From Nymphaea colorata (lineage: Eukaryota; Streptophyta; Magnoliopsida; Nymphaeales; Nymphaeaceae), in NCBI RefSeq assembly GCF_008831285.2, contig NC_045146.1, forward strand, positions 7,142,972 to 7,206,971: DNA of 64,000 nucleotides. Direction: 5' to 3'. The position numbers were made by a program, and so were the translations under genes. Each line of letters opens with the position of its first letter. Position 1 is the stretch's first letter. Of this stretch, positions 1-64,000 are shown one piece after another. The notes beneath the pieces are model-generated. The model saw only the letters and a program-made list of their open reading frames with translations, was not told the DNA's origin and searched no databases.

Positions 1-1644
1 CTTTTTTCTTATAGTCCTTGAAAACTTGACACACATCAGATTTTTCAAAGATTAAGTAGAGATACAAATACCGAGAATAGTCATCTATAAAGGTGACAAA
101 ATACTTTTCGCCTATGTAACAAGGAGGGAAAGGTCCACAAACATCTCTGTGAACAATTCCTAATCTTTTAGTACATCGCTCGGCACCTTCTTTATATATG
201 TTAGTTTGCTTTGCCTTTATGCAATCTACACATATGCCTTTATCTGTAAAATCAAGAGATCGTAAGATCCCTTCATTTAAGAGTCTCCTTGTTCTCTTTT
301 CAGAGATATGACCCAAACGGTGGTACTATAGCATGTACGAATCATCCTTTATGGTACTATGCTTATTGCCACTTATACAATGACTAGAAACCAACAATTC
401 AGGAGATTAGATCTTTATATTCAATTTGTATAAACCATCACACAAAATAGCAGAACCAATTTCAACAAGATCTTTATAAATGAACATCTTTAAATTCTCA
501 AACTTTAAGCAGAAATCAAATTTGTCCAGTCTTGATACAGAAATTAAGTTTCTACTATATGATGGAACAAAGAAAACATCATGAAGATCCAAAACAAAGC
601 CAATATCAAGCATAATCTGGCATTTTCCTACAGCCTTCACATGTGAGTGCATTTTGTTTCCTGAGAAAATGCTCCTCTCATGTAGTGTTGGTTCCCTTTT
701 GCTTAGAAAGTCCTGTAAAGAATTGGCAATATGCACAGTAGCACCTTAGTCAATCCACCAGCTATTAATAGGAACATGTAACATATTACTTTCAAGTGAA
801 ACAAATGACATATTACCTTTCTTCTCTAACCAATTCTTTTACTTGATGCAGTCTGACTTCTTATGCCCTTTTTTCTTGCAAAAGAAATACATTATAGGAG
901 CTAAGTTAGTTTGCGCAGTTTGAGAAGAAGTTTGACCTGTTGACTTCTTCTTGGCATTCCTTTTCATTGAACTTTTCTTTATGCCAATTTTACCAGCCCC
1001 AGAGTGAGAAACCATATGTGCGCTTTGCAACTTATCACCCTTCATTCTTTCCTCCTCTTCAACATACTTAGACATCAATTCATTAAATGTCCATTCAGTA
1101 TTATGTGTGTTGTAACTGATCTTAAAAAGAGTGTATTCAATTGGTAAAGAGGTCAAAGTAAATAATACCAAGAAAGATTCAGAAATAGTCAACTTCATGT
1201 CATTCAATTGAGAAGCAATGTTCCTCATTTCTAACATATGCTAGCGAATGTTACCCCCTCCTTGATATTTCATAGATATTAACTTTAACATTAGGGTACT
1301 GGCTCTGGCTTTATGAGAGCTGACAAACTGAGCCTCAACTGCATCCAAGAACTCTCTCACCGTTCTACAAGGTGGGCTAGCACCACGTATGTTCTTAGCG
1401 ACCCTTGATTGCAAAAGCAACAAGCTTAGTCGGTTAGAACGCTCCCACTTGTCAAAGTACACTGTTTCATTATGTGTACTTTGTGGTGTAAGAGGAGGCG
1501 ACTCAGGTCGCCTCAAAGCCATATCCAAATCCATATACCCCAATGTAAACACAACATTTTCTTTTCATTCAGCATAATTTGAGTCATCAAGTAAATGGAT
1601 AGAATTTGAGCCTTTAAAATAAATAGAACCAGGCACTGCAGATG
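1..1644 (-). pseudogene. copia-A gag-protease-integrase pseudogene (partial)
   Basis: One reading frame runs from about 1644 to the window edge. Gag (1644-840) has the copia gag signature KENVVFTLGYMDLDMAL and EMRNIASQL. A zinc knuckle near 845-890 reads YFFCKKKGHKKSDC, with the first Cys of CCHC replaced by Tyr. The protease site near 745-770 reads WWID-stop-GAT, so the residue after the catalytic Asp is a stop. The pre-integrase part contains VFFVPSYSRNLISVSRLDKF and HRLGHIS. The integrase start near 150 reads VHRDVCGPF, containing the first catalytic Asp, then YFVTFIDDYSRY. In-frame stops occur at 1565-1567, 1238-1240, about 836-838, in the protease site, at 404-406 and near 328. It is clearly a dead copy. 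Confidence 0.85.
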
Positions 1645-1665
1645 ACAAAAGATATCAATAAGTTG
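1640..1665 (-). promoter_or_regulatory. probable 3' splice site upstream of copia-A gag
   Basis: On the minus strand a pyrimidine-rich tract ending CTTTTGTCATCTGCAG directly precedes the sequence that leads into gag. Copia-B has an equivalent tract ending TTTTTTTATTTTGTAG before the matching gag sequence (49,440-49,475). Conservation of a tract plus AG in both copies suggests the family splices an intron from its leader. The donor was not identified. Confidence 0.4.
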
Positions 1666-2244
1666 ACATGCATTATATGAGACAAACCATATGGAACAGT
1701 AAACTTAATAAAAGGCTCTTTATGTTTACTATTTCTAAGACAAATACCAGGGGTCATTAGGATACTACTTTGGTAATATACCTAATACGCACATATATTC
1801 CATCTTAACTTAGTCTAGTAAAACTAGGAAATGTAAATCCAAACTATAGTTAAGCATAACACATTTGGGTGTAAAATGACAGAACTATGTAAGGATCTAT
1901 TTTCCTATTTTACTCCACTTAGTCTCTTGAACATAACACACTACCTTTGGGTAATTATGTTATTTCAAATGAGAGTAAGTACAACATGAAACACTAATGT
2001 GCCTTTAAATCATGCGTAGTCACTTTGGTGAGGTATAACATGATTTAACTAATCATAGGCTCTTTACATTAGCGTTATCGTACAACTTTATGATCATGCA
2101 AGAAAATTAACTTTAGCATGATCCCAAATAAAACATGATACAAGAATATGTCATAATAACACATTTAAAATGAAACACACGGATCATTTCTGCATAATCA
2201 ACTTAATGCTATCTAAATTGTTCATTAAAGCTCCATAAAACATA

Positions 2245-2545
2245 TTGAATCGGTCCTGTATTGATCTAAAATGATCGAACCAATCCATTAAACACCCTAA
2301 ATGGACATGCAACCACATAAACCAGCATCCTTTAGTTTAGAACCGGTCCCGTATCTGTCCAAAATGAACTGAACCGGTGGAAAACTAGATGAACCGGTCT
2401 CAAACAACTCTGAATCGGTTCGAAAAAGCCCGAATAAGTTCTAAAACTGAATGAACCGGTCTTAAAACGGATGAACCGGTCCCGAGAGCGAAAGAACTGG
2501 TTTTAAAACAACTGAAACGGTCTGTAAATAACCCAAACCGGTTCT
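2245..2545. repeat. ACCGGT-motif array in copia-A leader
   Basis: About ten copies of a degenerate 9-mer close to GAACCGGTC occur every 15-40 bases, for example at 2341, 2373, 2391, 2453, 2472 and 2535. The core ACCGGT is its own reverse complement. The block ends several hundred bases upstream of gag, behind a plausible 3' splice site. A more decayed version lies at the same place in copia-B (50,070-50,300), so the array belongs to the element family. Confidence 0.7.
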
Positions 2546-2639
2546 GTTTTAAGAAACAGGCCGTGTGGATACGGATCGGGTCCGAGAGGACCAGACTCAA
2601 TCCAAAAGGAAATCAACAAACGGGCGGGCGAAAGTCGAG

Positions 2640-3367
2640 TGGCAATGAAAACGATTTTTTTTTTTAAAGACTTATGGATCCGGGTCGGGACAGGACTGAC
2701 CCGACCCGGGTTCGACCCGCCTTCTGCCCGACCGACTCCTGCTCGACCTGCAGTTTCAGGCAACGAAGAAACCGCCGCTCGCCTGCAATGGCAGGGAACG
2801 GCGGATTCGCCTCCGGCGGCCCTCCGGGGGCTTTGGGTGGGAGCCGGCGGATCTCATGGTGCCGCCCGGCGACGGCGAAGCCACCGGCGGGCCTCTCACC
2901 GGTCGACGCCCTCCCTACCGTCGTCTGTCCCTGTGCCCTAATGTTTTTTTTTTTTTTTTTTTAGATTTGGGCATGACCGGGAGGGCGACGGGCGTTTGGG
3001 TGGACGCCGACGGGTGCTGTCAGGGCCGTCCGGCGACGGCGAAAACCACTGGTGCACTCCCTCCCGAACGACGCCCTACTACGGAAGGCCAACGCCTTCC
3101 CCTTTCCCTTTCTCTATTCATCCATCTCTCCCCACACAGTGGGTGGGCGCCGGCAAGGTGCACGTCCGATGCCTCTCCCTGTTCCTTTCTCTGCGGCTGC
3201 AACGGAAACCCCAACGCTTCCATCGCCCAATCTGCAACAGAGGAAGGAACAGGTACGCCGATGCCCTCTTCTTCCACGTTTCTGCCCTATTCCCTTTGCA
3301 TGAAAAAGAAAAACAGAATGCAAAGGGGAAACACGCAGAGGAATCGTGGAGTGGGTCCATAACCCAT
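2640..3367 (-). other. GC-rich leader of copia-A
   Basis: GC-rich stretch between the LTR and the ACCGGT-rich block, with runs of T at about 2650-2665 and 2944-2962. Many short overlapping open frames exist on both strands, but none resembles a known protein and codon use looks random. Copia-B has a similar GC-rich piece with a T run (50,340-50,861). The likely role is untranslated leader, possibly a first exon spliced to gag, or sequence captured from a host gene. Confidence 0.4.
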
Positions 3368-3957
3368 TGTTGGAGCTTTGGGTCAAATCAAGATAGCACA
3401 CCAAAGAAAATGCATAAATCGAAAACTATTCATAAATCCTTGTGTTTCATAGGGCGGAAGTAGAACCTGTAGAGGCGACCGCCGACTGAATGTCGGCGGC
3501 TGTTGGTAGAACGGCTACAGTCCCCATAGAGTCGTTCCCCTGCGGAGGTAGCGGCGGCAATGGGTTTCTCTCCTCAGCCATAGCAGCCCAGTGATGGGGA
3601 CAGGCAATTCATGTATGGCTAAGGGGACCGATTACCCAAATGGGAAAAACTTGATGTGTCTCACTCCATCACAAGACACAAGTATTTATACTTAAGGGTA
3701 CGAAACAGATATGGACCCGTATCGACGCAAGACTATCCAGATGGGGAAATCCCAACAGATTAAAGATAGCTGGGTTTGCTTCTATGAGGCACTAGCCAGG
3801 GCAATCCTTCGATCAAACACTAAATTGTGAAGTGTTGGGCATATATTGGCTGCCTCACAAGATTTCCCAAAGCCGAGCTAATGGTTAGGGCAAGCATTAG
3901 CTCAGGGCAAGCGAGAGATGAAGGGATAGGGATAGGGCACATGGCCACTATCCAACA
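3368..3957 (-). repeat. 5' LTR of copia-A
   Basis: On the minus strand the segment starts TGTTGGA and ends TCCAACA, matching inverted termini with the TG...CA ends expected of an LTR. It lies upstream of the gag leader. A TATA-like TATAAATA (minus, 3683-3690) is followed by a segment that resembles the TATA region of the copia-B LTR near 46,350-46,380, including a shared TGTGATG core. A short open stretch starting ATGGCTGAGGAG lies on the minus strand inside the downstream half; its role is unknown. No clear initiator-Met primer site follows, so the inner boundary is less certain than the outer one. Confidence 0.6.
3683..3690 (-). promoter_or_regulatory. TATA box of copia-A LTR promoter
   Basis: TATAAATA on the minus strand within the LTR, about 270 bases inside its 5' end, where an LTR promoter would lie. 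The related copia-B LTR has a TATATAAA at the equivalent place (46,374-46,382). This is a sequence match only; no transcription start is known. Confidence 0.45.
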
Positions 3958-4494
3958 ATACTGACATTACAAAAACAAACATCAATAAAAGTTGAGTCTT
4001 TATCAATGTTCCTTGTGGAGGACATCAACAAAATCTGGTTAATAGCTAACGAATTCTATGGAATGTTAGCAAAGATACATGAAATTTCTTCGTGTCAAAG
4101 AAGTATGCTTTTATCGATGTTTGTTTGTGAAATGTCATTCATAGCTAAAGAGGGTGCGTTTGATGCACATGAAATGACTATGCATTGGCGGAAAAATCAT
4201 GACTTGTAAGGATTATCTGCTCATCATCAAACACCAAAACGATATCATCGCTCAGACAATTGAATTTAGTGAAATTTCACCCGGAAAAAAGTAGGGTCTG
4301 ATTTTTTTACCATTGATTTTTTCCTTGCCCGTTAAAGCTTTGTCTAGGTGCTCTTTTCTCTTTGCATCTCCTCTCCTCTCTCACTCCCCATTTAGCCCTC
4401 TCTCTATCGCTCAGACAACTAGATATGTTTCGTTTGTGTGTTTCTCTGCATCATCAAGGCTCAAAATTTGTGTTTATTTTTTTAGGCAATCAAC
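3958..4494. other. intergenic, nothing recognised
   Basis: Short sequence between copia-A and the hAT-like element. A 67-codon open frame (4006-4209) has no recognisable motif. A pyrimidine-rich stretch (4350-4420) resembles plant untranslated leader sequence but leads to no gene. Confidence 0.5.
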
Positions 4495-4502
4495 GATGAA
4501 AG

Positions 4503-5489
4503 CTATGTCACCGTGGTACGCGAGAATGGGTCGCATACCCGTACCGGTATGCCGGTACGGCAAAATGGGTATGGATTGGGGTTGAAACCAGATCCAAACC
4601 ACGAAAAAAAATCTTAGAAAGTAAAAAACCTTTGACGCCCGACCCTCATCTCCTCTCGACTTTGTCTTCCGGCGGGTGTTTGGGCAGATGGAGATGGTCG
4701 GCGATCAGCGACGAATGGTGACGGCGAACGGCGATGGACGGCGGTGACATAGACGTAAACCCATGGCCGACCCATTTCTTCTCCCTTCTTCGTTCTTCCT
4801 GCGACTGGCTGCTTGGGTTCACTGACCTTTTGGGCAGCGGCGGCGGATGGCGACCGGCGGACGGCAACGGTGACAGAGGCGACAGACGGTGGTTGGTCGA
4901 CGTTCGTCGTTCGGTTTCTTCCTTGTACAGTTGTTAGGGTTCAACTTTGATCAAATTTTGATGGCTTGATTTTCTTTACCTGTCTATGCTAGGGTAAATT
5001 CAAACGGTAGATTAATTCATACGATGCCCTTGTACCTTCGGTTCATCTTCGTCACTCTCCATCTCTTTTGCTAAATCCCTAACATAAGAGTAGTGTCCCT
5101 TGTTAATAGGCCGAAATTTCCTGCCGTTCTTTCATTTTCCTCTTTTTTGTTGCTATTTCATTTTCCTTTTTTTTTGCAAATGGTGGTTGATGTGAGGAAT
5201 TATGCTTATTGTCTTTTTTCTCTGCGGTTTGACCATTATATTGATTGTTTCAGTCCATATTGGTGAATATGAAGAACCATTTGTCCTCAAAGCAAAGTCA
5301 AATTTGGGGATGCTATTTCCATTTCTCTTGCATCTAAATAATGTGATGACATCATTTATTTTTCTTAAAATTTACAATTTTTAATTAAAAAATTAATATT
5401 ATTGCATAAAAAAAATACCGTACCCGTACCATAATTTGCAAAATCGCCGTACCCGTACCAATACCCGTACCCGAACAGCGGTGACATAG
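4503..5489. mobile_element. non-autonomous hAT-like element with perfect 8-bp target duplication
   Basis: A 987-bp element flanked by a perfect direct repeat GATGAAAG (4495-4502 and 5490-5497). Both ends carry the inverted repeat CTATGTCACCG. An 8-bp target duplication is the hAT superfamily signature. Just inside both ends are clusters of TACCCGTACC / GTACCGGTAC-like motifs (4540-4570 and 5415-5475), resembling subterminal transposase-binding repeats. No transposase is encoded. The GC-rich interior (4640-4900) differs in base composition from the flanks and may be captured host sequence, but no gene is recognised. Confidence 0.8.
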
Positions 5490-5497
5490 GATGAAAG

Positions 5498-8400
5498 TTA
5501 TATACATGTGGTTGATTTTAGGTATTTCTTGTGAGTTAGGGTTGTTGATTTTTTTACTTGAGAGAAACTTGTTTGCCGATTCTTGTTCGAAATAGATTTG
5601 AGGGAGAGGGTTGTTGGGTCTTAGTTCTGAAGTTCTGAGAAATCAAAGTTTCTCATCTCCCCAAAATTTCATGGTTGAGCACTCACTTTGTGGATTTGAA
5701 GCAAGAGGCATTACGTTGCTGTCTGCACCTATTTATGCAAGAAAAATTAAGTTTCATAGTTCAAAATTTCTCAAGTTTTCAGACACTTGGCCTATTCTAA
5801 GCAGCTTCTTCTCCCTTTATCTATTGGGGCTTATTGATATTCCCATTGCCCTCCTTCGAAGTATGCATCATCTTCCTTATCTGGTTTGCTATTCTGTCTA
5901 TCCTCTACACAATTTTATTTTTTTATTTTGAGGTCGTTTTGGAAATTACATATTTCTGTATCATGTAAGTTTGCTGTTTGAAGAACATGCAGTTAAAGGA
6001 ACATGATGTCACTATAAACAACTGTCTACAAAGTTATCCACAGTTTTCTTGTTTAACAAACTATGAAACTTTTTTCTTGAAAAATTTTCTCGGGCCATCA
6101 AACATGGACTAGATTTGGAAAAAGTTAAATTCTTCTAGCTGTACTTTTATAATGCATTCTTTTCTTTGAGAGAATTACCCGGTATGTTATGATTGGAATG
6201 TCAGTAAAGCTACAACGTTTACATGTAAAATTTTTCAATGTTACTTGTAGACTGTATGAATGAAACTTGTTATGGGTACTTGCTTCTGTTCCTCATGTCA
6301 ATGGAACTCTTGATCCAAAGTGCAAGGTCAGAAATCTAATAGGTTTGATCTTATATTCATGATTGGATCTCTTAAGATCTAAAATTTTGAAAGGATAGGT
6401 CCAAATTTGATGATTATAGGGTTTAAAAACTTGTATTTGGGTCTGATTATGTAAATACCAAATAAGTGTATAGTTTTTACCTAACTAACTAAGGGTAAGT
6501 TAACCACCTTTGAGCTGAAATCAGTTTGTATAGCCAAAATGAAAACCCATTTTTTGGTTATCCAAAACAAAATCAGGTTTTCACTATTGAAAACCTGGTT
6601 TTTCACGTGCCATACAACAGTAAAACCAAAACCAGGTTTCAAAAACCCAATTAAAAAAACTGGTTTTCTTGAAACAGGTTTTTACAAAAAGTGGTGCATG
6701 AAGTCTATATAGGTAAACTTCCAAGCTTTCAAAAAGGGTCAAATCTTGCTTGCAAACTTCAAAAAGCTATTACAGTCTCAACCAAGCTCCTTGAGCTTGG
6801 TTTAAAAAAAATTCAATATTGCACTCTTATTTTATGTTTTTCATGTTTCTAAAACTGATACCTCTCTGTTTTTATTTACAAAAACAAGAATATGATGTCC
6901 TTGGTCTTAGTGTATGTACATGATATGTTAGTTATAGACAATTCCAATAGTTTTGTCTTCTCTTTTGTCAAATGGTTAGGACAAGATTTTGGCTCTTTGC
7001 GTGGATCTTTTCGATGAACTAACATGGTAGGAGCAAAGTTTGGATGTATACCTATGTCAACATCCAAATCTCTAGATTCAAGCACCAGTACAATGTATCA
7101 CAATTCAATCTCTCACAGAGTTCTAAAATGCAACACACTATAGTTAGATCAAGTTCATAAGCAAAATATCATTCAGTTGTCAACAACACTACATAATTAG
7201 TCTGAATCCAATACGTCCTTAAAGAATTGTTAATCACACCGACATCTACCACAATACTATGCTATGACAATTTTATTGTCACCTATATGGCAACCCATCT
7301 TATCTTCCACAATTGAAGAAAACATGTCAAACTCATCTTCACTTTATCTATAATTGGAAATCAAAACAGTTGGTGTTCAAACATATTGCATCATCTCATC
7401 TTCTCACCAAACTTCTTCCTATTGATTTTTCAAGCTTCTTCATTCCGAACTCAACGTCCACTCTAGGCCACTGTGTTTTCAAGGGAATATTAAACAATCC
7501 AATGAAGAGGAGCATGGCAACTTATTGAAGCCATGCATGGAAAGGCACCCATTGAAGCCATACATACATGTTAAGCACGAACCACCTATTGATGTGCTGA
7601 AGCCATCTCACTCAAAGATGCCAAGGCAAGAAGTCACACCCAAGGAGAAGGAATTAAGAAAGGAAAGAGAATGCATGTAATAAATGCTTGTGTAGAAAAA
7701 TTAAAGGAAAGGAAAAGTATATTGTTGCCTAAATTTGTAAACAATCAACATTCTATTGTTGAAAGTTGTAACAATATAAATATCATGAAGCCTCATACCT
7801 CATGATATATAAAAAAAAAAGTGAGCATGTGAGAGAGGATGTAAGTTGATTTTCAACCAAACCCCTATACATGCATCTTGTTTAATTTCTTTCCACTCTC
7901 TCTCTATTCTATTATAGTTTGGCAATGTAATTCTGCAAAATTTTGATGCCGGTCATCTTGTATATGCATTGGGAATTTTGTAACTGATGGCATATTTTGG
8001 TGATCTTCTACAGCCCCACCTTCAGCCACTCTATAATTGTTCGAAGGGATGGTCGTTCTGCCTCGGGATTTTTGGGCACCTATTTCTTTCTCTGAACAGT
8101 TCTGTCCTATTGTCTTTTGCAATAGGTCAACTCCATGTTGTCTCTGTTGATGGCCGACGGCGTACTGCTGGATGACATGTCTTCCTTGTCGTCTATTGCA
8201 CACTCTTCAAATATAGAGCAGACACCCCATTAGTTGATGCTTAGTTGCTTTCCCCATGCCTCATATGTTCCTTTGACAATAACCTCCCTCCTCAGTTGTT
8301 TATGCTATGAATGTTCCTCAATGCCACAAGAGTTGTCCTTTATTTCTCCTAGTGTCATGTTTCGCTTGTTGGCACTTTCTTTTTTGGGCCATCTTTGAAC

Positions 8401-10190
8401 ATCTTCTAATGGTCCACACAACCCAATGCAATTTTTGCTCGTCTACTGTGAACATTCCCCACCTCCCTCAATAGGCCTGTGTCCCTATGAATTCAACTTT
8501 TACATAGCAGACATGCATATGGGATAATCCTAATATGCTTTGCTTTAAGGGCCTCATGAGTGCTGATGAGGAGGATTAGTTTGTACATTCCTATGACCCC
8601 ATATGCATATCTGCTAGCTCCACCTTTTGTTCTTGCATCTGCCTAGACATCATTTAGCGATCTTACCACTAACCTTCTTGCTATCCTCTAAACGATGATT
8701 CAAGTACTACCTTCCACATTACCTATTCAAATGACCATATTTTCAAGCTGGCCTCCCAAATTGAGGAATGTTCATTCTTACAGCAAGGCATGTTCTAAGT
8801 CTTAGGCAGACCAAGAGAAAGTCAGACCTACTCCACTAATGACAATTATTTACTTAGGAAATCTACTTGTATAGACATTGTAAATTTTTAGAAGTCAAAC
8901 ATGACCATTTTACCCATCATAAATGAGGTTTGGAATTGATTTGGTGAAGGAATTTCAAATGTTGAGGCCATGAACTAAACCAGAGCAAACTATATACTCT
9001 AGATTTCAAACACCAAGACCCATGTCACCCTAGATTCTCGCTACCTTTGAAATGACCATTTGCCTCTGATCACCCCATTTTGCCCTATTTTTCCTCCAAT
9101 TCATCAAGAAGAGACATGGAAATCTTGAGACTTGTTTTATACAAGATCAATTAGAATAATTTCCATCTCTACAAATGTCCAAGAATCCTCATGACAAGTG
9201 TACCATTTCACATTTGGTTAGAAATGGTCCAATAATTCCTGTTTCCACAGTCTTTCCACCATTTCTCATTATGAAAACATTTGTAGACCTGATTTGGCCC
9301 ACGATAGGTTCCCCTTAGTGTCAGCAGAGTATTTTTAGCTCCATTTCCCGTTTTCAAACTTGAATTATAGTGTTAGAGAAACCATTTCTATGAAATTGTG
9401 TCTCCTTTCTCCATTTTCACATATCTGATCACCATTTCTATCTAGTTCGAGCGAATCAACCCAGGTTGAAATGTGATCATATTCTTCAACATTGAATATG
9501 ACCATTCTCACCTTCAATTTGAACAATTCTATCATTGATTGAGCATTTGCAGTTTTCCAGTCACTCTTCGAGCGTTTGTGTCCAGACAATGTCAATAGTG
9601 ATTTCTAAACTAATTTTTGAGAGATTCATGTTGCTAATTTCCAATATGAACACACATATGGATTCTTCGTCACTCAAAGAGCATATTGGTATGCATTTTC
9701 CACACACAAGGTCAAACTTCTTGTTTCCCATTTTACCCTTCATATTTTCATTTACAAGGTCGATTTTAGTTTCATCAATTTAAAACAATGTAATTTTTCA
9801 AGGGCAAATTGAAGAATTTTGTAATCAAACTTGGCACACCCTTAGCTTTAAGTGTAACCCATGTATGTGGTCAGACTGCCTACCTAGCCATAAAGAGCAC
9901 AATATTGTGCCATGGGCAAAATTACCATTTCTACATGTGCACATTATTTATATAAACCTAAGTTTGGAGTTACATGAACTAAACATAGAATATTCATGCA
10001 TTAGACTTGAGCCTTGAAAATCTCCCACAGGGTATGAAGCTGCTTAGAATCAAACTTAACTAGGTTAGAACCTAATTGAACTTGTTGACCAGAACTGCAC
10101 CCAGTTTGACTTAAGCCTAACCTACATCTAAATAAGTCCAAACCTAGACCAAGGCTAGGTCCACCTTCTGAACACCGAGGTTGAGCCCAC
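5498..10190. other. anonymous AT-rich region without supported genes
   Basis: No open frame here shows a recognisable domain; the longest (99-106 codons) look like chance frames, several with non-ATG starts. About 7680-7870 contains a TATA-like ATATAAATAT and CT-rich sequence that could be an old LTR remnant, without a partner copy in the window. Confidence 0.45.
6520..6690. repeat. cluster of AAACCAGGTTTT-like inverted repeats
   Basis: Several copies of AAACCAGGTTT and its complement alternate within about 170 bases (for example near 6590, 6635 and 6660), so the segment can fold on itself. It could be a decayed MITE, but no target duplication or clean termini were found. Confidence 0.3.
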
Positions 10191-10229
10191 AAGGGTCCAT
10201 ACTAAGCCCAGAAGGGTGCCCCGACCTCA

Positions 10230-12680
10230 GATCCTTGATTAAAATCATAGAATCAAAACTCAGATATATAGTGTGCTTTGATTTAAACCACAAACTTAAT
10301 TTTAGATCTCTAAATCTAAATTTCTCAATTCAAATCTCGATCTAGAATTTTGATCCAAGTCTTAGATCCAAATTTTTATTCAAATCTCAAATCAGATCTC
10401 TCCAAATTGGAATAGCAATCTAAACCATTATCCATCAAATTTTATCAAATTCTGTTTCATTTGACTAGTCAATTATGTGATTTAGTTAGACTAAATTTTG
10501 AGAAAAACCAAGTTGATTTGATATCCTTTCCATTGCTGCAAATGTGGCCAAGGAGTCATGGAGTTAGTTTTGTTTCTGTTGTTTTGCTCTTTTTTGTGTT
10601 GTAAGTTTCTAAAGTTATAACCTTTTACTTCGTGAATGTTGTTATGATGTGTAAAGTTATGTACATTTTTTGTCATGCAGAGAGTCTACAGACCAATTTT
10701 GAAATCAATTCAAGTTGATTTGGTAGGGTTTTAGTTAGACCAATGTACCTCTTGATGTGTTTAAAATTCTATTTTCTGCAATTTCTGATTTATCTCGTAA
10801 GTTTTTGGTCCCATATCTTTTAGATCCTAAATGTTTTTTCAAATATATCACTTGAATTTGATTATCTCATGTGTAGAGAGTCTTTATACCATGACTTGTG
10901 TCAATCAAATATAATTAACCTAGTTTTTGAACTTGTCAAAATCTACCACTGAGTCATATTGTCTTCTTTCCAAGCTTAGCCAAATTTTCATGTTTCAACT
11001 TGTTATCCTATGTCCAATCAAATTTTGGAGTTTAACTTTGTTTTCTATCATGTTTTAAACGTAGTTAGAATTTGGTAACATGTCCTAACTCTAATCTAAG
11101 GTGCCTGGGATTGTAAATCTTAATTTGACGTTAGTTTATATTCTTGTTATTATGTGTATTATGTTTGATTTTTTATATTATAATACTCATTTGATTTCAA
11201 CTTTGTATTCAAATTCATAAAGGAATTCAAGCTATCTCAATGCATGTATTCATGATCGAGCTTGGCTCTTATGTGGGTTCAATTTTCAAAATCATTCATC
11301 ATCTAATAGATGTTTTGTAATGTTTGGTGTGCATTTATATAATTTACTTTCACTTTTCATCATGCATTTAATTTCGAACTATGCACTTAGAATTAGGTCA
11401 CTGTGATAATTAGGTTAGTTATCGGCTACATGCAAGTGATAATAGCCTTTGCATGCACTTGATCCAAACTAATTTTTATAACGACAAACCTTCTCAAAAA
11501 CATAATCTTGAACTGCACATTTTTTAAATCAAACTTGTTTTTGAAAACACTTGTTTTAGACAAGATTGAGATATAAACCCTAGATTTAATCTTCCGAAAA
11601 CCACATTATGCTTATTTGATGTCTCAACTCAGACATGGCATTGAACCCTCTACAATAAACTCATTACTAACCCACATTGAAACTCTGTCAAAACCCTAAA
11701 CTTGCTTAAAACTACCTATGTATCTTTTTTTTAACCAAGATTGGTCATGTGAACCTAGAAAGGATCTAGATCTCATAAATTGGAATTTAGATATTTGAAT
11801 TTGGATCTATTTGAATCTGGATTTAGAAGATTGGATCTTAATTTGGATATTACCTTTGGAGCATCTGATATAGATCTCAAGTAATTTGGATCATGATTTT
11901 GTATTTAGGCAAAAGTGGATCATAATTTGGATTTTGGACATTATACCTAGAACTTTAGATCTCAGAGCTTAGATTGGATAATGATTTCAGACCTTATAGG
12001 ATTAGATCCTAATGTGAACTTTGGTTTTCAGACCTCAATGTTATTTAGATTTGGACCTCAAATGTTATAAGTTTGAATTTCAGACTGCACTATGATCTTA
12101 ACCATAGTCGAACCCTAGATCCAAACCTTATTTTAAACTTTCAGATTTAGGTCTCTGAGTTAGATCATAAAGTACAAATTTGGATTTTTTTTGTTTAATG
12201 AGATTTTGAATTCAGATTTAGATCTCAATATTTGGATTTTAGATCATATATATCTTTAACACATCCTAAAACCTTAGAAACTGATTCTCAACCCTTCCTG
12301 GACAATGTTTGCATGCATTTATATTACATGCAGAATTTATTACTTGGATTGATGATGATACGGATCATGAATTGTATCTCTAGGTTTCCAATAATATTCC
12401 TTCAGTTCACGCATTCCAACTTTCTGATGATTGGCCTAAATCTTCCAAAGTCTCATCTTCTTCATATTTAGGGATGACAATCATAACTTAAAATTTGAAA
12501 CACTTAGTCTAGTCCTAGATCTGATTACTTCCGATAAAGGTGCCATGAACAATAAGATGCCTGGTTCTATCTCTCAGTGACATGAACAATCAAATCTCAT
12601 GCCGACATGCTTGGTTCTATCTCTCATAACTTTTCGCAAGAGATAAGGAAGTGAGTACATTTTTTTTAACTTTTTCTATA
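10230..12680. repeat. low-complexity GATCT/TTTGGATCTAA-rich region, possible decayed LTR
   Basis: Two stretches (about 10,230-10,420 and 11,750-12,250) are dense in variants of TTTGGATCTA and its complement, like the first 130 bases of the gypsy LTR at 16,370-16,450 (repeated AGATCCAAAT). At 12,520-12,560 a segment CCGATAAAGGTGCCATGAAC resembles the gypsy LTR near 19,660 (CCGGTAAAGGTGCTGGGAAC). This suggests an old, diverged LTR of a related gypsy family. The match is by eye and weak. Confidence 0.3.
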
Positions 12681-12689
12681 TTAATGGTC

Positions 12690-14504
12690 ACATGCAAGAT
12701 CGTAAAGATTTGCATGTAAATACCAGACAAAGAAGATCCTGGTCATTCTTTAATTATACCCAATGGAGGTGATTTTTGGAACGTTCATGGTTTGGATTGC
12801 TGCCAAAAATAGTTGCTCATCTCCAACTATCTCTTCCATTCCAAGCTAGAAAATATCTAAATCAAATGAGCAAAAGATACCTTAGGTCACTTTTTACTGA
12901 CTTAGCATTTGTGTTTATAGTATGCACACTAATAGTGACACGGTTGCTATGTTGTAGCGAAATTGCAAATTCTATACTGGTGTTGCTTCTCACCACTATA
13001 TCCTTGATTATTAAATAAAAACCCAAGTTTTGGAGATTTACATGTTAAAACCTGCATATTTAATACATAATCACAAAGTTCCATACATGTAAAAAGAATG
13101 AATGTTAAAATTACATATCAAAACATGCCACAACATTCTCTTAAGCTGTCATATACAAGAAACCTATTCATACAAAAAGAAGAAATATGTGCAGACTAAA
13201 GTATAACATATTAGTATTGAACATGCTCTTTTCAGGACAGGAAACTATAAACTTATTGCCTCCAGTACTCAAGACCAAACTAATCTATATTCAAGTAGAC
13301 ATTGATCTATGTCAATTATGTGCTACGTTCAAACTAGCATATAAAGACAATTATGCTGTGTCATATAGCAGAAGTGTACATGAAAAAACATTCATCTATA
13401 TCAATTCTATTATCTTCTCAACAAGTTGATGAACAGCCCCATTACATGGTGTTCAATCCAAAACCTAGCAAGTGAGTAGCGACAATAACTAATGGAATTA
13501 AAAAGCCCTGGCAAATAAGATAAGACAAAGTCGTTGCATGATGATAAAATATGTTAACAATTATATACCTGGCCCTATCCTTGTTTGGCCATGTGATATA
13601 CAATGCAGCAGAAGTAACAGTCTTTCCTATGTCAAGATGAACTAATTGGCTCTTGCAAAACACTCTTAAAATCAAAAACCTGAAATTTGACCAGATAGAC
13701 CTACATTAAATCATCATAAAGCTTGAAATCACCTTGACAAAGTTGTTAGCATTAAAGAAAATGCAAAAAAAGAAGCAGCAATGCTTGACGGATGAACCAG
13801 CATCTTTATCTTCACTCGCATAAAAGGAAGAAAAAAACATGTACATTCACCACAAGAAGCAGCAAACAAGAGCTTACAACACTTTATGTCTTGTTAGATA
13901 AACATAATACTAGGCAAAAATGCATGGAATATGTATAAGTTGAGTAGAATCAACAAGCATAAAGCTGGTGCATCTGAGAAAATCTCTTGCAGAAGAGGCA
14001 AACCAATTGCCGTTATATACAGGCCAAAAACCAGGGGAACCTATAACATCCAGATCAACAGAAACATGTGTAGAAAATAAAGAGGAACGTAGTGCATGCT
14101 AAAATTCAGAGTAAAATGGCACCGAAACACAAGTCTATTTAAGGTGCACACTGCGTACAGTTAATAAATATGAAATCCTTTATGTGCATCATGTCTTGAA
14201 CATGCAGGGCCAATTACATAAGATGACTAAACTTTAATACCAATAGCATATCCATAACCATGTATCTCTTCATCAGCAACTGGGCCATAAACAACCTTCA
14301 AAAAGCAAAATATAAACAGGCGAGATTCCATTGACCAATAGCAAGTGCCACATGTATGTTCCTGCATGACTATTTACTCTAACAAGAACATCGATAAACA
14401 TCAAGCAACAAAAGTACAGGAACCTGAGACCCAATAGAATGTTATTTGCCCTGCACAAGTCTAATCAATTGAATAACGCATGTGACAAGATTTATGCACT
14501 ATGA
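12690..14504. other. anonymous region, no supported gene
   Basis: AT-rich sequence with only short chance open frames on both strands; no motif, repeat array or RNA gene recognised. Confidence 0.45.
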
Positions 14505-14876
14505 TGGAGTTCGTATACTATGTATATGCATAAACAAAATTCATATATTGTGATAGTGATGTACAGGCCTCTTAGTTTCACTGTTGAAGTTCATCGGGAG
14601 GGAGAGTGAAGACCAACTCTTGTGTTAGATGGGGACCAAAGCCTCACACAGTGAAAAAAAACCTTCTAGTTCCACAATTCTAATCACTCAAGGACGCTGG
14701 AATTTTTCAGTTATTGCCTCTCGCACTCTTATTCATTCCTAAACCTTTTGTATATCTATTTGCCTTCTGTAAACATCTTTACTGGCACTTGCATGTGATT
14801 TTGCAACTCGTTTTGAGTTTCTTTTTGGACTTGGATCCAGCCCATCATGGGTGGACCAGATCAACAAGATTCAACA
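14505..14876 (-). repeat. copia LTR, probable 3' LTR of copia-C
   Basis: Minus-strand LTR running from TGTTGAATC (14,876) to a terminus ending in CA (14,505). It is preceded on the minus strand by a purine-rich tract TGTGTGTGGGAGAA (14,877-14,890), as expected for the tract that primes plus-strand synthesis before a 3' LTR. It aligns by eye, with much divergence, to the split LTR at 37,129-38,861: shared blocks include TTCTAGTTCCACAAT, ACCCTTATTCATTC-like sequence and TTTTGCAACTC. It could be the 3' LTR of copia-C or an independent LTR of the same family. Confidence 0.6.
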
Positions 14877-16309
14877 TTCTCCCACACACACGGTCGACAG
14901 ATAGTTCATTGTACCCATAGAGAATATCAATCATATGTTCTTGAATATCATACTGGTGATAGAATCATGTTACCGGTTAGCATAGATGATAACCAACTAT
15001 GTACTAAAAATGTTGCATGGAGATAGATATAGGTGTCAATGTCAGACATGGCCATGGCTGTTAGATACATTGAGCTTTAAAAAACTAGACACTTGGACAT
15101 AACTATAGCTATATATATATATATAGAGAGAGAGGTGTGAGTTAGACTAAAAAGGAAAAAAGAAGAAAGAAAGGAAAGGGAAAAAGCAAAAAGAGAGGGA
15201 AAAGGGATGACATACAGGTCTATTTTTTTGACACCTCATGTTCAGAAAATGTGTCAAGGCATGTCAGTCGGTGGTGGATATGGCTAGTCACCTACACTTC
15301 ATCTTTTTTGAAGTGTTCATGCAACATAGGTGTACCAGTTAGTGTAACACAATGGGTTAACCTGCAAAAAGAAAACAATTTGTGTATTCTAGTTCGACAC
15401 ATAGCTTGTTCTGCCTTAAAACAAATTTCACTTTCACAAGTCTCAACAAATTCAATCTCTAAACACGATGATGTTGAATGTGTTAGAATAAGGCCTCCCA
15501 CTATAATTGAATCTAACCTCCTTTATGGTGATTGAATTTTGGCGGTAGTAAACAATTATTAATGAAGTAATAAATGATCTTTCTCTCCTACATAAATTCA
15601 TTGAATTAGAATTAGTTGTTTTCCTATATATGCCACATTCAACTGAGTCATTTGTCGTCCGTAGACAACATATTAAAGTAGCAACACTATTTGTCATCTC
15701 AAAATACAATCAAGACTCTACAAGGGCAAATTAACATGGGTATAAATGTGGATATTAAATTTAATATCCATGAGAGTTATACCATGAAGGAGATCATCCT
15801 TTATTTCCAAGAATTTGTTGACTTTATTCATCAATGCGAACACACATGGTATGTCTCACGTACTATGGACTCACCATTGTGAATTTGTGCAAATGCTAAA
15901 TGATTAAATATCTTGCCATATAGATCACAAAAAATTTAACCTCTCTTCAGAGTTGACTCGAGTTCTCACAGATATCCCCCTCAGTTTGAGTAAGATAATT
16001 TGAGCCTTCAAATCTATTAACAGCTTTCCATGATTTGAGAGATCAAATTGCTCTAGTAATTCTCTAGTACCAGACCTCATTTTTATCCAATCAAGGTGAT
16101 ATATCTATATATATATATATATATATATACATATATAAAAATGTTATCAATACACATTGTTCTTTATTATATATATATACATATATATATAAATGCTACT
16201 GATACACATTGTTCTTTATTAACATATCTCGATTTATTATCTCAATATGGAAAACTTATTCTGTTTATCCACAAGCATCCCTAAGTTTTGTTCATCACAT
16301 CTTAGGTTG
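14877..16309. other. region left of gypsy element, possible remnant of copia-C 3' half
   Basis: If copia-C spans the gypsy insertion, this stretch should hold its reverse transcriptase and RNase H, but no copia motif is recognisable. It contains AT-rich microsatellites (a TA run passing into a GA run at 15,107-15,135; AT runs at 16,105-16,130 and 16,168-16,190). The short open frames show no known domain. Confidence 0.35.
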
Positions 16310-16457
16310 TGTAATCACCCCAAATTTATTTTAAAAAGATTATGATGTTTCATCCAACCACGAAACTCAAATTTAGATCCAAATTAAATCCAAAATACAA
16401 CTTTCATATCCAAATTAGATCCAAAACCCAAGTTCAGATCCAAATCGATCATTTAAG

Positions 16458-16890
16458 ACCCATTTGCCCCTCATTTTGACCAAAAAATCTTCTCTTAGAG
16501 GGTGATTTTAGTCTTTTTGGTAGATAAGACCAATTTGCCCTTCCTCTTGACAAAAAAAATCTCCTTTTTAGAGGGTGACTTTAGTCATTTTAGGTGGACA
16601 AGACCAATTTGCCCTTCCTTTTTACAAAAAAATCTCTTTTTAGAGGGTGATTTTAGTCTTTTTGGGTGGACAAGACCCATTTGCCTTTCCTTTTGACCAA
16701 AAAATTTCCTTTTAGAGGGTGATTTTAGTCTTCTTGGGTGGACAAGACCAATTTGCCCTTCATTTTGACCAAAAAAACCTCCTTTTAGAGGGTATTTTTA
16801 GTCTTTTTGGGTGGACAAGACCCATTTGTCTTTCCTTTTAACCAAAAAATCTCATTTTAGAGGGTGATTTTAGTCTTTCTAGGTAAAAAA
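16458..16890 (+). repeat. six-unit ~72-bp tandem repeat in 5' LTR
   Basis: Units begin near GACCAATTTGCCCTTCC and contain TTTTAGAGGGTGATTTTAGT and TTTTTGGGTGGACAA. Most units are about 72 bases. Because 72 is a multiple of three, some units read through as a repeated peptide on either strand, but there is no sign of a real protein. The array lies just upstream of the LTR TATA box. The 3' LTR has the same array (29,094-29,520) with different unit-level changes. Confidence 0.85.
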
Positions 16891-16923
16891 AATTCAAATT
16901 TAGGGTTTTAGCTCCAAATCTTC

Positions 16924-16930
16924 TATAAAT
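16924..16930 (+). promoter_or_regulatory. TATA box of gypsy LTR promoter
   Basis: TATAAATACC lies in the 5' LTR about 610 bases from its start, and the same motif is in the 3' LTR at 29,555. The C+T-rich sequence that follows is typical of plant transcription starts. The promoter assignment is inferred from position and motif only. Confidence 0.5.
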
Positions 16931-17214
16931 ACCCTTCATTTTCCCCTCTCTTGGGTAAGATTGGCCCTTGGGAGAAACTCTAGTGTATTCTCACTTGAAG
17001 ACTTAGAGTTTCTCTTGAGCTCTCTCTCTCTCCCTCTTCCTCTCTCCATGTTCCTCTCCAACTTGGAGCAAGCTACAACTCTCTTGGAGGCATCATCTTG
17101 GAGCTTCACTCAAAGGGGATTTCAAGTGAATGTGTTTATCTTCCTTAGGTCATTTCTCATTAGAGGTATGTAATCATAATCTCTTTCATTTTTTTTTTCT
17201 TTTTTTTTTTCTCA

Positions 17215-18130
17215 TCTTCATCTCCCCATGACCAAAGGAGATAGCCCTCAACCTCTTTCTAGAGACAAGAGGCTATGCTCAAGTGCACCGGGAGCATGAG
17301 AAGATGAGATGATATTTTATTTTATGATTAAATCATGTTCTTTCAAGTATTCTTGTTGATGTTATTTTTTATTAATATGTTCTTATTATTATGCTATTCC
17401 TTTTTCTTGAACATAGTCTTGTTGATTGGTTTCGTTTTCTCTTCTCATTTTTATCTTCCCATGGCTAAAGGAGATAGCGCTCAACCTCTCTTTAGAGACA
17501 AGAGGCTATGCTCAAGTGTACCGGGAGCATGAGAAGATGAGATGATATTTTATTTTATGATTAAATCATGCTCTTTCAAGTATTCTTGTTGTTGTTGTTC
17601 TTTCTCTTCATGAATATATTCTTGTCGTTATTGTTATTTCCTTTCTTCAATATAGCCTTGTTCTTGTTATTTTTTTTTCTTTCTTCCTCCTCTTCCCATG
17701 GCCAAAGGAGATAGCACTCAACCTCTTTTTAGAGACAAGAGGCTATGCTCAAGTGCATTTGGAGCATGGAAGGATGAGATGATCTTTCATTTCATGATTG
17801 AATTATGTTTTCTCTTTTATTAAATATGGCATTGTTTTTTTTTCTATATTTTCTCCTCATCTTCATCTCCTTATGGCTAAAGGAGGTAGCACTCAATCTC
17901 TTTTTAGAGACAAGAGGCTGAGCTCAAGTGCACCGGGAGCATGGAAAGATGAGATGATCTTTCATTTTAATCATGTTCTTTCTTTTCATTAATACATTCT
18001 TGTTGTTCTTTTGCTTCCTCTTATTTTCCTCTATTCCTTATTTTCCCATGGCCGATATAGCTCTCAATCTCTATTTTAGAGTCAAAAGGCTATACTCAAG
18101 TGCACCGGGAACATGAAAAGATGAGGTGAC
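17215..18130 (+). repeat. five-unit module array with hairpins in 5' LTR
   Basis: Five imperfect units start near 17,226, 17,459, 17,696, 17,872 and 18,046 (spacings about 233, 237, 176 and 174). Each contains AAAGGAGATAGC-like sequence, a CCTCTT...AAGAGG stem, an ATGCTC...GAGCAT stem and a GATGAGATGAT block. The first three units keep both stems; the last has a broken second stem. The 3' LTR has the same array at about 29,840-30,750. Confidence 0.85.
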
Positions 18131-19790
18131 ATATCATTTCATAGTTACATCATGTCCTCCCTCCTAATTGAACCTTGCACTTTCTGTCATCCTCTTTCTC
18201 TTTTTCCTTCCTTGAATGTTGTCTATATATTTTCCATGCATAGTTGCTTGGTTTTCTACTTATATGTGAATGTATGGTAGAAATGAGAGTGTGGTTTGGT
18301 TACTCTTTATTTTCATATTAATTTTTGAGGTTGGGACTTGTCCAACCCGAGATAAATCCTCACGAAAATATACATGTTAATATGCATTTGCATGTCATTT
18401 TACGCTAGTTTCCTTCTTAATCATCCCATTAAAAACCCTAACGAGTGTCTCGTTATGTTGCTTGTTTTCTTCCATACCCAACGGTGGAAGAAATATATCC
18501 CTTAGAACAAACTAAATAAAAACATTCTATGCTTATTTTCCAAAACATTTTCAAAATGAACCTTCTAACATGGCCCTATGGACTTAGCTGAGACTCTTGT
18601 ATGAGTCCAAGCTCCCCTCCGGCCCACATTAAACTTGAAGTTGGCAATTTTAAGTTATTCCTTGATTTCTAATCTTGTGAAGGTATGGATGTATACACAT
18701 GTTATATACATCTATGCCAACATGATGACCCCTCATCCTTCTCTCTTTATGCTTTCACTTTTCATTTTATAAATTTTCATATGTGCATGAATACGTATGT
18801 ACATGTGCTCCATTTCTTCTCTTTCAAATATTTATTCCACTTCTCAAGACAAATATCTTCTCTTATAAAATTTCTCAAACCCATATATACGTATGATATT
18901 TTTCTTTTCCTCTAAAATTTCTCTTTCTCTTTAAATCAATACATCTTTTTCTCTTAAGCTTTGATGTGTGTATATGTGATGGTATGTACACATGTATGCA
19001 TGTCTTTCTTTATCTCTTTCTCTTTCTTTTCATAAAAGTGTTTTATCTCTTGTATTTTTTTTAACATTCTCCTCTCATGATATTTTTATCTACCAACTTC
19101 ATTAAAAACACAAACCAAGTAATGACCCAACATTGAAGTCATGCTTGATGGTCTACAATCTCAATCCCCTTTCAAAAATTTTCTCTTCTGATATACAACA
19201 AGAAAAACCTTAGATGTTTGTTGTGGTAGGAATGACTTTAGATGAATGTTGTGGTATGAATGTTTTATATTCTTTCAATCATATAGGATAAATGCATCCA
19301 TGCATTCTCACTCACTTTATTTCACTTATGATCACAAGCACCTCTCCAAAAGAACTTAAGCAAGATGGGATGAAGCTCTAGCTAGGTGGTAACCGAATTA
19401 GAGCAAAATCTAAAACCTACTTAAAGTCTTAAGAGAACACTAAAGTGATTTCAAAATGATTTCACAAGCTTTTCAAATGATACTCACTAATTCCACTTTT
19501 TCCTCAAAACATTTCACATTTTCAAGCAACCCTTCAAGAGTCTTTTCAATAATTTGAAACATCAAACTTTCAATATTTTCTACACCGCATATAGATTCAA
19601 AAAAATATTTAAGTTAAAATGAAATGCATTAATGATGAACATAGCCCTTGGGTTGATTACCCCCGGTAAAGGTGCTGGGAACGATCAATCCTCGTACCGA
19701 CGAGCGAGTCCCTTTTCTTTCTTATTTCAAAACAAAACTCAATTTTTTTGAAGCACTCCAAAACCAATAAAATTTTGGGATGCAAACAGA

Positions 19791-19808
19791 TGGCGACCGT
19801 GATGGGAC
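19791..19808 (+). promoter_or_regulatory. candidate primer-binding site
   Basis: TGGCGACCGTGATGGGAC begins two bases after the 5' LTR. It starts with the TGG complementary to a tRNA CCA end and resembles the TGGYGACTCC-type sites of large gypsy elements. The tRNA was not assigned. Confidence 0.55.
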
Positions 19809-20591
19809 TCGTCATCATTTGGCTATGATTATAATTGATGCATTTCTACCAACTTGAACATCTCATATATTGCGAATGATAAAGCATGTCTCCTAATTTG
19901 GCCTCGACCCCATTGGCATTTCATTGCATTGTTTGGTGATTGTGATTGTTTTCTTGCACATAGGACTAATTGAGGAGGATCAATCATGTTCACATATATC
20001 TATGATCATATACCACCCTTCTCAATTTAGGAGTTGTTTGAAAACCATGTTTGCTCTTCTATTTTAATCATCAAACTTAGACAATATTGCATTAAAGACG
20101 ACTCATCTTTTATGATTTCTCATATTTCAAAATTCCTCATACTTATTTGTCCCAGTCATCATGTTGCCGGACTTGGTCTTTGGCGGTAGCACAAGACTAA
20201 GCCTTACAACTAGACCACACCTTGGACGGGAAAGCCCCCTCGTTAGTACCATGAGTGGTAATTTATGGTATATCGACGAGTGATCAAGAAGAAGTTGATG
20301 AACCCTACACTTAGTTGCCTAAGGAAGAATCTATGCTCATACTAAGCCATTTGGCTAAGGTATATAAGCATAACTTGACATCGGATTATCGTGATACAAA
20401 ATTATCTCAATTAGGTTCCTATACCCAATTTTCTAAAAAAAAAAAATTATTTCATGATAGATATTGATGTGCGTGAAACCTTATGTGATGATTTACAACC
20501 TCATTCTACACATCTACTTCATATTGTCTTTGTCAACCTAATCAATGTTTTCCACTAATTCAATCTTTATCTTTTAGAGTCATCATTCAAG
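19809..20591 (+). other. gypsy 5' leader between primer site and ORF1
   Basis: About 780 bases without an open frame of note. This would be the untranslated leader, expected to hold packaging and dimerisation signals. No specific motif was recognised. Confidence 0.5.
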
Positions 20592-21791
20592 ATGTATTCT
20601 TTCCAACGTGGTGTCACATTCCCTTATGATCACATCCTCTTTGGGTAAGGTCTCGAACGATCCACCTACATTTCTCTTGATTCTAAACCTTTGGCTTCCG
20701 AATGGTATCGAACTTGGCATCCCACCTTCTCTCGGATGTTTCCTTCTTACTTTGAAGAATGTGGGCTAGAGACAGTGGCAGCTGGAGGAATGCAGTCAGT
20801 TGATGAAAATTTGGTACATGCAATCGCCGAGCGTTGGAACCCAAGGACCTCCTCTTTTTGGTTTCCATGGGGAGAAATGACAATATTACTAGATGAATGT
20901 GCCAAAATACTAGACCTCTCTACCCCAACTTGCGACCCAAATGATCTATTGGAAAAACAATTCCTTATGAACCCAACCAAGGTCAATGCAAATGACCTCA
21001 TTGGTCACTTTACTGGACGAAAAACTTGGCCTTTAGTAGAAAACCATGAAAATCAAAGCATCAACATGAAAAATTTGTATGAAGAATTTGGAACATATGT
21101 TGAACCTTCTACCCTACCTCGAAAAGCCATAGGGAGAATTAAACATTGTATGATGCTCTGCACAGTAGGAGTGACCCTTTTTACCGATGAAAGTGACCTT
21201 TTAGATGTCTGTATTGCCCAACTTTTCTAGGTATGGGGGCATAGAGGGACCCGACACTTGTCAGTAGCAATGACAGCCTTAGCCTTCCTTTACCGATGAC
21301 TCACCCGCTTTACCATTGGAGATACCGACTTCATAGAAGGATGCACATATGTTTTACAATTATGGTTCCTCAAGCATGCGGGACCCCAAGCCAGTCTATT
21401 TAGAAACACTGATAGATCATTGACAACCTTGGAGCAATACCGTCGTTTGATCGAGCAATTGAATGAAAGAGAGATCATTTGGGACTATTGTGATCGTCGG
21501 CAGAACCTACCCGGATACACTCACCATCATCATGGCCGTACCACACTCTTGGGCCCTTACTTCATAGTTGATTATTGTGTTGATAGATGTATGAGACAGT
21601 TCTCTCAAAGGTAGAAGATGGTCTCTGTGCATGCACCAATTGGAGCTATTCCTGAATTCGACCTTACTTCTCCTCAATGGACGGCATTGTTTGCAGTAGC
21701 TCGACAAGAATATAAGACACAGATATCATACACTTGGTTCATAGGCACAGTGGTGAAGAAGGAATATGCTGAGTGGTGGGATGCCAACTGA
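20592..21791 (+). pseudogene. ORF1 upstream of gag, plant-mobile-domain-like protein
   Basis: One frame of 400 codons runs from ATG at 20,592 to TGA at 21,789, interrupted only by in-frame stops at 20,646 (TAA), 21,228 (TAG), 21,297 (TGA) and 21,612 (TAG), with no frameshift. It contains ERWNPRTSSFWFPWGEMTI followed by LLDECAKILDLSTP, the pattern of plant mobile domain proteins (RW.P.T..F..P.GE..ITL.D....LGL). Further on are TLFTDESDLLDV and, after the second stop, VWGHRGTRHLSVAMTALAFL. Plant mobile domains occur in the host proteins MAIN and MAIL1 and in extra ORFs of some Tat/Ogre elements. The function in the element is unknown. The domain call is by motif memory, not a profile search. Confidence 0.7.
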
Positions 21792-21983
21792 CCACCATCC
21801 ATCCTTCCCTAAAAATTTTATGTTGTCAACTTTGTAATCCTTCTATCGTTGTCATCTTTATTAGTATCTTTGGATGTAACTTTTAAAACTTGTAATGCAA
21901 TATGAACATTCATTTTGTCATCATTTCCATCCAATAACTCTATTTTCTTATGTCATAGAGGTGAATACTTGAAAGCCAACAAG

Positions 21984-24759
21984 ATGGTTGAAACTAGATC
22001 GCAAACTAAGCAAGCTCCTCAGAACGAGGCTTCATCTTCTGAACTCCGGCCAGAAACACTTGGCCTACCAGCAATCGAGCCAGAAGCTTACCATATGTTC
22101 CGTTTCTTCATGGAGCGATTCATGAAAGAGCAAGAAGAGAAAAATGCCTTGATGGTTACTCCAGAGCCAGAGAATGAAAAGGCTGCCAAGCAGAAAAAAA
22201 AGAAGAAGAAGAACAAGTCCTCTCCTACAGATCAGGATGAAGATTATTTGAGTTCGGATTCGGCAATTAGTAAGGAAGTAAAACCCGAACTGCTTCCTCT
22301 CAAAAAGAAAAAGACAACAAAGAAAAGCAAATAGAGAAAAGAAATTATGATAGAAAGCAGCTCACCTAGTCCTATCACCACTGAAAGTTCGGAAGAGAAG
22401 CCCAAAAGGAAGAGAAAGTCTTCCAAGAAAGGCAAAAAAACCAAGAAGTACATCCCTAGTAGTAGCTCAGACAGTGAGAGTTCTGAAGAAAAAGTAAAGG
22501 AAATAAAGGGCAAGAAGAAAAAGACCAAGCCAGAATTGGTCGAATCAAGTGATGATGAAAATTCGACTAAGCGCAGATTCTATGAAATGGAAAAAAGAAT
22601 GAACAATCTTGAGCTTAGGGGGAAGGGAAAACGTTCATATTCATGTGAGGACTACTACCTTGGCATTGAAGGGGACGAAGACGTGAAAGGCCTGCCCAGA
22701 GAATTAATCAGATATGATGAAACCACTTACCCACACGTTCATCTTTCAACCTTTTTCAATTATTGCTACAAAATTCGGACAAATAACAGAGCTTTGTTCT
22801 GATATTTTTCAAGAAGTCTTGAAGGCATTGCCGCACAATGGTACAAAGAAAATGTCAATCCAATCGAGCTGAAAGAGTTTGACAAGTTGATTAATATGTT
22901 TGTTGAAAGATTTGAACAAAATGCTCCCATGGCTCCAACCCTCAGTACCATTTGCAGTCTTCATCAGAAACAGGGAGAAAAGGCTCGGGAATTCATCCAA
23001 AAATGGAGAATTCAATGCAATAAGATGAATGAGCCCCTTTCTGAGACACAAGCCTTGTCACTCATCAAGAAAAATCTTGCCCAACCCTTGAAAAGTCTCA
23101 TCCGCAACGCCCCGATCAAAACCTTTACTGAGTTGATGGAACAAGCAAACTCGATAGAAGAAGGAATTGTGGAAGGAGATTTTGATGGAATTATTGCTCC
23201 TAAATACAAAGAAGATGGAAAGAAAGGAGGAAGGGCACAATTGCCCACACACTTCATAGCCAATGCTGGCATTAGAAAGGATCATAGCAACAACTACAAG
23301 CATGACAATGAAGTAAATTTCAAGAAGAACTCGCAGTTTCTCAAAGACGACGATGAAAGGAAAAACAAACACGCAGGTTGGAGCTACGACCAAAAATTCA
23401 CTCATCTCAGCCAGTCTCGTGAGAAGATCCTCGAATACCTTCTCGCCAAAGGAACTATCGTCTTGCCAAAAGTATCTGAGCCTCCGAGAATGATGGGAAG
23501 AAATAAAGAAAAATTGTGTAAGTTTCATCGTGCCCCTGGTCATGACACTGAGCATTGTTTTGTCCTCAAAAATATTATTCAAGACTTCATCAACAAGAAT
23601 CTTAAGATTGGTGGTGATAGCATCCCTGAGGTGTTGAGGAATCCATTTCCTGACCATGGGAAGGCGGCAGTGGCCAAGATCACCACAGACATTCTACTTC
23701 CATATCATCCGCAGGAGCACATCCGACCTTGTGGTGAAAGTAGTTCACATAAAGTCATGGTGACAGATTAAGGTGGGAAACCTTTGGATTTTATTGCTCT
23801 GATGAACGGAAAGATTGAAGGTTCATCCGAAAAACTTTCAATAATCCCAAAGACTTTTATCTTACAAAGCGGTGATGATGAATCATCAAATGACTCTCTG
23901 GATGAAGATTCAAGCTACTGGGGTAAGGTCCTCCCCTTGGAAGAACGTATAGTTGAAGGAGATTGGATTCGACCCTCTAAGGACCAGTCAATTACCTTTT
24001 CAGAGAAGGACCTCTCAAAATGGGGATATTTTCATGAAGATGCTCTTTACATCGTCGTCCAAGTCAATGGAATGACTGTGCCACATGTATTGATTGACGG
24101 AGGAAGTTGCTTGAATATTTGCCCTGATCTTTCGGCCAAAGCTTTGGGATTTCGTGAAGACAAATATTGTTCCGATAATACCAAGATCTATGGATACGAT
24201 GGCCGAGGCATGAACAGCAAAGGTACCCTCGACAAGAATGTGATCATTGAAAATACTAGCCATTGTATTGTATTTCACGTGGTAGATGTACAACCATCAT
24301 ACAACTTGCTTTTGGGACGACATTGGATCCATCAGGTACGAGGGATCTCATCCACTCTTCATCAATGCCTGAAATGGTGTTTTGGTCCATCAGTCATCAC
24401 TGTCCGTGCTGAGGATCCGGTTGAGAGGTTGATGCAACCCATGCTCCCTAGGCCAATCGATCCGGTGGATGTACCGAGCATAAGAACAACAAAGGACAAA
24501 CCTTTAGAAGAATGGATGCAGAACATGGAGATAGGAAAACCATTCGGGAATGCTTATACTATTTCAAGCAATCGTACAAGTTACCAAGAACACCCATTGT
24601 ATATACATTTCATGAAAAATCTTAAGGGTTTTCAGTTGCTTCTGAAATGTAGCTATCGTCCATTCACTGGCCTCGGGAAAAATGAAGATGGCATCTTGTA
24701 ACCGATTAGCATCTCTTTTCAGATGAACATGAGAGGACTGAGATATCAGGAAGGAATTT
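21984..24759 (+). pseudogene. gypsy gag-protease pseudogene
   Basis: Single frame from ATG 21,984 (MVETRSQTK). The N-terminal half is rich in Lys, Glu and Ser. The gag core (about 22,640-23,200) includes YFSRSLEGIAAQWYKENVNP and FIQKWR. A modified knuckle CKFHRAPGHDTEHC lies near 23,517-23,558. The protease site near 24,090 reads VLIDGGSCLNI, with Asp-Gly-Gly in place of Asp-Ser/Thr-Gly, as often seen in the Tat group, followed later by YNLLLGRHWIH. In-frame stops are at 22,332 (TAG), 22,800 (TGA), 23,769 (TAA) and 24,699 (TAA). Gag coats the RNA genome and the protease matures it; this copy cannot make an intact product. Confidence 0.88.
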
Positions 24760-24968
24760 GAAGAAGATCTTGGGGGCTAACAGTATTCACTTTTGTTTCA
24801 AAATCCTCCCATGAATTTTGTAATTTTAAACATCTTTTTGTTTGGTTTCATGAGAGGACCCATTCTATGAACTAAGAACCTTTTTTTTTTATATATATAT
24901 GCAAATGCAAGTAATCTTTTGTTGTCGATTTTAATTTCGTCCAACTCTTTCCTTTATCCTCTTTACAG

Positions 24969-27900
24969 GATGTTGGAACTCAATATGTCTCAATTTATTC
25001 TTTTTCCTCGGAAGTCTCCCCAGAAAGCATTTATTGAACAAGCAGTCGGTGAAATGGAACCTATGGCAATACTCGAGTCAGAATTACATGAATTCACTCA
25101 GATTCAAAAACAAGAACATCCCTCATCCTTGGTTAATGATCCAATTGAAGAAATTAATATTGGAACCAGTGAAGATCCTAAAATTCTTCAAATTGGCACC
25201 AGTTTGTCAGCGGATGAGAAGAAAAGATTGGTGGACTTTCTTATAAGTAACCAAGACGATTTTGCTTGGACTTATGAAGATATGCCAGGCTTAGACCCCC
25301 AGTTGGTCGAACATCGTTTGCCCTTAAATCCTAACTGCAAGCCGATTAAGCAAAAATTGCGCAAGCCTGACCCTCGACTAAAAGGCCCTGTGAAAGAAGG
25401 ACTAGAGGACTTGCTAAAGGCAAAATTCATTCGTGCTATTGATTACCCGAATGGTTGGCGAACATCGTGGTGGTCCCTAAGAAAAATGGTAAAATCAGGT
25501 TGTGCATTGACTTTCGAGACTTGAACAGAGCCACACCGAAGGATGATTATCCTCTTCCAAACATTGATCTATTGGTAGACAGTACTGCAGGCCATGCAAT
25601 GTTTTCTTTCATGGATGGATATTCGAGATATAACCAGATCAAATTAGTAGTCAAAGATCAACCTAAGACCGCTTTTACTACACCCTGGAGCACTTTTTGT
25701 TACACGGTAATGCCATTTGGGTTGAAGAATGCTGGAGCAACCTATCAAAAAGCCATGGCTGCCATCTTCCATGACCAGATGCATAAAATCATGGATGCAT
25801 ATATCGATGACATATTGATCAAATCCAAGAAAAGAGAAGATCACATTGAAACTCTTGCCCAAGTATTCAAGAGGCTTTTACAGTACAAGCTTCGCCTGAA
25901 TCCTCAAAAATGTGTGTTTGGGGTTGAGTCAAGCAAGCTGTTGGGTTTCATGGTCAGTAAGAAGGGAATTGAAATGGATCTTACCAAAGCTAAGGCAATA
26001 ATCGATATGCCACCACTTACCAATATCAAGGAGTTGCGAAGCTTGCAAGGACGAATCCAATCCATTAGACGATTCATTTCCAATCTGGCCATGAGATGCG
26101 AGCCATTCAACTAGCAGTTGAGGAAAGGTGTCAAGTTTGAATGAGGTTTTGAATGCCAACAGTCATTCGAAAGGATCAAGAAATACCTTCTAAATCCACC
26201 AATTCTAAAACCACCAACGTTGGGTAGACCATTGCTGCTTTACATCACAGTGAATGAGTCAGCATGTGGCGGCTTTTTGGCACAATATGAGGAAGGAAGT
26301 CGCATTGAACATGCAATCTATTACATTTGCAAGACTTTTGTTCAATACGAATAGAAGTACTATCCAATAGAGAAAACTTGTCAGGCATTGGTTTGGATGT
26401 GTCAGAAGTTGAGACATTATTTGTTAGCTTGTGAGGTCAAGATACTCTCCAAACTAAATCCTCTCAAGTACATCTTGGAACAACCATTCCTTAATGGGCG
26501 TATCACCAAATGGAAAGTTCTGTTGATGCAATATGATCTTGAATATGTGTCTCAATAGTTAATCAAAGGACAAGTAATTGTGGATCAGTTAGCAGACTTC
26601 CCTTAGTACGAAGAAATCAGAACAAATGATGAGTTTCCAGATGAACGTGTACTAAGATTGATAATGGTTTCGACATGGAAGATGTACTTTGATGGGTCTA
26701 GAAATGTGATGGGAGCAGGCATAGGCATCTTACTCATCACTCCAGAAAGCGAAATGATCCCGTACTCTTTGAAACTTGATTTTCCATGTACCCATAACAT
26801 GACTGAATATGAAGCCCTCATACAAGGACTTCGTTCTTTATTGAGTTTTCAAGTGAAAAGAGTGCATGCCTTCGGCGACTCTCAGCTTATTATAAACCAA
26901 GTGAATGGAGAATGACAAGTCAAAGATGAAAAGTTGGTGCCATATCAAGAAATTGCTACCTCCTTAATCTGTCAATTCGAAGAAGTACAATTGGCTCACG
27001 TAAAGAGAGAAGGTAACCCTATTGCGGATGGCCTCGCGAGCTTAGGATCGACCATCACTTTTCGAACCAATGAAACAATCTGTTCTTTTGAGATTGGAAG
27101 ATTAGAACACCCTGCTTTTGAAACGATGGCGCATGTTCATCATATCCAAGGGGGGAATACGCCTTGGTACCATGACATCAAAAGGTACATTGAAAGCGGA
27201 GAATTCGCGGCTGAAATGACTAAAAATGAACAAAAAGCAATACAACGTATGTCAGCGAGGTACTTTATCCTAGCAGGGGTATTTTACAGGCATGGATTTA
27301 GCACTGAATACTCTCGGTGCCTTGATGAAGATGAGGCAAAGGAAGTAATCGAAGAATCACATCGAGGAGATTGTGGGGGCCATGTTGGTTACCAAACCCT
27401 CACCAAACAAATAATTCGAGCAGGGTATTATTGGCCTACCATGCAAAAAAATTGTCACCAATTTGTCAAAAGATGCAAAGAATGCCAATTGCATGCTCTA
27501 GTGATTCATGCCCCAGCCTCTCACTTGCATTCTGTGACATCTCCTTGGCCATTTTCAATGTGGGCCTTTGACGTAGTGAGACCGATATCCCCTGCAGCTT
27601 CTAACGGCCATAAGTATTTTCTTGCTGCAACGGATTATTTTACCAAGTGGGTAGAAGTCGTCACACTCAGAACAGTGGAAGGACGTCATGTAGTGTCATT
27701 CATTCACAAAAATCTTCTTTGCAGATTTGGAATCCCTCATGATATAGTATCTGACAATGGAACTCATTTCAAGAATGAAAAGATGAGGCAATTGTGCAGC
27801 AGGTACCACATCACGCACCATTTTTCAGCTCCTTATTACCCCCAAGGCAATGGACAAGCAGAGGCTACAAACAAGATCTTGATCCGCATCTTGGAACGGA

Positions 27901-28411
27901 CAGTAGAAACTGAAAGAGATTGGCATGAAAAGATGCATAACGCTCTATGAGCATATCGCACCACTATGAGAACTCCAACAAATGCCACTCCAGCAGAGCT
28001 AGTCTATGGAACAGAAGTGGTTCTACCATTACATGTGTTGAAACCTGCTTTGAAGTTCGCTTCTCTCATAGAGCTCCCTCTTACTCAATATCAACAGAAA
28101 AGGCTAATGCAGCTCGATGTGCTAGATGAAAAGAGGCTAAAAGCGGCTGAACATGCTAAAGCTTATCGCCAAAGGGTAGCCAGGCAATTTGCCAAGTCAG
28201 TTATCGAGAGACAGTTCAAAGTGAATGATTCGGTCCTACGATCTGCGGTGTACCTTAGAGGACGACCACGAGGCAAGTGGGCACCAAATTGGGAAGGCCC
28301 ATATGTCATTAAGGAAGCTTTGCCCCACAATTCATACCGACTAATTGATACTGATGGGGTGGAACTTGCCGATCTTGTTAATGCATTCACCTCAAGAAAT
28401 TTTATGTCTAG
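24969..28411 (+). pseudogene. gypsy pol pseudogene: RT, two RNase H domains, integrase
   Basis: Reverse transcriptase lies at about 25,250-26,110, with RLCIDFRDLNRATPKDDYPLP, MPFGLKNAGATYQ and catalytic YIDD (near 25,800). A first RNase H region (26,200-26,560) keeps the fold-like sequence (CGGFLAQY, KLRHYLLACEV) but lacks the usual catalytic Asp. A second RNase H (26,670-27,050) has MYFDGS, MTEYEAL and FGDSQLIINQV. Integrase (27,340-28,330) has the zinc finger residues, then WAFDVV, IVSDNGTHF and GNGQAEATNK with the catalytic residues, and a GPYVI motif. A frameshift at about 25,455 and another near 28,386 (after which HLKKFYV-stop can be read to 28,411) interrupt it. Stops occur at 26,112, 26,142, 26,352, 26,556, 26,604, 26,913 and 27,948. 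Confidence 0.92.
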
Positions 28412-28517
28412 TTCTCTTGTATTCATTTTCCAATCAATGTCAAACGTTTGTGTTTTCACATCGATTATTCAATCTAGATTCTTCCCAGTCGTAAAACATG
28501 ACAATTTCACTGGACCA

Positions 28518-28549
28518 TTTTTTATTATTATTATTATTATTATTATTTT
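28518..28549 (+). repeat. ATT microsatellite
   Basis: About nine tandem ATT triplets between the end of pol and the hairpin repeat. Confidence 0.9.
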
Positions 28550-28564
28550 CGCTCAGGGCTTGAG

Positions 28565-28856
28565 AGCAACCCGTGCAGGTAAAGGGTTAAACCTGCAATA
28601 TGAGGGCAACCCATGCAGGCAAGGGGTTAAACCTGCAAGGCTAGCCAAAACAACCCATGCAGACAAAGGGGTTAAACCTGTGCTACAAGCCAAAGCAACC
28701 CACACAGTTAAAGGGTTCAACTTGTGATGCAAGTCAAGGCAACCCATTCAGGGGGGTTAAACCTGAATTTGAAATCGGCAAACCCGTGCAGGTAAGGGGT
28801 TAAACCAGCAATTTAAGCTCAAACAACCCATTCAGGTAAGGGGTAAAGCCTGAAAT
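28565..28856 (+). repeat. seven-unit hairpin tandem repeat in gypsy 3' region
   Basis: Seven units of about 35-48 bases, each with CAACCC, a stem, GGGGTTAAA and the opposite stem arm. Unit 1 (28,574-28,597) pairs TGCAGGT with ACCTGCA; unit 2 (28,614-28,637) pairs TGCAGG with CCTGCA. Unit 4 (28,701-28,726) pairs CACAGTT with AACTTGTG. Units 5 and 7 pair TTCAGG with CCTGAA (28,747-28,767 and 28,831-28,854), so both arms changed together. Units 3 and 6 have partial or mismatched stems. Tat/Ogre elements are known to carry tandem repeats between pol and the 3' LTR; the paired changes are what stands out here. Confidence 0.9.
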
Positions 28857-28936
28857 ATCTCTATGAAAATGTCTTGTTTGAAAAATTTGTGGCGTTTATC
28901 TTTGTCACTAAGCACGGCTAACACCGGCTTATTAAC

Positions 28937-28949
28937 AAAGAGAGGCATC
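28937..28949 (+). promoter_or_regulatory. polypurine tract region before gypsy 3' LTR
   Basis: AAAGAGAGG ends four bases before the 3' LTR. It is the expected place for the plus-strand primer, although the last four bases (CATC) are not purine-rich. Confidence 0.45.
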
Positions 28950-31900
28950 TGTAATCACCCTAAATTTTTTTAAAAAGATTATGATGTTCCATCCAAGCAC
29001 GAAACTCAAATTTAGATCCAAATTAAATCCAAAATACAACTTTCATATCCAAATTAGATCCAAAACTCAAGTTCAGATCCAAATCGATCATTTAAGAATC
29101 ATTTGCCCCTCTTTTTGACCAAAAAATCTCCTTTTAGAGGGTGATTTTAGTCTTTTTGGGTGGATAAGACCAATTTGCCATTCATTTTGACAAAAAAAAT
29201 CTCCTTTTAGAGGGTGATTTTAGTTATTTTGGTGGACAAGACCAATTTGCCCTTCCTTTTTACAAAAAAATCTCCTTTTAGAGCGTGATTTTAGTCTTTT
29301 TGGGTGGACAATACTTATTTGCCCTTCATTTTAACCAAAAAATCTCCTTTGTGATTTTAGTCTTTTTGGGTGGACAAGACCAATTTGCCCTTCCTTTTGA
29401 CCAAAAAACCTCCTTTTAGAAGGTAATTTTAGTCTTTTTGGGTGGACAAGACACATTTGTCCTTCCTTTTGACCAAAAAATCTCCTTTTAGAGGGTGATT
29501 TTAGTCTTTTTAGGTCAAAAAAATTCAAATTTAGGGTTTTGGCTCCAAAATCTTCTATAAATACCATTCATTTTCCCCCCTCTTGGGTAAGATTGGCCCT
29601 TAGAAGAAACTCTAGTGTATTCTCACTTGAAGATTTAGAGATTCTCTTGAGCTTTCTCTCTCTCCCTCTTCCTCTCTCCATGTTTCTCTCCAACTTGAAG
29701 CAAGCTACAACCCTCTTGGAGGCATCATCTTGGAGCTTCACTCAAAGGGGATTTCAAGTGAATGTGTTTATCTTCCTTAGATCATTTCTTATTAGAGGTA
29801 TGTAATCATAATCTCTTTCATTTCTTTTTTTTTTTCTCATCTTCATCTCCCCATGACCAAAGGAGATAGCCCTCAACCTCTTTCTAGAGACAAGAGGCTA
29901 TGCTCAAGTGCACCGGGAGCATGAGAAGATGAGATGATATTTTATTTTATGATTAAATCATGTTCTTTCAAGTATTCTTGTTGATGTTATTTTTTATTAA
30001 TATGTTCTTATTATTATGCTATTCCTTTTTCTTGAACATAGTCTTGTTGATTGGTTTCGTTTTCTCTTCTCATTTTTATCTTCCCATGGCTAAAGGAGAT
30101 AGCGCTCAACCTCTCTTTAGAGACAAGAGGCTATGCTCAAGTGTACCGGGAGCATGAGAAGATGAGATGATATTTTATTTTATGATTAAATCATGCTCTT
30201 TCAAGTATTCTTGTTGTTGTTGTTCTTTCTCTTCATGAATATATTCTTGTCGTTATTGTTATTTCCTTTCTTCAATATAGCCTTGTTCTTGTTATTTTTT
30301 TTTCTTTCTTCCTCCTCTTCCCATGGCCAAAGGAGATAACACTCAACCTCTTTTTAGAGACAAGAGGCTATGCTCAAGTGCATTTGGAGCATGGAAGGAT
30401 GAGATGATCTTTCATTTCATGATTGAATTATGTTTTCTCTTTTATTAAATATGGCATTGTTTTTTTTTCTATATTTTCTCCTCATCTTCATCTCCTTATG
30501 GCTAAAGGAGGTAGCACTCAATCTCTTTTTAGAGACAAGAGGCTGAGCTCAAGTGCACCGGGAGCATGGAAAGATGAGATGATCTTTCATTTTAATCATG
30601 TTCTTTCTTTTCATTAATACATTCTTGTTGTTCTTTTGCTTCCTCTTATTTTCCTCTATTCCTTATTTTCCCATGGCCGATATAGCTCTCAATCTCTATT
30701 TTAGAGTCAAAAGGCTATACTCAAGTGCACCGGGAACATGAAAAGATGAGGTGACATATCATTTCATAGTTACATCATGTCCTCCCTCCTAATTGAACCT
30801 TGCACTTTCTGTCATCCTCTTTCTCTTTTTCCTTCCTTGAATGTTGTCTATATATTTTCCATGCATAGTTGCTTGGTTTTCTACTTATATGTGAATGTAT
30901 GGTAGAAATGAGAGTGTGGTTTGGTTACTCTTTATTTTCATATTAATTTTTGAGGTTGGGACTTGTCCAACCCGAGATAAATCCTCACGAAAATATACAT
31001 GTTAATATGCATTTGCATGTCATTTTACGCTAGTTTCCTTCTTAATCATCCCATTAAAAACCCTAACGAGTGTCTCGTTATGTTGCTTGTTTTCTTCCAT
31101 ACCCAACGGTGGAAGAAATATATCCCTTAGAACAAACTAAATAAAAACATTCTATGCTTATTTTCCAAAACATTTTCAAAATGAACCTTCTAACATGGCC
31201 CTATGGACTTAGCTGAGACTCTTGTATGAGTCCAAGCTCCCCTCCGGCCCACATTAAACTTGAAGTTGGCAATTTTAATTTATTCCTTGATTTCTAATCT
31301 TGTGAAGGTATGGATGTATACACATGTTATATACATCTATGCCAACATGATGACCCCCCATCTTTCTCTCTTTATGCTTTCACTTTCCATTTTATAAATT
31401 TTCATATGTGCATGAATATGTATGTACATGTGCTCCATTTCCTCTCTTTCAAATATTTATTCCACTTTTCAAGACAAATATCTTCTCTTATAAAATTTCT
31501 CAAACTCATATATACGTATGATATTTTTCTTTTCCTCTAAAATTTCTCTTTCTCTTTAAATCAATACATCTTTTTCTCTTAAGCTTTCATATATGTGTAT
31601 ATGTGATGGTATGTACACATGTATGCATGTCTTTCTCTCTCTCTCTCTCTTTCTTTTCATAAGAGTGTTTTATCTCTTGTATTCTTTTTAACATTCTCAT
31701 CTCATGGTATTTTTATCTACCAACTTCATTAAAACCACAAACCAAGTAATGACCCAAAATTGAAGTCATGGTTGATGGTCTATAATCTCAATCCCCTTTC
31801 AAAAATTTTCCATTCTTATATACAACAAGAAAAACCTTAGATGTTTGTTTTGGTAGGAATGACTTTAGATGAATGTTATGGTATGAATGTTTTACATTCT

Positions 31901-32416
31901 TTCAACCATATTGGATAAATGCATCCATGCATTCTCAGCCACTTTATTTCACTTATGATCACAAGCACCTCTCCAAAAGAACTTAAGCAAGATGGGATGG
32001 AGCTCTAGCTACGTGGCAACCGAATTAGAGCAAAATCTCAAACCTACTTAAAGTCTTAAGAGAACACTAAAGTGATTTCAAAATGATTTCACAAGCTTTT
32101 CAAATGATACTTACTAATTCCACTTTTTCCTCAAAACATTTCACATTTTCAAGCAACCCTTCAAGAGAGTCTTTTCAATAATTTGAAACATCAAACTTTC
32201 AATATTTTCTGCACCGCATATAGAATAAAAAAATGTTTAAGTTAAAACGAAATGCATTAATGATGAACATAACCCTTGGGTTGATTACCCCCAGTAATGG
32301 CGCCAGGAACGGTCAATCCTCGTACCGACGGGCGAGTCCCTTTTCTTTCTTATTTCAAAACAAAACTCAATTTTTTTGAAGCACTCCAAAACCGATAAAA
32401 TTTTGGGATGCAAACA
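28950..32416 (+). repeat. 3' LTR of gypsy element (3.47 kb)
   Basis: Starts TGTAATCACCC and ends GGGATGCAAACA. It carries the same two arrays (29,094-29,520 and 29,840-30,750) and TATA box (29,555) as the 5' LTR. One 72-bp unit near 29,345 has lost TTTTAGAGG-type bases. A CT microsatellite near 31,632-31,652 is expanded relative to the 5' LTR. Confidence 0.93.
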
Positions 32417-32649
32417 TCTTGTCTCTTACTTATTGTCTGTGGTAGTTAGTTCGTGTGATTGAATGATCTCAACCTGGTCGTACAACTTTACGTAGATATA
32501 TAACATGCTAAAAGACAACTATCATTCAAAAATTCAACCTTATATCATATTCAGTTCGTTACGTGCTTTTTGAATACATCAGTAGCACTTAGCTTGTTTA
32601 GGATAATCCAAACTATATAGCTGGAAAAAAAAATCTCTCTATATCACGC

Positions 32650-33555
32650 TCATTAAGTAATTCACTCTAGAATGTAGCATCTCAAGAACCTATTTTTAGT
32701 AATACTCTCATGAGAATTTTCTCCTATGAATATATGTCTCGTATAGTGCTCATAGAATTTGATAAAGGTATACTTTATTCCTTTCAGATCCGAATTTTCA
32801 TGTGGGTGGGAAAGGTTATAAATATATGCCACTTACTGCCAAGGTCATAAGTGGCTGAGGTTAGGTTTTTCACCCGTCCAAAATTCATAAGCAGTTGATG
32901 AAATAGATTTTGTAGGGATGCAATTAAGGATATGTGTTGCAATAAATAAGAAATCACCTCAAAATGAGAAATGAGGCATCCAATTGTGCTTATGCTATCA
33001 TAGATCTAACTCTTTCTATCAAATTTCTATTTCTCCTTTCCACAACTCCATTCTATTGTGGGGTGTGAGAAGTAGCCAATTCTTTATCAATTCCTTTCTC
33101 ATGACACAGTTTCCTTGAAGATAGACATATCAGTTTTTTATGAGACCCTAATAATCCCTCACAAAGCAAGCCTACTTGTTCCCTTTTATCCAATATGCCC
33201 TAAGTGACTATCCATGTAAACACATCCATAATTACATGTGTATTAAAACATTCACCATGCACATAGCAGAATTAATGACATAGTTTTTAAATAATGTTAC
33301 AATAGAATTGTCTTAAAAAGTAAGCTTATAACCAAGAGACAGTAAAGTGAAAACTGAAATAAAATTTCAGTTGAATTTAATAACGTGCTTCTTAAGCTTA
33401 GTAGCTGATGTACAACAAAATTTGTCCTTGAGAGTCATCCACATATGGTAAGCAGTTTCATAGTGCTTATATTGACACAAGATGTCATCTTGCATAAAGC
33501 ATAATAGTGTGACACATGCTACAATGTTCATGTGGTTTCCCACAAGTTTAGTCAT
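32650..33555 (-). pseudogene. copia-C gag and integrase fragments
   Basis: Minus strand. A gag fragment (33,367-33,555) reads YETAYHMWMTLKDKF then SATKLKKHVIKF, typical of copia gag. Further downstream an integrase part (about 33,110 to 32,650, with a frame break) shows SHTPQ-stop-NGVVERRNRNL, ATHILNCIPTKSISSTAYEF, WTGEKPNLSHL and HPHENSDLKGIKYTF, the conserved copia integrase C-terminal pattern. Gag and integrase are closer together than in an intact element, so the zinc knuckle and protease are deleted or decayed. Confidence 0.75.
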
Positions 33556-33559
33556 AGCA

Positions 33560-34632
33560 TGTTTAGGGCTTCAAGGGCTTCAACTTCCTGTAAGGCGAAT
33601 TAAATCTTATGATGCCAAATGTCATAGTTATCTCCAATCAGTTTTTCTATGTGGGCCAAGTGTAGTAGGGTCTTACTTGGTGTATTCATTTTCTAAGTCG
33701 ATAAAAAATCCATGTGTTTAATCTGTTGTCTAAGCACAATCACAATCGCATGACATATCTACATTTAGTAAGCGGAGTAAAACTGAAAATACAATTTTTC
33801 TCATAAAGTCACTATGTTTGAAATCATTTACCAATATTCTAATGAACCAAACCATATAACTAGTTTGTAATTCATAACTTTAATTATAAGAGTGAGTCTA
33901 AAACTTACTGCTCTTTCACTCATGATTCCATCGATATGATATTAAAATAAAAGAAGTATAACATGCACAAATAATCATAAAAACAAAAAAAATCTCACAT
34001 CATATATGTGAATTTTGTTAGCATTGATTCAAAAACAAAATCTGTTCTTCATGATTGACAAGAAAAGTCATAATGAAAACAAGTCAGATACATGTGCATT
34101 AACTGGTCAACCATAAGCATATCTCAAGCGTGATCATATAATTCCACACAAAGGCAAGCTGTATTAGGAAAACATTGTCTCTAATCAAACTCTCATAGAC
34201 ACTATATTTCTTGCAATTCTTGCTTTTAGAGCATCAACTGTGTCTCCCTATCATTCCTCGAAGTCAGGTGTCACACCTTTTCATTTCGAAGAGAATAGAA
34301 TAATTCAAGTGATCATCTTGAAACCGGGTTTGCCAAAATGTTTTTCTTATTCAGTGTTCAACCTCATATACAATGTTGATCAAAACTCTATAGAGAACAA
34401 GTTTTGTTCCATGTTTCAACAAATAATTTTCTAAGCTTAATCATTTGGAAGAGTGCACAAGATGGTTTTTTGTTCCTCCATTGGGATCAAAATGATGTCA
34501 AACTCCACCTTCATTCATCAAATTTTGTCATCTGAAAGTGCAAAATGATCACATATTGAATGTATCGAATACTCATAGTTTTAGAAGTCATTAAGTGCAT
34601 GTTCTGAAGGAGAAATATTTTCTGATGCAATA
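33560..34632. other. copia-C leader, unrecognised
   Basis: AT-rich sequence between the gag fragment and the hAT-like insertion. No gene recognised; position suggests untranslated leader or intron of copia-C. Confidence 0.35.
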
Positions 34633-34640
34633 GGATCACT

Positions 34641-35828
34641 TAGGCCTGGGCGTCGGGCCGGGCCACTGGCAGGCCGGCCTGGTACGGGCCGGGTCAAGGC
34701 CACGCATTTTTTCTATCGGGCTCAAGTTTGGTGAGCCCGGCCCGGCCCGGCCCGACAACTTAACGGGCTGGGCCTGGTTATCACATTCTGAGCCCGGCCC
34801 GGCCCAATGGCCGTTTAACTCATTAGGTCAGACGATTTGGGCGAAAATTTGCGATGGTGCCATTTTTTTCTTTCCTTCCGCCCGCCGTCCCGCGCCCTCC
34901 CTCCCCGTCGCCATCGCCACAGCAGTGAAACCGCGTCGCCATCAGCTGTCTGGAGTTCCTGTAATGGCTGCTTTTCCGGCTGCTATCTTCTTCTTCATTA
35001 ATCTCATTCTGCTTGGCGTTGCATTGGAAGATCTTGAGGGTAAAATGCCTGATGGTCCCCTTTCTCCTTCTTCCCCTTTTTCTGTTCTTTCTTAGTCCAC
35101 TGCTGTTCTTGTTTTCCTTTATCTGAAATTGATGTAACGTTTCATGTTTAGATATATCGAGGTTTTGGAGGCTTTTCCATTATGCATGGATGAGTTTTTG
35201 TTATTTTTGTGTTGTTTTATGATAGTCTCTTGAAGTGAAGTTTCAGGGAAGGATCAAGGATGATGGTTATAGGCTGGTAAGGGTGGGATCCGTTTGCAGT
35301 GGAGCTGCTTCTATGGACCACCATTAGAATATGGATAGTTAGGACCCCTAATGATTAAGGCTTATATTGATTTCTTCTCGTTGTCTAGTTACTTCCCTCC
35401 ACAAAGGAGTTTCATTTCATTTCAACTTTGCTCTTAGGTTGCAGGCGGTTTTTTCTTTTTGCCATGTTTTCCCCTTCTCTGTATTCTGCTGTTAATGGAA
35501 GCGCTCTTGTCTTAGTGGGTTTTGTTGTGGAAGGATAACGCAGTTGCTCGGCCTTTTCTTGTTGGTAAATAACAACACAGTCTGGTGATTTTGCTAATAT
35601 TCTTCATGTGAAGAAATCCATGCCCGAGCCGGCTCGACCCGGCCCGAGGGCCCGGCAAAACGGGCCGGGCTGGGCCTCGGTATGGTGGACCTGGCCCAGT
35701 ACCTGGCCCGGCCCGGCCCGTCAATATTATCGGGCCGGGCCCGGGCCCGGGCTTTGGGCCCGACAGGCCGACCCGGGCCGGGTTTAAACGGGTCGGGCTG
35801 GCCCGGCCCGGCCCGATACCCACCCCTA
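34641..35828. mobile_element. non-autonomous hAT-like element with captured exon-like sequence
   Basis: A 1,188-bp element flanked by GGATCACT (34,633-34,640) and GGCTCACT (35,829-35,836), a 7 of 8 match to an 8-bp target duplication. Inverted termini are TAGGCCTGGGCGTCGGGCCG and, from the other end, TAGGGGTGGGTATCGGGCCG. Inside both ends, GGGCC/GGCCC motifs are densely repeated (34,665-34,810 and 35,630-35,820). The middle is different in character and holds an exon-like open frame (34,964). No transposase is present. Confidence 0.85.
34964..35095 (+). pseudogene. possible captured first exon, signal-peptide-like
   Basis: Within the hAT-like element, an ATG opens a 43-codon frame starting MAAFPAAIFFFINLILLGVA, a hydrophobic segment like a signal peptide or membrane anchor. 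It continues EDLEG and meets a potential donor (GAG|GGTAAAA near 35,036-35,043). The upstream GC- and CT-rich sequence resembles a plant 5' leader. A host gene start captured by the transposon is the likely explanation. The gene family was not recognised. Confidence 0.35.
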
Positions 35829-35836
35829 GGCTCACT

Positions 35837-37128
35837 AATTCTTTCCACTGACTGTACTGGTGCTAGTGAACATGAGTTCTCATCTCCATGATGTTGAGCC
35901 ATTCATCATGCCTGACATGACCACTAACATACACATGCCATAAAATTGTATTAGACATAGATGAATGGATGCATTATATATAATGGCAAGATATGAATCC
36001 TGCAATATTAATCTTAACAATGGATGAGTAGGTTATATAAAAAAAATCTAGATCTTCATAGTCAATTAACGTATCTAATACTAAATAACGTTTGACACCC
36101 TTGTTTAAATACGATTTCAGATCTGAAATATAAATCCATTCCAAGAAAACATAATTACATTATGTATCCAACGTATATGCACTCCATGCCTCTATATATA
36201 AAAGATATCTTAATATGGATATGCATGTTCAAAATCAAACACTAGATCTGTTAAACAGAATCAATAGGTTGTCTTTCTATGCATGTATTGATAAATAAAA
36301 ATCTGAAATAAGATTGAATTTATATGATACATGTATTGTTCATATTCATCAAGTCATACATGATTTATAAATTTGAATTGAATCCATAATACATAGTTTG
36401 ATTTCATAATAGATAAAAGATACAATATAAAACATGGATCTAAAATTGAATTATTATAGCTCTTGGATCAAAACACATGATTTGAAATCAAATCTATCAT
36501 GTTTCAATAAAGTGATGATAATACAAATCCAAGTAAGTACCCCATATGGATTCAGATCACCTTAAGCAACAGTATACTTATTCATACATGCTGCAACATG
36601 TGGATTTTACAATATATATATATATATCTTACTATTTGATAAACTAAATATAAGTATAAGTCTACAATGTAACAGTGAATATGAACAATAAAATAGAAAA
36701 TCATGAAAATTTATCCATACAAATTTGAATGCAATACACAGAAGCCAAATGTAGCAAAGATGTGGAACAAAAATAATTAAATAACTGTGATTAAAGGTTG
36801 AAGTCCACCAAATGCCCTAAAGAAGGCATGTGAATGCTTATTTTGCAAAAACAGTGAAAAAAAAATTCTTTCTCCCTTGCCCCTATTTTCAGTAGAAGGT
36901 GGAGAAAACAACAGCCATTTTTCTCACCACCTACTCATTCCAAACCTGGCGATGCCTCCTCTCTCTTTGGTGAACTGAGTAAATATACCGATCAACCCCC
37001 ATAGTAAAGAAAATGGATATCATATAGTGCATGTCCAATCCATCCTCAGACCAATGGCTTTCACTGGACGATTGCAAAAGTCCCACAAGTCACAAAGTCG
37101 AGCTGTAACCTAGCTTTGATACCAACAA
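35837..37128. other. copia-C leader region, unrecognised
   Basis: AT-rich sequence ending at the copia-C primer site (37,113-37,125). It contains a short TA run at 36,612-36,626. No gene was recognised. Confidence 0.4.
37113..37125 (-). promoter_or_regulatory. primer-binding site of copia-C
   Basis: On the minus strand this reads TTGGTATCAAAGC, one base different from TTGGTATCAGAGC, the usual copia site complementary to initiator Met tRNA. It lies three bases inside the LTR end at 37,129. Confidence 0.7.
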
Positions 37129-37209
37129 TGGAACTCATATACTATGATAAGCACCAAGTTCTCACACTATGGGCAACCTTTCTAGTTCCACAATCCTAAT
37201 CGTTCAGGG

Positions 37210-38666
37210 GGCATTTGACTAGGCGGAATTCCACTGTAACAGTGGAAAATTACTTCTATCATACATTAAAAAATCTAGGTCCATCATACATTAAAAACTC
37301 TAGGTCCATCAAACATGGAATAAAACTCCTAGGAGTTTTGTGTGAATCTAATATTTTAATACCAACAATAAAGTTGCTCCTAACTAGGTGTGATTTTTCT
37401 CCTTGGTATTTAATTCCAACCCTACAATTGGCTCTTTGTTGAAAGTTTGTGAATCCATCTTCTTCTCATTTGGTCACTAACTTCTTCACCCTCCAAGTCC
37501 CTAGGTGTGGAACCACTCACACTCCACCACAGGCTCATTCTTCACAACAAGGCTCCTCACCCCTCTCTCTGCTTGTCACTCTCTCTCTCTCTCTCTATCT
37601 ATATATCTATCTGTGTGTGTGTATTGCTTAAAAAATTCAATTTTGTGCTTGCATATTTGCAGGTGTCACCATCCCTTCTGAAACACCCAAAACGGTCAAC
37701 CATGTAGCCGATCAGTTTTGTTGTTCTTAACTCTCCTTCATTTGTCTGTTCTAGCCAAACCAAGATAATTTTAATTCAACATAATAGACTGCAAGTTGTT
37801 ATCAGTTTGATGGATTATCTACTGGCATGACAAGGTGTTGTCAAACAAAGATACTTGGTGCCATGGTGATGTTGTGGGACATGAGACATGCGGTAGTTGG
37901 CATTGCCAATTTACCTCTTCTGATTAAGGCCACTAGGGTTGGGGTAATGGCTTTTGTTGCCAGAGCAGTTACAATAATCAGGATAATTAGAAGGACCAGA
38001 TCTTCAAGGCAGTTGCTTGTTGTTGTGGGTGTGATATCAGTTCTGATAGAATTAATGAGGGATGGCGACCCATTTTTGAAGCTTGTGGCACAAACACTCT
38101 AGGAATTGTATCTGCCCACATCTTTATCTGATGTTCATATGGCTCAAGCAATTCCACTGATTGTCGAGTTACTTGACGAAGGAACTGAATCTATTGGTAA
38201 AGAAGTTGCAGAAGATGTTCTTTTTGCATTGGCTTTTGCAAAAGAAAAAATAGTGGCCATTGCTGCACATATTGTGATAATTCTTCAACAGTTTAATGAT
38301 GCTGCCAAAACTGGAATAGTTGATGTTGTATGGGATCACTACAGCTATAAGCATTTCATGCATGTTCTAAGAGTGTCTGGTGCAGTCCCTCTTTTGCTTG
38401 AAAACTTACAAGTAGGAATGGCTAATATCTGAGAGAGGGTGTCAGGAGCTTTTTGGGCAATTGAGCTACAATGAGAATGATATGTGTGCACTTGCCAACA
38501 CTGGAGTCACTCCGATTCTCATGCGGCTCCTGAGGGATGAATTCAAGGAGGTGAAGGATGATGCAGCAAAAGCTCTAACATGGAACATTTATTCCATCCC
38601 TTCAAAGCCTGGTAAATGTTTGGTATTGAAATGCCGTGCATTTCAATACCAGGCATGTAAACACCT
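37210..38666 (+). mobile_element. 1.46-kb insert carrying an armadillo-repeat pseudogene
   Basis: Interrupts the copia-C LTR. The uninterrupted LTR reads ACTCAAGG at 14,686-14,693; here GTTCAGGG (37,202-37,209) and CCTCAAGG (38,667-38,674) flank the insert, consistent with a decayed 8-bp target duplication. The ends read GGCATTTGACTAGG and, from the other side, AGGTGTTTACATGCC, only weakly inverted. A 13-bp perfect hairpin (38,622-38,634 with 38,638-38,650) sits near the right end. It is most likely a Pack-type non-autonomous DNA transposon. A Helitron is less likely because of the apparent duplication. Confidence 0.55.
37827..38620 (+). pseudogene. armadillo-repeat protein pseudogene fragment
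   Basis: Plus-strand frame with SVLIELMRDGDPFLKLVAQT, AIPLIVELLDEGTESIGKEV, AEDVLFALAFAKEKIVAIAA, AAKTGIVDVVWD and GAVPLLLENL, then after a stop and frameshift LSYNENDMCALANTGVTPIL and MRLLRDEFKEVKDDAAKALT. The spacing of about 40 residues and the G.IP.L..LL pattern are those of armadillo repeats, which form a superhelix for protein binding. It resembles the single-domain plant ARM-repeat family with VLIELMRDGDP and AEDVFCVLAVAEENA motifs. Stops at about 38,100 and 38,430 and a shift near 38,460 make it a pseudogene. Confidence 0.75.
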
Positions 38667-38861
38667 CCTCAAGGGTGATGTTATTTTTGAGTTATTATAC
38701 CTCTCACACCCTTATTCATTCATAAACTTCCATATATGTATCTGCCTTCTATAACCGCCTCTTCATGGTTGGTTGCACGTGGTTTTGCAACTCATTCTGA
38801 GTTGGTTTGTGAGTTTGGATCTAGTTCATCATAGGCAAATGCAGATATATAAGATCCAACA

Positions 38862-39010
38862 AAATTTTCATAAGGTGGTGACAAAAAATGCTTTCCATTG
38901 AGAAAAACATGATGTACATCAAGTTGTTCCACCTCCCAAGTGAAGGAAACAACAACAGCAAGGATGGTTCTAATTGTGGCAGATGGACCAATTTGAACTT
39001 TAAGATTAGA
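38862..39010 (-). pseudogene. copia reverse transcriptase fragment
   Basis: The minus strand reads ATIRTILAVVVSFTWEVEQL then DVHHVFLNGKHFLSPPYENF, matching the copia reverse transcriptase segment (TIR..L..A....W...QLDV..AFLNG). It ends exactly at the outer end of the copia-C LTR, so copia-C may have inserted into an older copia. No other part of that older element was identified. Confidence 0.65.
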
Positions 39011-39179
39011 TTGACTAATGAATTGGGGTATGTAAATTTGATATTTGTGTTTCACTAGGCTGACTAGGCTGGATTTTTTTGAAGGCACATGATCGCACAT
39101 AGAGCAAAGCTCTTTCTTTTTGTTCGCTGCTCACAGCACAACACACACTGTCGATAAAACATGTTGTTTGATAAGACAG

Positions 39180-40195
39180 GTGCGTAATGATATGTTCGAT
39201 ATCACCACTTGTTGAATGATTATAAGTCTGATAATAATTTATATTGTCTTTTACACTCAAGGGATGAATTGGAAAAACTGCGATCGAGCAAGTGGTCTTC
39301 CTAAGTTTGTACATGTTCAACAGTAATACATGATCACAACCAATAAAATGGGGATCATTTTTGCTAAAAGGTGATATGCGATGATGTGTGCGATAGAAAG
39401 CATTTTTGAGCGATTGTGAGTCCGATAATATTTTTCAATGTCTTTTCCTTAAGTGATGCATTGGACGAACTATGATCGAACGAATGGTCTTCCTAAATCC
39501 TGTAAATATTCAATAGTAACTTATGATTACAAAGAGTCCAATATGGATCATCTTCACTAATAGCTTGTGAACACAACCAGTCAAATGGTGCTTTATAGAT
39601 ATAATAATAAAATACTGTATAATTGAAGATCGAGCAAATTTTGACCATGTGATCATGAATTGGAAAGTATCACAGAAAATTGCTAACACATAATTTCACA
39701 CACCTTCACACAACATGGCACATGTTGTCGATAAAGCTTAATGGATGATGATATATTTGATATCACATCTTATAAGGGCGATTATAAGTCCGATAATAAT
39801 TTCTTATATCTTTTCCTCAAGCAATGTATTGAACAAACTACAATCAAGCAAATGGTTTTCCTAAATGTTAGTTACTTTCAATATTAAGTTGTGATTACAA
39901 CCGGTCAAATAGGGACCATCTTTGCTAAAAGGTGTTGTGCAATGATATGTTCGATATCAACCGCTGCTGAACGATTGTGAGTCTAATAATAACTTTTTTT
40001 ATATCTTTTTCTCAAGGGATGTAATGGACAACTATGATCAAGCAAATGGTCTTCCTAAATCTTATTCATGTTCAAATTAACCTGTGATCACAACTGGTCT
40101 AATGGGGATCATCCTCACTAATAGTCATTGCACGATGATATGTTTGATAGCAACCCTTTTTGAGCAATTGCGAGTTTGATAAACCCTACTGTTCA
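39180..40195. repeat. ~190-bp repeat family, four units plus a partial
   Basis: Units start near 39,187, 39,371, 39,745, 39,932 and (partial) 40,124. Shared landmarks are GATGATATGTTCGATATCA, GATTGTGAGTCCGATAATAA, TGGTCTTCCTAAAT and TGTGATCACAACCGGTCAAA. A different ~180-bp sequence separates units 2 and 3. Another partial copy lies at 42,057-42,165. Arrays like this are common near the ends of large DNA transposons, but no termini were found. Confidence 0.75.
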
Positions 40196-40869
40196 ATGAT
40201 AATGTTGGTGGGTGACAATGCAATGCGATGGCATTTTTTGTTTATTGACACTCATTTAAATGTGTACACATAGTGTGCACATGCCTAAAATCACATGCAT
40301 CTCGCGAAGTGTCGAGATAGTATAGAGGAGGAGATCAGATCTCGAGGAAGCTACCAGCTATAGGGTGGTGAATTTTATAATATGATTTTAGGGTTTGAAA
40401 ATGACAGCTCACATCAGAATTGAACAACATGACTCATGCATGGGACAGTATGTCGTTTGGCCCCACACTAGAAGAGTGGGAAGAGGAGGAAGAACTATCG
40501 ACCACCATGGATGCTCCTATAGTGAGAACAAGAAGAAGAAAAGCTGGCAAATCAATGGAAACAGAAGAGACAGAAGAAGGAAAAAACCAATGTTATGAGG
40601 AATAATGCAAAAGAAAGTGTTTCTCATGTAGAAGGGGTAACATGGGGAAAGGAAGACACCAACGGAAAGAAGAAGGCAAGAAGAGTGTTTCAAATGTACA
40701 AGGTCATTCCAAAGCAAGTCATTTGAATCTTGATGTCATAATTATTAGTCTTATTAGACAAGCACACCACATTAGACATGAGATTAGTAATCAGGTGCTT
40801 ATTTGCAAACCATCCTTACTGGGGACTGTTATCAATAGGGTGTATGAAATGGTATTGTTCTTATATAGG

Positions 40870-41570
40870 TTCTTGACGAGTTCATGTCATTTTTAGAGCA
40901 GTTTCGAAGAGATCACACGAGGGTAACCAAGCATTTCTTTTTCATGGTAGATTTTCTATTGTATTTCTTTTGTTGTTAGATTATTTGTTTGAAATGTTAA
41001 TCACATGGGCACAAATATGATATCGTTAGGACATGTTTGAAATACCAAACTATGAAAGATTTTGTGAGCATCACCAAATATGAAATGATATGTTTTCACT
41101 AAACTATTTGTAAGAATGATTTCTGGTGGTCAAATTTTGGACTGCACATGCAATAATGAATGTGATATCTCTAATACATTTCCATTGTTTTTATTTTGCT
41201 TGTTTGTCCATCTAGCTCAGTATGTGTTGTCTGAGGATAAACTGAGGCATTGAGTACTATATGTCATCAACAACATCAAGAAACATTTATAGATATACAA
41301 TCTGCTATCCTACATTTATCCTAAACAAGAAGCATATGATGCATGTGCATTGGTTTGCATATTTTTATAACATTAAGAATACACGTGATGTTGAATGTAG
41401 TAACTTGATCCTCTTGTCCGACAATATGCTTTCATGCACTTAGGGTTTAGTGTAGATATCAATGATTATAAGACATTTCCTATCAAATGTCCCCAACCAA
41501 AAAACAATTATGATTGTGGCGTGTTCATGAACTCATGGAAGATCTACACAAAGGGAACCATCCGAGGTTT
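40870..41570 (+). pseudogene. ULP1-like (C48) cysteine protease fragment, copy 1
   Basis: With frameshifts, the plus strand reads HWFAYFYNIKNTRDVECSNL near 41,350 and KCPQPKNNYDCGVFMNSW near 41,490-41,540. The order HW...then a Gln followed by DCGVF is that of the ULP1 SUMO-protease family (catalytic His, helper Gln and Cys). Plant MULE and CACTA transposons often carry such genes. No intact reading frame remains. Confidence 0.6.
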
Positions 41571-42689
41571 ACACAGAAAGAAGTCATGAAACATATCTGG
41601 AAAGACTATTGTCGTATTGATGGAATACCAAAACAAAAAGCATAGTTATACAATCAATTGTTATGTTGAGAATGTGTAATCTGATGTATGATTTTAGTTA
41701 TACAAATAGTAGTGATACACAATGTATTACCATATTTTTATGCAATAATGTGTATTTGTATTCACTGCTTTCTAATGCATAGACTTCCATGGTTATCACA
41801 CAAGCAAACATCCTCAATATCCAACAGACATATCATACGTGATGGATGCATCAAACAAACTACAAACCAACTACCATATGCAATATTGTACTCACTATCA
41901 TACAATTCTACTATCTTACAGAATATCATTGAGATTCTTGCTGCTTCAAATATTGGTATAGCATCTGACACAACATACGATATTAGTTGTAACTGATGGG
42001 AGAAAGTATCATGACAATTTTTTATGTGTTCTTATTGAAATTAGTGTTAGGGTTCATCGTTTGGGTGATGATATGTTGACAGTATCCCTTGTTTAGCAAT
42101 TGTGAATCCGATTATATTTTCTGATGTCTCTTTCTCAATGAATGCATTGGACAAACTATGAACCAACTTTGTTACGCAAAATCACACTCACTATTGTATG
42201 AAATATCATATTCACTATCGTACTATTTGATTAACCTAGAGAAGCCTAGAAATTGTTGTTATTTTGAATATCACTAAATTATCTAACACGACATAAAATG
42301 TAATCGTGTTGAAGTCATGGAAGTTTTTAAATGTGTCATTTATTAAAAAGAAACATTAGGGTAACATCGTTTGGGCAATGTAAAGAACCATCTCAACACC
42401 TTAGTACTGGGAGTTGCAGCAATTGAAAGAAAAAGGAGAGGAAAAAAGGAAGCTCTGCAACAATGGATACCCGAACATTGAGAACTAGGTAAAATATCAC
42501 TCAATCCAAACAAACAATTGGAAGGAGGAAGGTGCAAGGTTAAACAAGCGAAAGAAGTTGACCCTTTGCAGACAATTTTATCACCATTATTGAGGACACT
42601 TTTCAGCCTCAAATTGAGATCAATAATGTGGTGATTATCTATTCTCCTTCATTAGCTGTGAGTGTCGTATGTATGTGATGCATTGTTAT

Positions 42690-43430
42690 TATATAGGTTA
42701 TCGATAAGTATGTAAAAATTTTGGAGCTATTTTGGCAGAACCATACTAGGAAAACCTTGGCCTCATGTTGTGATCTTATATTTGCTTTGGCAATTATTTG
42801 TAGTTACAGTCTTTGTTTGTCATGAAAAATTTTTAATCATCTATTGAATTTAGCATTTGTCTATGGTCTTTGTTTGCATGAAAAAATTTTAATCATATGT
42901 CAGATTTAGAATATGGCTATGGACTCTACAATAACTCAAGATTCACTGCATTGGTCGGTAGTCTGAAGGAGAAACTGAAAACCCTAATTGGAATAACAAA
43001 ATGTGAAATGGTCTGATTCGATTTCATTTGTATGATATGATTGCAATTGTGTTTCCTATTCCAGCTCATTTTTTCTTGTTTATGAGTAAACCCAAATTAT
43101 TGAGTGTTACACATCATTGAAAACAAGAAGAAATGTCTGTGGATGTGCAATTTGCTAACCTACATTGATGTCAAACAACAAGTGTTTGATGTAGCAACAT
43201 TGATATACATAAGAAGGATTATAATGTCAAGTAGAATAAATTTCTTTTGGACAATGACTTAGTATGCTTTTTCAACAATATAATTTTTTTTCAAGAGAGT
43301 TCCATTATAAGTTGGACAACTACAACACCCTTTCCATGAAATGTCATCAACAATAAAACAACTACATTTGTGGTATGTTTGTGATGAAGTTAGAGGACCT
43401 CTATTGTGGATAGAACCCAAGATTTACATA
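42690..43430 (+). pseudogene. ULP1-like protease fragment, copy 2
   Basis: The plus strand near 43,310-43,410 reads HYKLDNYNTLSMKCHQQ-stop-NNYICGMFVMKLEDL. This corresponds to copy 1, with Asp before the catalytic Cys changed to Ile. It is more decayed than copy 1. Confidence 0.5.
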
Positions 43431-43480
43431 GAATGATGGTATGGGAGTACTTTGAAGGCACAATGGGATAGTGATTGACA

Positions 43481-45059
43481 AACCTCCAATAGACGCATGG
43501 GATGTAGGATGTCATCGGGTGCCATTACAAAGCCAATAGATATTTAATGATACCACTTGTCAAAAATAGTTCTAAATAAAAATCCTTGTTTTTGTTATAT
43601 CACAAGTCTTATTGCACTCCTTATCGTCCTTCCTATCGCACTTAACAGACTACATAGATAACTCTTGTGCAAAACATTCATAGAACCAAGCTCTTTCCTA
43701 CAATATATTGCAAGTTGTATTGCACTCCATATCGTAATGTCGTGCTTACTGTAGATCAATATTACATACAGTATCACACTCATTAGAGACACAAAATATT
43801 AGGTGTCATTACAAAGCCAAAGAGACTATATAAATATCAATTGTACGAAATAGTTGTTGAACCAAGTTTTTGTTTGTAATATAATGCATTGTTGCGTACA
43901 ATATCAATTTCACTATCAATCACTATACAACATCGTGGTCATTAAGACAAAGTTCATAGAAAGTACTATAAACACCATTACATGTAGTATCACACACTAT
44001 AATGCACTATGACAATTTGTGTAGTAGTACTTGTGACATGACTCTCATCACACAACACTAGACCATGTGTACTTGAATGTGTGAATTATATGCAAATATA
44101 AGTAACTACATAAAACTAAACATGAGATACGATTAAAAGCTGCAAAACTGAACTTACTCTGTTCCAGAAAAAGAGTCAAACAACATTAGACCAACACCAT
44201 GTTGCATCAAAGTTATAATAATGACTTTTATAGGCACAACTATAATGTGTATCCACAGGCTTGGCTTTATTACTACAAGCACATCCATCGATTGTTGTTG
44301 GAGACAAGACAAATTTACATGGCTTTGTAATAGTCAAAACACTTTACATGTTACGATAGGTTTGCATAAAAATAGTGAAACATATCAAAACTGATTAGGA
44401 AATCAGTAAAGCCATCACTGATATAACTGGTGCAATATGTTGGATTGCATCAATGTTTCAAGCCCATGATTTTTCACTTCTACATAATTTAACGGATTGC
44501 CAGTTGCTCTTGCGGATCAGGTAGTCATTTTCTCTTCTTTCTCTTGTTATTCTCCAATACACTTTTTTGCTCTATGGTGACTGATATTAGGTCCTCACTT
44601 CCTCTTCAAAGCTTTTGTTGTATGTATCATTCCATCATAGCTAACGACATTGATACATGTCTTACTGAATGTGATTTTTTTACACTTGAACTATTCCTCA
44701 TCTTCTTCGATGGGTGGGTCTGGAGTCATCGAACTAACTCCTTTGAGATTGACATTTTGGATGCACTAGAGCTGCGTCACTGTTGTGACAAAGTGAAGAC
44801 ACATTGTCTAGTGCTTCAACTATGAACTACCTCTTGTATTCATATGCTCGGTCATCTCTTGTTGTCAAGTATGCAACATGCTTGAGTGATCTACATAAAA
44901 GCTGGTAATGGGAGGTGATGCAATGCTTAGGTTCCTTATTTGAAGAAATGTTAGACGTCTTCTTCATTATCTCTACCTTTGCTTGCTTTGTTCATCTTTG
45001 CGTTATATATGCATAAGGTACTTCTCTAATGTTTCCTCAATCAAGTATCTCCAACACAT
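43481..45059. other. anonymous region, no supported gene
   Basis: AT-rich sequence with a 93-codon plus-strand frame (44,544-44,825) that shows no recognisable domain. It probably belongs to the decayed DNA transposon complex around it. Confidence 0.4.
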
Positions 45060-45430
45060 GGTAATAAAAAATACCTTTGAATTCATATTTCTTGCAAGAA
45101 CATTGCATGGCAATAGTATTAATATGGTAAGTAACAGACACAACATTCCTTTTTAAGAGACTTTTTTTCCATGCATACCACATGAACATAGGTTCCTGCT
45201 TCATCTATCACATTGCCCACAATGACTTCATATGTAGTATAATTTTTCATGCATTCATAAGAAATATTGTTGTGCAATATGTTTAGTATCATAGCATTCA
45301 TTTGCAGGTAAGGAACATTGGTTTTCTTCATCATATTCACATTCTTCAACTACTGATTCAAATTCTTCACTAATACCTTCAGATGGTAACAAAGTGACAA
45401 CAATCATACCATTTGCAATGCATGAGATTC
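45060..45430 (-). pseudogene. possible SWIM zinc-finger fragment of a MULE/FAR1-type transposase
   Basis: The minus strand reads TTYEVIVGNVIDEAGTYVHV then KKSLKKECCVCYLPY-stop-YYCHAMFLQEI. This resembles the C-terminal SWIM motif (CxC...CxH) of Mutator-like and FAR1/FHY3 proteins, with the third Cys replaced. The transposase core was not found. The call is tentative. Confidence 0.35.
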
Positions 45431-46128
45431 AACAATTAATATCACGCACATTATTGTCTAAGACTATAAGTGATCATAGAAAAGTATGATGTAGTGTGTG
45501 ACACAAGACTGTTCAACATCCCACCACACAAGAACTGTGCGATATTATGTGAACAACAAAGTATTGAACAGAGCCTAAGCAATAGTGTATGTTTGTATGT
45601 TTGAGCGATAGTATGTGGTATAATGCCATACCTGTTGCATGTACTTTTTCTTCATGTGTGCAAGTAGCGTTGAGCTTCATAGCTTGTGGAAGTGCTCGTT
45701 TGATTTCTTCATATGTCCATCCATTGAAAGAAAAAAATTAGAGCATATAGTACAAATCGACGTGGTGAAAATATCGAACACAAGGTAGAAGAAACTGCGA
45801 TACAAGAAGGATATATACTGATTCATTCATTGTTCTTATCATTTCATTCCTCTACATTTGTTCGGTACTGACCCATGAGCACTGCAATTGTTCTTTGTTT
45901 CTTCCTCTACTATTTGTATTTGACGACCAAGTTTTCTTCAACTTCTCTCTGTTCTAGGTTCCACACATGCTTAAAAATTTCATTCATAGGAGGGCGCACA
46001 CAACTGGGTCTCACATGAAATGAACTTGAGTGCTAGTGATATAGGGCATTTTGCCAGCCCTCATATGGCTAAACATGGCATGAGAGATTGAGGAAGGGAA
46101 GACACAAGTCTGACACAATAGAGTTAGC
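45431..46128. other. anonymous region next to copia-B
   Basis: No open frame or repeat of note between the SWIM-like fragment and the copia-B 3' LTR. Confidence 0.4.
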
Positions 46129-46465
46129 TGTTAGGGTAGCCATAAATCAGATGTAGACAAAACAAAATTTTCATGGCGTGAAAGAAAAATGATGAACTTG
46201 TGCCAATCTGAGTAGCTGCTACCTCTGATACAGTGGAAGGAACTGGGTTTCTTAACTTAACAGTCATTTGTATGATGAGGATACATAAGCATTTGTGATG
46301 AGGGCTGAAAAAGACCATCTTTACTCAAGGCAGTTGTGTCTATAACATGTCCCTCTCATCACAGGACATTGAGTTTATATATCTAATGTTATTAGTCTAT
46401 TCTAATACCTTATCCTTATCGACACATGACTATTTTGGTGGGTCCAAATCCAACACAACCCAACA
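46129..46465 (-). repeat. 3' LTR of copia-B
   Basis: On the minus strand it starts TGTTGGGTTGTGTTGG and ends in CCCTAACA. It is preceded by AGTGGGAGAT (46,466-46,475), the usual copia polypurine tract. A TATA-like motif lies at 46,374-46,382. The inner boundary is approximate. Confidence 0.6.
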
Positions 46466-46639
46466 ATCTCCCACTAATTCTGATCTATATGAGTGGGTAA
46501 ATACTTTATGAATAGATTGGCCTTGCGATCTTTTATCTGGTCTTTAAGTCATTGTCTTACATTCTTCAATCAATAAAATAAGGAAAATTTATGTAAAACA
46601 AAATCAAAATTTATGAGAATCAACAAATTATATGTAATG

Positions 46640-49480
46640 TTGTATTACATATGGTGTGCATACAAACAAATCGGATAGACCTATCATTGTTACATGTTTA
46701 AAACATAGTCTAGATGCTAGTGCTTTAGTTAGAATATCTGCAACCATATCTTTAGTATTGAGGTACTGAATTCACACTAGATGATTTTATGTCCTCTCGT
46801 TAACAACAAAGTATTTTAATTTCATATGTTTATATGAATTTGTACTCTTGTTGTTATTAGAGAAAGACGTTGCAGCTTCATTGACACAATAAACTTTAAG
46901 TTGCCTCTCATTACCTTGAGGTTTTATGAAGCATGCAACTAAACCATGCCATCTTTTAGGAACTTTGATTTATCTTTTCCACAAGATTTGGTGAATGAGA
47001 TGGACAAATTGAATCTATTTTATTTCATTCTTTCTAGATAACCAATGAAGAAACTACTAGTTGTTCTAGGATCAAAGGCTTTTATGTAGAGGCTATATAG
47101 TTTAGATTCAGCAGGACATCTCTATATGTGTATATATGATATGGAACGTTTCCTACTTGTCCATAACTTATACAGAGTCTTACAACTTTAGTATGAACTT
47201 TATTCAAAAATATATATTATTGTCTTAAGAGCTTTTGTCACAGATGAACATGAAGAGTAGAGAAATTTAACTTAGGTTTAACTATTTCTTAAGTGTACGA
47301 TTTTTCTTTTTTTGCGATGCCATTTTGTTAGGCACTACCAGACATAGTATATTGAAGTACGATGCACTCTTCTTTTAGAAATCATGCTAATGGCCCCTCA
47401 ATTTGACCCATTTCAATAAATCTACCATAATAATCACCATCTCTGTATGTAAAGTCTAGATATTTTATAATCCATTCATTGACAAACCTCTTTATTCTCT
47501 TTCATATAAAAGTTATTATTTATGATGCCACATTTATTGCTCGTTAATGCAAATTTAGAAACCAATTTATTGAGTCTTTAGGATTAACTTATATAAATCA
47601 TCACAAAAAAGAGTAAAACTAATTTCAGCAAAATCTTTATATATTTGCATTTTAGTATTTACAACCTTCAAACAAAATCCAAGTCTATCCAATCTTGATA
47701 CAAATGTGAGCTTTCTGTTATATAATGGTACAAAAAAAAAATCATGAATCTCCAAAATGGAACCAATACCAAGACTAACTTGGTGGGTCCCAACAGCCTT
47801 TACACATGAACACATCCTATTTGCTGAAAAGATGCCCCTTTCATGTGTTATATTGTCTTAAGTGCTTCTGCCGCAGATGAACATGAAGAGTAGAGAAGTT
47901 TAACATAGCTCTTACAATTTCTTTAAGCGTATAATTTTTCGTTTTTGCTATGCCATTTTGTTAGGCACTACCAAACATAGTATATTGAAGTACGATGCCC
48001 TCTTCTTTTAAAAATCATGCTAATGGCCCTTCAATTTGACTCATCTTAGTAAATCTACCATAATATTTGCCCACCTCTATATATAAAGTCTAGATGTTTT
48101 AAAATCCATTTATTTACAAGCCTCTTTATTCTCTTCTCAGAGATATTGCCTAATCTACGATGCTATAGAATATAAAAGTTATTATTTATGATGCCACATT
48201 TATTGCTAGTTAATGCAAATTCAGAAACCAATATTTCTTGAGTCTTTATGTTTAATTTATATAAACCTTCATACAAAAGAGTAAAAATAATTTCAGCAAT
48301 TTTTTTATATATTTGCATTTTAGTGTTTACAACCTTAGACAAAATCCAAGTCTATCCAATCTTGATACAGATATGAGCTTTCTATTATATAATGGTACAA
48401 AAAATACATCATGAATCTCCAAAGTGGAACCAATATCAAGACTAACTTGGTAGGTCTCAACAGCCTTTACACATGAACACATCCTATTTCCTAAAAAGAT
48501 GCTCCTTTCATCCATCGTTGGTTCTCTTCTACTCAAAAAGTATTACAAAGCATTGAAAATATATATCGTAACACCTAAGTCAATCCACCAGCTATTCATA
48601 GGAGCATGTAATAAATTACATTCATGAGAAACAAATGACAAATTACCTTTTTCTCTCATTGTTTCTTGCATTTCATGCAATTTGACTTTCTATGTCCTTT
48701 CTTCTTACAAAAGAAGCACTTTATAGGAGCCAGATTAGACTACTTGGTTTGATAAGTACCTTTACCTGATAACTTCTTTCTGACACTCTTTTTTATAACC
48801 TTTCTTTTGGGTCCAAACTTGTTGGGGTCTTGGTGAGAAGTCATATATGTGCTATGCACCTTCTTAGCCCGTATTCTCTTCTCTTCCTCAACACACTTGG
48901 ACGAAAGTTCATTAACTATCTACTGAGGATCATGTATGTTGTAAGACCTTTCAAACAGTACATGCTTTGGTGGTAGAGACACCAAAATGAAATGCACTAA
49001 GAAAGAGTGTGATATCGCCAATGACATGTCATTCAGCTGCATTGCTATGTTTCTCATTTCTATGATATGCTGACAAATGTTACTCACACCAATGTGCTTT
49101 ACAAATATCAATTTAGACATCAGGGTACTACTCTAGCTTTACTAGAGCTGATAAATTGAGCATCAATGGCATCAAGAAACTCTTTCACCATTCTACATTG
49201 TGAGATTTCACCTCGTATGCTCTTCACAACTCTAGATTGCAAAAACAACAAACTGAGCCCATTAGAATGCTCCAATTTTTCAAAGAAAACTTTTTCCTCA
49301 TGTGTACTTTGCGGTGTAAGGGCTGCAAGGCTTTTTCTATCAAAATGCTATATTCAGATCCATATACCCCAAAGTGAACATCATAATTTCTTTTCATTCA
49401 TTGAAATTTAATCCACCAAGAAAAAGAATACCGCTAAAGCTTGTATAAAAATAGAACTAGACACTACAAAATAAAAAAAG
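46640..49480 (-). pseudogene. copia-B gag-pol pseudogene
   Basis: Gag (49,480-48,650) has MMFTLGYMDLN and EMRNIAMQLNDM. The zinc knuckle CFFCKKKGHRKSNC near 48,680-48,720 is an intact CCHC. The pre-integrase region (ERSIFLGNRMCSCVKAVETY, VFFVPLYNRKLISVSRLDRL) occurs twice because of a duplication. Integrase remnants read FGSA-stop-QNGIAKTKNYTLKE. The RNase H end near 46,920-46,680 reads SYKHMKLKYFVVNE and NTKDMVADILTKALASRLC. The reverse transcriptase is missing or unrecognisable, and stops are frequent. Confidence 0.75.
47218..48540 (-). repeat. ~640-bp tandem duplication inside copia-B pol
   Basis: Two consecutive copies of the pre-integrase to integrase segment. Markers such as CATTTTGTTAGGCACTACCA lie near 47,322 and 47,955, and the peptide LDRLGFCL occurs in both (near 47,680 and 48,345). 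Copies differ at many sites, so the duplication is not recent. Confidence 0.75.
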
Positions 49481-50069
49481 ACATTCATAAGTTGACATGC
49501 ATTATATGAAACAATGAATGAAAAAAGTAAACTACAATGCCCCTTAATGTTCACAATATTCAGGCAAATACCAGGGGTCATTAGGATATCACTTTGGTGA
49601 TACCCTAAACTCACACATGTATGCTATCTTAACTATATTTAACAAGACTAAAAAAATCAAGCACAACAGTAATAAAAGCAAGACACCTTTGGGTGCAACT
49701 AGCTAGAACTTTGAAATGCCAATCTTTCTATTTTACCATGTTTGTTTTCTTGAACATGATAGACTACCTTTGGGAGCACAGTCATTTCATGTGAGTCTAA
49801 GCACAATTTAAATGTTGATTTTTCTTTATAATGGAATGATTTCTCAACTAAACTATGCTCACCCACTTTGATGGGATTAAACACGATTCAATTAAAGTCT
49901 TACCATTCTAAATGTCAACATTTCAGTTTTCTAGCATGCTTAACATAGAAAATCATTCAATTCATGCATGACACAACATAAAATAAGCAAGCAAATAAAT
50001 CATAGCCATGAAATATTCTGCATCTATAAAGCTTCCAATCATTCAAAATATCCAAATTTTTCCCTTAAA

Positions 50070-50310
50070 GCCTCAAACCGGCTTTGTATCAATCCAAAAA
50101 CTGACTGTACCGGGTCAAAATAGCTGCATATCTTTTATAAAATCAACTAAATCAGTTCTGTATCAGTCATAATCGACTGAACGATTGAAATTAGCACTAA
50201 ACCAGCCGCACACCTTATCAACCGGTTTAAAGAGACTCGAACCAGTTACAAAGAAATCGGACCAGCTTAAAATTAGCTCGAATCTGTTTCAAAGTCTTGA
50301 ACCGATTTAA
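50070..50310. repeat. decayed ACCGGT-motif block in copia-B leader
   Basis: Variants of AACCGGTTT / AACCAGTT / CGAACCAG recur every 15-30 bases (for example 50,086, 50,220 and 50,238). This is the counterpart of the copia-A array at 2245-2545. Confidence 0.55.
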
Positions 50311-50861
50311 ATAAAAATAAATTAATCTTATTTTTCTTTCAACACGTATCAAAAAACTCGAGTGACCTCCTTTCTTTCTTCATTTCTCCTACGCGGAGGG
50401 CTCAGCACTGACAGCCATCGTCGGTGACCAGGCAGCCCGGCCGACCAATGTTGCTCCATCCGACCACCCTGCGGTGTCCAGAGCAAGCAGCGGCAGCGGC
50501 GGAGCTCAAAGGATAACTCTGAGAACCGAGACCTTCAATGGCCGCGCAAAAAGTCACCGGCCTTTCAAGGATGCCTGCCAGAGGTCGAGGGTGGAAGATT
50601 AAGAGGTTGGGTCGTCGTCAGATGCGTACGCCGTGACCCAAACCCTTTAACGGCGTCCTTAGAGTGGCTACCCAGTAGAGCAGGTGAGGCGTCTTTTTTT
50701 TTTTTTTTTCCCTAGGGGTCCTCGGCAATTCGCTGGATGTTGGTGACCACCTGGGATAAAGGTGCATCGCCAGTTTAGGGGCGACCAGAAGGGGATTCTG
50801 GCTGAGGGTCACTGTCATCCTCCGCGTTCCCTGCCCAACGTCCTTTTGGTTGTGGGTAACC

Positions 50862-51254
50862 TCTTAGCGTATCGGATCTGATGGGCTCTAGATCTGGATC
50901 TAATCTTGAAAATGCAAATGGCAGACAACATAGAGTTCAAGAAAAAGGAAAGAGAGTTGAGTTAAAAGAAAGTCAGCACCAAACCATAATGTCCTATGAT
51001 TCTAACAATAGGAAAGAAGAAACTATTGGGCTAAGGAAATCAAATCTTAACGCATGGATAAACCAAATTGTAAACAAAAGAAAGATACTCTCCTCGAATT
51101 GTGTTGAGGTAACGATTCCCTTATAAATAATGAAACCTCACCTATAGTGTTGTGCGGTGGTGATGGGGACGTACGGAACAATTCTTCGAACCACGTTAAA
51201 TCTTGTTTTCTTGTGTGGACTGTGCCTTACTTCTTCCACTATGTTTTCCTTTTA
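50862..51254 (+). repeat. 5' LTR of copia-D
   Basis: It aligns over its whole length with 54,993-55,384: shared blocks include GATCTTGAAAATGCA, GAAACCTCACCTATAGTG and GTTAAATCTTGTTTT. It begins TCTTAGCGTATC rather than TG, so the terminus has mutated or shifted. It ends at the primer site. Confidence 0.85.
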
Positions 51255-51266
51255 TGGTATCAGAGC
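51255..51266 (+). promoter_or_regulatory. primer-binding site of copia-D
   Basis: TGGTATCAGAGC is a perfect match to the complement of the plant initiator Met tRNA 3' end, immediately after the 5' LTR. Confidence 0.85.
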
Positions 51267-51499
51267 TACAAAATCTACGAGACCTTTTACTGCATTTGTT
51301 TAGTTGGCGCCTATTGTTGGTGCTTTAGTCCTCGCTTGCTTAGCTCTTCATGGTATCAAGCAGCAAACATCACTGCAAGGTATGGCTCTACCATTATTGC
51401 TTGTCAAGTTCGCAGATAATTTGCTACTCCAAGAATCACAATTTCAACCTTTGCTATATTCACATTATTTGCTAGGGCTCATTGATGGCTCTAAACCGT

Positions 51500-52900
51500 G
51501 TTCAAGCTGATTGATCATTGGTACTGATGCGAAATCCTGGTCTCTTAATCTTGAATATGTGGCTTGGATGAGACAAGACCAACTTTTTTTAAGTTAGCTT
51601 ATTTCTTCATTGTTTCTTCATTGTCTGAAACTGTTGGTTAGGCTCAAGACTTCATATGAAGCATGAATTGCTCTTAAAATATCCTATGCCACCCATTCCT
51701 CAAGAGTCTAGCAACTCAAAAAACAACTGCAAGGACTTGGAAAGGAAATGGCATTGAAGCCAGTAGAAGAGAAGTAGTTATGCACATTTTGAGAGGGCTT
51801 CCTCAAGAGTAGTTAGCTTTAAAAACTTCTCTGACCACCCTAGTAGATCCCATGTCTCCCAATGACTTGCCTGGCCTATTGCTCACATAAGAGACACAAC
51901 TTAAGATCAAGATTCTAAACATGAATCGTTTGCTTGTGCCGCCCATTATGCCCAACCATATTCAGCAAACAGGGAAAATTTTAATAGTAGACAGTCCTCA
52001 ATGTTTCAAAGGGACAGTGGTCAAGGACATGGCAGGTCTAATTTTGGTGAAAAAATTCATATTGCCTATCAGTTTTGTGATAAAGTGCGACACAATGCCA
52101 AGACCTATTTTAAAATAACAAAGAAATGTTACACTGGGGCGGCTACTACCAACACAAACTCGTCATCATCTTCCAATGCTTAGGTATACCACTCAACTCC
52201 ACAATGTTAGATGATGCAAATTGGATCCCTGACATAGATGCAAGCGGTTACATAACCAATTCTCTTGTATCAATGACTATTCGTGAACCTTATGAAGGCA
52301 GTGACACCATCAAGGTTGGGGTTGGATCAAGTGTATACATTTATAATATTAGATTGGCTTTCTTTCGCCTTCTTAAATATTGTTATTTAATATTAGATTG
52401 GCTTTCTTTCGCCTTCATAATTGTGTTGCATGATATTGTTCATGTCCTTAAAATGGTTCATAAGTTCTTATCTGTGAATAAATGTTGCAAAGGTAATCAT
52501 GTTATTTTTGAATTTTTTGCTGATCATTGTGTGGTGAAGGACTAGCAAACATGGATGGTGCTACTACACAGAAATAGTGAAAATGGCATCTATCGTCTCC
52601 AACTCTCAAAACTAGTAATCAATAAGCATGAAAATGAGAAGGTGGCATTGTATGGAGAACAGACATGAAGTCAGTAGATGGCACGCCAGACTTGGAGACC
52701 CTGCCTTGAGTACCGTTAATTGTATTCTAAGACATTTTAAACATACTTTTGATTATGATGGTAAAGACAAAACTTTTTGTGAAGCTCGTCGATGTGGGAA
52801 ATCACATGCTCTTTCTTTTACTCAATATGATCACAGGGCCATTAAACCTCTCGAAGCTGTCCACTCGGATGTTTGGGGGCCTGCACCCATGATTAGCAAA

Positions 52901-52977
<77 letters not shown>

Positions 52978-54985
52978 CATGAATTTATTTTCTTCCACAT
53001 AAGGCTGATGTTGAAAAGACATTTCAGACATTTAAGGTGAAAGTCGAAAATATATTTGACACCAAAATTAAATTTTTTTCAATCTAACGTTGGTGGTGAG
53101 TATGCAGATAATAACAAATTCTTCCAAGAACATGGTATTGAAAGAATTTCATATCCACATATACGTTAGCAAAATGGGACAACTAAAATGAAACATTGCT
53201 CTCTTGTTGAAACATGTCTTTCTCTCCTTAAACATGGAGGTGTTCCAACAAATTTTTGGACATACGCATTCAGCACAACAACATATTTACTGAACCGTTT
53301 CCCCACTACAAGACACAAAGGCTATCTTTGTTTGAAATTTTACACAAAAGACCTCCAAATTATACCTTTTTCCATGTGTTTGGTTGTGTCACTTACCCAA
53401 GTTTACAATCTTACTGTGATCACAAACTTCAGCCCAAGTCATCCAAACACATCTTCCTTGGGTATTCTAACATTCACAAGAGATACCTATGGTACAACTT
53501 AGAAAGTTCCAAAATGATTGTTAGCCGACACCTTATGTTCAATAAGTCAGATTTCCCATTCCTAGAAACATCAAAACAACTTGATGTTATCTATCCTACC
53601 ACCACACCAATACCTATGTTATCTATCCTGCAGTTGTCACTCAATATTGCTCTGACCAAGAACCAAAAACGTATGTCCAAGCACTTAAGTCAGCCCATTG
53701 GAAAGAGGCATGGCGAAGGAGATGCAAGCCCTTCATCAAAATAGAACGTAGACTCTCATCCCACTAGACAAAAAAAATTTGCTATTATAGGATGTAAATG
53801 GATCCTAAAGGTTAAACATAAATATGATGGAACTTTGAAATGTTACAAAGCTCAATTGATCGCCAAAGGTTATAATCAAATTGAAGGTAACAACTATTTG
53901 AGACAATCAACTCAATAGTAAAGCCAGTTGCCATGTATACCGTTTTATCTCTTGCTACGTCTCTACGATGGCCTATAAGATAGTTTGATGTTAATAATAC
54001 ATTTCTTTGTGGGGATCTACCTCCACGATTTGAGGTTGATTACTAATCAGGTTCGCCTTTTTATCTTGGTTTATGTTGATGATATATTAATCATAGGTAA
54101 CTCTGCAACACAAGTTGCATTGATTCATCGTCTAAGTACAACTTTCTCTTTCAAAGATCTTGGACCATTACATCATGTCTTGGGCATTTAGAATGTTAGA
54201 AGGATTGCTCCTGCCACATTAAAAATATATCATTGACATTTTAACTCGGACACAAATGACTGGTGCCAAGCCTATCTTTACGTCTCTACTGGCAAGTTCC
54301 TCACTAACAAAGGTTGGAACTCCCTTTTCTGAAGCAACACTATATCACCAAACAATTGGGGTGCTTCAACACCTCAACATTACTAGGCCTGATTTATCAT
54401 GTGTTGTCAATAAGGTTTGTCAATTATTCATGCACACTCGTACGACTGACAACTGGAATGCAGTCAAATAGATATTGTGCTATGTTAAGGTCACTATTCA
54501 ACATGGACTTCTCCTCAAGCACAACACATCTATTCACTTACATGCCTACTCTGACGTAGACTGGGCAGGGTGCCTAGACGACTGCAAGTCAATTGCCTAC
54601 ACTATCTTCCTTGGGCAAGACTTGATTTCTTGGAGTTCAAAGAAATAGTCCATTGGGCCTAATCCTCCACTGAAGCTGAGTACCGGATAGTCGCCAACAC
54701 TGCTGCAAAAAGTCCTTTGGCTTAAACAGTTATTACAAGAAATAGGCGTCTCTAATTTTGAACCACCAATCCTTTGGTGCGACAACATTAGTGCCACCAC
54801 TTATATGACGACGATTCCGGTCCTTCACCCAAAAAGTAAACATATTGAACTAGATATATGCTTTGTTTGAGTTCTTGTCGCTCAAAGACAACTGTTTGTA
54901 AGGCATATTCCCTCACCCATGGAAGCATTTGTTCGAGTTCGAGGGCGCTTCAAAACTCAATGTTTGCTCAAGACCATTGAGTTTG
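51500..54985 (+). pseudogene. copia-D gag-pol pseudogene
   Basis: Gag lies at about 51,550-52,150. A decayed protease region near 52,220 reads WIPDIDASGYITN. Pre-integrase near 52,680 reads SRWHARLGDPA. Integrase starts VHSDVWGPAPMIS near 52,860 and is then broken by a TA microsatellite. It resumes with LKHGGVPTNFWTYAF, and YKTQRLSLFEILHKRPPNYT / FFHVFGCVTYPSL in another frame. Reverse transcriptase near 54,065 has the canonical LVYVDDILIIGN. The RNase H end near 54,540-54,640 includes DVDWAGCLDDCKSIAYTIFL. Frames change at least five times. Confidence 0.85.
52903..52976 (+). repeat. TA microsatellite, about 36 repeats
   Basis: An uninterrupted TA run inside the integrase part of copia-D. 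It expanded after the element died, since it breaks a conserved domain. Confidence 0.95.
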
Positions 54986-54992
54986 AAGGGGA

Positions 54993-55384
54993 TCTTAGCA
55001 TATCAGATCTAATGGGATCCACATCTAGATCTGATCTTGAAAATGCACCACAAAGGCAAGGCCGACAACATAGAGTTAAAGAAAAAGGAAACAAAGTTGA
55101 GGAAAAAGGGAAAAAGGAAATCAGCACCAATCGATAATAGTCTCTGATTCTAGCAACAAAAAAGAAGAAACTACCTGGCCAGCTAAGGAAATCAAATCGC
55201 AACACATGGATAAACCAAATTGTAAACAAAAAGGCTAATTCACTTAAAATGAAACCTCACCTATAGTGCTGTGCGGTGGTGAGGATAATCGTGGGCATAG
55301 GAGAACAGTTCACCGAATCATGTTAAATCTTGTTTTTTTTTGTGTACTACTCTGCTTTGCTTCCTCCACTACGTTTTGTTTTTA
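54993..55384 (+). repeat. 3' LTR of copia-D
   Basis: The partner of the LTR at 50,862. It carries an extra short segment near 55,050 (AAAGGCAAGGCC) and lacks some bases near 55,235 compared with the 5' LTR. It is followed by TGACC. Confidence 0.85.
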
Positions 55385-55713
55385 TGACCAACACTTTTCG
55401 GGATCCCTATGACCACACAGGGGACAGCGTCAACCGGCCCGTCCGTCCCTCCCTTTTTTTCAGTTGTTGGTCACCGGCGATTTGCTGATGTCAGTCCAGC
55501 CTGTGTTCTACCCAACGGCAATGACACAAGGTCAGCTGGACGTGTCTCTCTAGACAATCGTTCTGTCTCACAGTGGGACGACGACTATTCTACGAGAGGG
55601 TGAAAACGCAGAAGGCACGCAGGAGGGGTGGAGGGTTCGATTAGTCGGTTCTAATAGCTTATTCTTATCGATGCATGATTATTTTGGTCGTCCACATCCA
55701 ACACGACCCAACA
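55385..55713 (-). repeat. truncated 5' LTR and leader of copia-B
   Basis: The upper 84 bases (55,630-55,713) match the start of the copia-B 3' LTR. The remaining GC-rich part resembles leader rather than LTR, which implies a deletion joining LTR start to leader before or after copia-D inserted. Confidence 0.5.
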
Positions 55714-56222
55714 AGGCCTCGCACTGATGGGATCTCACGAACCCTTGGATATCCGGCAGCAGCAGGCTACTCAGTCGGAAAGAGCGAGAAAGTTTCCAGA
55801 CAAACGGCGCGAGAGAGGGCAAACCTCCACTGTTATTCCGACGGGAGATGTGCAGCAAAGGTTGCCGATTGCATGGCAAGTTCTGCAAGGGGGAATCGCT
55901 CCGTAAGGAGACGTGAGAGAGAGAGAGAGAGAGCTCAAAAATCAGTACGTGATAAAAAATCAACTTGAATTAATCCATAAAAAAAAACGTTGCATGTACA
56001 TACATGTGATCAGATATCACACAACTTCCTTCATATGTATTAAAAGCAACACACTGGTCAATCAAATGAAATACGTCATGTACTGGTGAGACATGAGTAA
56101 CCCAATCCCCATCATCCACACCAGGAAATTAAATAACGCCAGCCGATAGGAAGGGGGGAAGAAGGGACAGAGACGTCCCACGGACAAAAGAGATAATGTA
56201 GAAAAGAATGCCGGATGATCGA
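55714..56222. other. intergenic and cyclin 3' flank
   Basis: Contains a GA microsatellite (55,913-55,933). Sequence up to the cyclin stop at 56,223 should include the cyclin 3' untranslated region on the minus strand. The polyadenylation point was not identified. Confidence 0.5.
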
Positions 56223-59200
56223 TCAGGAGGCAGTATCTCTCCTGCTGTCTGAAAGCAGGAGGTTGGTCGCAGGAGGGAGGAGAGCGACAGAGCCGAGCTG
56301 GGGACTCGAGTACTTGCTGAAAACAACTTTTAGCTTGCTATCTGCAGCCGTTGCATGGAAGTGGACCATGCGGCTAGCACACTCTCTGCCATTAATTTTC
56401 AACAGAAGTAGGTCAGAGATAAAATAAACTCCATATATGTGCCACATTTTTATAAAATAAGCACGCAAGAAAAATGTCGTGGATGAAATTTAAATAAGTT
56501 TCTTTCTCTTACTTTAGAAGTCGCTGTTTCGCATCAGTGGGCATGAGAAACAGCGACTTTCTATTGCTTCAGTTTTGCAGAAATGAGAAAAAATCATCTT
56601 TTATAAATGTTTCTTCTCTAGGGGGGTTTTAGCGGTTTGACTTTGAGTCCCTTTTATCTGAGATTTATGTAGGATTTTTTTCTTCTATTCAAAAGTATTC
56701 CTGTTTCTTCAATGACGAGTAAAGAAAGTCAATCGATTCCCAGTTTGCCACCATCAGAAAACCTGCAATGACGACTGTTCAGAAAGTTGCTTGAATGTAA
56801 AGCTAGTGTTAGTTATGCATCCTCATCCACATGGTTATACCAGTTAGGCCAGTCTAGGCTGTGGAAACAAGAAAATTGGGCTGTAAGTAAATAGGCTTGG
56901 GCTATTCAAACGGCCTCTCGATTCTGCTTCCAGTCATTTATATGAGTTTTCTACCTTAATCGAAGAAGTCCACCATCTGACTACCAAGATGTATGGGCAT
57001 AGCTTGGCAAGCCAGCGTTTGATCTGCTGCTGCCACCTAGGTCCCTAAGAAGGCCTTCGACCCCGAAGCAGGGAGTGGGGGGAGGGGCTTCGGCTTTTCA
57101 GGTATCATCACCTCCCCACAACCAACACACATATACACATGCACATACCTAAGCTGCTGCTCTGGGTAGGAGGTGTGCCTCTTGAGAGTCTCTGTCCATA
57201 AAGGTGTCCTGTGGAGCGTGCAGCGAGCGGCATAGACAGCAGAAGCAGCTAGAATTGATGGGCAGTAGGCTATCATGCAGTACTCAACCAGGCTCATTTC
57301 AGCAAAGAAAAACACCAAATTCTCCATCTGGTAGTGTTTATTTAGAACATTGGCGTGTAAGACAAAACGGCAAAAGAAAAAAAAACTGTAATGATATGTG
57401 ACGAAAACTCCTAACCTCCTTATCTGAAGCAGCTGCCTTAAGGAACCGGAGCAAGAAAACGTAAGCTGTAGGCACTGTGAGGCTCCACTCTAGATGGTTA
57501 AGAATAGACTTTTCCATTACGAGGATTTGCTCTCTGTTGTATGCTCTGTCCGATATGCATACAAAATCATTGACCTGCAAGACGAAATGCTGAGCTACTA
57601 AATTTGGTTTGTCAGAAACATTTAATAATAAAATTGACTTATTCATTCCGTCAAAAACTTTTTTTGTTTTTGCATCCCTACCCAAACATACAAACAATAT
57701 TTTACAAAACTCATTAAGAAAATCGTTTTTACAATGTTTATGTCCGATATGCATACAAAATCATTGACCTGCAAGACGAAATGCTGAGCTACTAAATTTG
57801 GTTTGTCAGAAACATTTAATAATAAAATTGACTTATTCATTCCATCAAAAACTTATTTTGTTTTTGCCTCCTACCCAAACATACAAACAATATTTTACAA
57901 AACTCATTAAGAAAATCGTTTTTACAATGTTTAGTCCAAACGCGAAAATCTTGGTTTGAAAGGAAACCTGAGTACATTTTTTAGTTATACAATAGAAAGT
58001 TGCTGCTTTCAAGTGGTTTGCGCATCGTTAATATTTTATTTAGAATCAAAAGCTTGGGAGAAAAAATAAGATCAACATTAATAACGTTAATATGGATAAA
58101 AATGGATTGTTTTAGTCTCTGCAGAACTCAAAAGAATTTAAGAAAAGAACTCAACTTTTACACAAACGTGTTCGATGGAATAGCAAAACTATGCTTATGA
58201 AAATCAGTTCTTTAGGCGGTTGTAAAAAAACTAAAAATCGCCATGTTTTTTTGTTATATCACCAAAACATGAGCATTTTCTGTAAAAAAAAAAAAAAAAA
58301 GTAAATTGAAAGTAAACGACTTGTATCATTTGAAATAAGTTTGTCACATAAACGCAAACTTTTGAAGGGAAATGCAAAAACACGCTCATGTTTCAATATT
58401 TTTTTATATGCCTGTATACCTTGCTTCAAGTTTGAATATATTATACCACATGAAGTAATATGTACTTCAAACGAAAGAAGCGGATAAATGGCCTTGAAAC
58501 CGAGTGCCTTTTTATTATTTGGCAAAACTGAGACGCCTTTCTATGACTTCTTTAGTTTACCTCAGGTGCCCAAATTTCTTCGTACTTGCAGGCTATGAGC
58601 ATTGCTGTCATCCCGGCTAATTGCAGATCTCTTCTACAGCAGCTTCTGGTTGAAAGGTATCTATCTACAATGTGCACTGCAAGGTAGAGAGTTTCGGGCA
58701 TTAGCTCAAACCTCGAATGAACTTCAATCAGCCAGTCCACCAGTATCGCTCTCATCTTTGAGTTTATTTCATATTGTGAGTCCATATAGTCATGAATTTG
58801 AATTGAAACCTGTGAAGATACAATTGATTCAGTAAATAATTTAGAACCATCACCAACAAAATTAAGTTAAAAAACCAATCAAGGAAAGACTTACCTCTGC
58901 AAGTTTATAAAATTTGTATATATCTTCCACATACTCAGCAACGGCCAACTGATCCTCGGCATCTGCGCTGTCGATGTCGTGATCGCTTTCTTTTGGTTTT
59001 CCAGACAGCCCACAAGCATACTTTGATTAAAACCAAGATTGGAATCAGTCAAAATACAGAATCACAACATAACGTTTCAGCCCAAGAACATAAAGAGGGA
59101 AAACTCACTTTGCTCCTGCTTGTGAGGACAGAAGTAAGGGTAACTTTTTTCTTGGAGGAAGCCTCTCTTGAACTATTTTTAGTTTCTGGGTTCCCTTTGC

Positions 59201-60620
59201 TTTCTTTCTTAGCGCGAGGGCTTTTCTCTATCACCTCCTCTACTTTCACTTTTGCAGTTACTTTCTTTCTGACTGCCTTCCCCTCTTGAGCCACTGGTGG
59301 TACTGCTGGCAAAGGCTTCTGCCAAGAACCAGCAGGAACTCCACATAAATTTCTTGCAGAAAATAACATATAGTTCAAACGCAGTTAACAATCTCTCGTA
59401 TTCCTTTCATACCTTGTTTGCTGCTGCTGCTTGTGCTTTTGCAAGAAGTTGAGCACCAAAGCTCCTAAAAGAGAAAAGAGAAACAGACAAAATCAGAAAA
59501 GTAACTGTGCACTTGCAGAGTGTACCAAACTCTCTTCTCTTTCTTTTTCCACTAACTCTCGCTTTCTCACTTATGTATCTTGTTTTATTGCCAAACTAGC
59601 AAATAAAGAAACCCAGAGAGTTTCAAATGAGAACGCACCTTGTGATGGGGCGTGAAACTTGTGGTAATTGGGGTTTCCTGTAAGACATAACAAAGGAAAA
59701 ACGTATGAGATGAAAGATAGGATTCGGGTACCTGCATTCATTTTTTTCTCTCCTTTTTTTTCTTAACTTACCCTTCCGCAGCACAGCGGGCATCTACCAC
59801 ATTGCCGATGTCACCTAAAGCTCGGCGATTTTTCCCATCCGCTATTGCTGCCTTCTGCTTACCGGCAGCTACTGCGTTACCTAAAAAGTTTGGACAGAAG
59901 ATATATGATCCCATTGCGGCAAAAATAGAAAAAACGACGTCGATTCAAACATTGCAGATGGCAAAGCAAAACAAATTGACAAAAAAACAGCTAGGACAAC
60001 CAGCAACTGGAATCGGACACGATGGGAAGCCGGAAGTATCTAAAGTCAAATAGTATAGACTCTCCAAGAAATAAATTGTACAAAAAATTGAAGGCACAAA
60101 ACGATTTTGTCTGAAAAAAATCAAGGAAATTCGAAAGCACCAAGCTCAAAAGCAATTCAAAATCTCAGGAGATTGATACCAAATTGGCTCAAATTCATAT
60201 CTAACTAATATTCCACCAACAAAGATGGTATCAGCAGATCCTCAAAGGAAGGTGGTGATGGAAGAGCTGCACCAATTCATGCCCAATAAAATAAAAAAGA
60301 ATATCAAAGCTATGCCAAGAAACGGCTCAAAGAGAGAAAAAAAATAAAAGAACCCGCCTATATGTCATCAAACTTCGACGGAACAAAAAGCGGAAAAATT
60401 GCAAAAGAACCAGAGAAAGAAGTCCACAAGAGAAGCATGAACAAGATTACTGACACTCCTCCGGGCTGTTGACGAACCAGTGCTTAGTGTCCCAATATAA
60501 TGACCGAGAAAGCAATAGCAAAATTGCAAAAGAACCAAGGAAAGAAGTTCATAAGAGAATCTTGAACAGGATTGCGGGCACACCTCTAGGCTGTTGAGGG
60601 ACCATAACCTTTGGAGCCAT
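56223..60620 (-). CDS. B1-type mitotic cyclin, ten exons
   Basis: Regulatory subunit of the mitotic cyclin-dependent kinase, acting in G2/M. Inferred exons (high to low): 60620-60584, 59880-59772, 59677-59639, 59464-59413, 59318-59109, 59020-58895, 58809-58561, 57574-57416, 57327-57149, 56385-56223. All introns are GT-AG, phases match, and the 1,323-nt total gives 440 residues, normal for plant CYCB1. A destruction box RRALGDIGN (residues 31-39) marks it for APC/C degradation. Next comes a basic linker with TLTSVLTSRSK. The cyclin box begins about residue 180, with MRAILVDWLIEVH (210-222) and the Cdk-contact pair K266 (ACKYEE) and E295 (LVMEKSIL). The C-terminal cyclin fold ends near KVVFSKYSSP. 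ATG 60620 was chosen because MAPKVMVPQQPRG is the family N-terminus and no in-frame upstream ATG exists. RRALGDIGN rather than the B2 form supports B1. Confidence 0.95.
57548..57935 (-). repeat. 194-bp tandem duplication across cyclin exon 8 acceptor
   Basis: Two nearly identical copies (about 57,548-57,741 and 57,742-57,935). Each contains the acceptor TTGCAG followed by the first exon 8 codons (VNDFVCISD). The proximal copy is the one joined to the rest of exon 8; the distal copy is a decoy acceptor plus 27 coding bases, then intron-like sequence. Copies differ at only a few positions, so the duplication is recent. Confidence 0.9.
60390..60605 (-). repeat. tandem duplication across cyclin exon 1 donor
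   Basis: On the minus strand, CAACAGCCTAGAGGTGTGCC (exon 1 end and donor) and its downstream ~100 bases are followed by a second copy CAACAGCCCGGAGGAGTGTC near 60,450-60,470, with matching sequence such as TGGTTCTTTTGCAATTTT in both. The second copy lacks the GT at the donor position. The offset is about 135 bases. Confidence 0.75.
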
Positions 60621-60911
60621 TGCTTCTTGTCCAAATACCGCCGCACCAAGGGTCGAAAAAACCGATGAAAAGAAACACCGGAGACCTCCGTGCGAACCTT
60701 GATCGAATTTTTGCTCCGTCTTGATAAACGAATCAAACAACCACCAAAAGGGAATAAAGAAGGCGAGATGTCATTTTATTTCTCTCGCTCTCCCCTGCTC
60801 TGTCTCTCGACTGTACTCTTTTGGTCTTCCGCCCCGCTATAGTCTTTAGCTTCCATTATAATGAAAGGAGAAGGGAAAGTCACTTTCCTTTTCGAAGTTT
60901 CAAACGAGGGA

Positions 60912-61063
60912 AGCATAACGGTCGACTTCCTTACCCCTCTGCTGGGTCCCAACGGTCAGTTTCTTTTCTCTTTTCTCTTCTTCCCTGCGCAGGTTTAACG
61001 GTAACTTGGGAAGATGGGGAGCAAGTTTCCCCTTAGAAAAAAGAAAAAAGTATAGCCGTTGAG
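60912..61063 (-). promoter_or_regulatory. cluster of four AACGG (MSA-like) motifs upstream of the cyclin
   Basis: Mitosis-specific activator elements (YCYAACGGYYA) bind three-repeat MYB factors and drive G2/M expression of plant B cyclins. A perfect match CCCAACGGTCA lies at 60,948-60,958. Near matches are CATAACGGTCG (60,914-60,924), TTTAACGGTAA (60,994-61,004) and, on the other strand, CTCAACGGCTA (61,053-61,063). All lie 290-445 bases upstream of the ATG. A TATA-like CATTATAATGG (minus, about 60,853-60,863) lies between them and the gene. Confidence 0.75.
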
Positions 61064-61851
61064 GAATTTAGGTTTTTGTTAGTTCCTTTTCAGGAACAGA
61101 TTCCGAGTCAAGGGACAAACAAGGGTTTCACCCTTGGCTCCCATATGACGAAAATGTCCTTGGCTTTTAATGACCTGTGCGATATGGAAACTCTAGCCCG
61201 AAATTATTTAAGTACCCCTACAAGTTACGAAACCTCTGTTACCCGGTGACAAATAATTTCGTCATTTTCAAGTCACAAGTGGCTTTAGTTGGAATGCGCG
61301 TTCCTCGGCCCTGACTTGCCTTAAACCCGAGTAAGAGCTTATATACGGGAACCGATTTTGTTAAGTAGAGAACAAAAGGTCCGATATATTAAGCATTTGA
61401 TTTGGATCCGTGAGACGTAAATCCATGAATAAGAAAATTTTATATGGATAGTTTGGGTTTATTTGTCAGATATAGTCGCGGTATTGTGTATGATCCAACC
61501 CCGATGTGGTTTAAAATTTGAAATAGTTACTTCTAATGGATGCTGGAAAACGTGATTTTTTTTTTTTTAGCTGAGAGGCACTTGATCACCAACCCCAGGT
61601 CCGGTCTAATGTGGCCACTTCATCTGGTTTTACTTGGATCTAAATTCAGTGTAATTATATTTTTTATGGGCTGGTGTATGTCCCGGTCCAAACAAGCCCA
61701 CACGTAGCCGCACTACTGAAGTTTGACTGCCAAATCCTACTTACTTAAAACAAGTAGACTAGTATTGGGCATAAACGGGTCAGATACAATCGAATCCAGC
61801 CTCCGGATCAACTAATCCATAGTTAGATAAAAGGCAAGCAGTTGTCAAATC
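61064..61851. other. distal upstream region of the cyclin, nothing recognised
   Basis: No gene or clear element. A T run lies at 61,557-61,569. Confidence 0.5.
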
Positions 61852-61854
61852 TAA

Positions 61855-62326
61855 GGGTCTGTTTGGTTGGAGGGAAAGGGAAGGAAAGGGAGGGATTGAG
61901 CAATCCCTCCTTTGTTTGGTTGGCTAACTAAAGAAGAGGAAAAGGGGCAAAGTGTGTTTGGTTGGGAGGGGAGGGAAAGGGAAGGGAGGAAAAGGAAAGG
62001 ATTGTGTAGTATAAATGCAATCCCTCCCAAATCGGACGGATTGGGAAGGAAAGGAAAGGAAGAGAGGAACAAAGTGTTGACTGCCCACAATACCCCTTCC
62101 TTCACGTTCTTAATTTTTTAAACATTTTGACTGTTAAGGATATTATTGTAAAGTATTAACCTTTCCTTTCCTTTCCTTTCTTTTGTATCCAAACAAGCTT
62201 TTTAATCACTTTTTTCCTTTCCATTCCATTCCATTCCTTTCCCTTCCCTTTCTCTTCCCTTCCCTTTCCTTTCCCTCCCTTTCCATCCCTTCCTTTCCCT
62301 CCCTTTCCCTCCTACCAAACAGGCCC
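61855..62326. mobile_element. Tourist-like MITE (PIF/Harbinger type)
   Basis: A 472-bp element flanked by TAA (61,852-61,854 and 62,327-62,329), the PIF/Harbinger target duplication. Termini are GGGTCTGTTTGGTTGGAGGG and, from the other end, GGGCCTGTTTGGTAGGAGGG, the classic GGSYCTGTTTGG end. The subterminal regions are long runs of AAAGGGA/GGAAA on the left and TTTCC/CCCTT on the right, so the element folds into a long hairpin. A second TGTTTGGTTGG sits internally near 61,912 and again near 61,955. There is no coding capacity. Confidence 0.9.
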
Positions 62327-62329
62327 TAA

Positions 62330-64000
62330 AGCCAAAACGTCTTAAACCCAAATTATAACACAGGAAGAGATATGGGGGTTCATTTTTCGACGGGGTTCCT
62401 CCAAAAAAGAGAGATGGTTACATGCATCGGGGTGCACCATGCACAACCCCCGGTGCACGACATGTGGACCTCATGCCTGCCCAACTTGAGATGGCCATGA
62501 CCCACTCTTAAGAGTAGGAGTAGGTGTCATGCACAGCGTCTTTGTATTGTGGGAAGCCTGTGCATATAATCACATTCGGTTCAATCTACATGAACGCCCC
62601 ACCCATCTCCGCTTTCATCCACATTCTTAACTACATATTCATGCTCACAAACAACTAGAGAAATAAATGCAATGGATGACGTGCAATAATTACTCACTAA
62701 ATTCTACTCAAATCTACAGTTTCCATCACATTTAGATCTATCTCCTTAATCAAGACTTATCATTGGATCTTCAATTATTAATGAAATCTGATCCTGCCTT
62801 TACTCAATCCAACTATATAAATTCTGATTCAGTTCGTTTCTAATTAAAATTTGAAAACACACTAATGCGTTATTCTCTGTGAGTAAGTAGAGTATTTCCT
62901 TCTATCACCTAGCTGAGAGTCAAACCCTCCATCTTTCTTCCCATCCCCCACGGTACTAGGCTACTTTTGATATCTTAAGGGATGCCTCTACTATGTTTCA
63001 ATTTGCATATCAGCATCTTTTCCTTTATCAAAAGGTTGACATCATGGAAATTTAAAACCAAAACTGGTTGCCTATCAGCCCATGGTCCTATCTCTTGTGC
63101 CAACTCCTTTGGGGATCATCTATACCCTACTTGCTTGGATCTTTAGCTGCTGCATCTTAGTTCCTATGTGTGCATGCTTTATTTATTCTCCTGCTTCCTT
63201 TCTTCATTGCCTTTTTTTTGTTTAGGTCTCTGGACGGTCATTGAGGTAGTTAAAATGGATCCAACTTAGAACAGCTGTGCCCAACTAGGCAAGAAAGTCC
63301 TCTGCACAATCTCACTGCAATGAAGCGATGAGTCGATAAATGCTGAATAATCCAACCGAGCCAGTAATACTCGTGCAAGGATTAATATATTAGGCTGGAT
63401 GCACAAAACCCGCGAACCTAACCCAGCCCAATTTTAAGTTTAGTGGATCGGTTGATCTGAAATTTGAAACTAATTAAATATATACTCGTGTAAATAGATG
63501 GGGCTGTGTACGCTTCATCTATTCAGATATGATCCAGTCCAATATTTCTGGTGGATATGGTCGATCTAAAATTTAAGTTAAACAGAAGTAAGAAAATTTT
63601 AGATTCAAATGATAGTCCCACATACAGGTAAAATAAATGACGGATGCGTGACACTCTAGTCGGTGCTGTCCTGCTTGCCATTCAGGTCTAAAAACATATC
63701 TGAACCCTACCGACAGGAGAAAAGGGAAAGGAGCTTTGACATCTTTGTGTATCCCTTCCCCAGCGGTAAAATGATAAACATTAACCTAAAAAAGGAACAA
63801 ACATATTTATTGGGAAAAAAATGTTTTTCTTTGTGATATATAAAAAAAAAAAAATCAGCATCTTCAGACCAAGAGCGTTCTTCGACATGGCATCAGTTTA
63901 GAGAACCCCAAAGAGAGATTACAAGTTTTTAAAGCCTCTGAGAGCTGTTCGCATAAGAGTTCCTTCACGCAATCTCTCAATTTGGTCTTCTATTCCCTCT
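62330..64000. other. anonymous region at right edge
   Basis: No supported open frame. A small inverted arrangement GGGGTGCACCATGCAC / CCCCCGGTGCAC lies near 62,430-62,460. CT-rich sequence near 63,960-64,000 might be the start of another feature outside the window. Confidence 0.4.

What the first reader, a model, noticed from the sequence alone, without database searches (positions are those of the whole stretch)
28565..28856. Hairpin tandem repeat with matched arm changes between pol and 3' LTR of the gypsy element
Seven units each carry an inverted pair around GGGGTTAAA. Units 1 and 2 use TGCAGG/CCTGCA, units 5 and 7 use TTCAGG/CCTGAA, and unit 4 uses CACAGTT/AACTTGTG. Both arms changed together in three units, which is unexpected under neutral drift and suggests that RNA or DNA structure is maintained. 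Units 3 and 6 are imperfect. Tat/Ogre elements are known to carry 3' tandem repeats that can seed satellites, but structure-preserving changes suggest a functional signal, for example in packaging, RNA stability or reverse transcription.
Basis: partly seen in the sequence, partly recalled or inferred. Interest (0 to 1): 0.72.

Follow-up and report, generated by a model that had tools for sequence, protein, structure and literature searches.

The report
Hairpin repeat in an Ogre retrotransposon
A plant Ogre-type jumping gene carries, just before its right-hand terminal repeat, seven copies of a 40-45 base unit that can fold on itself in two ways, and some copies have matching changes on both sides of the fold; such repeats are common in these elements, and whether this fold does anything is open.

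Summary
Window 28568-28854 holds seven units (spacing 40-45) between pol and the 3' LTR of a decayed Ogre (Ty3/gypsy, Tat) element with 97.2% identical LTRs. The hairpin arms (S2) are as described: units 4, 5 and 7 differ from units 1-2 on both arms. Unit 3 has G-U pairs at exactly the two positions where unit 4 has switched pairs.

Statistics are suggestive, not decisive. 39 of 42 S2 cells pair; a tree-based neutral simulation at the measured transition bias reaches pairing plus double changes in about 1 in 10,000 runs, but with the mutated positions taken as given the joint probability is 0.08. Units 5 and 7 group together, so the three changed units reflect about two histories. RNA fold energies do not beat shuffles. 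Neutral template switching could also match the arms. The collections searched gave no other copy. 3' UTR tandem arrays are a known Tat/Ogre trait; the two-helix unit is the unusual part.

The parts
16310..19788 (+). 5' LTR of the element (TG...CA)
   Evidence: 97.2% identical to 28950-32416 over 3461 aligned bases; boundaries
20649..21614 (+). extra ORF upstream of gag, plant mobile domain (PMD), in two pieces
   Evidence: Pfam PF10536, E 5.3e-11 for 20649-21227; the second piece (21300-21611) scores below the Pfam cutoff
22803..23771 (+). gag piece
   Evidence: Pfam Ty3_capsid 1.9e-8 and Retrotrans_gag 2e-7
24698..24968 (+). putative intron between the gag-pro and RT reading frames, GT...TTTACAG, 271 nt (inferred, splicing not shown)
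   Evidence: sequence; in Ogre elements the two ORFs are on average 274 bp apart and the region is an intron in pea and Medicago Ogre (PMC6317226 section 13)
25443..26114 (+). reverse transcriptase piece
   Evidence: Pfam RVT_1 1.6e-32
26145..26558 (+). first RNase H, in two pieces separated by a stop
   Evidence: RT_RNaseH_2 3.4e-11 and RT_RNaseH 2.7e-13
26607..26915 (+). second RNase H (aRH position, between RH and INT)
   Evidence: Pfam RVT_3 2.9e-6
26916..28420 (+). integrase region; end of pol estimated near 28420
   Evidence: rve 5.7e-16 and Integrase_H2C2 2.5e-13 in 26916-27947; end inferred from the translation
28568..28854 (+). seven-unit array with two crossing inverted pairs per unit
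28568..28597 (+). U1 core: S1 5', S2 5', S1 3', S2 3' (TGCAGG/CCTGCA)
28608..28637 (+). U2 core (TGCAGG/CCTGCA)
28652..28682 (+). U3 core (TGCAGA/CCTGTG): two G-U pairs and one mismatch
28697..28726 (+). U4 core (CACAGT/CTTGTG): two pairs changed on both sides, one G-U, one mismatch
28741..28767 (+). U5 core (TTCAGG/CCTGAA), shortened loop
28781..28810 (+). U6 core (TGCAGG/CCAGCA): one mismatch
28825..28854 (+). U7 core (TTCAGG/CCTGAA); one S1 pair lost
28934..28945 (+). likely polypurine tract, four bases before the 3' LTR
   Evidence: sequence AACAAAGAGAGG; assignment by position, inferred
28950..32416 (+). 3' LTR

Best explanation
This is the tandem-repeat part of the 3' untranslated region of an Ogre (Tat, Ty3/gypsy) retrotransposon (shown by anatomy). 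Its unit is a small fold-back module of two inverted pairs that cross each other, AACCC/GGGTT (S1) and TGCAGG/CCTGCA (S2) (shown). In the element's genomic RNA each unit can form S2, S1, or both together as an H-type pseudoknot (inferred from complementarity and loop lengths). The modules were kept foldable while the array was amplified and diverged in ancestral elements before this copy inserted (inferred from unit divergence of 0.38 against LTR divergence of 0.029). The most likely use is as a repeated cis signal of the full-length RNA, for example for export of the intron-retaining RNA, packaging or stability (inference, no direct evidence).
For: S2: 39 of 42 cells pair, four cells in two pairs changed on both sides, and the score falls away when partners are slid by 1-3 columns (the tool warns that a structure read from the same sequences tends to beat slid versions anyway). 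No reordering of the 3' arms among the units pairs better than the real order (maximum 39; 96 of 5040 equal it). U3 shows U-G and G-U exactly where U2 has U-A and G-C and U4 has C-G and A-U, the expected intermediate. Tree simulation at kappa 4.26: paired cells 39 or more p 0.053, double changes p 0.008, joint 0.0001. With two column-rate classes set by me from the observed variability, 0 of 4000 arrays reach the observed values. S1: 9 of 10 columns invariant, where 15 of all 45 columns are (hypergeometric 4.8e-5, chosen after seeing the data); pairwise mismatch 0.00 and 0.06 in the S1 arms against 0.53 in the linker. Loop lengths 1, 1-5 and 3 nt are compatible with an H-type pseudoknot (general knowledge). 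Two other arrays of the same element serve as controls: the 72-bp LTR repeat (five units of each LTR) has no 6-bp consensus stem, and the 233-bp repeat (four units, 5' LTR only) has three stems without a double change. The element has a 271-nt candidate intron, so intron-retaining RNA would have to leave the nucleus; MusD, a mouse LTR element, uses a structured element with a pseudoknot for that (PMC12786077 passage).
Against: One array in one dead copy. With positions fixed and kappa 4.26 the joint p is 0.079. Of 500 column shuffles 88 reach the number of pairs with changes on both sides. Single-unit RNA folds are no better than shuffles (z -1.52 to +0.89) and the whole array as RNA has z -1.05, 12 of 100 shuffles as good. 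S2 alone is only -1.1, -1.5 and -2.6 kcal/mol in U3, U4 and U6, weaker than S1 alone, so the compensated unit U4 is not predicted to form S2 as its best fold. S1 never varies in 4 of 5 pairs and is simply lost in one unit at the fifth, so it has no covariation support. The 3' arm of a unit also pairs well with the 5' arm of the next (30 of 36 against 33 of 36). The junction of 4-5 nt in six of seven units is long for a classical coaxial pseudoknot (general knowledge). The control arrays are more alike (0.81-0.86 identity) than these units and so had less chance to show double changes. No Rfam family matches.
Confidence: 0.4

Rival explanations
1. Mutational maintenance without function: during replication or reverse transcription the polymerase briefly copies one arm from the other (template switching, quasi-palindrome correction), so arms change together in one event.
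For: The 5' arm of U4 (CACAG) is the exact reverse complement of the 3' arm of its neighbour U3 (CTGTG), so one switch could make both changes at once. Template switching is reported to create hairpins, fix the pairing of existing stems and produce multi-base compensatory changes (PMC8794818 abstract and section 8). The minus-strand DNA of the array folds better than all 100 shuffles (z -3.01), which would favour such events on cDNA.
Against: U4 keeps a mismatch and a G-U next to the loop, where a copying event spanning the arm would have matched them. The study found matched changes most enriched at 4-nt loops, in a table that ends at 8 nt, while the S2 loop here is 9-13 nt. It does not explain why S1 is nearly invariant.
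Confidence: 0.28
2. Ordinary hypervariable 3' UTR tandem repeat: the founder unit happened to contain inverted pairs, and the matched changes are the few that chance and a strong transition bias give, noticed because a 64-kb window was read for oddities.
For: Tat/Ogre 3' UTRs commonly carry tandem arrays that vary in monomer sequence and length (PMC7004042 passages). Positions-fixed joint p 0.079 at the measured kappa. Perfect 5+6-pair H-type patterns, AT runs left out, also occur at four other places on the + strand (4533, 9470, 12722, 35731) and at five places on the - strand; within the array three of seven units are perfect by that measure. RNA fold energies are ordinary.
Against: Free-position tree simulations give joint p 0.001 or less at each of four kappa values. 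Of 4000 random ancestors, 166 had any consensus 6-bp stem and none reached the observed values. Core columns are conserved against a free linker.
Confidence: 0.27
3. The conserved core is a DNA or RNA-DNA signal rather than an RNA fold: the AAGGGG-like runs act as extra polypurine-tract-like plus-strand primers, or the core is a protein-binding site with dyad symmetry.
For: All seven units carry a purine run of 6 or 7 before TT or TA; minus-strand DNA folds better than 100 of 100 shuffles.
Against: Runs are short, and the likely polypurine tract at 28934-28945 has a different sequence. It does not predict matched arm changes with G-U intermediates.
Confidence: 0.05

Closest known systems
3' UTR tandem repeats of Tat/Ogre elements (Macas et al. 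2009, Gene, not read, cited in the papers below; PMC7004042, passages read)
   Same: Lineage, position downstream of gag-pol and before the 3' LTR, short array, diverged monomers.
   Different: The passages read describe these arrays as hypervariable and as satellite seeds, and the words hairpin and secondary structure do not occur in that paper's main text; here the unit has two conserved crossing inverted pairs. Whether free satellite arrays of this unit exist could not be tested.
Upstream pseudoknot domain of tobacco mosaic virus 3' UTR
   Same: Consecutive small pseudoknots in a 3' UTR (three in TMV; PMC4683447 passages), here up to seven possible units.
   Different: No sequence relation looked for or claimed; TMV pseudoknots are supported by probing and mutants, these are only predicted; junction loops here are long (4-5 nt in six of seven units).
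RNA transport elements of mouse LTR elements (MusD MTE, IAP RTE)
   Same: Cis RNA structures of LTR elements; MTE has pseudoknot and kissing-loop motifs and promotes export of full-length RNA (PMC12786077 passage).
   Different: Not described there as a tandem array; no evidence here for export activity; different host kingdom.
Template-switch-maintained hairpins (PMC8794818, abstract and section 8 read)
   Same: Multi-base matched changes in hairpin arms.
   Different: Loop is longer than the 4-nt loops enriched there, and U4 keeps a mismatch.

Membership tests
Ogre (Tat, Ty3/gypsy) | Two RNase H domains with aRH between RH and INT | tested here: met
   RT_RNaseH models in 26145-26558, RVT_3 in 26607-26915, integrase from 26916; criterion from PMC6317226 section 13. 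Shared with Retand. That the second domain is of the archaeal type was not tested by phylogeny.
Ogre (Tat, Ty3/gypsy) | Extra ORF 5' of gag with plant mobile domain (in 57% of Ogre) | tested here: met
   PF10536, E 5.3e-11; frequency
Ogre (Tat, Ty3/gypsy) | gag-pro and RT-RH-INT frames separated by an intron-like stretch (mean 274 bp) | tested here: met
   GT at 24698, TTTACAG ending 24968, 271 nt; splicing itself not testable; the protease itself was not matched by Pfam
Ogre (Tat, Ty3/gypsy) | RT-RH-INT phylogenetic placement with Ogre | not tested
   No reference set of plant elements was at hand
Ogre (Tat, Ty3/gypsy) | Target site duplication of 4 or 5 bp | tested here: inconclusive
   Flanks GGTTG and TCTTG, 3 of 5 match
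Tat/Ogre 3' UTR tandem repeat | Tandem array between pol and the 3' LTR | tested here: met
   Array 28568-28854, LTR from 28950
Tat/Ogre 3' UTR tandem repeat | Same array in other copies, or as free satellite | not testable with these tools
   No genome held for the window; no relative of the RT in viral contigs by the patterns used; no tandem-junction match there; the one genome-contig hit (L124) ends before a 3' UTR
H-type RNA pseudoknot | Two helices in a-b-a'-b' order with bridging loops | tested here: met
   Sequence order and loop lengths; complementarity only; all 11 pairs perfect in three of seven units
H-type RNA pseudoknot | Both helices form together (probing or covariation of both) | tested here: inconclusive
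   S2 covaries weakly, S1 hardly varies; no probing possible
Known Rfam RNA | Match to a covariance model | tested here: not met
   No match at gathering threshold in the whole window, none to E 1 in 28300-29000

The most novel reading that the evidence does not exclude
A string of up to seven H-type pseudoknots in the 3' UTR of a plant LTR retrotransposon, kept foldable by selection and used to bring the intron-retaining genomic RNA out of the nucleus or into particles, with the tandem form giving many binding sites; the hypervariable Tat/Ogre 3' UTR arrays would then be fast-evolving structured RNA rather than junk that seeds satellites.
Probability: 0.1. Interest if true: 0.75.

Novelty: new member of a known kind. 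Interest (0 to 1): 0.33.

Why it matters
Tandem repeats in Tat/Ogre 3' UTRs are a known source of plant satellites, and PMC7004042 says that the exact mechanism that generates them is yet to be determined (passage). If the unit is a structured RNA module, it gives a testable reason why such arrays are kept: selection on the element's RNA amplifies foldable units, which later escape as satellites. If the matched arms come from template switching, the array is a natural record of that mutation type in a retroelement. Either way the test is cheap wherever the host genome is available.

Tried and rejected
Search for copies: the window has no held genome. A stricter pattern gave 3 stretches; L122 and L123 are the same locus in two related contigs; each of the three holds one such motif, and the 600-800 bases read around it and the tandem-repeat scans show no array of the unit (no Rfam match). 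Because the pattern itself demanded both inverted pairs, these are not counted as support. RT as query: nothing in viral contigs; one Tat-like RT in a Streptomyces clavifer contig (L124) ends before a 3' UTR. Tandem-junction pattern in viral contigs: 0 hits.

Coding repeat rejected: unit spacing is 40, 44, 45, 44, 40, 44, so the frame changes. Known RNA family rejected. No tRNA gene in the window. Literature text search for unit words gave one unrelated cyanobacterial vector paper (listing only). Papers on RNA transport elements and intron retention were seen as a listing only.

The simulation used a consensus one letter short, which put the S2 partners out of register; its probabilities are discarded and replaced. 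Its unit tree and distances do not depend on the error. In one search the list of pseudoknot-like sites was dominated by AT runs and cut in the output; it was counted again without AT runs.

Full report
What is there. The window carries a 16.1-kb LTR retrotransposon. LTRs are 16310-19788 and 28950-32416, both TG...CA, 97.2% identical over 3461 aligned bases, 66 transitions and 31 transversions, 11 indels, K2P 0.0286, rate ratio about 4.3. Internal order: plant-mobile-domain ORF, gag, a frame in the protease position with a sub-threshold G-patch match at its end (no protease match in Pfam), candidate intron 24698-24968, RT, RNase H, second RNase H, integrase. In-frame stops break the gag region, the RNase H pieces and the stretch from the second RNase H to the integrase end, and the reading frame changes at the start of RT, so this copy is dead. 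PMC6317226 (passages and section 13 read) gives aRH between RH and INT for Ogre and Retand, the plant mobile domain in 57% of Ogre, and a 274-bp mean gap between the two ORFs, an intron in pea and Medicago, for Ogre. All three fit. A target site duplication is not clear (3 of 5 bases), and no phylogeny was made.

The array. Seven units from 28568 to 28854, spacing 40-45, end 95 bases before the 3' LTR. Core: AACCC, one base, TGCAGG (S2 5'), 1-5 bases, GGGTT, AAA, CCTGCA (S2 3'); then a linker of 10-14 bases between units. Pairwise mismatch is 0.00 in AACCC, 0.06 in GGGTT, 0.25 and 0.30 in the S2 arms, and 0.53 in the linker. AACCC and GGGTT are a second inverted pair that interleaves with it, so each unit has the order a-b-a'-b' of an H-type pseudoknot. 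An ungapped weight matrix recovers six of the seven units and nothing else above 12.0.

Pair counts. On the alignment of all seven units (A1), S2 has 39 of 42 cells paired, S1 34 of 35, together 94.8%. Pair 7-31 is U-A in five units, U-G in U3 and C-G in U4. Pair 8-30 is G-C in three units, G-U in U3, A-U in U4, and U-A in U5 and U7. Broken S2 cells: U3 and U4 at the loop end, U6 in the middle. U7 loses one S1 pair. RNAalifold on A1 predicts S2 with a small covariation term of -0.63.

Is it more than chance? (a) Permuting whole 3' arms among units: 96 of 5040 orders equal the real one and none beats it (p 0.019). (b) Column shuffles: 4 of 500 reach the S2 pairing, 4 of 500 the number of double-changed cells, 18 of 500 the number of pair types, but 88 of 500 the number of pairs with a double change. 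(c) Branch events placed freely, kappa 4: p 0.050 for pairing and 0.018 for double changes; with positions fixed, 0.069 and 0.147, joint 0.079 at kappa 4.26 and 0.218 at kappa 8. (d) Evolution along the unit tree, kappa 4.26: p 0.053, 0.008, joint 0.0001; among 5266 runs with 13-15 differences from the consensus, 2 reach both. (e) Real consensus with two column-rate classes chosen by me from the observed variability and no pairing constraint: 0 of 4000 (a consensus 6-bp stem survived in 2369); random ancestors: 166 of 4000 have any 6-bp stem and 0 reach the observed values. The signal comes mainly from changes falling on partner positions; that the bases then match is not surprising with many transitions. 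U5 and U7 group together (tree), and U3 and U4 share their 3' changes, so the independent histories are few. S1 conservation (9 of 10 columns, p 4.8e-5) was tested after seeing it, and AACCC marks the unit start, so it is descriptive.

Controls. The 72-bp array (five units of each LTR) has no 6-bp consensus stem; the 233-bp array (four units, 5' LTR only) has three, none with a double change. These arrays are 0.81-0.86 identical, against 0.715 for the units, so they had less chance to show one. Perfect 5+6-pair H-type patterns outside AT runs occur at four other places on the + strand and five on the - strand of the window, so a single such pattern is not rare. Against the reading: RNA folds of single units are ordinary (z -1.52, 0.21, 0.89, -0.44, 0.06, -0.46, -0.38); the whole array has z -1.05 as RNA, -1.68 as + DNA and -3.01 as - DNA. 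S2 is weaker than S1 in U3, U4 and U6. The 3' arm of one unit also pairs with the 5' arm of the next almost as well (30 of 36 against 33 of 36).

Timing. Units differ by a mean K2P of 0.380 (distances only) against 0.0286 between LTRs, so the differences arose mostly in earlier elements. About four substitutions per array are expected since insertion, about one of them in the S2 arms, enough to explain part of the imperfections.

How it most likely works. Shown: an Ogre 3' UTR array of seven two-helix units with few, mostly matched changes. Inferred: the fold exists in RNA and was kept. Suggested only: a role for the full-length RNA, which in an intron-bearing element must be exported unspliced; MusD RNA uses a structured element with a pseudoknot for this (PMC12786077 passages), and tobacco mosaic virus has three consecutive pseudoknots in the upstream domain of its 3' UTR (PMC4683447 passages). 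The main rival is template switching, which can match arms without any function (PMC8794818 abstract and section 8): the 5' arm of U4 is the exact reverse complement of the 3' arm of U3 over five bases.

What is known. PMC7004042 (passages read) states that hypervariable tandem repeats are common in 3' UTRs of Tat elements including Ogre and that the majority of Lathyrus sativus satellites came from them; the words hairpin and secondary structure do not occur in its main text. PMC9659126 (passages) lists pea and soybean Ogre cases. My searches for hairpins or pseudoknots in plant retrotransposon repeats (listings, open-licence papers only) showed no title or abstract that describes this; that is not proof of absence. 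Macas et al. 2009 was not read; I know it only through these papers.

Verdict. The array is a member of a known kind, and its fold deserves one genome-wide covariation test.

Noticed in passing
16455-16884 and 29101-29515: Each LTR carries about six copies of a 72-bp repeat, and a 233/175-bp repeat block further in (17200-18129, 29825-30754), so this element has tandem repeats in the LTRs as well as the 3' UTR.
   Followed up: partly
28552-28564: CTCAGGGCTTGAG just before unit 1 could be a relic of an eighth unit with a deleted loop (arms CTCAGG/CTTGAG), or chance; the ungapped weight-matrix scan does not pick it up, but that scan also misses the shortened unit 5.
   Followed up: partly
L124 2900-4660: A 4661-bp contig of the Streptomyces clavifer JCM 5059 assembly encodes RT, RNase H and a second RNase H (RVT_3) in the order of plant Tat elements; probably plant contamination.
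   Followed up: partly
57547-57871: Two 131-nt direct copies, 98% identical, 194 nt apart.
   Followed up: no
402-681, 47302-48511: Dispersed and near-tandem repeat families (69-93% identity) outside the element.
   Followed up: no
L122 12094-12130 and the same locus in L123: Two related viral contigs share an intergenic 10-bp hairpin with the same GGGGTTAAA loop as the window units; found by a pattern that demanded it, so probably coincidence.
   Followed up: partly
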